A DNA stretch of 42,479 nucleotides from an uncultured Oscillospiraceae bacterium (GTDB taxonomy: Bacteria > Bacillota > Clostridia > Oscillospirales > Oscillospiraceae). Positions within the stretch are counted from its first letter, which is position 1, and each line of letters begins with the position of its first letter. Of the stretch, positions 1 to 42,479 are shown piece after piece. The notes under the pieces are model-generated. The model saw nothing but the letters and a program-made list of their open reading frames with translations, had not been told where the DNA came from and searched no databases. A program made the translations under genes and the position numbers. Location of the stretch: NCBI GenBank assembly GCA_947629245.1, contig CANRDC010000013.1:1-42479 (forward strand), written 5' to 3'.

Positions 1-2
1 TG

Positions 3-776
3 CAGGACAGCCTGAAGCTGGTGGACGCGGTGTGCGAGGTGGTGGACGCCCGCATCCCCTATGCCAGCCGGAACCCGGATCTGGACGCTATCATCGCCGG
101 GCGCAAGCCCCGGCTTCTGATCCTGAACCGGGCCGATCAGGCGGACCCTGCTGTGACCGCTCAGTGGAGGGCTTTCTACAAGGCCAGCGGCGTGGCCTTT
201 CTGGAGTGCGACTCTCAGTCGGGCCGGGGCGTGAAGAACCTGCCCCAGGCACTGCGGACCCTGCGGGACAAGCAGGGACCTATGCGGGCCATGGTGGTCG
301 GGGTGCCCAACGTGGGCAAATCCACCTTCATCAACAAGGTCAGCGGCCGCAGGACCGCCGCCGTCTCCGACCGGCCCGGCGTCACCCGTGGCAAGCAGTG
401 GATCACGGTGGACAGCCGGCTGGAGCTGCTGGACACGCCGGGCATTTTGTGGCCCCGGTTCGACGACCCGGCGGTGGGGGACGCTCTGGCCTTCACCGGG
501 GCGGTGAAGGACCAGGTGCTGGACATGGAGGAGCTGGCGGGCAAGCTTTTGGTAACGCTGCGGGCGCTATATCCGAACGCGATCCGGGAGCGGTACAAAT
601 TCGACCCGGACCCGGCGGCCCAGGGCTGGGAGCTTTTGGAGACCTGCGCGAGAAAGCGGGGCTTTCTCATGGCGGGCGGGAACGTGAACACGGAGCGGAT
701 GGCCGCCGTACTGCTGGACGAGTTTCGGGGCGGTAAGCTGGGGAGGATCAGTCTTGAACGACCTGTGGGAGGTTGA
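3..776 (+). CDS. rbgA: Ribosome biogenesis GTPase RbgA/YlqF, 5' end outside window
   Basis: This is a circularly permuted GTPase that acts in late maturation of the 50S ribosomal subunit. The reading frame is open from base 3 (reading QDSLKLVDAV...), so the true start lies upstream. About 257 codons are visible against roughly 280 for the family, so some 25 residues are missing. The G motifs appear in the permuted order: G4 first (ILNRADQAD), then G1 (GVPNVGKST), then G3 (DTPGILWP). G4 reads NRAD rather than the usual NKxD, a conservative change. The C-terminal part (YKFDPDP...GGNVNTERMA...FRGGKLGRISLE) matches the RNA-binding tail. The 3' end overlaps rnhB by 23 bases, which points to one operon with rnhB, yraN and thrC. 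Confidence 0.95.
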   Translation, partial: QDSLKLVDAVCEVVDARIPYASRNPDLDAIIAGRKPRLLILNRADQADPAVTAQWRAFYKASGVAFLECDSQSGRGVKNLPQALRTLRDKQGPMRAMVVGVPNVGKSTFINKVSGRRTAAVSDRPGVTRGKQWITVDSRLELLDTPGILWPRFDDPAVGDALAFTGAVKDQVLDMEELAGKLLVTLRALYPNAIRERYKFDPDPAAQGWELLETCARKRGFLMAGGNVNTERMAAVLLDEFRGGKLGRISLERPVGG

Positions 777-1362
777 GAGCGCGCTCCACCGGGAGGGCGT
801 GGCCCTGGTCTGCGGGGCGGACGAGGCCGGACGCGGCCCTTTGGCGGGGCCGGTGTGCGCGGCGGCGGCGATCCTGCCGGAGGGCGTGGATCTGCCGGGA
901 CTGAACGACTCGAAAAAACTCACGGAGAAAAGGCGCGAGGCGCTGTTTCCCCTCATTCAGGAGCGGGCCGTATCCTATGGGATCGCCTTCGCCACGGTGG
1001 AGGAGATCGAGCAGCTGAACATCCTGAACGCGGCGCTGCTGGCCATGGACCGGGCCATCGCTCAGCTGGACCCGGCGCCGGAGCTGGCGCTCATCGACGG
1101 CAACACCACCAGGGGCATATCCATACCTGCCAGAAGCGTGGTGGGCGGCGATGCAAAGTGCGCGTGCATCGCGGCGGCGTCGGTGCTGGCCAAGGTCACC
1201 CGTGACCGGCTCATGCGGGAGCTTGCGGAGCAATATCCCCAGTACGGCTTTGAAAAGCACAAGGGCTACGGCACGAAGGAGCATTACGCGGCGCTGGAGA
1301 AGTACGGCCCGTCCCCGGCGCACAGGCCGTCCTTTCTGAGGAAGTTCTATGCCAAGCGATAA
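754..1362 (+). CDS. rnhB: Ribonuclease HII
   Basis: Endonuclease that cuts the RNA strand of RNA-DNA hybrids and starts removal of single ribonucleotides from DNA. The 202-residue length is normal for the family. Visible motifs are the N-terminal GADEAGRGPLAGPV block with the acidic pair D23-E24, LNDSKKLTEKRRE, ALIDGN, ASVLAKVTRDRLM (catalytic Asp) and the C-terminal GYGTKEHYAAL...HRPSF. The start is TTG at 754, chosen because a GGGAGG Shine-Dalgarno lies at 741-746 and the protein then begins at the normal distance before the first motif. It overlaps both rbgA (upstream) and yraN (14 bases downstream), implying translational coupling. Confidence 0.95.
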   Translation: MNDLWEVESALHREGVALVCGADEAGRGPLAGPVCAAAAILPEGVDLPGLNDSKKLTEKRREALFPLIQERAVSYGIAFATVEEIEQLNILNAALLAMDRAIAQLDPAPELALIDGNTTRGISIPARSVVGGDAKCACIAAASVLAKVTRDRLMRELAEQYPQYGFEKHKGYGTKEHYAALEKYGPSPAHRPSFLRKFYAKR

Positions 1363-1720
1363 GAAGCTGCTGGGCGCCTTCGGGGAGGACGCGGCCTGCC
1401 GGTACCTGAAGCGCCATGGGTACAAGATCGAGGGCCGCAACTATGCCTGCCGGTTCGGGGAGGTGGATATCATCGCCCGTGACCGCCGGTATATCGTATT
1501 CGTGGAGGTCAAGCTGCGCAAGGACGCCAGCCACGGGCAGGCGGCGGAGTTCGTCACGGCACCCAAGCAGCGGCGGGTGATCGCCGCGGCGGAGCGGTGG
1601 CTCCAGCAGAACCCGTCCAGGCTCCAGCCGAGGTTCGACGTGATCGAGGTCTACGCCCCCCAGGGGCTGGAGACGAAAGAGCCGGAGATACATCATTTGG
1701 AGGACGCGTATTCGATATGA
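1349..1720 (+). CDS. YraN/UPF0102 family endonuclease-like protein
   Basis: A 123-residue member of the UPF0102 family, a small protein with a restriction-endonuclease-like fold often found beside rnhB. Its biochemical role is not settled. Recognisable blocks are the N-terminal GAFGEDAACRYLKRHGYKI, then RFGEVDIIARD and FVEVKLR, which together carry the E...D...ExK pattern of the nuclease fold, then AAERWL. The gene begins inside the end of rnhB, and its stop codon overlaps the ATG of thrC (ATGA at 1717-1720). The rnhB-yraN pair is common in Firmicutes. Attaching thrC behind it is a local arrangement. Confidence 0.9.
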   Translation: MPSDKKLLGAFGEDAACRYLKRHGYKIEGRNYACRFGEVDIIARDRRYIVFVEVKLRKDASHGQAAEFVTAPKQRRVIAAAERWLQQNPSRLQPRFDVIEVYAPQGLETKEPEIHHLEDAYSI

Positions 1721-3198
1721 AGTATGTGAGCACGAGACAGGGCCGCGGCGGCGTGACCGCCTCCCAGGCCATCATCCGGGGCATCGCCCCCGACGGGGGA
1801 CTGTACGTCCCGGAGACTATCCCCGCGGTGGATATGGACTTCATCCGCCGCCTGGCGTCTATGGATTACCGGGGCCGGGCAGTGGAGGTGCTGAGCCTGT
1901 ACCTGGAGGAGTTTTCCCGGAAAGAGCTGGAGGACATCGCGGAGGCGTCCTATGGGGACAATTTCGACTGCCCCGCCGTCGCGCCGCTGCGGGTGCTGGA
2001 CGGGACCACGGCATATCTGGAGCTGTGGCACGGGCCCACCAGCGCGTTCAAGGATATGGCGCTGCAGATCATGCCCCGGCTCCTGACGGCCAGTCTGCGG
2101 AAAAACGGCGAAAAGCGCACCGTGAGCATTCTCGTGGCCACCAGCGGGGACACGGGCAAGGCGGCCCTGGAGGGCTTCAAAGGCGTGCCCGGCACCAGGA
2201 TCATGGTGTTCTACCCACGGGACGGCGTCAGCCAGGTCCAGAAGCTGCAGATGGCCACCCAGGAGGGGAATAATGTAAACGTCGTGGCCGTGGAGGGCAA
2301 CTTTGACGACGCCCAGACCGGCGTGAAGAAGATCTTCGCCGACCGGGACTTTGAAAAGGTGCTGGATGGGCGGGGGTATTTTCTCAGCTCCGCCAACTCC
2401 ATCAACTGGGGCCGTCTGGTCCCCCAGATCGCCTATTACTTCTCCGCCTACTGCGATATGGTCAACGCCGGGGCGCTGGAAATGGGCGAAAAGCTGGACT
2501 TTTGCGTGCCCACCGGCAACTTCGGCAACATCCTGGCCGGGTGGTACGCAAAACAAATGGGGCTGCCCGTGGGGCGGTTCCTCTGCGCGTCCAACGACAA
2601 CAACGTCCTCACGGACTTCATCGCCACGGGGGTCTACGACAAAAACCGGCCCTTCCATCTGACAAGCTCCCCCTCCATGGACATCCTGGTGTCCTCCAAC
2701 CTGGAGCGGCTGCTGTACTGCCTGAGCGGGGACGCGGACCGGGTCCGGGACATGATGGAAAAGCTCGGCGCGGAGGGCCGCTACGACGCGGGGGAGGACC
2801 TGCGAAAAGCGGTGCAGGCGGAGTTCACCGGCGGCTTCTGCCGGGACGCCGACGCGAAGGAGGAGCTCGGCAGAGTATGGCGGGAACTGGGATATCTCAT
2901 GGATACCCACACCGCCGTGGCCAGCCGGGTCCTGCGCCAGCTCCGGGAGAAGCAGGGCGTCAGCCGTCCCACGGTGGTGGTGTCCACGGCCAGCCCCTTC
3001 AAGTTTGGCGGCGCGGTGCTGGAGGCCCTGGGGGCGGTGACCAGCGAGACAGGCCCGGCCCTGGTGGACGAGCTGGCCGCCTTCACGGGTCTGCCCGCCC
3101 CTGGACCCCTCGCCGGTCTGGGACAGAAACCGGTCCGCTTTGACAAGTGGGTGACCAAAGAGGATATGGAGAGCGCCGTATCGGAGTTTTTGGCGTAA
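1717..3198 (+). CDS. thrC: Threonine synthase
   Basis: PLP enzyme that converts O-phosphohomoserine to threonine, the last step of threonine synthesis. The protein is 493 residues, as expected for the long (thrC type 2) subfamily. The N-terminal block MKYVSTRQGRGGVTASQAI is typical. HGPTSAFKDMALQ carries the PLP lysine K112, and ATSGDTGKAALEGF is the phosphate-binding loop. The ATG at 1717 was chosen over an in-frame start 120 bases upstream because that extension lies wholly inside yraN and lacks family similarity. GGAGG at 1699-1703 serves as ribosome site with a rather long spacer. It overlaps yraN by four bases, so it is probably co-transcribed with rbgA-rnhB-yraN. The next gene is convergent. 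Confidence 0.95.
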   Translation: MKYVSTRQGRGGVTASQAIIRGIAPDGGLYVPETIPAVDMDFIRRLASMDYRGRAVEVLSLYLEEFSRKELEDIAEASYGDNFDCPAVAPLRVLDGTTAYLELWHGPTSAFKDMALQIMPRLLTASLRKNGEKRTVSILVATSGDTGKAALEGFKGVPGTRIMVFYPRDGVSQVQKLQMATQEGNNVNVVAVEGNFDDAQTGVKKIFADRDFEKVLDGRGYFLSSANSINWGRLVPQIAYYFSAYCDMVNAGALEMGEKLDFCVPTGNFGNILAGWYAKQMGLPVGRFLCASNDNNVLTDFIATGVYDKNRPFHLTSSPSMDILVSSNLERLLYCLSGDADRVRDMMEKLGAEGRYDAGEDLRKAVQAEFTGGFCRDADAKEELGRVWRELGYLMDTHTAVASRVLRQLREKQGVSRPTVVVSTASPFKFGGAVLEALGAVTSETGPALVDELAAFTGLPAPGPLAGLGQKPVRFDKWVTKEDMESAVSEFLA

Positions 3199-3224
3199 TA
3201 CTGTCGGTCACCGCCAGCCCAAAA

Positions 3225-3366
3225 GCCCCCCTTGCGTAAAGGGGGGAAGGCGGCGACAGCCGCCAGGGGGGATTGATTCATAGACCAGGTGCGATAGACG
3301 GACAGCTCTATCAATCAATCCCTCAGTCAGCGCTTTGCGCTGACAGCTCCCTTTACACAAGGGAGC
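3225..3366. repeat. Composite inverted repeat, MITE/REP-like
   Basis: Two related units of about 60 bases lie head to head. The left unit (about 3225-3282) begins GCCCCCCTTGCGTAAAGG and ends in GATTGATTCATAGA. The right unit (about 3305-3366), read on the minus strand, begins GGCTCCCTTGTGTAAAGG and ends in GATTGATTGATAGA. Each contains its own small hairpins, for example 3226-3246 and GTCAGCG...CGCTGAC at 3326-3344. It sits between the convergent thrC and DUF1540 genes and encodes nothing obvious. From general knowledge, similar palindromic intergenic elements are common in Oscillospiraceae genomes. It may also act as a transcription stop. Confidence 0.7.
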
Positions 3367-3401
3367 CGTCAATAAGGTGCGCCTGCGGCGGCATATGTAG
3401 A

Positions 3402-3419
3402 GGCGGCAAAAATGCCGCC
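3402..3419. other. Hairpin downstream of DUF1540 gene
   Basis: GGCGGCA (3402-3408) pairs perfectly with TGCCGCC (3413-3419) around an AAAA loop. It lies just past the stop of the minus-strand DUF1540 gene. No T-run follows on the minus strand, so it is at best a weak terminator or mRNA-end hairpin. Confidence 0.5.
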
Positions 3420-3426
3420 CCTGAGG

Positions 3427-3621
3427 TCACACATACTGCCAGGTGTCCACGGGTGAGAAGGTGCCGCAGAAGGTCTCCGCCCTGGTGACGGCCTCCTCGC
3501 TCTTGACGTTGATATGCGTCGCGGTGCACTGGTCGCTGAGCGTGTGATGCTTGCAGTTGGTCACAGTGCAGTTGACGCCGCTGATGCAATCCCGGCCGCC
3601 GCAATTCTTCTTGTCTTCCAT
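3427..3621 (-). CDS. DUF1540 domain protein, small Cys-rich
   Basis: A 64-residue protein with the DUF1540 pattern: an N-terminal NCGGRDCISGVNC block, CTVTNCKHHTLSDQCTA, then a C-terminal ETFCGTF. Many cysteines in CxxxxC and CxxxC spacing suggest a small metal-binding (probably zinc) protein, but the function of the family is unknown. The start is supported by a clear AGGTGAT ribosome site (minus strand, about 3630-3636) six bases before the ATG. It is convergent with thrC and divergent from the metallophosphoesterase gene, with only 50 bases between the two starts. Confidence 0.88.
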   Translation of the reverse strand: MEDKKNCGGRDCISGVNCTVTNCKHHTLSDQCTATHINVKSEEAVTRAETFCGTFSPVDTWQYV

Positions 3622-3632
3622 CTCTCTATCAC

Positions 3633-3653
3633 CTCGCGGATAGTATCTGCGAG
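3633..3653. promoter_or_regulatory. Near-perfect palindrome between divergent genes
   Basis: CTCGCGGATA (3633-3642), a central G, then TATCTGCGAG (3644-3653) form a 21-base palindrome with one mismatched pair. It fills the 50-base gap between the DUF1540 gene and the metallophosphoesterase gene and overlaps the ribosome site of the former. It could be an operator, or an mRNA hairpin that hides the DUF1540 ribosome site. No regulator is known. Confidence 0.4.
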
Positions 3654-3671
3654 CGGAAAGGCGTTTATTCG

Positions 3672-4361
3672 ATGTCTCTTTTTGCCATAGGGGACCTGCA
3701 CCTGTCCTTCGGCGCGGACAAGCCCATGGATGTGTTCGGGCCCCGGTGGAAAAACCATGTACAGAAGCTCCGGGAGGGATTTTCCGCGCTGGGTCCGGAG
3801 GATGTGTGCGTGCTGTGCGGCGACACCAGCTGGGCGCTGGACCTGGACGGCGCGCTGGAGGATTTTCGGTTCATCGACGCCCTGCCGGGCCGGAAGATCG
3901 TCCTCAAGGGCAACCACGATTACTGGTGGACCTCCGCGGCCAAGATGAACGCTTTTTTTGAAAAAAATTCCATCCGGACCGTCTCCATCCTCCGCAACAA
4001 CTTCTATCCCTATGGCGACAACGCCGCCGTCTGCGGCGCCAAGGGCTGGTTTTATGAGGAGAGTCGGGGCACGGAGCACGACAAAAAGCTCATGGAGCGG
4101 GAGATACTGCGGCTGGAGGCGAGCCTGAAGGCGGCGGGGGACCGGGACAAATACGTCTTTCTCCATTATCCGCCCAAATACGGCGGGTATGTGTGCCGGG
4201 AGATATTGGACCTGTTCCTGCGATACGAGGTGAAGGCGTGCGCCAGCGGCCATCTGCACGCGGACAGTCTGCGCCTGGCCTTCAACGGTTATTGGGAAAA
4301 TACCCGATATTTTTGTGTTTCCGGCGACGGGATCGATTTTAGACCTTGCAAGATCCTGTGA
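3672..4361 (+). CDS. Calcineurin-like metallophosphoesterase
   Basis: A 229-residue binuclear metal phosphoesterase. All five family motifs are visible in order: IGDLHL (D8, H10), VLCGDTSW, LKGNHDYWW, VFLHYPP and SGHLHA. A short GPRWKNHVQKL segment follows motif 1, as in the Firmicutes subfamily annotated only as a phosphohydrolase. The physiological substrate is unknown. The ATG at 3672 places motif 1 at the extreme N-terminus, as usual, so no longer start is needed. The ribosome site is only moderate (GCGGAAAGG). It is transcribed away from the DUF1540 gene, and trigger factor follows after 85 bases that contain a possible promoter. Confidence 0.88.
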   Translation: MSLFAIGDLHLSFGADKPMDVFGPRWKNHVQKLREGFSALGPEDVCVLCGDTSWALDLDGALEDFRFIDALPGRKIVLKGNHDYWWTSAAKMNAFFEKNSIRTVSILRNNFYPYGDNAAVCGAKGWFYEESRGTEHDKKLMEREILRLEASLKAAGDRDKYVFLHYPPKYGGYVCREILDLFLRYEVKACASGHLHADSLRLAFNGYWENTRYFCVSGDGIDFRPCKIL

Positions 4362-4397
4362 TTTTTGGTAAAATACGATGCTGTGTCATTATGCATG

Positions 4398-4403
4398 TAT
4401 AAT
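4398..4403 (+). promoter_or_regulatory. Possible -10 box upstream of tig
   Basis: A perfect TATAAT lies 43 bases before the trigger factor ATG in a locally AT-rich stretch between the metallophosphoesterase stop and tig. No good -35 hexamer is found at 16-18 bases, so the call is tentative. Confidence 0.35.
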
Positions 4404-4446
4404 TTAAGATCATTCCCCGCGTAATATTGGAAGGAGAAGTCAATCC

Positions 4447-5922
4447 ATGATCGTAAAGAACGTAGAAAAGAAAGAAAAGAGCACGGTGAGCTTTGACGTG
4501 GTGTGCGACGCCGCGGAGTTCGAGAAGGCCGTGAACGGAGCCTACCTCAAGAACAAGGGCAAGATCTTTGTTCAGGGCTTCCGGAAGGGCAAGGCCCCCC
4601 GCATGGTCATCGAGGGCATGTACGGCAAGGACGTGTTCTATGACGACGCCGCCGACGATCTGGCGCCCGCCGCTTTCCGCTTCGCCGTGGAGCAGGAGCA
4701 TCTGCGGGCCGTGGGCAATCCCGCCGTCAAGGCGGTGGACGTGTCCGACGATAAGGAGCTGACGCTCTCCTTCGTGACGGCTGTGTGGCCGGAGGTGACC
4801 TTGGGCCAGTATAAGGGCGTAGAGGCCCCCAAGGCCAAGGTGGAGATCGGCGACGAGCAGGTGGCCGGTGAGCTGGAGAAGATCCGCAGGCGCAACAGCC
4901 GCATCGTCACCGTGGAGCGCCCCGCCAAGCTGGAGGACACCGCTGTCATCGACTACGAGGGCAGCGTGGACGGCGTGCCCTTCGACGGCGGCAAGGCCGA
5001 GGGCCACAATCTGGTCCTGGGCTCCGGCAGCTTCATCCCCGGTTTTGAGGACCAGGTGGTGGGCATGAGCGCCGGTGAGGAGAAGGATATCGACGTCACC
5101 TTCCCCGAGGATTACCACGAGAAGTCCCTGGCGGGCAAGGCCGCCGTGTTCCACGTCAAGTGCAACGAGGTCAAGGAGAACCAGATGCCCGACCTGGACG
5201 ACGAGTTCGCCAAGGATGTGTCCGAGTTCGACACTCTGGATGAGTACAGGGCCTCTGTGCGGGAGAAGCTGGAAAAGGCCGCCGAGGACGAGGCGACCAG
5301 CGCCTATCAGTCCGCCCTGCTCGAGAAGGCCGGAGACGCTATCACCGCCGACATCCCCGAGGCCATGGTGGAAGAGCAGATGGACAATATGATGCGGGAG
5401 TATGACCAGAACCTGCAGATGAACGGGCTGAATCTGGAGCTGTATCTGAAGTATCTGGGCCAGGACGCCAAGACGTTCCGGGAGCAGACCCGTCCCACGG
5501 CGGAGCGCCGGGTCAGGACCGACCTGCTGCTGGACAAGGTGGCCGAGGCGGAGAACATCGAGGTCTCCGACGAGGAGATAGACGCCGAGTACGAAAAGCT
5601 GGCCGGGCAGTACGGCATGACCGCCGAGCAGGTGAAGCAGGCCCTGGCGAAGGACGTGATCGCCGGTGACGTGAAGACCCGCAAGGCCGCCCAGATCATC
5701 TTTGACAGCGGCGTGCCCACCGAGCCCGCGGCCGAGGAAGCTCCCGCCGAGGAGGCCAAGCCCGCCAAGAAGCGCGCGACCCGGAAGAAGGCGGAGAAGC
5801 CTGCCGAGGAAGCGGAGGAGGCTCCCGCCGAGGAGGCCAAGCCCGCCAAGAAGCGCGCGCCCAGAAAGACGGCCAAAAAGGACGAGGCGCCGGAGACGGA
5901 GACCGAGCCTAAGGCGGAATAA
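4447..5922 (+). CDS. tig: Trigger factor with charged C-terminal tail
   Basis: Ribosome-bound chaperone and peptidyl-prolyl isomerase that meets nascent chains at the tunnel exit. Domains in order are the N-terminal ribosome-binding domain with the signature GFRKGKAP (residues 44-51), an FKBP-type isomerase domain at about 155-245 (DTAVIDYEGSVDGVPFDGG, FIPGFEDQVVGM), and the helical chaperone domain to about 425. A tail of some 65 residues follows, made of Ala/Glu/Pro and Lys/Arg blocks and containing a duplicated unit. Family members usually end near 430-450 residues; this one has 491. AAGGAG at 4431-4436 is the ribosome site. It stands at the head of the tig-clpP-clpX(-lon-ysxC) cluster typical of Firmicutes. 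Confidence 0.96.
   Translation: MIVKNVEKKEKSTVSFDVVCDAAEFEKAVNGAYLKNKGKIFVQGFRKGKAPRMVIEGMYGKDVFYDDAADDLAPAAFRFAVEQEHLRAVGNPAVKAVDVSDDKELTLSFVTAVWPEVTLGQYKGVEAPKAKVEIGDEQVAGELEKIRRRNSRIVTVERPAKLEDTAVIDYEGSVDGVPFDGGKAEGHNLVLGSGSFIPGFEDQVVGMSAGEEKDIDVTFPEDYHEKSLAGKAAVFHVKCNEVKENQMPDLDDEFAKDVSEFDTLDEYRASVREKLEKAAEDEATSAYQSALLEKAGDAITADIPEAMVEEQMDNMMREYDQNLQMNGLNLELYLKYLGQDAKTFREQTRPTAERRVRTDLLLDKVAEAENIEVSDEEIDAEYEKLAGQYGMTAEQVKQALAKDVIAGDVKTRKAAQIIFDSGVPTEPAAEEAPAEEAKPAKKRATRKKAEKPAEEAEEAPAEEAKPAKKRAPRKTAKKDEAPETETEPKAE
5734..5868 (+). repeat. Tandem-type duplication encoding the trigger factor tail
   Basis: Two 54-base copies (5734-5787 and 5815-5868) are nearly identical and lie 81 bases apart, start to start. 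Each encodes EEAPAEEAKPAKKRA followed by T/P-R-K. The encoded PAKKR motif resembles histone H1-like and other nucleic-acid-binding basic tails. The copies differ by only a few substitutions, so the duplication looks recent or is kept uniform by recombination. Confidence 0.85.
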
Positions 5923-5972
5923 GCCGGGAAGATTTTGGATAGGCTTTCAGTGCTTGGAAAGGAGCGAGACCG

Positions 5973-6554
5973 ATGAGCTTAGTACCGTATGTAGTGGAAC
6001 AGACCTCCCGGGGCGAGCGTTCGTACGACATCTTCTCCCGGCTTTTGAACGACCGGATCATCATGCTGTCGGAGGAAGTGAACGACACCACCGCGTCCCT
6101 GGTCGTGGCCCAGATGCTCTATCTGGAGGGCCAGGACCCGGACAAGGACATCCAGTTCTACATCAACAGCCCCGGCGGCAGCGTCACGGCTGGTATGGCG
6201 ATCTATGACACCATGCAGTATATCAAGTGCGACGTGTCCACCATCTGCGTAGGGCTCGCCGCCAGCATGGGGGCGTTCCTGCTCTCGAGCGGCGCCAAGG
6301 GCAAGCGTATCGCCCTGCCCAACGCCGAGATCATGATCCACCAGCCCTCCGCGGGCACCCAGGGTCAGATCACCGATATGGCCATCCACCTGAAACGGCT
6401 GGAGGTCATCAAGGAGCGGCTGAACCATATCCTGGCGGACAATACCGGCAGGAGCTATGAGGAGATCGTGGACGCCACGGAGCGGGACAATTTCATGACC
6501 GCGGAGGAGGCAGTCCAGTACGGCCTCATCGATAAGATCATCACGAAGAGGTAA
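5973..6554 (+). CDS. clpP: ATP-dependent Clp protease proteolytic subunit
   Basis: Serine peptidase that forms the 14-subunit proteolytic chamber used by ClpX and other Clp ATPases. The 193-residue length is standard. The catalytic triad is visible: S98 in [10 protein letters not shown]123 in MIHQPSAG and D172 in ERDNFM. The processing-site region [25 protein letters not shown] is conserved. The start at 5973 has AAAGGAG at 5958-5964. The clpX gene follows after six bases, so ClpP and its unfoldase are surely co-transcribed. Confidence 0.97.
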
Positions 6555-6560
6555 CCGTCT

Positions 6561-7844
6561 ATGCCGAGAGAGGGCGACAAGAGAATACTCCGGTGCAGCT
6601 TCTGCGGCAAGGCGCAGTCTCAGGTCCAGCGGCTGATCGCGGGCAACGACGCGTATATCTGCGACGAGTGCGTGCGGCTGTGCCTGAGCATCCTGGGGGA
6701 CGAGTTCGAGGAGGATTATCCCGACTTTACACGGGAGGATCTGGAGCCGGAGCAGGTGCTGGAGCTGAAGGACGTGCCCGTGCCCCGGAAGATCAAGGCG
6801 GCGCTGGACGATTATATCATCGGCCAGGACCGGGCGAAGATCGCCCTGTCCGTGGCGGTGTATAACCACTATAAGCGCATCCTCCACCGGGAGCAGAGCG
6901 ACGTGGACCTGCAAAAGTCCAACATCCTGCTGGTTGGCCCCACCGGCAGCGGCAAGACCCTGTTCGCCCAGACCCTGGCGCGGATGCTGAACGTACCCTT
7001 CGCCATCGCCGACGCCACCACCCTGACGGAGGCGGGCTATGTGGGCGAGGACGTGGAGAACATCCTGCTGCGGCTGCTGCAGGCGGCGGATTTCGACGTG
7101 GAGCGGGCCCAGCAGGGCATCATCTACATCGACGAGATCGACAAGATCTCCCGCAAGAGCGAGAACACCTCCATCACGCGGGACGTGTCCGGCGAGGGCG
7201 TGCAGCAGGCGCTTTTGAAGATCCTGGAGGGCACCGTGGCCGCCGTCCCGCCCCAGGGCGGGCGCAAGCACCCCCACCAGGAGTTCATCCACATCGACAC
7301 CAGCAACATCCTGTTCATCTGCGGCGGCGCCTTCGACGGGCTGGACAAGATCATCGAAAACCGCATGGACCGCAAGAGCCTTGGCTTCGGCGCGGAGATC
7401 GCCTCCCGGAAGGAGAAGGACGTGGGCGAGGTGCTCAGCCACGTCCAGTCCCACGACCTTCTCAAATTCGGCATCATCCCGGAGCTCATCGGCCGCCTTC
7501 CCGTCATCACCACCCTGGACAGCCTGAAGCGGGAGGACCTGATACGCATCCTGACGGAGCCGAAAAACGCCCTGGTAAAGCAGTATCAGGCCATGCTGGC
7601 CTATGACGACGTGAAGCTGGAGTTCGACCCACGGGCTCTGGAGGCCATCGCCGACAAGGCCATCGAGATGGAGATCGGCGCCAGGGGCCTGCGGAGCATC
7701 ACGGAGAGCATCATGACGGCGGTCATGTTCGAGGCGCCCTCGGACAGCACCATCGAGTCGGTGGTCATCACTGCGGACTGCGTAAAAAACGGCTCCCGCC
7801 CGGTGATCTACCGTCGGCGGCTGGAGAACAGGGACGCCTCATGA
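6561..7844 (+). CDS. clpX: ATP-dependent Clp protease ATP-binding subunit ClpX
   Basis: AAA+ unfoldase that recognises tagged or regulatory substrates and feeds them to ClpP. The N-terminal zinc-binding domain has four cysteines (C12, C15, C34, C37). Walker A is GPTGSGKT (residues 126-133), the pore loop is in [11 protein letters not shown], and Walker B is IIYIDEIDK. The arginine-finger region and the LGF loop that contacts ClpP (in KSLGFGAEI) are also present. The length of 427 is normal. It sits in the clpP-clpX operon. An intrinsic-terminator-like hairpin follows 23 bases after the stop and separates it from lon. Confidence 0.97.
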
Positions 7845-7867
7845 ATCGCAATACCTGAACGGGACAT

Positions 7868-7891
7868 GGCCGCACAGTGGTGCGGCCTTTT
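7868..7891 (+). terminator. Intrinsic terminator or attenuator between clpX and lon
   Basis: GGCCGCAC (7868-7875) pairs perfectly with GTGCGGCC (7880-7887) around an AGTG loop and is followed by TTTT. The lon ribosome site starts only six bases later and no promoter can fit between them. The hairpin must therefore be leaky, be bypassed, or act as an attenuator for lon. Confidence 0.75.
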
Positions 7892-7910
7892 CCCGATAGG
7901 AGAGAAAACT

Positions 7911-10274
7911 ATGGACACTGAAACTACGATCACATCCCACAGCAGGATCTATCCGCTGATCGCCCTGCGGGGCATCTGCGTGTTCCCTGGCATGCGGCTC
8001 ATTTTTGATATAGACCGGGACGAGTCCCTGCGGGCCCTGGACGCAGCCATGGGCGCGGACCAGACCCTGTTTCTGGTGGCCCAGCGGGACGCCTCCGCGG
8101 AGACGGTGACCAACGCGGACGGGCTTTTTAAGGTGGGGACCATCTGCCGGGTCCACCAGGTCCTGCGCGTGCCCGATGAGGATGGCGCCAAGGTGATGGT
8201 GGAGGGCGTCCGCAGAGGGTATCTGGACCGGCTGACCGGCGTGAAGCCCTATCTCACCGCCCAGGTGGAGCCAGTGGAGCAGGAGACCAACCCCCGCACG
8301 GCGGTGAAGGCCGAGGCCCTGATACGCCAGTGCTACGGGCTGCTGGAGAAGTATGCCGAGACCTCCGGGCTGGATCTGGGCGACGTGCTGCGGGACATCC
8401 TGCCCAGCACGGACCCCGGCTATGTGGCGGACTATGTGACCCAGAACATCTATATGCGCCACGACCAGAAGCAGCTGGTGCTGGAGGAGCTGCGCCCCCT
8501 GCGCCGCCTGGCCCTGGTGAACCGGCTCATCCGCTGGGAGCTGGACATTCTGGACATGGAGCAGTCCATCCACGAGGAGGCCGCCAAGCGGATGAAGCAG
8601 GTCCAGCGGGAGATGTTCCTGCGGGAGCAGCTTCGGACCATCCAGGCGGAGCTGGGCGAGGACGACGGCTACGCCGACGACACGGAGGAATACCGGGCCG
8701 CCGTGGCCCGTGCCAACCTGCCCAAGGAAGTGGCGGACAAGCTCTATAAGGAGATCGGCAGACTGGCCAAGCAGCCCTTCGGCAGCGCGGAATCCGCCGT
8801 CATCCGCAGCTATCTGGACATCTGCCTGGAGATCCCCTGGCAGACGGAGACGGAGGACGACCTGGACACGAAGGCCGTGCGCGCAGCCCTGGACGCGGAC
8901 CACTTCGGTCTGGAGAAGATCAAGGACCGGGTGATCGAGTATCTGGCCGTGCGGAAACTGGCCCCGGACCAGAAGGGCTCCATTTTGTGCCTGCTGGGCC
9001 CTCCGGGCACCGGCAAGACCAGCATCGCCCTGTCCATCGCCAGGGCCATGAACCGGAAGCTGTGCCGCATCTCCCTGGGCGGCGTGCACGACGAGGCGGA
9101 GATCCGGGGCCACCGCAAGACCTATGTGGGGGCCATGCCGGGCCGCATCATGGCGGGCATCCAGCAGGCGGGCAGCCGCAACCCGGTCATGGTGCTGGAC
9201 GAGATCGACAAGCTGGGCTCCGACTATCGGGGGGACCCCTCCGCGGCGCTGCTGGAGGCCCTGGACCCGGAGCAGAACAGCCAGTTCCGGGACCATTTCC
9301 TGGAATTGCCCTTCGACCTGTCCCGCGTGTTTTTCATCACCACCGCCAATAACGCCGACACCATCCCACCGGCGCTGCTGGACCGGATGGAGATCATCGA
9401 GTTTCCCGGCTACACCGACGAGGAGAAGCTGGCCATCGCCAGAGAGCATCTGCTGCCCAAGCAGCGGAAAAAGCACGGCCTGAACGGCAACCAGCTGAGG
9501 ATCAACGACGGGGCCATGCGGGAAATAGTTGCCCGCTATACCCGCGAGTCCGGCGTGCGCCGACTGGAGCAGAGGCTGGCGGAGATCTGCCGCAAGACGG
9601 CGGCGGGGATCGTGGCCGGTCAGTTCAAGTCCAGATTTCTCCGGCCCGGCGGCCTGGAGGAGATTCTGGGCCCCGCCAAGTACAAGGATACCCGCGCCGA
9701 GGGTACGGCGGAGGTGGGCCTGGTCCACGGGCTGGCCTGGACCAGCGTGGGCGGCGAGATGCTGGACGCGGAGGTGGGCGTCATGGACGGCTCCGGCAAG
9801 CTGGAGCTGACCGGCAACCTGGGGGACGTGATGAAGGAGTCCGCCAGGGCGGCGCTGACCTATATCCGGGCCCACGCCAAAGAGCTGGGCGTGGAGCCGG
9901 AATTTTATAAGAACAAGGACATCCACATCCACTTCCCGGAGGGAGCCGTGCCCAAGGACGGGCCCTCGGCGGGGGTGACCATCTGCACGGGGCTGGTGTC
10001 GGCCCTGTCCGGGACCCCGGTGCGGCAGGATGTGGCCATGACGGGGGAGATCACCCTGCTGGGCCGGGTGCTGCCCATCGGCGGACTGCGGGAAAAGACC
10101 ATGGCCGCCCTCCGGGCCGGTATCCACACGGTCGTCATCCCCGCGGAGAACGAGCCGGACCTTGCCGAGATAGACCAGACCGTCCGGGCGGCGCTGAACT
10201 TCATCATGGCCAGCCGGGTCCAGACGGTGCTGGACGCCGCTCTGTGCCGGGAGGAGCAGCATGATACGCCTTGA
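7911..10274 (+). CDS. lon: ATP-dependent protease Lon
   Basis: Cytosolic AAA+ serine protease for damaged and regulatory proteins. It has 787 residues from the ATG at 7911, which has TAGGAGAG at 7897-7904. A longer in-frame start at 7866 is rejected because the extra residues come from the terminator hairpin. Domains are the N-terminal substrate-binding LON domain (about 15-210), a coiled-coil linker, an AAA+ module with Walker A GPPGTGKT (363-370) and Walker B MVLDEIDK, and a protease domain with the Ser-Lys dyad S686 (KDGPSAGV) and K729 (LREKT). The 43-residue spacing of the dyad matches E. coli Lon. Its 3' end overlaps ysxC by 14 bases. Confidence 0.97.
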   Translation: MDTETTITSHSRIYPLIALRGICVFPGMRLIFDIDRDESLRALDAAMGADQTLFLVAQRDASAETVTNADGLFKVGTICRVHQVLRVPDEDGAKVMVEGVRRGYLDRLTGVKPYLTAQVEPVEQETNPRTAVKAEALIRQCYGLLEKYAETSGLDLGDVLRDILPSTDPGYVADYVTQNIYMRHDQKQLVLEELRPLRRLALVNRLIRWELDILDMEQSIHEEAAKRMKQVQREMFLREQLRTIQAELGEDDGYADDTEEYRAAVARANLPKEVADKLYKEIGRLAKQPFGSAESAVIRSYLDICLEIPWQTETEDDLDTKAVRAALDADHFGLEKIKDRVIEYLAVRKLAPDQKGSILCLLGPPGTGKTSIALSIARAMNRKLCRISLGGVHDEAEIRGHRKTYVGAMPGRIMAGIQQAGSRNPVMVLDEIDKLGSDYRGDPSAALLEALDPEQNSQFRDHFLELPFDLSRVFFITTANNADTIPPALLDRMEIIEFPGYTDEEKLAIAREHLLPKQRKKHGLNGNQLRINDGAMREIVARYTRESGVRRLEQRLAEICRKTAAGIVAGQFKSRFLRPGGLEEILGPAKYKDTRAEGTAEVGLVHGLAWTSVGGEMLDAEVGVMDGSGKLELTGNLGDVMKESARAALTYIRAHAKELGVEPEFYKNKDIHIHFPEGAVPKDGPSAGVTICTGLVSALSGTPVRQDVAMTGEITLLGRVLPIGGLREKTMAALRAGIHTVVIPAENEPDLAEIDQTVRAALNFIMASRVQTVLDAALCREEQHDTP

Positions 10275-10845
10275 GCCTGCCCGGTTCGTGAAGTCCGCCG
10301 GGCGGAAGGAGGAGTTCGTCCGGGACGACCGGCCCCTGGTGGTGTTCGCGGGCAAGTCCAATGTGGGCAAGAGCTCCGTCATCAACTGCCTGCTGGGCCG
10401 GAAAAACCTGGCCAGGGTGGGCTCCGCTCCGGGCAAGACCACCAACATCAACTACTTCCTCGTGGGGGAGAGCGTCTGGTTCGTGGACCTGCCGGGATAC
10501 GGCTACGCCAAGGTGCCCCAGGCGGAGCGGGACCGGTGGGGTCGGCTCATGGAGGACTTTTTCGCCGAGAGCGAGCGCATCAGCCTGGGCGTGCAGATCG
10601 TGGACGGACGCCACGCCCCTACGGCGCTGGACATACAGATGAATGAGCTGTTCATCCGATGCGGCTGCCCCCGGGTGGTGGCCGCCAATAAGTGGGACAA
10701 ACTGAAAAAGTCGGAGATGGAGCCCAATCTGGCCCGCATCCGCGAGACGTTGGAGCTGGGGGAGGATACGCTGCTGACGCCGTTCTCCGCGGAGAAGCGG
10801 ACCGGCCGGGAGGCGCTTCTCGGGGCGATATCCGCCCAGGTGTGA
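10261..10845 (+). CDS. ysxC: Ribosome biogenesis GTP-binding protein YsxC/EngB
   Basis: Small essential GTPase needed for 50S subunit assembly. It has 194 residues, normal for the family. G motifs are G1 GKSNVGKSS, G2 region SAPGKTTNINYF, G3 DLPGYGYAK and G4 ANKWDK. The gene starts inside the last codons of lon, an arrangement conserved in many Firmicutes (lon-ysxC). The following M50 protease gene begins right at its stop codon. Confidence 0.96.
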   Translation: MIRLEPARFVKSAGRKEEFVRDDRPLVVFAGKSNVGKSSVINCLLGRKNLARVGSAPGKTTNINYFLVGESVWFVDLPGYGYAKVPQAERDRWGRLMEDFFAESERISLGVQIVDGRHAPTALDIQMNELFIRCGCPRVVAANKWDKLKKSEMEPNLARIRETLELGEDTLLTPFSAEKRTGREALLGAISAQV

Positions 10846-10848
10846 GTG

Positions 10849-11526
10849 ATGGGATTTGCAAACGTATTTCGCAATCTGGACTGGTCCGTGCTGACGGATA
10901 TCCTCTTTGCCATCATACCGTCGCTTTTGTGCATCACCCTCCATGAGCTGAGCCACGGGGCCGTGGCCTACATGCTGGGGGACGACACGGCCAAGCGGGC
11001 CGGACGGCTGACGCTGAACCCCATCCGCCACATCGACCCCTGGGGCCTGGTGATGATGGTGCTGTTCCGCTTCGGCTGGGCCAAGCCCGTGCCGGTGAAT
11101 ATGTACAGGTTCAAAAAGCCCCGGCAGGGGATGGCGCTCACCGCGCTGGCCGGGCCCATGGCCAACCTCGTCATCGCGGCGGTGTTCCTGTTCCTGTACG
11201 GGCTGCTGTACCGGCCGTTGTATGTGCAAGGCGGGTCCTTTGCCAGGGCGGTGTTCGAGATGGTGAGCACCACGGGGTATCTGTCCCTGGCGCTGGCGGT
11301 ATTCAATCTCATCCCCATCTCGCCTCTGGACGGGTCCAAGATACTCTTCTCTTTTTTGAGCGACAGCGCCTACGACAAGCTCATGCGCTACGAGCGCTAC
11401 GGCATGATCGTGCTGATGCTTCTGGTGGTGTCGGGCGGGCTGTCCGGGGTGCTTTCCAGCGCCACGGGCTGGGTATACGACAAGCTGTTTTTCATCGCCC
11501 AATTTGCGTTCGATCTGGTGAACTGA
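10849..11526 (+). CDS. Site-2 protease family (M50) membrane metalloprotease
   Basis: Polytopic zinc protease of the YwhC/SpoIVFB-like group, 225 residues. The zinc site HELSH (H32, E33, H36) lies in the first membrane helix, and the third ligand D161 sits in NLIPISPLDGSK. Other hydrophobic segments span about 90-120, 140-160 and 180-205. The substrate is unknown; relatives process regulatory proteins within the membrane. ATG 10849 is preferred over GTG 10846 because it is better spaced from AGG at 10838-10840. It lies tightly between ysxC and scpA, a common Clostridia order (M50 protease-scpA-scpB). Confidence 0.92.
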   Translation: MGFANVFRNLDWSVLTDILFAIIPSLLCITLHELSHGAVAYMLGDDTAKRAGRLTLNPIRHIDPWGLVMMVLFRFGWAKPVPVNMYRFKKPRQGMALTALAGPMANLVIAAVFLFLYGLLYRPLYVQGGSFARAVFEMVSTTGYLSLALAVFNLIPISPLDGSKILFSFLSDSAYDKLMRYERYGMIVLMLLVVSGGLSGVLSSATGWVYDKLFFIAQFAFDLVN

Positions 11527-11529
11527 CCT

Positions 11530-12312
11530 ATGGAAAACCCCACCTTCCATCTGGAGGGGGTCGTCAAAACGAAGGAGGAGATGCAGGACTTTGAAGGTCC
11601 GCTGACCCTCATTTTGATGCTCCTTTCCAAAAACCGCATAGAGATCCGGGACATCAGGATCGCGGATATCCTGGACCAGTACCTGGCGTGGCTGGCCCGG
11701 ATGCAGGAGATGGACCTGGAGGTGGCCAGCGAGTTCGTGCAGATGGCCTCCCATCTGGTGTACATCAAGACAAAGACCCTGCTGGCGGGCACGGAGGAGG
11801 TCTCCGAGCTGGAGCTTCTCATGACCAGCCTGGAACAGCTCCAGTGCCGGGACGCCTTCGCCGCCGTGAAGGAGAACGTCCCCGCCCTGGGACTGGCCCT
11901 GAAGGCCGGGGCCCGGCTGTATTCCACGCCTCCGGAGCCCATGCCCAAATACGGCGCATACGATTACCGCCACGAGCCCTGGGAGCTTTTGGCGGCGCTG
12001 GCCGGGATGCTGCGAAAGGGCGTGGCGGTGCCGGAGGAGGAGGGTACGGTGCCTGTGCCCCGGCCCATCGTGTACAGCGTGCAGGAAAAGAGCCGGGAGC
12101 TGATCGGCTATCTGAGAGCGAAGGGAAAATCGTCCCTGCGGGAGCTGTATGCCATGGCGGAGAGCCGTTCGGAGGTGGTGGCCACGTTCCTGTCGCTCCT
12201 CACCATGTGCTCCATGGGGAGCGTGACCATCGACCGGGACGGGGACGACTACGCCGTGAACTTCACCGGCGGCGACACGGAAGCCATTTTGGAGAGCATC
12301 GATTATGGATAA
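11530..12312 (+). CDS. scpA: Segregation and condensation protein A (kleisin)
   Basis: Kleisin subunit that bridges the SMC dimer in the bacterial condensin complex. It has 260 residues. The N-terminal SMC-head-binding part is clear (FEGPLTLILMLLSKNRIEIRDI, then DQYLAWL, then ASEFVQMASHLVYIKTKTLL). The C-terminal winged-helix region (RELIGYLRAKGKSSLRELYAMAESRSEVVATFLSLL) is also typical. The 3' end overlaps scpB by eight bases. No strong ribosome site is seen, so it may be coupled to the upstream protease gene three bases away. Confidence 0.95.
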   Translation: MENPTFHLEGVVKTKEEMQDFEGPLTLILMLLSKNRIEIRDIRIADILDQYLAWLARMQEMDLEVASEFVQMASHLVYIKTKTLLAGTEEVSELELLMTSLEQLQCRDAFAAVKENVPALGLALKAGARLYSTPPEPMPKYGAYDYRHEPWELLAALAGMLRKGVAVPEEEGTVPVPRPIVYSVQEKSRELIGYLRAKGKSSLRELYAMAESRSEVVATFLSLLTMCSMGSVTIDRDGDDYAVNFTGGDTEAILESIDYG

Positions 12313-12958
12313 AATAGAACTGAAAAGCGCCGTGGAGGCCATCTTGTTCGCCTCGGGGGAGCCGGTGAGCGCGGCGCGCATTGCCGTGGTGACCGATTCC
12401 GACGAGGCCGACGTGCTGGCCGCCGGGGCGGAGCTGGCGGCGGAATATGAGGCGGGGAAGCGGGGCATCCGGCTGGTGCGGCTGAACGACTCTTTGCAGC
12501 TGCACAGCGCCCCGGAGCACGCCGACGCCATCACCAGGGCGCTGGAGCAGCGCCGGGCGCCGAAGCTGTCTCCCGCGTCGCTGGAGGTGCTGGCCATCGC
12601 GGCCTATTTCCAGCCGGTGACCAGGGCCTACATCGAGCAGATGCGGGGCGTGGACAGCTCCTACACCGTGGGCGTGCTGACGGAGCGGGGCATGATCGAG
12701 CCATGCGGGACCCTGGAGGCGGTGGGCCGACCCACCCTGTACCGGACCACGGACCTGTTCCTGCGGACCATGGGTATCTCCAGCCTGGAGGAATTGCCGC
12801 CGCTTCCGGAGATCACCGGCAGCGACGCGGCCCGCGAGCTGCAGGAGAAGGTGGACGCGCTGCGGGCCGCGGAGGAGGCGGCCAAGGGCCGGGAGGAGGA
12901 AGCGGCCCGGCAGACCGCCGGGCAGACGGAAATGAAGGAGGGTGCTGTCGAGGCTTGA
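12305..12958 (+). CDS. scpB: Segregation and condensation protein B
   Basis: Winged-helix partner of ScpA in the SMC-ScpAB condensin. The core has the family pattern: KSAVEAILFASGEPVSAARI, GIRLVRLNDSLQLHS, SPASLEVLAIAAYFQPVTRAYIEQMRGVDSSYTVGVLTERGMIE and GRPTLYRTTDLFLRTMGISSLEELPPLP. After the core, about 35 residues form a charged Ala/Glu-rich tail (LQEKVDALRAAEEAAKGREEEA). Its stop overlaps the TTG start of the next gene. The scpA-scpB pair is universally linked in Firmicutes. Confidence 0.95.
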   Translation: MDKIELKSAVEAILFASGEPVSAARIAVVTDSDEADVLAAGAELAAEYEAGKRGIRLVRLNDSLQLHSAPEHADAITRALEQRRAPKLSPASLEVLAIAAYFQPVTRAYIEQMRGVDSSYTVGVLTERGMIEPCGTLEAVGRPTLYRTTDLFLRTMGISSLEELPPLPEITGSDAARELQEKVDALRAAEEAAKGREEEAARQTAGQTEMKEGAVEA

Positions 12959-13515
12959 CAGCCATTTGGATCGCCGGAGGCATACTGCTCTTTCTGGGCG
13001 CGCTGGCGCTGGCGCCGGTGCGCCTCGAGGCGGCCTATGGCGGCGGCGTGTTTACGCTGGCCGGTCGGGCGGGGCCCCTGCCGGTGAAGCTGTTTCCCAA
13101 GGAAGAGGCCACGGGCCGGAGGCTGGAAAAGGACTCCCGGCGGGATGTGAAGGACCTTCTCCGGCGCTTGCCGCCGCCGGTGCTGCGGCTGCTGGCGGAG
13201 TGCGGGTGCCGGACCTTTGCGCGCCTGGTCCGCCGGGTGCGCGTGGAGACGCTCCGGGTGCGCTACCTGGCGGCGGGGCCGGACCCATACGGCGCCGTCA
13301 TGGCCTATGCGCGGGCGGGCCTCGCCATGGAGGGCATCGCCCGGATGGTGCCGGACGCGGACCTGCGGGCGGAGGTGGATTTTGACGCTGCGAGACCGTC
13401 TCTTGACGGGGAGATCGCCCTTCGGGTCCGGTTCGGCCAGGCGGTTTATGCCGCCGCCTGTTTTGGGATCGCCTTTTTGCGGGGATACTACCGGTATAAA
13501 CGTGAAAAGGAATGA
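12955..13515 (+). CDS. DUF2953 membrane-anchored protein
   Basis: A 186-residue protein with an N-terminal membrane helix (IWIAGGILLFLGALALAPV) and a conserved GPLPVKLFP segment typical of DUF2953 proteins. A Cys-containing stretch and a hydrophobic segment near the C-terminus (AVYAAACFGIAFL) follow. Placement just before ytfJ/gerW is the main support, since DUF2953 and YtfJ are partners in Clostridia and Bacilli. The start is TTG at 12955, overlapping the scpB stop (TTGA), with GGAGGG at 12937-12942. An open frame of 252 bases extends upstream but is inside scpB and has shadow composition. Its function is unknown; a sporulation role is plausible by context. Confidence 0.75.
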   Translation: MTAIWIAGGILLFLGALALAPVRLEAAYGGGVFTLAGRAGPLPVKLFPKEEATGRRLEKDSRRDVKDLLRRLPPPVLRLLAECGCRTFARLVRRVRVETLRVRYLAAGPDPYGAVMAYARAGLAMEGIARMVPDADLRAEVDFDAARPSLDGEIALRVRFGQAVYAAACFGIAFLRGYYRYKREKE

Positions 13516-13521
13516 TGTACC

Positions 13522-13914
13522 ATGGCAAATCAAGCGGTCAGCGACCTGATGGAGGGCGCGCTGGACAAGATCCGGGGCATGGTGGACTCTAACACGGTCG
13601 TCGGCACGCCCATCACCACCCCGGACGGGGTGACGCTGCTGCCGGTGTCCCGGCTGAGCTTCGGCTTCGCCTCCGGGGGCAGCGACAAGACCGCCTCGAG
13701 CGCTAAGCCCGGCATCTGGGGCGGCGGCGGCGCGGCGGTGAAGATGGAGCCGGTGGGCTTTCTGCTGGCCAAGGACGGAGGCGCCAGGATGCTGTGTATC
13801 CAGCCGCCCGCCTTCTCCGCGGCGGACCGGATCATCGATATGGCCCCGGAGCTGCTGGAAAAGATCGAGGGCTATATCGACAAGTACGGGAAAAAACAGC
13901 CCGGACAGGGATAA
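13522..13914 (+). CDS. ytfJ: Sporulation protein YtfJ/GerW family
   Basis: A 130-residue member of the YtfJ/GerW family, which in Bacillus subtilis is needed for normal spore germination. The pattern is clear: an N-terminal helix (SDLMEGALDKIRGMVDSNTVVGTPI), the central block PDGVTLLPVSRLSFGFASGGSD, a Gly-rich GIWGGGGAA turn, EPVGFLLAKDGGARML, then helix ELLEKI. Together with DUF2953 and the carboxypeptidase downstream it forms a cluster that hints the organism can sporulate, although the family also occurs in non-spore-formers. Confidence 0.93.
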   Translation: MANQAVSDLMEGALDKIRGMVDSNTVVGTPITTPDGVTLLPVSRLSFGFASGGSDKTASSAKPGIWGGGGAAVKMEPVGFLLAKDGGARMLCIQPPAFSAADRIIDMAPELLEKIEGYIDKYGKKQPGQG

Positions 13915-13936
13915 ATTGCCGGGAAACGGCCATAAT

Positions 13937-13964
13937 AAAGCACGATCGGAAAGGTCGTGCTTTT
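13937..13964 (+). terminator. Hairpin with T-run before the carboxypeptidase gene
   Basis: AAAGCACGA (13937-13945) pairs perfectly with TCGTGCTTT (13955-13963) and a further T follows. It resembles an intrinsic terminator for ytfJ. The nine-base loop contains GGAAAGG, the only Shine-Dalgarno-like sequence for the next gene, whose ATG follows at 13967. Confidence 0.65.
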
Positions 13965-13966
13965 GA

Positions 13967-15064
13967 ATGAAAAAACTGACGGCGGCAGTCCTTGCCGCGA
14001 TATTTTTTGTGGGACTGGCGCCGACGGCGGACGGTGCGGAGGCGTCCCCGGACGTGTCGGCCCGTGCGGCGGTGGTCATGGAGGCGGAGAGCGGCGAGAC
14101 TCTCTGGGAGAAAAACGCGGACGAGCCCATGCTCATCGCCAGCACCACGAAGATCATGACGGCCCTGATCGTGCTGGAAAACTGCGACCTGGACGCCCAG
14201 GTGACCGTGGACGCCGCCTGGACGGGCATCGAGGGCTCGTCCATGTATCTGAAGCCGGGCCAGAAGCTCACGGTCCGGGACCTGCTTTACGGGCTGATGC
14301 TGGCCTCCGGCAACGACGCGGCGGTGGCCCTGGCCTGCGTCACGGCCGGGTCCGTGGAGGCCTTCGCCCGGTTGATGAACGAAAAGGCTGCGGTCCTGGG
14401 CTGCGAGAACACCCACTTCGCCAACGCCAACGGCCTGGACGACCCGGAGCACTACGCCAGCGCCCGTGACCTGGCGCTCATCACGCGGGAAGCGCTGAAA
14501 TATGACGCCTTCCGCCAGATCGTGTCCACCACGGCCAAGACCGTGGGGGAGAACACCTACGCCAACCACAACCGGCTTCTGCGGGAGTGCGAGGGCGTGT
14601 TCGGCGTCAAGACCGGCTACACCATGGCGGCGGGCCGGACCCTGGTGACCTGCTGCGAGCGGAAGGGCCTCACCCTCATCTGCGTAACGCTGTCGGACCC
14701 GGACGACTGGGACGACCACAAGGCCCTCTATGCCTGGGCCTACGGCCTGTACGCGCGGGACGACGTGCTGGCGGGGGTCACCTGGACGGTGCCGGTGATC
14801 GGCGGCGTGGCGGACACGGTGACGGTGACGGCGGGGGAGGCTCTGTCCGTGTTCCACCGGGGCCAGGACGAGATCACGGTGGAATACCGGCTGCCGTCGT
14901 TCGTCTACGCGGCGGTGGAGGCGGGGCATGAGGCCGGTGAGGCCGTGGCCTATATCGACGGCGAGGAGGCTGGGCGCGCGGCGCTGGTCTATGCCCGTGA
15001 CGTGGCCCGTGCAGAGCCCGCGGAGCCCACCTTCTGGGAGCGGGTCCGGGAGCTTTTTGACTGA
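13967..15064 (+). CDS. D-alanyl-D-alanine carboxypeptidase (DacF/DacB type, S11)
   Basis: Penicillin-binding protein of family S11 that trims the terminal D-Ala from peptidoglycan stem peptides. It has a signal peptide (MKKLTAAVLAAIFFVGLAPTADGAEA). The three active-site motifs are present: S59-TTK62 (SxxK), S114-GN (SxN) and K215-TG (KTG). A C-terminal beta-rich PBP5-like domain follows to 365 residues. No clear C-terminal amphipathic anchor is seen. The position between ytfJ and rluB matches the place of dacB/dacF in Bacillus and Clostridia, where the enzyme acts on spore cortex. That specific role is inferred from context only. Confidence 0.93.
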   Translation: MKKLTAAVLAAIFFVGLAPTADGAEASPDVSARAAVVMEAESGETLWEKNADEPMLIASTTKIMTALIVLENCDLDAQVTVDAAWTGIEGSSMYLKPGQKLTVRDLLYGLMLASGNDAAVALACVTAGSVEAFARLMNEKAAVLGCENTHFANANGLDDPEHYASARDLALITREALKYDAFRQIVSTTAKTVGENTYANHNRLLRECEGVFGVKTGYTMAAGRTLVTCCERKGLTLICVTLSDPDDWDDHKALYAWAYGLYARDDVLAGVTWTVPVIGGVADTVTVTAGEALSVFHRGQDEITVEYRLPSFVYAAVEAGHEAGEAVAYIDGEEAGRAALVYARDVARAEPAEPTFWERVRELFD

Positions 15065-15085
15065 GAGAAGGGAGCGATACCCTCC

Positions 15086-15796
15086 ATGAAACAACGACTG
15101 CAAAAGCTGATATCCTCGGCGGGCATCGCCTCCCGGCGGGCCGCGGAGGAGATGATCCGCGCCGGACGGGTGACGGTGAACGGCGCGCAGGCGGCGCTGG
15201 GCGCCTCCGCCGACCCGGACACGGACGAGATACGGGTGGATGGGGAACCTGTCCGCCTGCCGGAGCGCCGGAGGTACATAGTTTTGCATAAGCCCAGGGG
15301 CTATGTGACGACGCTGAAGGACGACCGGGGCCGCCCCACCGTGGCGGACCTGGTGCCGGACGCGGGCGGGCGGCTGTATCCCGTGGGGCGGCTGGACATG
15401 GACTCCGAGGGCCTTCTCATCCTCACCGACGATGGTCAGGCCGCCAACGCCCTCATGCACCCGTCCCATCAGGTGGACAAGGTCTACACCGTCTTTGTCC
15501 AGGGCCCGGATATCCCCGGCGCTGTGGCGAAGCTCAGGGCCATGGACAGCCTGGAGGGAGAGCCCATCGCCCGGCCCTCCGTCGCCCTCGTCGAGCGGAA
15601 GGGGACCGGCGCGGAGCTGCAGATCGTCATCCACGAGGGGAAAAACCGGCAGGTGCGCCGGATGTGCGCCGCCTGCGGACTGCGTGTGAGCCGTCTGATC
15701 CGCGTGGCGGAGGGGGCCGTCACATTGGGCGCGCTGCCGCCGGGCAAATGGCGGAGGATGACGGCGGATGAAATTTCATACCTGCGCAACATTTAA
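15086..15796 (+). CDS. rluB: Pseudouridine synthase RluB-type
   Basis: A 236-residue enzyme that makes pseudouridine in 23S rRNA, near position 2605 in relatives. It has an N-terminal S4 RNA-binding domain (RLQKLISSAGIASRRAAEEMI, GRVTVNG) followed by the RsuA/RluB catalytic domain. Catalytic D104 lies in GRLDMDSEGLL, and the EGKNRQVRRM block is typical. AAGGGAGC about 17 bases before the ATG may serve as ribosome site. The gene closes the scpA-scpB-DUF2953-ytfJ-dac cluster, and an AT-rich promoter region follows. Confidence 0.94.
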   Translation: MKQRLQKLISSAGIASRRAAEEMIRAGRVTVNGAQAALGASADPDTDEIRVDGEPVRLPERRRYIVLHKPRGYVTTLKDDRGRPTVADLVPDAGGRLYPVGRLDMDSEGLLILTDDGQAANALMHPSHQVDKVYTVFVQGPDIPGAVAKLRAMDSLEGEPIARPSVALVERKGTGAELQIVIHEGKNRQVRRMCAACGLRVSRLIRVAEGAVTLGALPPGKWRRMTADEISYLRNI

Positions 15797-15862
15797 TTTT
15801 TGCCGATTTAAGGGGAATTGGATGCCGATATTGCAGGAAATATAAAAATTTGCAGATAAGAC

Positions 15863-15890
15863 TTGCATTTTTGCAAAAATGCAGTATGAT
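15863..15890 (+). promoter_or_regulatory. Promoter with embedded perfect 20-bp palindrome (rpiR-type gene)
   Basis: TTGCAT (15863-15868) and TATGAT (15885-15890) are spaced by 16 bases and lie 40 bases before the regulator ATG. The 20 bases at 15864-15883 form a perfect palindrome, with half-site TGCATTTTTG. The palindrome covers the spacer and part of the -35 box, the place expected for an autorepressor operator. Confidence 0.7.
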
Positions 15891-15929
15891 GGTCCTTGCT
15901 CCATTTTGCTGGAGAAGTGGGAGACGGAT

Positions 15930-16793
15930 ATGGAAAAGGATATTTTAGCCCTTTTGAACGGGACGGACCGGCGCATGTCCAAGGGCCAGCGCCTGATCGC
16001 CCGATATATCACGGAAAACTACGACAAGGCCGCCTTCATGACGGCGGGGAAGCTGGGCCGGACGGTGGGCGTGAGCGAGTCCACGGTGGTCCGCTTCGCC
16101 ACGGAGCTGGGCTTTGACGGCTACCCCGGCATGCGCCGGGCCATGCAGGAGATGGTCCGCAGCCGCCTGACCAGCGTGCAGCGCATCGCCGTGGCCAAGG
16201 ATATGCTGGACGGCGCGGATGTGCTCAAGGCCGTCATGACCTCCGATATCGAGAACCTCCAGGCGTCTTTGGAGGCCCTGGACCGAACGGAGTTCGACCG
16301 GGCGGTGGAGGCCATCGGCGGGGCGGAGCACCTGTACATCGTGGGCATGCGCTCCTCCGCGTCTCTGGCCAGCTTCATGGGCTTTTACATGAACCTGCTG
16401 GTGGAGGACGTGCGCCTGATCCACAACACCACCGCCAACGAGGTCTATGAGCAGATCATGCACATCGGCCCCGGCGACGTGTACGTGGGCATCAGCTATC
16501 CCCGGTATTCCTCCGACTCTCTGAAGGCCATGGAATTCGCCAAGCGCCAGGGAGCCACGGTCATCGCCCTGACGGATAACGACAGCTCCCCCGCCGCGAG
16601 GCTGGCGGATATCCGGCTCTACGCCAAGAGCGACATGGTGTCGTTCCTGGATTCCCTGGTGGCGCCCATGAGCCTCATCAACGCACTGATCGTGGCGGTG
16701 GCCAACAAGCGGCGGGATTCCCTGGACGAGACGTTCGGGTATCTGGAAAAGCTCTGGAGCGAGTACGGCGTGTTCACCAGCGCCAATGGCTGA
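15930..16793 (+). CDS. MurR/RpiR family transcriptional regulator
   Basis: A 287-residue regulator with an N-terminal HTH_6 domain (about 1-77; AFMTAGKLGRTVGVSESTVVRFATELGFDGYPGMR) and a C-terminal SIS sugar-phosphate-binding domain (about 120-260; HLYIVGMRSSASLASFMGFYMN, VGISYPRYSSDSLKAMEFAKRQGATVIALTD). ATG 15930 is preferred because GGGAG at 15919-15923 is well placed; an upstream in-frame ATG would fall in the promoter. Family members sense phosphosugars or amino sugars. No sugar gene is adjacent: the next gene overlaps by eight bases and encodes a flavoprotein. The target may be its own promoter or a distant operon. Confidence 0.92.
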   Translation: MEKDILALLNGTDRRMSKGQRLIARYITENYDKAAFMTAGKLGRTVGVSESTVVRFATELGFDGYPGMRRAMQEMVRSRLTSVQRIAVAKDMLDGADVLKAVMTSDIENLQASLEALDRTEFDRAVEAIGGAEHLYIVGMRSSASLASFMGFYMNLLVEDVRLIHNTTANEVYEQIMHIGPGDVYVGISYPRYSSDSLKAMEFAKRQGATVIALTDNDSSPAARLADIRLYAKSDMVSFLDSLVAPMSLINALIVAVANKRRDSLDETFGYLEKLWSEYGVFTSANG

Positions 16794-18030
16794 GGCCGTG
16801 GTGATCGGCGGGGGAGCCGCCGGGATGATGGCCGCGCTCACGGCGGCGGAACAGGGCCTGTCCGTGGCGCTGCTGGAGCCCAACGAGAAGCTGGGGCGAA
16901 AGGTGCGCATCACCGGAAAGGGCCGGTGCAACGTGACCAATGACTGCGGCGTGAAAACCCTGCTGGAAAATGTTCCCACCAATCCGAAGTTCCTTTACAG
17001 CTCCGTCACGGCCTTCCCGCCGGCGGCGGCCATGGCATTTTTCGAGGGCCTGGGCGTGCCCTTGAAGATCGAACGCGGAGACCGGGTGTTTCCCGTGTCG
17101 GACGACGCCAACGATGTGGCGGACGCGCTGGTCCGGCGGCTGCGGGCGCTGGGCGTGCGCCATGTGCGGGACCGGGCGCTGGGGATAGCGGTAGACGGCG
17201 GAGGCTCGGTCCGGGCCGTGACCACCGACAGGGGCGAGATCCCCTGTCAGGGGGCGGTGCTCGCCACAGGCGGGCTTTCCTATCCCGCCACCGGCTCTAC
17301 CGGGGACGGCTACGCCATGGCGGCGGCGCTGGGGCACGATATCGTCCCAACGCGGGCGTCGCTGGTGCCGCTGGAGAGCCCCGCGCCGTACTGCGCGGAA
17401 CTGGCCGGATTCGCGCCCCGGAACGTGGACCTGACGGCGCTGGAGGACGGGAGGCCCATCTATGCGGAGCGGGGCGAGATGCTCTTCGCCCACTTCGGCG
17501 TCACAGGCCCGCTGGTCCTGTCCGCCAGCGCTCATATGCGCCGGTGGGGGGAGCGGACATACGCGCTCGCCATCGACTTCAAGCCCGCTTTGACGGCGGA
17601 GAAGCTGGACGAGCGCATGCTGCGGGACTTTGAAAAATACCGCAACCGGGATCTGTCGAACGCCCTGACAGACCTGCTGCCCAAAAGTCTGATCCCCGTG
17701 GTCCTGCGTCTGGCGGATATTCCGGCGCGGACGAAGGTCCACGACGTGACCCGCGCCCAGCGGCTGGCTCTGGGGGCGCTTTTGAAGGCGTTCCCCGTGC
17801 CGGTGAGCGGGCCTCGGCCCGTGGCGGAGGCGATCGTCACCGGCGGCGGGGTGGACGTGCGGCAGGTGGACCCCCGGACCATGAGGTCCAAGCTGGTGCG
17901 GGGGCTGTACTTCGCCGGCGAGATACTGGACGTGGACGCCTTTACGGGCGGATTCAATTTACAGATCGCGTGGGCTACCGGACGCTGCGCCGGACTGGCC
18001 CTGGGAAGGGATATGATCGGACATGACTGA
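16786..18030 (+). CDS. HI0933/BaiN-like NAD(P)/FAD-dependent oxidoreductase
   Basis: A 414-residue flavoprotein. The N-terminal dinucleotide-binding motif is VVIGGGAAGMMAA, followed by the family signature GRKVRITGKGRCNVTN. A central block reads LATGGLSYPATGSTGDGYAMA, and the C-terminal FAD-binding block includes VTGGGVDVRQVDP...LYFAGEILDVDAFTGGFNLQIAWATG. All are typical of the HI0933 family. A related enzyme, BaiN, acts in bile acid conversion, but most members have unknown substrates. This position next to cmk and ispH is the conserved Clostridia housekeeping context, so a bile acid role should not be assumed. It overlaps cmk by eight bases. Confidence 0.92.
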   Translation: MAEAVVIGGGAAGMMAALTAAEQGLSVALLEPNEKLGRKVRITGKGRCNVTNDCGVKTLLENVPTNPKFLYSSVTAFPPAAAMAFFEGLGVPLKIERGDRVFPVSDDANDVADALVRRLRALGVRHVRDRALGIAVDGGGSVRAVTTDRGEIPCQGAVLATGGLSYPATGSTGDGYAMAAALGHDIVPTRASLVPLESPAPYCAELAGFAPRNVDLTALEDGRPIYAERGEMLFAHFGVTGPLVLSASAHMRRWGERTYALAIDFKPALTAEKLDERMLRDFEKYRNRDLSNALTDLLPKSLIPVVLRLADIPARTKVHDVTRAQRLALGALLKAFPVPVSGPRPVAEAIVTGGGVDVRQVDPRTMRSKLVRGLYFAGEILDVDAFTGGFNLQIAWATGRCAGLALGRDMIGHD

Positions 18031-18709
18031 AAAACACCGTGCCGTCGCCATCGACGGCCCCTCCGGAGCGGGGAAGAGCACCATCGCCAAGGCGGTGGCC
18101 GCCCGCTGCGGCTTCATCTATGTGGACACCGGCGCCATCTACCGGACGGTGGGCCTGGCGGTCCGCCGGGCGGACGCGGACCCTCATGATGGGGCGGCTG
18201 TGGCGGCGCTGCTGCCGGGACTGGACATACGCTTCGACTACGGCCCCGACGGGACCCAGCGGATGCGTCTGAACGGGGAGGACGTGTCGGAGGCCATCCG
18301 CACGCCGGAGGGGTCCATGTACGCATCCGCCGTGGCGGCGCTGCCTGTGGTGCGGGCGTTCCTGCTGGACATGCAGCGGGACATGGCATCCAGCCACAGC
18401 GTGGTCATGGACGGCCGGGACATCGGCACGGTGGTGCTGCCGGACGCGGGACTGAAGATCTTTCTGACCGCCGGTCTGGAGGCGCGGGCAAAGCGGCGGC
18501 TGCTGGAGCTCAACGCCAAGGGAGACCCCAGCACCTTTGAGGACGTTCTGGCCGACATGGCCCGTCGGGACGAGCAGGACGCCAGCCGCGCCGCCGCGCC
18601 CCTGAAGGCGGCGGAGGACGCCGTGCTGGTGGATACGTCCGACATGACGCTGGAAGAGAGCATCGACCATGTGTGCGCGCTGGTGAAGGCGCGGTTCGGG
18701 ATAGGATGA
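18023..18709 (+). CDS. cmk: Cytidylate kinase
   Basis: Phosphorylates CMP and dCMP to the diphosphates. It has 228 residues. The P-loop is GPSGAGKST (12-20), followed by the CMP-binding YVDTGAIYRTVGL, the MDGRDIGTVVLPDAGLKIFLTA block, and the lid region ARAKRRLLEL...RRDEQDASRAAAPLK. Its stop overlaps the ATG of ispH-rpsA (ATGA at 18706-18709). The order cmk-(plsC)-ispH-rpsA is widespread in Clostridia; here no plsC gene lies between. Confidence 0.96.
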   Translation: MTEKHRAVAIDGPSGAGKSTIAKAVAARCGFIYVDTGAIYRTVGLAVRRADADPHDGAAVAALLPGLDIRFDYGPDGTQRMRLNGEDVSEAIRTPEGSMYASAVAALPVVRAFLLDMQRDMASSHSVVMDGRDIGTVVLPDAGLKIFLTAGLEARAKRRLLELNAKGDPSTFEDVLADMARRDEQDASRAAAPLKAAEDAVLVDTSDMTLEESIDHVCALVKARFGIG

Positions 18710-20889
18710 ACATATGCGTGGCGGAAAGCGCCGGATTCTGCTTCGGCGTGGACCGGGCGGTGAGCATGACGGAAAAGGCGCTGGCCGGGGAGGGCCGCTG
18801 CTGGAGCCTGGGGGAGCTGATCCACAACCGGGACGTGGTGGAGCGGTTCCGGGCCATGGGCCTGCGCGTGGCCGGGACGGCGGAGGAGGTGCCGGAGGGC
18901 GCCTGCGTGATCGTCCGGTCCCACGGCATATCCCGTGGGGAGTGGGAGACGCTGCAGGCCAGAGGCTGCCGGATCGTGGACGCCACCTGCCCCAAGGTGT
19001 CCCGCATCCACAAGATCGTGGAGCGGGCCGGGGAAGAGGGAAGACAGGTCGTGGTATTCGGCGAGCCCGCCCACCCGGAGGTGCAGGGCGTCTGCGGCTG
19101 GTGCCGGGGCGCGGCGGTGGTCCGGGATATGGAGGACTTTGCCCGTTGGGCGGCGGAAAACCGCGTGGAAGCGGACGCGCCCCTCACCGTGGTGTTTCAG
19201 ACAACTTCCAACAAGGAAATTAGTGAACAAACTATTAATTTAGTAAAAAAACTGTATACAAACGCCCAGTTATTTGATACAATATGCGATGCTACGAGTA
19301 TTAGGCAAAATGAGGCCAGAAGGCTTTCCGCGTCGTGCGACGCAATGGTGGTCGCGGGCGGACGGCACAGCGCCAACAGCATCCACCTGGCGGAGATCTG
19401 CCGGGAGTGCTGCGAGCGGGTGCTGTTCGTGGAGAACGCGGACGAGCTGGATGTACAAGCCCTCGCCGGGTGCTTGACCGTCGGCGTGACCGCCGGGGCC
19501 TCGACGCCCTCGTGGATAATTAAGGAGGTAGTAAACAAAATGAACGAGCCTGAGATCCTGAAAGAAGAACCCGTGGTGGAGGAGGCCCCTGTGGAAGAGA
19601 CGGCCCCCGCGGCGGAGGAAGCCCCCGTAGCGGAGGAAGCATCCGCGGCGGAGGAAACGCCCGCAGCGGAAGAGGCTCCGGCCGAGAGCGCGGAGAAGTC
19701 CTTCGATCAGATGCTGGAGGATTCCATCCGTACCATCCACAACGGCGATACCGTCACCGGCACGGTGGCGGCCATCGGCTCCACCGAGATCACCGTCGAT
19801 CTGCCCACCAAGCACTCCGGATACATATCCGTATCCGAGTTCACCAACGACAAACCCGGTGTGGATATCAACGATCTGGTGAAGGTCGGCGACGAGATCC
19901 AGGCTTCCGTTGTGCGCGTCAACGACATGGAGGGCACCGTGCAGCTTTCCAAGCGTCGTCTGGACGCGGCCAAGAGCTGGACCGACGTGGAGGCGTCCTA
20001 TGAGGACGGCACCGTCCTGGAGGGGAAGGTCACCGAGGAGAACAAGGGCGGCGTGGTCATCAACCTGAAGGGCATCCGCGTGTTCATTCCCGCCTCGCAG
20101 ACCGGCCTTGGCCGGGAGGAACCCATGAGCGAGCTGGTGGGCAAGACGGTCCGCTTCCGCATCACCGAGGTCAACCGCGCCCGCAAGCGCGTGGTGGGCT
20201 CCATCCGCAGCGTCACCGCCCGTGAGCGCAAGGAGAAGGCCGAGAAGGTCTGGGCCGAGATCGAAAACGGCAAGGTCTATCAGGGCGTCGTCAAGAGCAT
20301 GACCTCCTACGGCGCTTTTGTGGACATCGGCGGCGTGGACGGCATGGTCCATGTGTCCGAGATCAGCTGGGACCGCATCCGTAAGCCCGAGGACGTGCTG
20401 AGCGTGGGCCAGGAGGTAGAGGTCCATGTCATCAGCTTCGACCCCGAGAAGCGGAAGATCTCCCTGGGCTACCGCAAGGCGGAGGACAATCCCTGGACGA
20501 AGTTCATCGCCACCTATCAGGTGGGCGACGTGGCTCCCGTCAAGGTGGTGAAGCTGATGCCCTTCGGCGCTTTTGCCGAGGTCCTGCCCGGCGTGGACGG
20601 CCTGATCCACATCTCCCAGATCGCCAACCGGCGCATTGGGAAGCCCGACGAGGTCCTGTCCGTAGGCCAGGAGGTGGACGCCAAGATCACCGCCATCGAC
20701 GAGGAGAAGCAGAAGATCTCCCTGAGCATCCGCGCCCTCATCGAGCCGGAACCGGCTCCCGCCCGCCGCAGCGCTCCCCAGGAGCCTGAGGACGAAGGAC
20801 CGGAGGACGACGCGCTGGTCTATGAGGTCTCCGCCACCGGCGAGGCCACCGGCGTCGCCCCCGAAGCCGACGAGCCCGCCGAGGAATGA
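18706..20889 (+). CDS. ispH: IspH - 30S ribosomal protein S1 fusion
   Basis: Bifunctional 727-residue protein. Residues 1-278 are 4-hydroxy-3-methylbut-2-enyl diphosphate reductase, the last step of the MEP isoprenoid pathway. The three cysteine ligands of the [4Fe-4S] cluster are C12, C95 and C194, matching 12, 96 and 197 in E. coli. After an acidic Ala/Pro/Glu linker (about 279-335), four S1 RNA-binding domains follow, like a short ribosomal protein S1. ATG 18706 overlaps the cmk stop; an earlier in-frame start lies inside cmk. Such fusions are known in Clostridia. The junction keeps a perfect ribosome site and ATG, so free S1 may also be made. An AT-rich patch at about 19200-19310 breaks the GC-rich codon use. 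Confidence 0.95.
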   Translation: MNICVAESAGFCFGVDRAVSMTEKALAGEGRCWSLGELIHNRDVVERFRAMGLRVAGTAEEVPEGACVIVRSHGISRGEWETLQARGCRIVDATCPKVSRIHKIVERAGEEGRQVVVFGEPAHPEVQGVCGWCRGAAVVRDMEDFARWAAENRVEADAPLTVVFQTTSNKEISEQTINLVKKLYTNAQLFDTICDATSIRQNEARRLSASCDAMVVAGGRHSANSIHLAEICRECCERVLFVENADELDVQALAGCLTVGVTAGASTPSWIIKEVVNKMNEPEILKEEPVVEEAPVEETAPAAEEAPVAEEASAAEETPAAEEAPAESAEKSFDQMLEDSIRTIHNGDTVTGTVAAIGSTEITVDLPTKHSGYISVSEFTNDKPGVDINDLVKVGDEIQASVVRVNDMEGTVQLSKRRLDAAKSWTDVEASYEDGTVLEGKVTEENKGGVVINLKGIRVFIPASQTGLGREEPMSELVGKTVRFRITEVNRARKRVVGSIRSVTARERKEKAEKVWAEIENGKVYQGVVKSMTSYGAFVDIGGVDGMVHVSEISWDRIRKPEDVLSVGQEVEVHVISFDPEKRKISLGYRKAEDNPWTKFIATYQVGDVAPVKVVKLMPFGAFAEVLPGVDGLIHISQIANRRIGKPDEVLSVGQEVDAKITAIDEEKQKISLSIRALIEPEPAPARRSAPQEPEDEGPEDDALVYEVSATGEATGVAPEADEPAEE
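19522..19542 (+). promoter_or_regulatory. rpsA: Internal Shine-Dalgarno and ATG at the IspH/S1 junction
   Basis: AAGGAGGT at 19522-19529 is a full anti-SD match and sits before ATG 19540-19542, which is in frame and encodes M279. The separating bases are A-rich. Starting here would give a free S1 protein of 449 residues with the acidic linker and all four S1 domains. The site is stronger than that of most genes in the window, and nothing in the protein sequence itself requires it. Confidence 0.7.
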
Positions 20890-20909
20890 GCTGAAAACTA
20901 AAACCATAC

Positions 20910-20943
20910 AAACGGCCTGATCGCGTAAGATCAGGCCGTTTTT
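20910..20943 (+). terminator. Intrinsic terminator after ispH-rpsA
   Basis: AACGGCCTGATC (20910-20921) pairs perfectly with GATCAGGCCGTT (20928-20939) around GCGTAA and runs into six Ts. It is a strong stop for the cmk-ispH-rpsA transcript. Confidence 0.92.
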
Positions 20944-21002
20944 GGACTTAGCTGGATAGCGGCGGGAAGCTGTTTTCAAAGTCCGGAAGAGGAGGGAGAG
21001 AT

Positions 21003-22598
21003 ATGTGTTATATCCATCTGGCCGAACAGCGGCCCGCGATCCGTCTGCAAATCGATCGCGAATGCGTGCCGCTGGAAGAGAAGGATGGTCTATGCCGATA
21101 CCGGGATGTGGAGATCAGACTGGAGCGGAGCGGATCGGAGATGAGCGTGTACCTGACGGCGGACAAAACGCCGGTCAGCCGCCTGTATCTCTCCTGGCGG
21201 TGGGACGCGCCGGAGGGTGTGCGCGTATGCGGCGACGCATGGGAGAGAGGCTACGGCGATCTGGAGTGGCGGGGGATCGCGCCGGACAGGGTCATGCCCT
21301 GGTATGTTTTGATTTCCGACCGGGAGGGTACGAACGCGTACGGCGTGAGGACCGGCCCCGCGGCCATGTGTTCCTGGAGGCTTGACAGGCATACCATCCA
21401 GCTGTGCCTGGACGTGCGCTGCGGTACGGAGCCTGTTCTTCTGGCCGGGCGCAGGGTGCCGGTGGCGGTGGTCGTCTCGCGGGAGGGGCGCCGGGACGAG
21501 TCCGCCTTTGCCGCCGCGTGCGCGTTTTGCCGCTGTATGTGCCGGAGGCCGATGCTTCCGCGAGGCCCCGTATACGGCGGCAACAACTGGTATTACGCAT
21601 ACGGGAACAGCTCCCAGCGGCAGATCATGAAGGACGCCGTGCTGCTGGCGGAGCTGTCGGAAGGAAACGCGGTCCGGCCCTATCTGGTGGTGGACGACGG
21701 CTGGCAGCAGGGCAAGGCGGGAGCGTACAACGGCGGCCCCTGGCACAGGGGAAACGAGAAATTCCCGGATATGGCGCGGCTTGCTCGGGATATCAAAGCG
21801 CTGGGCCCGCGTCCGGGCATATGGTTCCGACCGCTGGTGACCGCCGGGCGCTTTCCCGATGAATGCCGCCTGACTCGTTCGGACAGGCCCGAAGCCTGCG
21901 TCCTTGACCCAAGCCATCCGCTCGTATTGGAGGAAGTGGAAAATACGGTCCGCTCGCTGCGAGACTGGGGCTATGAGCTTATCAAGCACGACTTTACCAG
22001 CTATGACGTCTTTGGCCGCTGGGGCTTTGAGATGGGAGAGGAGCTGTCAGCCGGCGGACGGCGTTTTTATGACCGGGGCAGAACGACGGCGGAGATCGTC
22101 GCCGGGCTCTATCGGGCGATCCGGCGCGGCGCCGGGGAGGATACCGTTATCATAGGCTGCAACACCGTCTCGCACCTGGCCGCGGGGATATTTGAGATCC
22201 AGCGCACCGGCGACGATACCAGCGGCGTGGATTGGGAGCGCACGAGAAAAATGGGCGTGAACACGCTGGCCTTTCGGATGCTGCAGAATCAGGCGTTTTA
22301 TGCCTGCGACGCCGATTGCGTAGGGATCACGGACGAGATCGATTGGAAGTTGAACCGGGAGTGGCTGCGGATGCTGGCGGTGAGCGGCACGCCGCTGTTC
22401 GTGTCGGTCGACCCTGATACGGTCACGGAGGAGCAGAAGCGGTACATCCGGCGAGCGTTCAAAACAGCCATAGTGACCGACCGACAGGCCGAGCCTCTCA
22501 ATTGGATGCAGACCACCTGCCCGGATGTGTGGAGAACGCAGTACGGCGACATGCGTTTTGACCTGAGCGGCTTTGCGCCGTTTTGCGGCGGACACTGA
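21003..22598 (+). CDS. Clan GH-D glycoside hydrolase, alpha-galactosidase-like
   Basis: A 531-residue protein with a beta-sandwich-like N-terminal part (about 1-185) and a GH27/GH36-type barrel. Family landmarks are VVDDGWQ (about 228-234), the predicted nucleophile D330 in LIKHDFTSYD, and acidic residues D404/D405 in RTGDDTSGVDW as the likely acid/base. It lacks a signal peptide, so it should be cytosolic. GGAGGGAG just before the ATG is the ribosome site. It is flanked by two strong terminators and has no transporter or sugar genes beside it, so it is a single-gene unit. At 531 residues it falls between GH27 (about 400) and typical GH36 (about 720). Alpha-galactosidase is a guess; other GH-D activities are possible. 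Confidence 0.78.
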   Translation: MCYIHLAEQRPAIRLQIDRECVPLEEKDGLCRYRDVEIRLERSGSEMSVYLTADKTPVSRLYLSWRWDAPEGVRVCGDAWERGYGDLEWRGIAPDRVMPWYVLISDREGTNAYGVRTGPAAMCSWRLDRHTIQLCLDVRCGTEPVLLAGRRVPVAVVVSREGRRDESAFAAACAFCRCMCRRPMLPRGPVYGGNNWYYAYGNSSQRQIMKDAVLLAELSEGNAVRPYLVVDDGWQQGKAGAYNGGPWHRGNEKFPDMARLARDIKALGPRPGIWFRPLVTAGRFPDECRLTRSDRPEACVLDPSHPLVLEEVENTVRSLRDWGYELIKHDFTSYDVFGRWGFEMGEELSAGGRRFYDRGRTTAEIVAGLYRAIRRGAGEDTVIIGCNTVSHLAAGIFEIQRTGDDTSGVDWERTRKMGVNTLAFRMLQNQAFYACDADCVGITDEIDWKLNREWLRMLAVSGTPLFVSVDPDTVTEEQKRYIRRAFKTAIVTDRQAEPLNWMQTTCPDVWRTQYGDMRFDLSGFAPFCGGH

Positions 22599-22629
22599 AA
22601 AAGCGAGCGGCAGCCGCCGCTCGCTTTTT
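22598..22629. terminator. Bidirectional terminator between GH-D gene and recG
   Basis: AAAAAGCGAGCGGC (22598-22611) pairs perfectly over 14 bases with GCCGCTCGCTTTTT (22616-22629) around AGCC. The A- and T-runs at the ends let it work for both convergent genes. Confidence 0.93.
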
Positions 22630-22637
22630 CCATATTC

Positions 22638-24695
22638 TCAGTTGAAGGTATCCGCGTGCAGGTCAAACAGGGCCAGGATGCGCTCCTTTAACGGCCGGTT
22701 TTCGGGCTTTTCCAGGGCAGGGTCCTGGGCCAAAAGCGCCTGAGCCTGCTGCTGGGCGGATTTCAGCACTCGCATGTCGCCGGAAAGGTCCGCCACATGC
22801 ATCTCCGGCAATCCGTGCTGCCGGGAGCCGAAAAAGTCTCCGGGACCCCGCAGCCGCAGGTCCTCCTCCGATATCTTGAAGCCGTCGTTGGTCCTGGTCA
22901 TGATGCCAAGTCTGGCCTTCACATCGGGCGTGTCCGCCTCGGAGAACAGCACGCAGTAGCTCTTATGCTGTCCGCGCCCCACCCGGCCCCGGAGCTGGTG
23001 GAGCTGGCTGAGGCCGAACCGGTCCGCATTCTCCACGATCATCAGCGCCGCGTTGGGGATGTCCACGCCCACCTCGATGACCGTGGTGGAGACCAGGATG
23101 TCATACTCTCCCCCGGCGAAGGCGGCCATCACCGCGTCCTTGGCCTTGGCCTTCATCTTTCCGTGGACGCAGGCCACCCGCAGGTCAGGGAACACGTCCT
23201 TTTGCAGCGTTTTGGCGTACGCCTCCGCGCTCTTCATGGCAGCGGGGAGCTCCTCGTTCTCCTCCACCATGGGGCAGACGATGAACGCCTGCCGTCCCTC
23301 GGCCACCAGACGGCGCACGAACCGCCAGATACGCTCCCGCATATCCTCGCCCACGGCGAAGGTGTCCACCTTCTGCCGACCGGGAGGCAGCTCGTCCAGC
23401 ACGGAGATGTCCAGATCCCCGTAGATGATCAGCGCCAGGGTCCGGGGGATAGGGGTGGCGGACATGACCAGCACGTGGGGCCGGACCCCCTTGCCTGCCA
23501 GGGCGCTGCGCTGGTCTACGCCGAACCGGTGCTGCTCGTCCGTGATGACGAGGCCCAGGTCACGAAAGGCCACGCCCGCGCTTATAAGCGCGTGGGTGCC
23601 CACGGCCACCTGGGCGAGGCCCGCCTGCAAGAGCTCGTTCACGTTCCGTTTCTCCGCCGCCTTCATGGAGCCGGTCAGCTTCACCACATGGATGCCGTGG
23701 GGCTCCAGAAGGCTGGAAAGGTTGGCATAATGCTGGTCCGCCAAAATTTCCGTGGGGGCCATGAAGGCAGCCTGGAGGCCGTTTCTCGCGCATTGCCACA
23801 GCAGGGCCGCGGCCACCAGGGTCTTGCCGCTGCCCACGTCCCCCTGCAGAAGCCGGTTCATGGGGGAGCCGGAGGCCATGTCGGCCATGGCTTCTCCTAC
23901 GGCCCGGACCTGGGCGTCCGTGGGCCGGTAGGGGAGGCGGCTCCAAAATTCCTCCAGGGGGTAGACGGTCAGCTTCCGGCCCTCACCGGCGGCCCGCTTT
24001 TGCCGCATCATGCCCATGGCGGCGGCCAGCACGAACAGCTCCTCGAACACCAGCCGCCGCCGGGCCTGCTCCAGGGCCTGCTCATCCCGAGGGAAGTGGA
24101 TGTTCTCATAGGCATACCGGGCCTGGGCCAGCCGCATCCGCTCCCGGACGGCGGGCGGCAGCGCGTCCGGGGCCTGTTCGCCGCAGGACGCCAGGGCTTG
24201 GGCCACCGTGCCCATGAGGAATTTCTGGGAGATGCCCGCCGTCAGCCGGTAGATGGGCATGATGCGGCCCGTGACCGTGCCCTGCCGGTCCTCCCGCTCA
24301 AAGACGGGATTGGCCATGGTCCGGCGGCGGCCCATGGCGCTGACGCGGCCGTAAAAGATATACGTCTGGCCGGTCTGGAACTGGCTTTTCAGGTAGGTCT
24401 GGTTGAACCATGTGATATCCAGGGTGCCGGTCTCGTCCACGGCCCGGAGCTTCAAAAGCTCCATGCCCCGGCGGACGAAGCTGGCGACGGGGGGCGCGGC
24501 CGCCATGGCCTTGACGCACACCGGCGTCTCCAGCGGCGCCTCCGCCACGGCGTAGAACTGCCGCCGGTCCTCATAGGCCCTGGGGAAGTAGCCCATCATG
24601 TCCGCCAGGGTGCGCACGCCCAGCTTTTCCAGCGCCTTGGCACGGGCCTCGCCCACGCCCTTCAAATATCGAATGTTGTCATTCAAGTCAGCCAT
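22638..24695 (-). CDS. recG: ATP-dependent DNA helicase RecG
   Basis: Helicase that remodels stalled replication forks and branched recombination intermediates. It has 685 residues, a normal length. The N-terminal wedge region includes YLKGVGEARAKALEKLGVRTLADMMGYFPRAYEDRR. Helicase motifs are Walker A GDVGSGKT, motif Ia FMAPTEILADQH, motif II DEQHRFG, motif III MSATPIPRTL and motif VI QLRGRVGRGQHKSYC. The C-terminus carries LRGPGDFFGSRQHGLPEMHVADL. There is no ribosome site before the ATG; a promoter sits so close that a leaderless transcript is predicted. It is convergent with the GH-D gene and divergent from pepF. Confidence 0.97.
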   Translation of the reverse strand: MADLNDNIRYLKGVGEARAKALEKLGVRTLADMMGYFPRAYEDRRQFYAVAEAPLETPVCVKAMAAAPPVASFVRRGMELLKLRAVDETGTLDITWFNQTYLKSQFQTGQTYIFYGRVSAMGRRRTMANPVFEREDRQGTVTGRIMPIYRLTAGISQKFLMGTVAQALASCGEQAPDALPPAVRERMRLAQARYAYENIHFPRDEQALEQARRRLVFEELFVLAAAMGMMRQKRAAGEGRKLTVYPLEEFWSRLPYRPTDAQVRAVGEAMADMASGSPMNRLLQGDVGSGKTLVAAALLWQCARNGLQAAFMAPTEILADQHYANLSSLLEPHGIHVVKLTGSMKAAEKRNVNELLQAGLAQVAVGTHALISAGVAFRDLGLVITDEQHRFGVDQRSALAGKGVRPHVLVMSATPIPRTLALIIYGDLDISVLDELPPGRQKVDTFAVGEDMRERIWRFVRRLVAEGRQAFIVCPMVEENEELPAAMKSAEAYAKTLQKDVFPDLRVACVHGKMKAKAKDAVMAAFAGGEYDILVSTTVIEVGVDIPNAALMIVENADRFGLSQLHQLRGRVGRGQHKSYCVLFSEADTPDVKARLGIMTRTNDGFKISEEDLRLRGPGDFFGSRQHGLPEMHVADLSGDMRVLKSAQQQAQALLAQDPALEKPENRPLKERILALFDLHADTFN

Positions 24696-24701
24696 GGTCC
24701 G

Positions 24702-24730
24702 ATTTTAGCACGGCGCGGACAAAAATACAA
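24702..24730 (-). promoter_or_regulatory. recG promoter, predicted leaderless start
   Basis: On the minus strand TTGTAT (24730-24725) and TAAAAT (24707-24702) are spaced by 17 bases, with a TGC extension before the -10. Only six bases separate the -10 box from the recG ATG, so transcription should begin at or next to the A of ATG. No Shine-Dalgarno is present, in agreement. Confidence 0.65.
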
Positions 24731-24759
24731 TTGCGGCGGCGGCGGAAGCATGATAAAAT
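24731..24759 (+). promoter_or_regulatory. pepF promoter
   Basis: TTGCGG (24731-24736) and TAAAAT (24754-24759) are spaced by 17 bases, with TGA before the -10 (extended -10). The -35 box abuts that of the divergent recG promoter back to back. Transcription should start near 24766, giving a leader of about 45 bases with AAAGGAG at 24795-24801. Confidence 0.65.
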
Positions 24760-24809
24760 GACTTGCAGATCGTATATTCGGGCCCTGCCCGCTGAAAGGA
24801 GCGAAGGAT

Positions 24810-26516
24810 ATGTTGAAGTTTTCGGAGATGCCCTATGAGCGGCCGGATGTGGAGGCGCTCAAAGGGGAGATGACGGCCCTGACCGAGCGGCTGAAGAGCG
24901 CGGCGGACTATGAAACGGCCAAGGTGGTCTTTTTGGAATGGGAGAAGCTGGAAAAGCACGCGGACTCCCTGGGGACGCTGGTGAGCATCCGCCACAGCAT
25001 CGACACCAGGGACGAGTTCTATGACGCCGAGGAGACCTTCTGGAACAGCGCCTGGCCGGAGGTGCGGGAGTACATGCAAAACTGGCTGGACGCCATGCTG
25101 TCGAGCCCCTTCCGCCCGGACTTCGAGGCGGAGTTTGGCGGGCCCTATTTTCTCAACGCGGAGATCGCCCGCAAGGCCTTCTCTCCGGAGATCATCCCCG
25201 AGCTGCAAAAGGAGAACGACCTGACCCAGGCGTACGACAAGCTCATCGCCTCGGCCCAGATCCCCTTTGAGGGCGGGACCTATACCATCAGCCAGATGGG
25301 ACCCTTCCAGCACGATCCGGACGACGCTCGCCGACTGGCGGCCTGGAAGGCGGTGGGGCAGTGGTACAAGGACCATCAGCCTGACCTGGACCGGATCTAT
25401 GACGAGCTGACCCATCTGCGGGACGCCATGGGCAAAAAGCTGGGCTATGAGGGCTACACCACCCTGGGCTATTACCGCATGGGCCGCAACTGCTACGGCA
25501 GGGAGGACGTGGAGAAATTCCGCGCCGCGGTGGTGAAGTATCTGGTACCGGTGGCGGACGGGATCTACCGCAAGCAGGCGGCCCGGCTGGGCGTGGCGTA
25601 TCCGCTCAGCTACGCGGACGCGGCGCTCCAGTTCCGCTCCGGCAACCCCAAGCCCCAGGGCACGGCGGACGACGTGCTGGCGGCGGGCCGGAAGTTCTAT
25701 GACGAGCTGAGCCCAGAGACGGGGGAGTTTTTCCGGATGATGCTGGACGGGGAGCTGATGGACGTGCTTTCCAAGCCCGGCAAGGCTGGCGGCGGCTACT
25801 GCACCTCGATCCAGGACTACGGCGTGCCCTTCATCTTTGCCAACTTCAACGGCACCCAGGGGGACGTGGAGGTGGTGACCCACGAGGCGGGCCACGCCTT
25901 CGCCAACTGGGTGAACCGGGACCGGGTCCCCGCAGACTACGCCTGGCCCAGCATGGAGGCCTGCGAGGTCCACTCCATGAGCATGGAATTTATGGCCTGG
26001 CCCTGGGCGGAGGACTTCTTCGGCCCGGACGCGAAAAAGTTCCGCTACAGCCACCTGGCGGCGGCGCTGACCTTCATCCCCTACGGCACGCTGGTGGACC
26101 ACTTCCAGCACGAGGTCTACGCCCATCCGGACATGACCCCGGCTCAGCGGCACGAGTGCTGGAAAAAGCTCCAGGGTATCTACATGCCCTGGATGCGCCT
26201 GGATGGGGACATCCCGTTTTTCGCCGACGGCGAGGCCTGGCAGCGACAGAGCCATATCTATGGCAGCCCCTTCTATTATATCGACTACTGCCTGGCCCAG
26301 ACGGTGTCGCTGCAGTTCTGGGCCCTGGGGCAGAAGAGCAGGGAAGAGGCGTGGGAAAAGTACATGGCCTACACCCGCCAGGGCGGCAGCCGGGTCTTCA
26401 CGGAGCTATTGAGCAACGCCGGACTGGACAGCCCGTTCGACGAAAAGTGCCTGCGGGGCGTGTGCGACACGGCCAGAGCATGGCTGGACAATTACGACTT
26501 GAGCGGCGTCAACTGA
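24810..26516 (+). CDS. M3 family oligoendopeptidase (PepF-like)
   Basis: Zinc oligopeptidase of family M3, 568 residues, without signal peptide, so it should digest peptides in the cytosol. The active site is HEAGHAF (H358, E359, H362), and the third ligand is probably E386 in EACEVHSMSMEF. The barrel-side blocks FANFNGTQGDVEVVTHEAGH and FYYIDYCLAQTVSLQFW are typical of the M3B group. AAAGGAG at 24795-24801 fits the start. A terminator follows, and then comes the Opp oligopeptide importer operon in the same direction. This suggests PepF digests the peptides that Opp brings in. Confidence 0.95.
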   Translation: MLKFSEMPYERPDVEALKGEMTALTERLKSAADYETAKVVFLEWEKLEKHADSLGTLVSIRHSIDTRDEFYDAEETFWNSAWPEVREYMQNWLDAMLSSPFRPDFEAEFGGPYFLNAEIARKAFSPEIIPELQKENDLTQAYDKLIASAQIPFEGGTYTISQMGPFQHDPDDARRLAAWKAVGQWYKDHQPDLDRIYDELTHLRDAMGKKLGYEGYTTLGYYRMGRNCYGREDVEKFRAAVVKYLVPVADGIYRKQAARLGVAYPLSYADAALQFRSGNPKPQGTADDVLAAGRKFYDELSPETGEFFRMMLDGELMDVLSKPGKAGGGYCTSIQDYGVPFIFANFNGTQGDVEVVTHEAGHAFANWVNRDRVPADYAWPSMEACEVHSMSMEFMAWPWAEDFFGPDAKKFRYSHLAAALTFIPYGTLVDHFQHEVYAHPDMTPAQRHECWKKLQGIYMPWMRLDGDIPFFADGEAWQRQSHIYGSPFYYIDYCLAQTVSLQFWALGQKSREEAWEKYMAYTRQGGSRVFTELLSNAGLDSPFDEKCLRGVCDTARAWLDNYDLSGVN

Positions 26517-26541
26517 CAGTTGAGGGAATTGACCAATATAC

Positions 26542-26563
26542 GCGGAGAGTTCCGCCGTTTTTT
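26542..26563 (+). terminator. Probable terminator of pepF
   Basis: GCGGA (26542-26546) pairs with TCCGC (26551-26555) around GAGT, then CG and six Ts. The stem is short but GC-rich and well placed 25 bases after the stop. Confidence 0.6.
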
Positions 26564-26614
26564 GGACAAAATGACGTAAATGGTTAAAAAGCGGTGTTAT
26601 TCCACAATGTTCCC

Positions 26615-26643
26615 TTGACATTATTGTATTAAAGTAATAAAAT
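26615..26643 (+). promoter_or_regulatory. Promoter of the opp operon
   Basis: A consensus TTGACA (26615-26620) and TAAAAT (26638-26643) are spaced by exactly 17 bases in an AT-rich stretch. The predicted start near 26650 gives a leader of roughly 165 bases before oppA. This is one of the two strongest promoters in the window. Confidence 0.85.
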
Positions 26644-26698
26644 TATACCACTTAAAAATGTCTGTGCTGTGGATTTTTGTCCGCGTGGCGTGGACAGT

Positions 26699-26773
26699 GA
26701 AAGGGGCTAGCCCCTTTCCGCTTGTATCAGAGATACAAGCGAATGAACCTTGTGGACTTGGGCGGGCGCGCCC
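26699..26773 (+). promoter_or_regulatory. Structured opp leader: tandem hairpins
   Basis: A perfect 20-base palindrome with half-site GAAAGGGGCT (26699-26718) is followed without a gap by CGCTTGTATC/GATACAAGCG with an AGA loop (26719-26741), and then by the palindrome GGGCGCGCCC (26764-26773). None has a T-run, so these are not simple terminators. They lie in the untranslated leader upstream of the AAGGAGGT of oppA and may stabilise or regulate the mRNA. Confidence 0.6.
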
Positions 26774-26813
26774 TGTTCATAGAAGTGTATTGTATGACGA
26801 AGGAGGTCAAACA

Positions 26814-29006
26814 ATGAAGAACGCAAAGAAACTCTTGGCGCTCGTTGTGGCCGTGGTCATGTGCCTGGCCCTGGCGGCGCCCGCGTTTGCCGACGACGGC
26901 GACCAGCTCGCAGCGGACGTCTATACGCAGGCAAACTTTGACCAGGTTGCTCACGACGAGGAGAGCGGCCAGATCTATGACGAGGTATTCGGTGAGTTCA
27001 ACGAGTACTACGCGACGGCCAAGGATGAGATCGACCCCGATGTGCGCCTGGGCCTGATGGCCATTGCGGAGGCCAAGCTGTTAGAGACCGGCGCTGTGAC
27101 CCCGGCTATCCATAACGCTGGCAACTATGCTATCAGCAAAATCATCCCCCACACCCAGCCTGGCGTCATCTGGGGCATGGACGGTTCCTACCGCGGCTAT
27201 AAGAACCTGCTCATCACCGACCAGTGGCTGACGCCCGACGTCCGCACCGAGCTGACCACGAAGTGGGGCGAACTGCGCGGCACCGGCACCTGGCTGGACT
27301 GGGCTAAGCAGTGGGCGGCCGACAATGGCTACACCTTGCAGGATTCCTATACGCTGGCTTATACCAGCGACCCCCAGACTTGGGACGCGCTGGCCAGCTA
27401 TCAGGCCTCCGATGGCGAACCCATCTCCATGACCGTTGAGCCGTTGCTGCAGTATGACACCGAGAACGTCCAGCAGCCCGCTCTGGCCGAGAGCTATGAG
27501 GTCTCCGAAGACGGTCTGACCTACACTTTCCATCTGCGTGAAGGCGTGAAGTGGGTCACCTATCAGGGCACCGAGGTCGCCGAGGTCACCGCTGACGACT
27601 TCGTGGCCGGTCTGCAGCACTGCGCCGACGCGCAGATCAACCTGGCCGGTCTGCTCTTCGGCACTATCCAGAACCTGGAAGAGTATGCCACTGGCGAGAT
27701 CACTGATTTTGCCGAGGTGGGCGTGAAGGCTGTCGACGATTACACGGTCGAGTACACCCTGGCTCAGCCCGCCCCCTGGTTCAACACCCTTGTGGGCTAC
27801 AACATTCTCTATCCCATGAATCGCGGCTATTATGAATCCCAGGGAGGCAAGTTTGGCGAAGAGTTCGACGCTTCCGCTACCGACTATCTTTACGGCACGG
27901 ATTCTCAGCACATCGCTTACTGCGGTCCCTATCTGGTGAGCAACTACACCCGCCAGAACACCATCACCTACACTGCCAACCCCAGCTATTGGGATGCGGA
28001 CAATGTGCAGATCAAGACCGTCACCTTCCGTTATGATGACGGCACCGACCCCACCCGTACTTGGGACAACCTGATGGACGGCACCTATAATGCTGGCGCT
28101 GGCCTGGGCGCTGAGAACCTGGAGCAGGCCAAGAACACCGAGATCCCCGACGATCCTGATGGCGCCACTTACTTTGAGAAGTACGCCTACGTGAACAGCA
28201 ACGGCACCGGCTCCTGGATGAACTGGCTCAACCTGGACCGCTATGCCTATGCCAACTATAACGACGAGACTCAGGTCCGTTCTTCCCTGACCGTCGCCCA
28301 GGCTGACGCTGCCCGGACTGCGATGCAGAACCAGAACTTCCGTCTGGCCTTTGCGTTTGCGTTCGACCGCGCCTCCTGGAACGCCATCTCCCGCGGCGAA
28401 GATCTGAAGTATGCGCGTCTGATCAACTCCTTTGTTCCCGGCAACCTGACCAGCACCACCAAGGAGATCACTCTGGACATCAACGGCACGGAGACCACCT
28501 TTGCTGCTGGCACCTATTACGGTGAGATCCTCCAGGCGCAGGTCGACGCCGACGAATTCCCCGTACAGGTTTGGGATCCCGAAGGCGATAACGGCGCTGG
28601 TTCCAGCTTCGGCTTCGATGGCTGGTACAACCCCGAGGAGGCTGCCAAGTACATGGACGCGGCTGTTGAGGAACTGGCTGCCGAGGGCATCGAGATCAGC
28701 GCGGAGAACCCCATCTATCTCGACTATCCGGATCAGGATTACTCCACTTCCGGCGCCGCTATGGACCAGATCCTGAAGAGCTCCGTTGAGGAAGCCCTGG
28801 GCGGCAGGGTCGTCATCAACCTTGTCCCCTGCGGCAGCTCGGACAACCAGACTTATGCCACCTATTACGGCGGCACCGGATACACCGCCAACTATGATGT
28901 CTATCTGGCTGGTAACGGCTGGAGCCCGGACTATGGCGATCCCCAGACTTACCTCGATACCATGCTTGATGGCGGTTCCATGCTGGTCACTCTGGGCCTG
29001 TATTGA
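26814..29006 (+). CDS. oppA: Oligopeptide ABC importer, substrate-binding protein (OppA-like, permuted)
   Basis: A 730-residue SBP_bac_5-type binding protein of a peptide importer. A signal peptide ends at APAFA (residue 26) and lacks a lipobox. The core with family features runs from about 180 (LAYTSDPQTWDAL, PALAESYEVSEDGLTYTFHLREGVKW, VTADDFVAG, IAYCGPYLV) to the end. Residues about 45-140 resemble the C-terminal lobe of ordinary OppA (DPDVR...IAEAKLL, NYAISKI, GYKNLLI). The protein stops right after DYGDPQTYLDTML, where normal family members continue, which suggests circular permutation. The ATG at 26814 has AAGGAGGT at 26800-26807; an upstream in-frame start lies in the leader. It is the first gene of oppABCDF. 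Confidence 0.9.
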   Translation: MKNAKKLLALVVAVVMCLALAAPAFADDGDQLAADVYTQANFDQVAHDEESGQIYDEVFGEFNEYYATAKDEIDPDVRLGLMAIAEAKLLETGAVTPAIHNAGNYAISKIIPHTQPGVIWGMDGSYRGYKNLLITDQWLTPDVRTELTTKWGELRGTGTWLDWAKQWAADNGYTLQDSYTLAYTSDPQTWDALASYQASDGEPISMTVEPLLQYDTENVQQPALAESYEVSEDGLTYTFHLREGVKWVTYQGTEVAEVTADDFVAGLQHCADAQINLAGLLFGTIQNLEEYATGEITDFAEVGVKAVDDYTVEYTLAQPAPWFNTLVGYNILYPMNRGYYESQGGKFGEEFDASATDYLYGTDSQHIAYCGPYLVSNYTRQNTITYTANPSYWDADNVQIKTVTFRYDDGTDPTRTWDNLMDGTYNAGAGLGAENLEQAKNTEIPDDPDGATYFEKYAYVNSNGTGSWMNWLNLDRYAYANYNDETQVRSSLTVAQADAARTAMQNQNFRLAFAFAFDRASWNAISRGEDLKYARLINSFVPGNLTSTTKEITLDINGTETTFAAGTYYGEILQAQVDADEFPVQVWDPEGDNGAGSSFGFDGWYNPEEAAKYMDAAVEELAAEGIEISAENPIYLDYPDQDYSTSGAAMDQILKSSVEEALGGRVVINLVPCGSSDNQTYATYYGGTGYTANYDVYLAGNGWSPDYGDPQTYLDTMLDGGSMLVTLGLY

Positions 29007-29048
29007 TCCTGAGCAAGTTTCTCGGCAGACATAATAAACCGTCAAAAT

Positions 29049-29075
29049 GGGGGGCGGGGAATTTCCCCGTCCCCC
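29049..29075 (+). other. Stable hairpin between oppA and oppB
   Basis: A 12-bp stem (29049-29060 with 29064-29075, one G-T pair, outer part GGGGG/CCCCC) encloses an ATT loop. No T-run follows. Such hairpins behind binding-protein genes commonly protect the upstream mRNA and cause more binding protein than membrane subunits to be made. Confidence 0.65.
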
Positions 29076-29124
29076 TCATTCGATTCTTCTGCCTCGACTT
29101 GGATGAAGAGAGTGGGGATGTAGT

Positions 29125-30699
29125 ATGGCAAAATATGTTTTAAAGCGATTGCTCCACGGCGCGATCTCCATCATCGCTGTCGTGTTTATTGTTATGATTT
29201 TGGTCTACGGCCTGATGAATCGTGACTTGGTTTTTGCCAAGGATCCACTTTTGAGCCGGCAGATGAATAACAATCGTGTCATTTATATGTACCAGAAATG
29301 GGAGGAGTTTGGCTATTTGGACTATGTGCCCTTTGCCGACTACCTCAATGACCTCGCCAGACAAGGCGAGATCGACGAAGAGACCCGTGCCGACGCGGTC
29401 TCCATTGGCCGGACGGCGGAGGATGATTCTCCTCTCACGGCTGAGTATGTGAAGAAGTTCACGGAATATTATGAGTCCAAAGGCTATACGGTGTCGCGGA
29501 ATGATGCCATCGTATCAAGGGGCCGACTGGCCAATGGCGGCAAACAGCAGTTGTTTGCCTATCGGGACTACTCTGTTTTTAAGCGGCTGTGGAATTACTT
29601 CACCGGTCTGTTCTATGTGGACAACGTAAACTATGTGCCGGAGGAAAACGACATAGGGGAAAGAGGGCTGACTTTCACCTGGTATGACCCGGTATATGGC
29701 GGTGAGAAGTTCTCTCCTGCGCTGATAGGTAACGGCACCCGGTATAAATACCTGGTCTATTTTGACAACAAATTTCCGTATTTCCACCAAAACTTAGTAA
29801 CCATCCACCTGGGCCAGTCCTATTCTGTGACGCGCGGCGTGGATGTGTGGGATTCTATGACCCAAAGCCAAGGTTCTTGGGTGCAGTCTGAAATCACATA
29901 TCCCACCGGCTTGCAGGAGATGAGCGCAGACGATCTGCACACCGCCACTTATGTGGCTGGCTCTCTGGAAACCAGTGATTTGTATAAAGATCGCTTTACC
30001 GATGACTACACTTATACCAGAACGACGCAGAACAATATGTCCCGCCTGGGCTATTCGTTCCTGATCGGTATTATCGCGACGATTTTTGTTTATATCCTCG
30101 GTCTGCCTATCGGCGTACTGATGGCACGCGATAAGGGTGGTATTATCGACAAGGTGGGCACTGTCTATGTCATGTTCATTTCCGCTGTGCCCAGCTTGGC
30201 ATACATTTTTATGTTTAAGGGCATTGGCCGCAGCATGGGATTGCCATGGATGTTCGACATGGATAATCTCTCAAAGCTGATGTATGTGCTTCCCATCGTG
30301 TCCCTGGCGCTGCCCTCCGTGGCAAGCATGATGAAATGGATGCGCCGGTACATGATCGACCAGATGAACTCCGATTACGTGAAGTTCGCCCGGTCCACCG
30401 GTCTGAGCGAGACCAGCATCTTCTTCAAGCACGTGATGAAGGTCTCCGCCATCCCCATCATCCAGGGCATTCCCGGCTCGATACTGCTGGCAATGACCGG
30501 CGCGCTGATAACCGAGCGCGTGTACATGGTTCCCGGCGCAGGCGGTCTGCTCATCGACGCCATCAATGCCTATGATAACTCGGTCATCGTGGGCGTGACC
30601 CTGTTCTATGCGATATTGGCGGTGTTGAGTCTGATTCTGGGCGATGTTCTGATGGCAGTAGTTGACCCGAGAATTTCCTTCACGGAGAAAGCGAGGTGA
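29125..30699 (+). CDS. oppB: Oligopeptide ABC importer permease OppB with large external insert
   Basis: First membrane subunit of the Opp importer, 524 residues against about 310 usually. TM1 is at about 12-33 (LLHGAISIIAVVFIVMILVYGLM). A polar stretch of about 270 residues follows, before TM2 near 307 (YSFLIGIIATIFVYILGLPIGVLMA). The standard BPD_transp_1 domain follows with the EAA loop (SIFFKHVMKVSAIPIIQGIPGS...MVPGAGGLL). The insert lies outside the membrane by topology and may touch the binding protein. Codons in the first two thirds are AT-richer than in neighbouring genes. The stop overlaps the following coding region (GTGA). Confidence 0.93.
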   Translation: MAKYVLKRLLHGAISIIAVVFIVMILVYGLMNRDLVFAKDPLLSRQMNNNRVIYMYQKWEEFGYLDYVPFADYLNDLARQGEIDEETRADAVSIGRTAEDDSPLTAEYVKKFTEYYESKGYTVSRNDAIVSRGRLANGGKQQLFAYRDYSVFKRLWNYFTGLFYVDNVNYVPEENDIGERGLTFTWYDPVYGGEKFSPALIGNGTRYKYLVYFDNKFPYFHQNLVTIHLGQSYSVTRGVDVWDSMTQSQGSWVQSEITYPTGLQEMSADDLHTATYVAGSLETSDLYKDRFTDDYTYTRTTQNNMSRLGYSFLIGIIATIFVYILGLPIGVLMARDKGGIIDKVGTVYVMFISAVPSLAYIFMFKGIGRSMGLPWMFDMDNLSKLMYVLPIVSLALPSVASMMKWMRRYMIDQMNSDYVKFARSTGLSETSIFFKHVMKVSAIPIIQGIPGSILLAMTGALITERVYMVPGAGGLLIDAINAYDNSVIVGVTLFYAILAVLSLILGDVLMAVVDPRISFTEKAR

Positions 30700-30704
30700 C
30701 CGTC

Positions 30705-31688
30705 ATGGAGGATCTTAACAAGAAGTATAACATGTCGGACGAGGAACTGTTTTCCCGTGTCGGCAGCGACGAATTCGCCTCCGAGAAGATCACCGCGCCC
30801 CGCTATTCCTACTGGAAGAGCGTGTTCCGCGTGTTCTTCCGCAATAAGGTCAACATCATAGTTCTGATTTTGCTGGCGGTCGTGATCGTATTTGCCTATG
30901 TCTACCCGGCAGTGATCGGATACGACCCAGGCGTAGATCCTTATATCAACTTAAATGACGCTGCGGGCAAACACCTGACGCCTGGTGCGGCGTTTAAGCA
31001 TTTCGGCGTTGCGCTGAAGTGGATATTCGGCACCGGGGCCAATGGCAACTCTACCTTCGACGCCATCTGGAACGGCTCCCGTATCTCTATCAGCCTGGCG
31101 GTTATCTGCGCCGCTATCAATATGACCATCGGCACCCTGCTTGGCGCGGTTTGGGGCTTCTCCCGCAAGGTAGACATGATCATGAACGAGGTCTACAACG
31201 TCCTGGGCAATATTCCGTACACTTTGCTTATCTCCGTGATGGTCATGGTGTTCTCGCCCAGCTTTTGGACGCTGGTCTTTGCCATGACGATCATCGGCTG
31301 GCTTGGTATGGCCTATTACATAAGGACGCGGGTCATTATTATTCGTGATAATGAATATAACCTGGCATCGCGCTGCCTTGGCACCAGCATCTTCAAGATC
31401 GCCTCGAAGAACATCCTGCCCTTCATGACCTCCGTCATCGTGCTGGAGATCGCCGCGGCCATCCCGGGCTACATCTCTTATGAGGTGTTTCTGTCCTACA
31501 TTGGCCTGGGCCTGAGCGAGGCATCCCTGGGCCGGTTGATCTATGAGTCGCAGAACGCCATGGTCACCCCCGGCTGGGGCTGGGAGTTCTGGACGCCCGT
31601 GGCCGTCGCCTCCGTCATCACCGTGGTGCTGTACGTGACGGGCCAGAACCTGGGCGACGCGTCCGACCCCCGGACGCATATGGAGTAA
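30705..31688 (+). CDS. oppC: Oligopeptide ABC importer permease OppC
   Basis: Second membrane subunit, 327 residues. It has an N-terminal cytosolic helix (OppC_N type) and TM1 (VNIIVLILLAVVIVFAYVYPAV). A short external loop (about 60-100) leads to the permease domain with EAA loop (IFKIASKNILPFMTSVIVLEIAAAIPG) and the characteristic SYIGLGLSEASLGRLI. ATG 30705 is preferred to GTG 30696, since GAGGTG at 30693-30698 is then a proper ribosome site. It is translated right after oppB and followed by oppD after 12 bases. Confidence 0.94.
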   Translation: MEDLNKKYNMSDEELFSRVGSDEFASEKITAPRYSYWKSVFRVFFRNKVNIIVLILLAVVIVFAYVYPAVIGYDPGVDPYINLNDAAGKHLTPGAAFKHFGVALKWIFGTGANGNSTFDAIWNGSRISISLAVICAAINMTIGTLLGAVWGFSRKVDMIMNEVYNVLGNIPYTLLISVMVMVFSPSFWTLVFAMTIIGWLGMAYYIRTRVIIIRDNEYNLASRCLGTSIFKIASKNILPFMTSVIVLEIAAAIPGYISYEVFLSYIGLGLSEASLGRLIYESQNAMVTPGWGWEFWTPVAVASVITVVLYVTGQNLGDASDPRTHME

Positions 31689-31700
31689 GGGGGAAGGACT

Positions 31701-33452
31701 ATGGAAGAGAAGAGAAAAGTTCTGCTGTCCATCCAGGACCTGACAGTCAAGTTCCGGGTCCGCGGCCGTATCCTGACGGCCATCCGGGACGTGAGTCTGG
31801 ATATCTATGAGAACGAGTCCATCGCCATCGTGGGCGAGTCCGGCTCCGGCAAATCGGTGCTGACCAAGACCTTCGCCGGTATGACCGACTCCAACGGCTA
31901 CATCGACCAGGGCAAGCTGCTGTTCAACGACCCGGAGCTGGCGGAGACTTACGTGAATCTGACGGCGGGCGCCCGCAGGATGATCGAGTCCGCGCGGGTG
32001 AAGCTGAACAAGCTGAGCTGCTACGAGCTGGGCGTCGATACCTATAAGAAGATCACGGAGCTGGATAGCGAGAAAAAGCGCCGCAGCTCCCTCACCGACG
32101 AGGAAAGAGAGAGCATCGAAAAAGAGCTGCGGGACCTGAAATTCAAGCGCACCAACCTGTTCAACGAAAAGCAGACCTATGACCCCAAGACCGAGAAGGA
32201 CAAGATCCACGCCGCGGCTCAGAAGCTCAAGGAGTACGACGCGCAGATCAAGTCCCTGGAGGGGAAGGAGGCCGCCGAGGAGAAAAAACGCAAAGAGGAG
32301 GCCTCCCGCGACACGGCGTTCAACGAGCGCTATGCCAAGGAAATGGCCCAGCTGAAAGCCCAGTATGACAAGCAGATCGCTGGCCAGATCAGCGACGAGA
32401 CGAAAAAACGCAACGAGATCCTGGCAAAGGAGATCTATCTGTCCGTCGGCCGCTATGGGCTGCATGTGCGCATCCAGCTCATTCGGGCGCTGCTGAAAGC
32501 AATGAAAAAGGCGATGGTCATGGGCGTCGACCTGGACGACGAGGACCAGCGCAGCGCCGTGTTCGACACGGTGGTGTTCCGTGTGCGGTATCTGGACGAG
32601 ACGCCGGAGAAGCTGCACGGCACCTGCGTGCTGAACCTGGCCAACGTGAAGTATGACAAGGACTGGAACCAGGTCCGCGGCCGCCGTATCGCCACGGTGT
32701 TCCAGGACCCCATGACCAGTCTGAACCCCATCATCACAATCGGCAAGCAGATCACCTCCACCATCATCAAGCACCAGGGGTGCTCCGAGGTGGAGGCCCG
32801 GACCCGCGCCCTGGAGCTGATGCGCAAGGTCGGCATCCCCCACGCGGAGGCCCGCTTTGACGACTATCCCTTCCAGTACTCCGGCGGCATGCGCCAGCGC
32901 ATCGTCATCGCCATCGCGCTCTCCTGCCAGCCGAAGATCCTCATCTGCGATGAGCCCACTACGGCTCTGGACGTGACCATCCAGTCCCAGATCCTCAAGC
33001 TCATCAAGGACCTGCAGAAGGAATTTGGCTTCACCATCGTATTCATCACCCATGACCTGGGCGTGGTGGCCAACATCGCGGACCGGGTGGCGGTGCTGTA
33101 CGCCGGGCAGATCGTGGAGCTTGGCACGGTGGAGGAGGTCTTTTACGACCCCCGGCACCCGTACACCTGGGCGCTGCTGTCGAGCCTGCCCCAGTTGGCC
33201 GAGCGCAATACCACCCTGTACTCCATCACCGGCACGCCCCCGTCCCTGTATAACGCCATCGTGGGCGACGCGTTCGCGCCCCGCAACCCCTACTGCATGA
33301 AGATCGACACGCTTGAGGAGCCGCCTATGTTCCAGGTGAGCCCGACCCACTTTGCCAAGACATGGCTGCTGGACCCGCGGTCTCCCAAGGTGGATAAGCC
33401 TGAGGGCATCCAGGATATCCACACCAAGCTCATGAAGGCATTCAATATTTAA
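31701..33452 (+). CDS. oppD: Opp importer ATPase OppD with coiled-coil insertion
   Basis: ABC ATPase of the Opp importer, 583 residues against about 330 usually. Walker A is GESGSGKS (45-52), the Q-loop is [11 protein letters not shown] (Q335), the signature is YSGGMRQR and Walker B is [12 protein letters not shown]. The H-loop is ITHDLG. Walker A and the Q-loop are usually about 50-60 residues apart; here they are 283 apart. The extra 230 residues (about 78-320) are very rich in Lys, Glu and Arg with heptad-like patterns ([19 protein letters not shown]), so a long helical coiled coil is likely. The insert starts after the GKLLFND hairpin of the ABC beta subdomain. A C-terminal oligo/dipeptide domain is present. 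Confidence 0.93.
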
Positions 33453-33465
33453 GGGGGGCGGAAAC

Positions 33466-34779
33466 GTGTCTAGAGTAAAAGGAACCAAAGAAGGCCGCCG
33501 TTCCCACTTCCCGGAACACGGGCCTATCGCAGAAAACGGCAGAGAGATACTCCTGTCGTTGAAGGATGTGGACATCACCTTCGGCAAGGGCGACAACGCC
33601 GTCCGCGCCGTGCAGGACGCGTCCTTCGACATCTACAAGGGCGAGACGTTTTCCCTGGTGGGAGAGTCCGGCTCCGGCAAGACCACCATCGGCCGGGCCG
33701 TGATCCGGGTCAACCCCCTGGCCGGGGGCGAGATCGACTATAAGGGCGTGCGCATCTCCGGCAAGATCCCCCGTTCCCTGGACCGGGAGGTCATCCGCAA
33801 TGTGCAGATGGTGTTCCAGGACCCCGCCGCGTCTTTGAACGAGCGCGCCACGGTGGACTACATCATCTCCGAGGGTCTTTACAACTTCGGCCTGTTCGAG
33901 AACGAGGCGGACCGTGTCCGCAAGGTGGAGAACATGATCCACGAGGTGGGTCTGCTGCCCGAGCATCTGACCCGGTATCCCCATGAGTTCTCCGGCGGCC
34001 AGCGCCAGCGCATCGGCATCGCACGGGCCATGGTCATGGAGCCGGAGCTGGTGGTGGCCGACGAGCCCATCTCCGCCCTGGACGTGTCCATCCGCGCCCA
34101 GGTGCTGAACCTGATGAAGAAGTTCCAGCGGGAAAACGACGTCACCTATCTCTTCATCGCCCACGACCTTTCCGTGGTCCGGTTCATTTCCGACCGTATC
34201 GGCGTCATCTACAAGGGCCGGATCGTGGAGGTGGCGGACGCGGAGGAGCTGTTCGACTTCCCCCTGCATCCCTACACCCACTCGCTGATCTCCGCCATCC
34301 CCATTCCCGATCCTCAGCTGGAGAAGAACAAGGTCCAGTTCGTTTATGACCCGTCCGTTCACGATTACAGCGAGGATAAGCCGGAGTTCGTGTGCATCGG
34401 TCACGACCACTGGATCTACGGCAACAAGAAGGAGATCGAGGAGTATAAGGCCATCCGTGAGTCCGGCGTGCCCATCAAGCCCATCACCATCGCTGACCCC
34501 GAAACGGCCCAGGAGCAGCAGGCTTCGGCCATCGACGCGGCGGAGGCCGCGGCGCAGGCCCAGTTCCTCCAGGCGCCGGTGCACGATACCGGCAGCATCT
34601 GGTATACGCTGCTCAGCTTCCTGCTGCCCATCCCAGGCTTCATCGCCGGGTGGCTGTTCAAGCGGCACAAGCACTTCCGCAATTACAAGGCGTGCAAGAA
34701 GGGCGCCGTCATCGGCATCGTCACCCTTGCCGTGTTCGCGGCGATCTTTGCCCTGCTGCTGTGGGCTGCGGTGGCCTGA
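33466..34779 (+). CDS. oppF: Opp importer ATPase OppF with C-terminal membrane hairpin
   Basis: Partner ABC ATPase, 437 residues. Walker A is GESGSGKTT, the Q-loop is [12 protein letters not shown], the signature is FSGGQRQR and Walker B is [12 protein letters not shown]. After the usual C-terminal region an Ala/Gln-rich linker (EEYKAI...[13 protein letters not shown]) leads to two hydrophobic helices at about 378-398 ([21 protein letters not shown]) and 413-437 ([20 protein letters not shown]), joined by a basic loop. Soluble OppF normally has none. The start is GTG 33466 with a G-rich ribosome site (GGGGGG at about 33453-33458). The next gene begins on the base after its stop. Confidence 0.92.
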
Positions 34780-36027
34780 TTGGGACGCGGGGCGAGAAAG
34801 AAAAGCGAGCCATACGTGCCGCCGGTAAATAAGATCGAACTGTCTTCCGCCCATACTGGGCGGAAGATGGTCCTTATGATCGTTTTTCTGGCGATAGCGG
34901 TGGCCGCGTTCGTATATGGATTCATGCAGCTTCTGGATCCCGATGAGGCTGGGGGCTGGCAGGAGATCCAGGCGTCCTCCGGCGCGGAGCTCAACTGCGG
35001 CGGAGATTTTGTGCTGCTGTACGATCTGGGCGGCTCCGGCTCCAGCGTCTCGGCGGAGAAGAAAGGCCTGACCTCGGCCTATACCGGGGCGGCGGTGACG
35101 GCTTACCGGCTCTTCACCAATGACGGTGACTTTGAGGATGTGCACAACGTGCGGTACATCAACCGGCACCCCAACGAGGTGATCGACGTGGACCCGGCGC
35201 TGTATCACGCCCTGGAGCAGGTGCAGGCCGCCGGGGACCGGTCGTTGTATCTTGGGCCGGTTTACGAGATCTACAACGGCGTGTTTACCTGCGAGGACGA
35301 CGCTCAGACAGCGGACTTCGACCCGCTGCAAAACGGCTCGCTCCGGGCGTATTTCGCCGAGTGCGCCGCGTTCGGCGGCGACCCGGCCTCGGTGGATGTG
35401 GAGCTGCTGGGCGACGGAGAGATACGGCTCGCGGTATCGGAGGAATATCTCGCGTTTGCCCAGGAGGAGGAGATCGTAAGCTTCATCGACTTTGGCTGGA
35501 TGAAAAACGCCTTTATTGCCGACTATCTGGCGGATACGCTGGCGAACGCGGGCTATACCCGCGGCGCCCTGTCCAGCTGCGACGGCTTTGTGCGCAACCT
35601 GTGCCAGGGCGGGGAGACCTTCGCCTTCAATATCTTTGACCGGGGCGTCCGGGCGGGGGCCATGACGTATACCGGCCCCATGAGCATCGTGTATCTGAGA
35701 AGCTACCCCATGAACGAGCTGGATGCCGCGAACTACTATGAGATGTCCGACGGCGGGATCAGGTCGTACTATCTTGACCCGGCGGACGGCCTTTGCAAAA
35801 CCGCTCTGGACGACCTTATGGCCTACGCCTGTGACGGGAGCTGCGCTGGGACGGCGCTGGCGCTGGCCCCGCTGTATGTAGCGGATGGACTGGACGCCGA
35901 GGGGCTGTCCGCCCTGGCGGAGAGGGGCGTCTTTTCCGTGACCTGCGGGGACGGCGAGGTGCGATACAACGACCCGGACCTGACATTCGAGCCGGAGGAG
36001 GGCTACAGCGCAGTTTGCGATGAGTAG
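34780..36027 (+). CDS. Membrane-anchored ApbE-like protein, degenerate
   Basis: A 415-residue protein with a basic cytosolic start, one membrane helix at about 30-50 (MVLMIVFLAIAVAAFVYGFM) and a long external part. I do not recognise it with certainty. The external part follows the layout of ApbE (FAD:protein FMN transferase): a FTNDGDFEDVHNVRYINRHP...VDPALYHALEQV segment, an LGPVYEIYNG segment, then VSFIDFGWMKNAFIADYLADTLANAGYTRGALSSCDG in place of the ApbE IDLGGIAKGYAAD...NxGG block. Key glycines are lost, so it is probably not an active transferase. The start is TTG 34780, adjacent to the oppF stop. It ends the opp operon, so a role with the importer is inferred. Confidence 0.6.
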   Translation: MGRGARKKSEPYVPPVNKIELSSAHTGRKMVLMIVFLAIAVAAFVYGFMQLLDPDEAGGWQEIQASSGAELNCGGDFVLLYDLGGSGSSVSAEKKGLTSAYTGAAVTAYRLFTNDGDFEDVHNVRYINRHPNEVIDVDPALYHALEQVQAAGDRSLYLGPVYEIYNGVFTCEDDAQTADFDPLQNGSLRAYFAECAAFGGDPASVDVELLGDGEIRLAVSEEYLAFAQEEEIVSFIDFGWMKNAFIADYLADTLANAGYTRGALSSCDGFVRNLCQGGETFAFNIFDRGVRAGAMTYTGPMSIVYLRSYPMNELDAANYYEMSDGGIRSYYLDPADGLCKTALDDLMAYACDGSCAGTALALAPLYVADGLDAEGLSALAERGVFSVTCGDGEVRYNDPDLTFEPEEGYSAVCDE

Positions 36028-36031
36028 TGAG

Positions 36032-36062
36032 AAGAGCATACCGGCAGCCGGTATGCTCTTTT
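36032..36062 (+). terminator. Intrinsic terminator of the opp operon
   Basis: AAGAGCATACCGGC (36032-36045) is complementary to GCCGGTATGCTCTT (36047-36060), allowing a stem of at least 11 bp, and TTTT follows. It lies five bases after the stop of the ApbE-like gene. Confidence 0.88.
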
Positions 36063-36119
36063 GTTGTTTTGACAAATATTATAAAATATGACGTTTTATC
36101 TTTAAATTTTTATGACATA

Positions 36120-36148
36120 TTGACATTTGTTTAGCGCGGCTATATAAT
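36120..36148 (+). promoter_or_regulatory. Consensus promoter of the second ABC importer
   Basis: Perfect TTGACA (36120-36125) and perfect TATAAT (36143-36148) are spaced by 17 bases. The predicted start is near 36155, giving a leader of about 55 bases with AAGGAGG at 36195-36201. The stretch upstream (36070-36120) is AT-rich, with a short inverted repeat ATAAAA/TTTTAT (36081-36099) that could be a regulator site. Confidence 0.9.
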
Positions 36149-36208
36149 ACAGTCTATAAGCGGCGCAGCGTGTTGCGGCGCACAAAATGTACATAAGGAG
36201 GCACCCCT

Positions 36209-37312
36209 ATGAAAAAGTTATTTGCGCTTGTCCTGGTTTTGACGATGGTCTTTGCACTGACCATCCCGGCAATGGCTGAGGAGGAGACGGAGTTTGATCC
36301 GGAGCTGGTCGCCGCTGCTCAGGAAGAGGGAGAGCTTGTGGTCTACGGCTCCTGCGAGGAGCCCTACATGGCCGCCGCTGCGGAGAAGTTCCAGGAAATG
36401 TTCGGCATTAAGGTATCCGCCCAGCGTCTGTCCACCGGCGAGGTCCAGGCCAAGATCGAGGAGGAGAACGGCAATCCTTCCGCCGACGTTTGGTTCGGCG
36501 GTACTACCGACCCGTACAATGTCGTGGCTGCCGAGGGTCTGCTGGAAGCCTATGACGCCGCCAATGCCAGCCATCTGCTGGGCGACGCGTATAAGAACGC
36601 CGACGGCTACTGGTACGGCATCTACAAGGGCATCCTGGGCATCATGGTCAACAAGGACGAGTTGGAGCGCATGGAGCTGCCTGTCCCCGAGGACTGGGCG
36701 GACCTGACCGACCCCCAGTATGAGGGCCTGATCTGGATGTCCAACTACAACACCGCTGGCACCGCCAAGCTGGTCATCAACACCATGATCCAGAAGTACG
36801 GCCACGACGAGGGCATCCAGTATCTGGTAGACCTGGACAAGAATATCGAGGTCTATACCAAGTCCGGCTCCGGCCCGTCCAAGAACATCGGTACCGGTGA
36901 GTGCGTCATCGGCATTGGTTTCCTGCATGACGGCATTACCCAGATCATCGACAACGGCTATGAGAACGTGCAGCTCATCATCCCCTCCAGCGGCACTTCC
37001 TTTGAGATCGGCGCCACCGCTATCTTCAAGGGCGCTGCCCATCCCAACGCCGCCAAGCTGTGGATCGAGTATGCTCTGAGCCCCGAGTGCGTCAATCAGG
37101 CCAAGGATACCGGCTCCTACCAGTTCCTGGTCATCGACAACGCCGAGCAGCCCGAGCAGGCCGCTGAGTTTGGTCTGGACCCCGAGAACGTGATGGACTA
37201 TGACTTTGAGGATGCCACCGAAAACATCGGCGCCTATGTGGAGGAGGTCATGGAGGCCCTTGCCAACGCTGGCGCCGACACGGAGGACGCTGGCCGGTTC
37301 CAGACCGAGTGA
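36209..37312 (+). CDS. ABC importer substrate-binding protein, AfuA/FbpA-like class
   Basis: A 367-residue extracellular binding protein of the family-1 (AfuA/FbpA/IdiA-like) group. The signal peptide ends at IPAMA (residue 23) and has no Cys, so it is not a lipoprotein. Family features are GELVVYGSCEEPYMAAAAEKFQE, PSADVWFGGTTDPYNVVAAEGLLEAY, GYWYGIYKGILGIMVNKD, PEDWADLTDPQYEGLI and AHPNAAKLWIEYALSPE. The adjacent tyrosine pair that binds iron in FbpA is not seen, so the cargo is perhaps not ferric iron; sugar phosphates or phosphonates are known for relatives. The gene is separated from the permease by a strong terminator, which should give binding protein in excess. Confidence 0.88.
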   Translation: MKKLFALVLVLTMVFALTIPAMAEEETEFDPELVAAAQEEGELVVYGSCEEPYMAAAAEKFQEMFGIKVSAQRLSTGEVQAKIEEENGNPSADVWFGGTTDPYNVVAAEGLLEAYDAANASHLLGDAYKNADGYWYGIYKGILGIMVNKDELERMELPVPEDWADLTDPQYEGLIWMSNYNTAGTAKLVINTMIQKYGHDEGIQYLVDLDKNIEVYTKSGSGPSKNIGTGECVIGIGFLHDGITQIIDNGYENVQLIIPSSGTSFEIGATAIFKGAAHPNAAKLWIEYALSPECVNQAKDTGSYQFLVIDNAEQPEQAAEFGLDPENVMDYDFEDATENIGAYVEEVMEALANAGADTEDAGRFQTE

Positions 37313-37345
37313 GCTTTCTCAGAGGCAGAATGACGTAGACCGGCG

Positions 37346-37377
37346 ACGGGGGATGGCGTGCGCCATCCCCCGTTTTT
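37346..37377 (+). terminator. Strong terminator between binding-protein and permease genes
   Basis: ACGGGGGATGGC (37346-37357) pairs perfectly with GCCATCCCCCGT (37362-37373) around GTGC and runs into five Ts. No promoter is evident before the permease, so read-through probably sets subunit ratios. Confidence 0.9.
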
Positions 37378-37419
37378 CGTTCCATGGCGCATCCTTGAGA
37401 GGAGAGAGGAGGGATCCCT

Positions 37420-39132
37420 ATGGCAAGAAGCCAGAGCGCGGCGCTGGACCGGAAAAAGCTCATGGCCGACCCCGTGATGGTAGGCACCATCGTTGTCCTC
37501 ATCGCATTTTTGACATTGTTCATCCTGTACCCCCTGGCCATCCTGCTGGTGGACAGCGTTTACGGCGACGATGGCCTGACGATGGACATCTTCAAGCGTG
37601 TCATGGCCATGGCCAACTTCCGCAAGGCCATTACAAATACTCTGAAGGTGGGCTTTTTGGTGGGGGTGCTGTCGGCAGCGGTGGGCCTGCTGTTCGCCTA
37701 TGTGGAGGTCTATGTGAAGGTGGGCCGGGGCGTAGGCGGTCTGTTCAAGGTGGTGAGCATGCTGCCGGTGGTATCGCCGCCCTTCGTGCTGAGCCTTTCC
37801 ATGATCATGCTCTTCGGCAAGGCGGGGCTCATCACCCGGTTTTTGCTGCATATCTATGACAACAGCGTCTACGGTTTCTGGGGCATCGTCATCGTACAGA
37901 CCCTGACGTTTTTCCCGGTGTGCTATATGATGCTCAAGGGACTTCTCAAAAACATCGACCCCTCTCTGGAGGAGGCGGCCCGGGACATGGGCGCGGGACG
38001 GATGAAAGTGTTCACCAGCGTGACGCTGCCGCTGCTGTTACCGGGACTGGGCAATGCCTTTCTTGTGACGTTCATCGAGTCCATCGCGGACTTTGCCAAC
38101 CCCATGATCATTGGCGGCTCCTATGACACGCTGGCCACCACGATCTATCTGCAGATCACTGGCGCTTACGATAAACAGGGCGCGGCGGCGATGGCGGTAG
38201 TGCTGCTGACCATCACGCTTCTGATGTTCGCGGTGCAGAAGTACTACCTGGAGGCCAAGACCGCCGCCACTCTGACGGGCAAAGCTTCCCGTGGTCGGAT
38301 GCTCATCTCCGACAAGAGCGTCACCCGGCCGCTGACGGCGCTGTGCGGCCTGGCCGCGGCCTTTGTCATCATGATGTATCTGTGCGTGCCCATCGGCGCG
38401 CTGTTTCCCACCTGGGGATATAAGTTCACGCCGCTGACCTTCAAATGGTTCGGGCAGGTGTTCACCCGTTACAAGGGCTTCAAGGCGTTCACCGACTCTT
38501 TTGTGCTGAGTCTGATCTCCGCGCCTATCACGGCTCTTCTGAGCATGATCATCTCCTACCTGGTGGTCAAGCGCAAATTCAAGGCCAAGGGCTTCATCGA
38601 GGCTGTCTCCATGCTGGCTATGGCGGTGCCCGGCACGGTACTGGGCGTGGGATATATCCGGGGCTTCTCCGGCGGCATCTTCCACACGGGCCTGCTGCAG
38701 GGCATATATGGCAGCGCGGCGATATTGGTGATCGTGTTCGTGGTCCGTTCCCTGCCCACCGGCACCAGAAGCGGCATCTCCGCCCTGCGGCAGATCGACA
38801 AGTCCATCGAGGAATCGGCCTACGACATGGGCGCGGACAGCTTCAAGGTGTTCATGACCGTGACGCTGCCCCTCATCAAAGATTCCTTCCTCAGCGGCCT
38901 CGTGACCGCCTTCGTCCGGAGCATCACCGCCATCTCCGCCATCATCCTGCTGGTGACGCCGCAGTTTCTGCTCATCACCGTGCAGATCAACGAGTTCGCG
39001 GAGAAGGGATCCTATTCCATCGCCTGCGCCTTCGCCACCATCCTGATCCTCATCACCTACGGCGCGGTGCTTCTGATGAATCTGTTCATCCGCTTCTTCG
39101 GCACCAGCAGAAAGATAAAGGAGGAAATGTGA
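37420..39132 (+). CDS. ABC importer permease, fused double domain (FbpB/AfuB-like)
   Basis: A 570-residue polytopic protein with two BPD_transp_1 domains in one chain, as in FbpB-type permeases. The EAA loops are EEAARDMGAGRMKVFTSVTLP in the first half and EESAYDMGADSFKVFMTVTLP in the second. About 12 membrane helices are visible, starting with VGTIVVLIAFLTLFILYPLAILLV. AGGAGGG in the ribosome site region before ATG 37420 is strong. The ATPase gene follows after one base, so the two are coupled. It forms the importer with the genes on either side. Confidence 0.94.
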   Translation: MARSQSAALDRKKLMADPVMVGTIVVLIAFLTLFILYPLAILLVDSVYGDDGLTMDIFKRVMAMANFRKAITNTLKVGFLVGVLSAAVGLLFAYVEVYVKVGRGVGGLFKVVSMLPVVSPPFVLSLSMIMLFGKAGLITRFLLHIYDNSVYGFWGIVIVQTLTFFPVCYMMLKGLLKNIDPSLEEAARDMGAGRMKVFTSVTLPLLLPGLGNAFLVTFIESIADFANPMIIGGSYDTLATTIYLQITGAYDKQGAAAMAVVLLTITLLMFAVQKYYLEAKTAATLTGKASRGRMLISDKSVTRPLTALCGLAAAFVIMMYLCVPIGALFPTWGYKFTPLTFKWFGQVFTRYKGFKAFTDSFVLSLISAPITALLSMIISYLVVKRKFKAKGFIEAVSMLAMAVPGTVLGVGYIRGFSGGIFHTGLLQGIYGSAAILVIVFVVRSLPTGTRSGISALRQIDKSIEESAYDMGADSFKVFMTVTLPLIKDSFLSGLVTAFVRSITAISAIILLVTPQFLLITVQINEFAEKGSYSIACAFATILILITYGAVLLMNLFIRFFGTSRKIKEEM

Positions 39133-39133
39133 G

Positions 39134-40210
39134 ATGTCAAAGATCAAGAAAGGCGTCCGTCTGGACCATATTTCCAAGATATACCAGGACCCCAAGACCG
39201 GCAAGGATTTTTACGCGGTAAAGGACGTCTCCCTGGACATCGAACCGGGCTCCTTTGTCACGCTGCTGGGGCCGTCCGGGTGCGGCAAGACCACGACGCT
39301 GCGGATGATCGCCGGGTTCGAGAGCCCGGACGAGGGGGAGATCTATCTGGGCGACCAGCCCATCAACGCCCTGACCCCCAACAAGCGGGATACGGCCATG
39401 GTATTTCAGAGCTACGCTCTGTTGCCGCACTACAATGTGTTCGACAATGTGGCCTACGGCCTGAAGCTTCGCAAGGTCCCCAAAGAGGAGATCCGCCAGC
39501 GGGTCATGCACATCCTGGACTTGGTGGAGCTGACCGGCATGGAGGGACGCATGACGAATCAGCTCTCCGGCGGCCAGCAGCAGCGCGTGGCCTTGGCCCG
39601 GGCGCTGGTGATCGAACCAAGCGTGCTGCTGTTCGACGAGCCGCTCTCCAACCTGGACGCCAAGCTCCGTGTATCCATGCGCACGGAGATCCGCCGTATC
39701 CAACAGGAGGTAGGTATCACTGCCATCTACGTCACACACGACCAGAGCGAGGCTATGGCCCTCAGCGACAGCATCATCATCATGAATGGCGGCGTCATCG
39801 CCCAGATGGGCTCGCCGCAGGAGATATATTACCATCCCGACAGCGAGTTCGTAGCGGACTTCATCGGTGAGGCCAACTTTCTCCGCGGCACCATGACCGG
39901 TATGGAGGGGGGTCACGCCATCCTGGAGATCGAGGGGAACAGGACGCCTGTGCATCCCAAGGAGGGTATGCAGACCGGCCAGACCTATACGGCGGTGCTC
40001 CGGCCGGAGTCCGCTGCACTCGCGGAGACAGGCGGTCTGCCCTGCAAGGTGGTCCTTAGCTGCTTCATGGGCTCCTATCAGAACTACCATGTCATGGTGG
40101 GCAGTACCCTGGTAAAGCTGACGGATTATAATCCTAAGAACAAACGAGTTTATAAGGTAGGGGAGACCTGCTCGCTGGTGTTTGACCCGGCGTTTGTACA
40201 TATCCTGTAA
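39134..40210 (+). CDS. ABC importer ATPase (FbpC/PotA-like)
   Basis: A 358-residue ABC ATPase. Walker A is GPSGCGKTT, the Q-loop is MVFQSYALLPH, the signature is LSGGQQQR, Walker B is LLFDEPLSNLD and the H-loop is VTHDQSEAMALSD. A C-terminal TOBE-like regulatory domain covers about residues 245-358. This layout is shared by ATPases for iron, polyamines, phosphonates and sugar phosphates, so it does not name the substrate. GGAGG just upstream, overlapping the permease 3' end, is the ribosome site. A hairpin follows the stop. Confidence 0.95.
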   Translation: MSKIKKGVRLDHISKIYQDPKTGKDFYAVKDVSLDIEPGSFVTLLGPSGCGKTTTLRMIAGFESPDEGEIYLGDQPINALTPNKRDTAMVFQSYALLPHYNVFDNVAYGLKLRKVPKEEIRQRVMHILDLVELTGMEGRMTNQLSGGQQQRVALARALVIEPSVLLFDEPLSNLDAKLRVSMRTEIRRIQQEVGITAIYVTHDQSEAMALSDSIIIMNGGVIAQMGSPQEIYYHPDSEFVADFIGEANFLRGTMTGMEGGHAILEIEGNRTPVHPKEGMQTGQTYTAVLRPESAALAETGGLPCKVVLSCFMGSYQNYHVMVGSTLVKLTDYNPKNKRVYKVGETCSLVFDPAFVHIL

Positions 40211-40214
40211 GGAG

Positions 40215-40241
40215 AGAGCCGCCTTCTCGCAAGGCGGCTCT
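40215..40241 (+). other. Hairpin between ABC ATPase and the ROK-like gene
   Basis: AGAGCCGCCTT (40215-40225) pairs perfectly with AAGGCGGCTCT (40231-40241) around CTCGC. The bases after it (GTTATC) are not a T-run, so termination would be weak. The next ATG lies only 11 bases later and lacks its own clear ribosome site. Confidence 0.65.
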
Positions 40242-40251
40242 GTTATCGGTC

Positions 40252-41880
40252 ATGAGAGAATACGAGCAAATGGAGCGGTGGCTCAGAGCGGCGGAGAACA
40301 ACGAGCCGGTCTGGCTGGACGACATACGGCAGGCGTGTGATGTTATGCCGGAGGCGCGGCCCGTTGTAGCCCAGGTGACGGCTCCGGACGGGAATGTCCT
40401 TGATTTCAGGTATGACGTTCCGCCTTGGAGAACGCCAAAGGGGCGGGCTCTGACTGCGGAATACGTGCGGGCTTGCGTGTTCAATATCCTGTCGGTCCAC
40501 AGCGGAGAAAAACTGGTCATCTTCCGGGACGGTGCGGATAAAGAGCTGTGCGCGCTGTTGGATGAATTACCGCGGGCGTTTCAGGTGGATGAAGAGGTAA
40601 GAACGGGTTACGGCAAGGTGGTCAGCATCGCTGACCGTCTGTGCCGGAGTTTTGGGGCGGGACCGTTTTCTGTTTCGTTCCGGGACATTGGAGAGTATAC
40701 GCCCGCGCTGGCGGAAGAGATGCGGCCATACGGGTTGGAGCCTCGGCTGCGACGGGTGTCCGCCATGGCGGCATCCGGGCTTTGCTGCGGCGTGGATGCG
40801 GGCGGCACGGATATCAAATTGGCCTTGGCTCGGGACGGACGGCTGCTTGCGGTCCGGGTCATGGACTGGGACCCGGCCTCCGGCGTCGCGGCGGAGGACA
40901 CTTTGGGACCGCTTACGGCCTTTATCGGCGCCGCGTTGGCCGAGTGCGCTCCCGGCGAGAAACTGAATGGACTTGGCGTCAGCTATCCGGACGTGGTGAT
41001 CCGGGACCGGATCGTAGGCGGAGAGACGCCAAAAACACAGGGCATGCGCCAGCATGCGGCGGACTATGAGGCGGAATTTGCCAAGATCACCGCCCTGCGG
41101 GACCGTCTCGAGCCATTCTGCACCCCCGGAGCGCCTATTCGCATCATCAACGATGGTCATATGGCGGCTTTCACGGCGGTGATGGAGCTGGTCCACTGCG
41201 GCAGGGGCGGCGAATTGACCGGAGGCGTTGTGGCCAACGCCATGGGGACCGATCTGGGCACCGGGTGGCTGGAGCCGGACGGGCGCATACCGGACGCACC
41301 TATTGAACTGTATGACCTGCTGATGGATCTGGGCAGCTATCCAGGCCGTAAACTGCCGCCGGAGGACTTGCGGAGCTTGCGCAATGAAAATTCGGGCTTG
41401 CCGGGAATTCGGCGGTATGTGGGTCAGGCGGCCGTGTTCCGTTTGGTATGGCAGCGAAAGCCGGAACTGCTGGAGGGATTCACAGCGCGGGAGGGCGATG
41501 TGCTGCATATCCGGACGGACCCGGATATGCGCAAGCCCTGTTTGGCCAGTCTTATCGCCGCAGCTCGGGAGGGAGACCAGGCGGTCCTGGACGCGTTCCG
41601 GCAGATCGGACGCAATTTGGGACAGTTGTACCGGCAGATGCAGTGGCTGCTGCGGCCAAAGACGGATACCCGGTTTCTGTTCGGCCGGTTTGTCATGGAG
41701 CCAGCGTGCTTTGCCTGTATTCGCGCGGGCTGCGCCGAGACGGCCCCCTGGATACGTCTTGAGGCAGTCGACAGATCCATGGCCCATTCGCCGCTGATGC
41801 AAGAGCTGGCCGCCTGGCCCGGCGTCACAGTCGCCCAGTTTGGGCAGGCGGTGGGCGCGATCTATTTTTGCCGGTTTTGA
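40252..41880 (+). CDS. Actin-fold (ROK/BadF-like) ATPase or kinase, unassigned
   Basis: A 542-residue protein I cannot assign to a known enzyme. From about 180 it has an ASKHA (actin-like) nucleotide-binding fold: phosphate-1 motif CGVDAGGTDIKLAL, a central RIINDGHMAAF and phosphate-2 like ANAMGTDLGTGW, as in ROK sugar kinases. The N-terminal 180 residues (WLDDIRQACDVMPEARPVVAQVT..., LSVHSGEKLVIFRDG) have no recognised domain. The C-terminal part contains ARAGCAETAPWIRLEAVDRSMAHSPL. No clear ribosome site lies before ATG 40252; ATG 40270 is an alternative. It follows the AfuA-like importer and may act on its cargo, which would fit a sugar or phosphosugar, but this is inference. Confidence 0.75.
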   Translation: MREYEQMERWLRAAENNEPVWLDDIRQACDVMPEARPVVAQVTAPDGNVLDFRYDVPPWRTPKGRALTAEYVRACVFNILSVHSGEKLVIFRDGADKELCALLDELPRAFQVDEEVRTGYGKVVSIADRLCRSFGAGPFSVSFRDIGEYTPALAEEMRPYGLEPRLRRVSAMAASGLCCGVDAGGTDIKLALARDGRLLAVRVMDWDPASGVAAEDTLGPLTAFIGAALAECAPGEKLNGLGVSYPDVVIRDRIVGGETPKTQGMRQHAADYEAEFAKITALRDRLEPFCTPGAPIRIINDGHMAAFTAVMELVHCGRGGELTGGVVANAMGTDLGTGWLEPDGRIPDAPIELYDLLMDLGSYPGRKLPPEDLRSLRNENSGLPGIRRYVGQAAVFRLVWQRKPELLEGFTAREGDVLHIRTDPDMRKPCLASLIAAAREGDQAVLDAFRQIGRNLGQLYRQMQWLLRPKTDTRFLFGRFVMEPACFACIRAGCAETAPWIRLEAVDRSMAHSPLMQELAAWPGVTVAQFGQAVGAIYFCRF

Positions 41881-41984
41881 CGCGGGGCGTCGGGTGTGAA
41901 CCGGCGGCGCGTTCTGAAATTTTTAGAAATAAATCTCCCTGTTTGTGTAGAATAATATTTTATATCAAGCAAGGAGGTTTTTCT

Positions 41985-42479
41985 ATGTGTGACGTTCATG
42001 AAAAGAGCATCGCGGGATTTGCGGAGGCGCTGCGGGCGGAGGAGCGCGCGGCGGGGACCGTGGAGAAGTACGGACGCGACGCGGCGGAATTCGCCGGGTG
42101 GCTGGGGGAGCGGGAGCTGACGCGCGAGGCGGCGGCGGAGTGGAAGGAGCAGCTGCTGGCGAGCGGTCTCGCGCCGGTGACGGTCAACGCCAAGCTGTCG
42201 GCGGTGAACCGGTTTCTGACGTATCTGGGCCGGGCGGACTGCAGGACGAAATACCTTCGCATCCAGCGGCGGCTGTTCCGTGGCACGGAGCGGGAGCTGA
42301 CGAAGGGGGAGTATATGCGTCTGGTGGAGACGGCGGAGCGGCTGGGAAAGCACCGGCTGAGCCTGCTGATGGAGACGGTGTGCGCCACGGGGATACGGGT
42401 CAGCGAGGTGCGGTATATCACGGTGGAGGCGGCCAGGGCGGGCCGGACGGACATCTCCCTGAAGGGGAAGATACGGACC
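41985..42479 (+). CDS. Tyrosine recombinase/integrase, 3' end outside window
   Basis: The frame is open from ATG 41985 to the window edge (165 codons). AAGGAGGT at 41971-41978 is a strong ribosome site. The N-terminal SAM-like core-binding domain (about 1-95) includes the AEWKEQLL...APVTVNAKLSAVNRFLTYLG pattern. The catalytic domain then begins, with the first catalytic arginine R138 in ATGIRVSEV and a basic segment KGK (158-160) at the beta-hairpin lysine position. The remaining active-site residues (HxxR, H/W, Y) would be downstream. Small recombinases like this may be XerD-like, phase-variation or mobile-element enzymes, and the visible part cannot decide between them. About 100 AT-rich bases precede it. 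Confidence 0.88.
   Translation, partial: MCDVHEKSIAGFAEALRAEERAAGTVEKYGRDAAEFAGWLGERELTREAAAEWKEQLLASGLAPVTVNAKLSAVNRFLTYLGRADCRTKYLRIQRRLFRGTERELTKGEYMRLVETAERLGKHRLSLLMETVCATGIRVSEVRYITVEAARAGRTDISLKGKIRT

Follow-up and report, generated by a model that had tools for sequence, protein, structure and literature searches.

The Ami system of Streptococcus pneumoniae (AmiACDEF plus the Ali binding proteins) comprises two permeases and two ATPases together with substrate-binding proteins (SBPs), and peptides are reported to co-purify with AliB and AmiA, external domains ECD1 and ECD2 being described for the permease AmiC (PMC11192437). DppABCDF of Escherichia coli has the same basic importer architecture, and neither a permuted SBP nor an extra gene is described for it in the available sections of PMC12136057. 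A further point of comparison is the Opp system of Mycoplasma, represented by the NCBIfam models MMSYN1_0165 to 0169. The locus considered here lies in a window of 42,479 nucleotides (the whole stretch of DNA that was analysed) from an uncultured Oscillospiraceae bacterium, and it has in common with Ami the SBP family, an AmiC-type OppB domain, two permeases, two ATPases and the gene order. Combining alignments, profile searches, structure prediction and a survey of related genomes, we regard the operon as probably encoding a remodelled Ami-type oligopeptide importer whose SBP is permuted and whose accessory protein, of the ApbE fold and here called ApbL, is optional and non-catalytic (Table 1). 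All of the operon genes lie on the forward strand and are read under translation table 11; a reading under table 4 was dropped, as the genes are already open under table 11.

Table 1. Features of the importer operon and its upstream neighbour
Feature	Positions	Strand
PepF-like M3 oligopeptidase, upstream neighbour outside the complex; substrate hint	24810..26516	+
SBP, circularly permuted AmiA/OppA-type, 730 aa, Sec-type leader, without lipobox	26814..29006	+
SBP residues 46-170, C-terminal segment of canonical AmiA/OppA	26949..27323	+
SBP residues 177-730, N-terminal and middle parts of canonical AmiA/OppA; end just past DPxTYLD segment	27342..29003	+
GC-rich hairpin, 12-bp, between SBP and OppB genes	29049..29075	+
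OppB/AmiC-type permease, 524 aa	29125..30699	+
OppB residues 31-304, AmiC-type external domain	29215..30036	+
OppC permease, 330 aa, ordinary	30696..31688	+
OppD/AmiE ATPase, 583 aa	31701..33452	+
Insert of OppD (residues 85-318), Walker A to Q-loop; charge-rich, probably helical	31953..32654	+
OppF/AmiF ATPase, 437 aa	33466..34779	+
Membrane tail of OppF (residues 373-437), a pair of hydrophobic helices	34582..34776	+
ApbL, 415 aa, TTG start; ApbE fold with membrane anchor, lacking the catalytic His	34780..36027	+

A scan for the OppB domain with two OppB patterns confirmed 284 related loci, and the detailed counts given below refer to the best 80 of these, ranked by similarity to the query and labelled mostly as Lachnospiraceae or Oscillospiraceae. 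Four of the 80 are without a complete SBP, and several are near-alike (e.g. L140, L143 and L146), so that the counts do not represent independent events. Conservation in many species argues against chance or misassembly as the source of the unusual parts.

The nearest kin of the window SBP are AmiA/AliB/AliC/AliD, its best PDB matches being 8a42, 8qlj, 8qlc and 8qlh (E 9.7e-72 to 1.7e-65). In the PDB sequence alignments, residues 177-729 match positions ~1-500 of AmiA/AliB/AliD and residues 66-153 match their C-terminal positions ~522-619; likewise, in a profile comparison with a canonical AmiA-like SBP, residues 46-175 match its C-terminus (548-645, E=2e-9) and the remainder matches 38-525. 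By these comparisons, the protein is permuted, as the initial annotation had proposed: it is related to AmiA/Ali, but what was once its C-terminal segment now sits at the N-terminus. The permuted order recurs in all 79 complete SBPs from the best 80 of 284 loci and, by alignment, in 12 of 12 SBPs of a smaller set. The Mycoplasma OppA model is unpermuted, with its AmiA-like C-terminus at 785-886 and N-terminus at 38-133 of 896. In comparison with Ami-type importers, the window SBP lacks both the canonical order and the lipoprotein signal; no lipobox was found in its leader, which ends ALAAPAFA/DD. A regex search places a lipobox in 64 of 79 relatives' SBPs from the best 80 loci, and 6 of the 12 SBPs in the smaller set have one; hence, the proposal that the binding protein is not a lipoprotein holds for the window but not as a trait of the system.

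The hydrophobic segments of OppB lie near residue 4 and next near residue 306, giving ~274 external residues, in keeping with the previously suggested external part of about 270. A search with this domain matches the OppB (~499 aa) of an Ami operon of Streptococcus-like kind (genome G350; E=2e-36), and the OppB of a second genome, G684, is 36.5% identical over 526 columns; the label AmiC-type rests on these two proteins rather than on the sequence of S. pneumoniae AmiC. In DppB, a scoop motif follows TM1 at the site of the OppB domain here, but it spans ~30 residues as opposed to ~270 (available part of PMC12136057). The domain occurs without the other elaborations in two operons, one of them the Streptococcus-like operon of G350, whose SBP is unpermuted and whose OppD and OppF are without insert and tail; ApbL was not found in the G350 genome. 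OppC, which had been called near normal, is an ordinary permease and is close to the Mycoplasma model (318.9 bits).

Both ATPases contain PF00005 and PF08352 (the oligo_HPY C-terminus). The ~233-aa insert in OppD is rich in charge (39% K/R/E/D), and the spacing from Walker A to the Q-loop is long in all 73 measurable OppD of the best 80 loci, amounting to 280 in 63 of them vs 47 in three ordinary OppD (3 of 76 complete OppD, in which one regex motif is missing, are left out of this count). The insert of about 230 residues had been annotated as a coiled coil; the insert is real, but a simple heptad periodicity test gave no coiled coil signal, and that label is therefore not established. In a Pfam/NCBIfam search of the extra pieces, the OppD insert alone had a meaningful match. 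The corresponding site of the Mycoplasma OppD model also holds an insert, and 20 of the 23 inserts compared match it, with a best E of 6.3e-12. Profile searches of the PDB with the insert and with the OppB domain returned no match below E 0.05. OppF does end in two membrane helices as annotated (hydrophobic segments at 380 and 409), and the tail is present in 70 of 70 complete OppF from the best 80 loci. The Mycoplasma OppF model is longer (649 positions), and the window OppF matches it in three stretches. All five window proteins score under the curated cut-offs of the Mycoplasma models, OppD reaching 719.6 bits vs a cut-off of 740, which the OppD of genome G201 passes with 756.

Wherever all three are visible, the permuted SBP, OppD insert and OppF tail occur together. 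Within a tree of 84 operons, the 79 variant operons form one clade (support 0.977) beside two Ami-type operons. The match across the permuted SBP junction was seen in 5 of 291 class genomes; these are also the five in which a 391-genome sample shows the variant (non-Ami) OppB domain, and in the class sample the junction was never found without that domain. The coordinated elaboration that had been postulated is therefore a package that recurs across relatives. Some parts do occur apart, which the initial annotation had named as grounds for refutation: the OppB domain without the others in two operons, an insert in the Mycoplasma OppD model alongside an unpermuted OppA model, and permuted SBPs in three genomes in which ApbL was not found (see below). 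Within 398 genomes of the phylum, no full-length insert-type OppD was found outside such an operon. Of the contacts suggested in the initial annotation, distance correlations favour that of the SBP with the OppB domain (partial r +0.49); values of +0.42 between the two pieces of the SBP and +0.66 for the OppB core with OppC also stand out, with no clear partner for ApbL (highest, +0.20); the measure is crude (10 of 67 operons removed as near-duplicates), and the values are weak evidence because all parts share one operon.

The gene for ApbL is present in 68 of the best 80 loci, the other 12 being interrupted by contig ends, and in each of the 68 uncut loci it follows opp, lying 0-2 bp from OppF in 39 and up to 918 bp away in the others. 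In contrast, among the five genomes of the class that carry a permuted SBP, only two have it: a search that included a positive control did not find ApbL in G201, G620 or the draft G465, and in G201 and G620 the remaining operon is intact. ApbL is thus not indispensable, and the suggested linkage of the ApbE-like gene to opp holds at all 68 uncut loci from the best 80 and breaks down in these three genomes. That ApbL was gained last is the less likely course for G201 and G620, as both are nested among ApbL carriers (support 0.92 and 0.96 for the two deeper nodes, and only 0.39 for their placement next to L137); this nesting makes loss the likelier event in these two.

These data bear on the view that the operon encodes a plain Ami/Opp importer burdened with peculiarities of its lineage, in which the permutation, the insert and the tail make no functional difference and ApbL, a separate protein, merely has its gene in the same operon. 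Such a view, which we consider unlikely, is in line with the familiar scaffold, with the general tendency of circular permutation to preserve fold and function, with the three genomes lacking ApbL and with the absence of a correlated ApbL partner. However, it accounts poorly for a package that is cohesive across many species, with ApbL at each of the 68 uncut loci from the best 80, a nearly constant insert length, a junction seen in the class sample only alongside the variant OppB domain and full-length insert-type OppD seen in the 398 phylum genomes only within such operons. As to the initial suggestion of an undescribed system, the scaffold is that of the described Ami importer; the rebuilt parts recur as a set, and for the permuted SBP, the OppF tail and an ApbE-opp link no description was found among open-licence PMC papers, based on titles, abstracts and term counts.

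A hint at the substrate comes from the M3 oligopeptidase gene that adjoins the operon, which is also upstream in 7 of 9 same-genus loci having upstream sequence and in G201 and G620. Across the best 80, PepF adjacency holds for 8 of 56 informative loci, i.e. a minority outside the genus. Cargo other than nutrient peptides, such as oligosaccharides, wall peptides or signals, is quite improbable given this neighbour and the peptide-binding AmiA/Ali proteins nearest to the SBP, but Opp-annotated importers with other cargo do exist, e.g. for inulin in Lactobacillus delbrueckii (PMC8346543).

ApbL has a single hydrophobic segment near residue 26, and its AlphaFold2 model (mean pLDDT 93.3) gives 37 PDB matches in Foldseek at E <= 0.001, all of them ApbE/Ftp/FmnB flavin transferases (best E 3.9e-12) and one an H257G mutant structure. 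While the fold is shared with these enzymes, the sequence similarity is marginal; the window protein has no match to Pfam ApbE at E <= 10, and 3 of 67 ApbL members match at E <= 0.1 (best E 0.002). At the position that we take to be that of the catalytic His, placed through a weak alignment, none of the 67 members has His. Of the positions that presumably correspond to the metal-binding Asp and Thr of ApbE, the former is Gly in the window and acidic in most members (E in 49 and D in 7 of 67) and the latter is variable, and an N-terminal motif Asn is kept in 63 of 67. The description of a membrane-anchored, degenerate ApbE-like protein encoded last is thereby upheld. The OppB domain carries a conserved DDLH[ST]AT stretch, which to our eye loosely resembles flavinylation motifs and whose frequency among the 80 loci is biased, the motif having been one of the two scan patterns. 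It is very improbable that ApbL retains flavin or nucleotide binding, whether as a redox sensor or in order to flavinylate the OppB domain or SBP, since the ApbE fold, the kept Asn, the largely acidic metal site and the DDLH[ST]AT stretch are set against the missing His, the Gly of the window protein and the G620 operon, which keeps DDLHSAT without ApbL and so weakens the idea of a flavinylation motif.

Returning to the remodelled Ami-type importer, sequence and prediction show that OppB retains the AmiC-type external domain and that OppD has acquired the insert and OppF the two-helix tail; the remodelling, apparently a single event, would have taken place in a forebear of certain gut Clostridia. 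We infer function, contacts and substrate along the following lines. The permuted SBP would still bind oligopeptides and hand them to OppB/OppC, held by the OppB domain in the manner modelled for AmiC, and peptidases such as the upstream-encoded PepF may cut the imported peptides. If OppA anatomy is as we assume, the SBP end that carries the anchor, at lobe 1 in the canonical order, would after permutation lie close to the hinge or lobe 2, which would alter membrane tethering rather than the pocket. ApbL could be a docking or stabilising protein on the outside, without chemistry and useful yet dispensable, and the OppD insert and OppF tail may serve to stabilise or control the two ATPases at the membrane. 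Only tentatively do we entertain a six-component importer in which the permutation moved the SBP tether to the other lobe and a dead ApbE-fold subunit outside holds the SBP on the OppB domain, rendering the lipid anchor dispensable. A natural permutation that an ABC importer has kept in its SBP across many species would show that the tethered end is movable, which bears on SBP docking, and ApbL represents an ApbE fold without its chemistry that is tied to a transporter. Since gut members of the Lachnospiraceae and Oscillospiraceae carry the set repeatedly, the importer may be an important peptide route in these bacteria.

An Rfam search of the window gave no match at gathering scores, and thus no T-box or riboswitch of a listed family. 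The hairpin region between the SBP and OppB genes, taken as a 104-nt stretch, has a folding energy of -39.3 kcal/mol (z -3.48), and 0 of 200 shuffles were as stable.

The importer encoded by this operon is a variant of a known Ami-type machine and no new kind of system. Best matches of its solute-binding protein (SBP) are AmiA, AliB, AliD and AliC, and three alignments pair SBP residues 177-729 with the first ~500 residues of the Ami/Ali proteins and residues 66-153 with their C-terminus. Profile comparison agrees with these alignments on the permuted order, as residues 46-175 match the C-terminus of Streptococcus-like AmiA (E=2e-9) and pooled canonical SBPs (1.3e-12), and the remainder matches residues 38-525 of Streptococcus-like AmiA; against C40, a canonical but more distant SBP that the same genome encodes, the short segment gave E 0.007, below significance. 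The predicted whole-SBP model is confident (pLDDT 92.5, pTM 0.89) and its best PDB matches by Foldseek, which aligns in order only and thus covers ~565 columns, are again Ali/Ami proteins. The window's genome, a draft assembly (3.08 Mb in 146 contigs), has seven further SBP_bac_5 matches; order was tested for two, the C17 paralogue being clearly canonical and C40 less clearly so.

The OppB external domain was scanned in one genome per species (84,980 genomes by the tool's description), giving 374 pattern matches, 284 of them confirmed, of which the best 80 were analysed. These 80 are mainly MAGs labelled Lachnospiraceae or Oscillospiraceae, with a few odd labels; they also include isolates, under the names Roseburia hominis An869, Acutalibacter sp. 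1XD8-33 and Lachnospiraceae bacterium A4. Within the best 80 of 284, every complete SBP (79/79, from 76 loci of which three have two copies) shows the permuted order, and every complete OppF (70/70) has two terminal hydrophobic segments. In OppD of these loci, the spacing from Walker A to the Q-loop was 280 in 63/73 and 208-306 in the others, compared with 47 in three OppD proteins of the ordinary kind. Shorter inserts, with spacing of 208 or 218 compared with 280, occur at loci L100, L106, L109, L122 and L150, and a longer spacing (306) at L108 and L111. A lipobox was detected by our own regular expression in 64/79 SBPs, and 8 of the 15 without one start with SRRDFLKG, which resembles a Tat signal; thus, the anchor is labile, and the permutation is fixed among the SBPs seen. 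Loci L140, L143 and L146 carry two tandem permuted SBPs ahead of OppB, both with twin-arginine-like leaders and no lipobox, and at L148 the SBP gene is broken into several pieces, with OppB through ApbL complete.

ApbL, the membrane-anchored ApbE-fold protein, is encoded after OppF in 68 of the best 80 of 284 loci, the remaining 12 being cut at or inside the operon. Its start lies 0-2 bp past OppF in 39/68, overlaps OppF on the longest reading in 7, and is 235-918 bp away in 8 (L108, L111, L133, L140, L142, L143, L146 and L148). In a sample of 60 relatives (59 genomes plus the window's own, 35/60 in its genus), 14 genomes have ApbL and 15 have the OppD insert, every one of them within the genus, and in the sole genome with the insert and without ApbL (G007) the sequence stops inside OppF. 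A further 13 same-genus loci, picked through ApbL, have identical gene order, some cut by contig ends.

Samples drawn with less selection give a different picture of ApbL. Across 391 class genomes, the OppB domain occurs in six, namely the window's, G201, G620, G718, G684 and G465, the last a draft whose contig ends inside OppB. The entire permuted junction was matched (E <= 1e-20) in 5/291 class genomes (the same set without G684), and 15 other matches span just the ordinary half, with starts at 99-108, bar G704 (72-200). Among 398 phylum genomes, just two, the window's and G201, matched the insert-type OppD model over its full length (E <= 1e-110). ApbL was found in 3/391 class genomes: the window's, G718 (inside the operon) and G666 (a weak, partial match). 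A direct search with the same query, which does detect ApbL in the class sample, did not find it in G201, G620, G465, G684 or G350 (0/5). Hence, the permuted SBP occurs in five class genomes, of which two have ApbL and three (G201, G620 and G465) do not, the rest of the operon being intact in G201 and G620 and cut in G465. The 68/68 count in uncut loci therefore reflects relatives near the window, with ApbL being a frequent yet optional companion of the importer.

As to ancestry, the OppB proteins of G684 and G350 (495-499 aa) carry the external domain, yet the SBP in both is canonical and neither the OppD insert nor the OppF tail is present; the G350 operon appears to resemble the Streptococcus ami operon in size and order. 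A FastTree phylogeny built from 84 operons (1247 columns, G465 left out) unites the 79 variant operons in one clade (support 0.977) adjoining G684 and G350, and no intermediate was seen between Ami-type and variant operons. The external OppB domain is therefore common to Ami and the variant importer, and the permutation, insert and tail so originated on the variant-clade stem. G201 and G620 nest inside the ApbL carriers, which suggests that ApbL was lost in both, though their exact position is poorly supported (0.39). The AmiC external domain has been described as residues 31-278, in two parts, one of them wedged between the binding-protein lobes in predicted complexes (PMC11192437). Homology gives good support to an Ami-like importer function as the variant's predicted role. 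A four-Cys 4Fe-4S site is described for E. coli DppD/DppF (PMC12136057); by eye, the C-terminal OppD residues 500-583 (window 33198-33449) hold one Cys only, and such a site thus seems absent from the window OppD. In 20/23 members, the OppD insert gives a match to the insert of the Mycoplasma OppD model (1 or 2 in other families), and the two inserts may be either homologous or convergent; the Mycoplasma OppA model, in contrast to the permuted SBP here, has canonical order.

ApbL has an N-terminal membrane helix in 68/68 members and a confident ApbE fold in the predicted structure, and Pfam ApbE gives a weak match in just 3/67. Mapped via a profile alignment of weak score, the catalytic position holds His in 0/67, and the metal-Asp position holds Glu in 49/67, Asp in 7/67 and Gly in the window; ApbL therefore most probably does not act as a flavin transferase. 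Elsewhere, the window's genome encodes an ordinary ApbE as well as an FMN_bind protein. A crude partial correlation of distances across 57 of 67 operons gave +0.66 for OppB core and OppC, +0.49 for SBP core and OppB domain, and at most +0.20 for ApbL with any part; it is by inference that roles would be assigned to ApbL, the OppD insert and the OppF tail.

Features of the operon and its neighbourhood in the window
Feature	Position	Strand or placement	Basis
Six-gene operon (SBP, OppB, OppC, OppD, OppF, ApbL)	26814-36027	+	gene reading
M3 oligopeptidase (PepF-like)	24810-26516	upstream of operon	family match
SBP_bac_6 transporter genes, separate system	36209-39132	downstream of ApbL	family match
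Strong GC-rich hairpin	29049-29075	between SBP and OppB genes	104-nt stretch with z -3.48

The hairpin may raise SBP expression above that of the permease, an unequal expression that is common in such operons. In the window, as in 8/13 of the same-genus loci, the genes after ApbL are those of the SBP_bac_6 transporter. The window's genome also has a second opp operon (L001, contig 17), with ordinary SBP, OppB, OppD and OppF, the last 62% identical to the window OppF.
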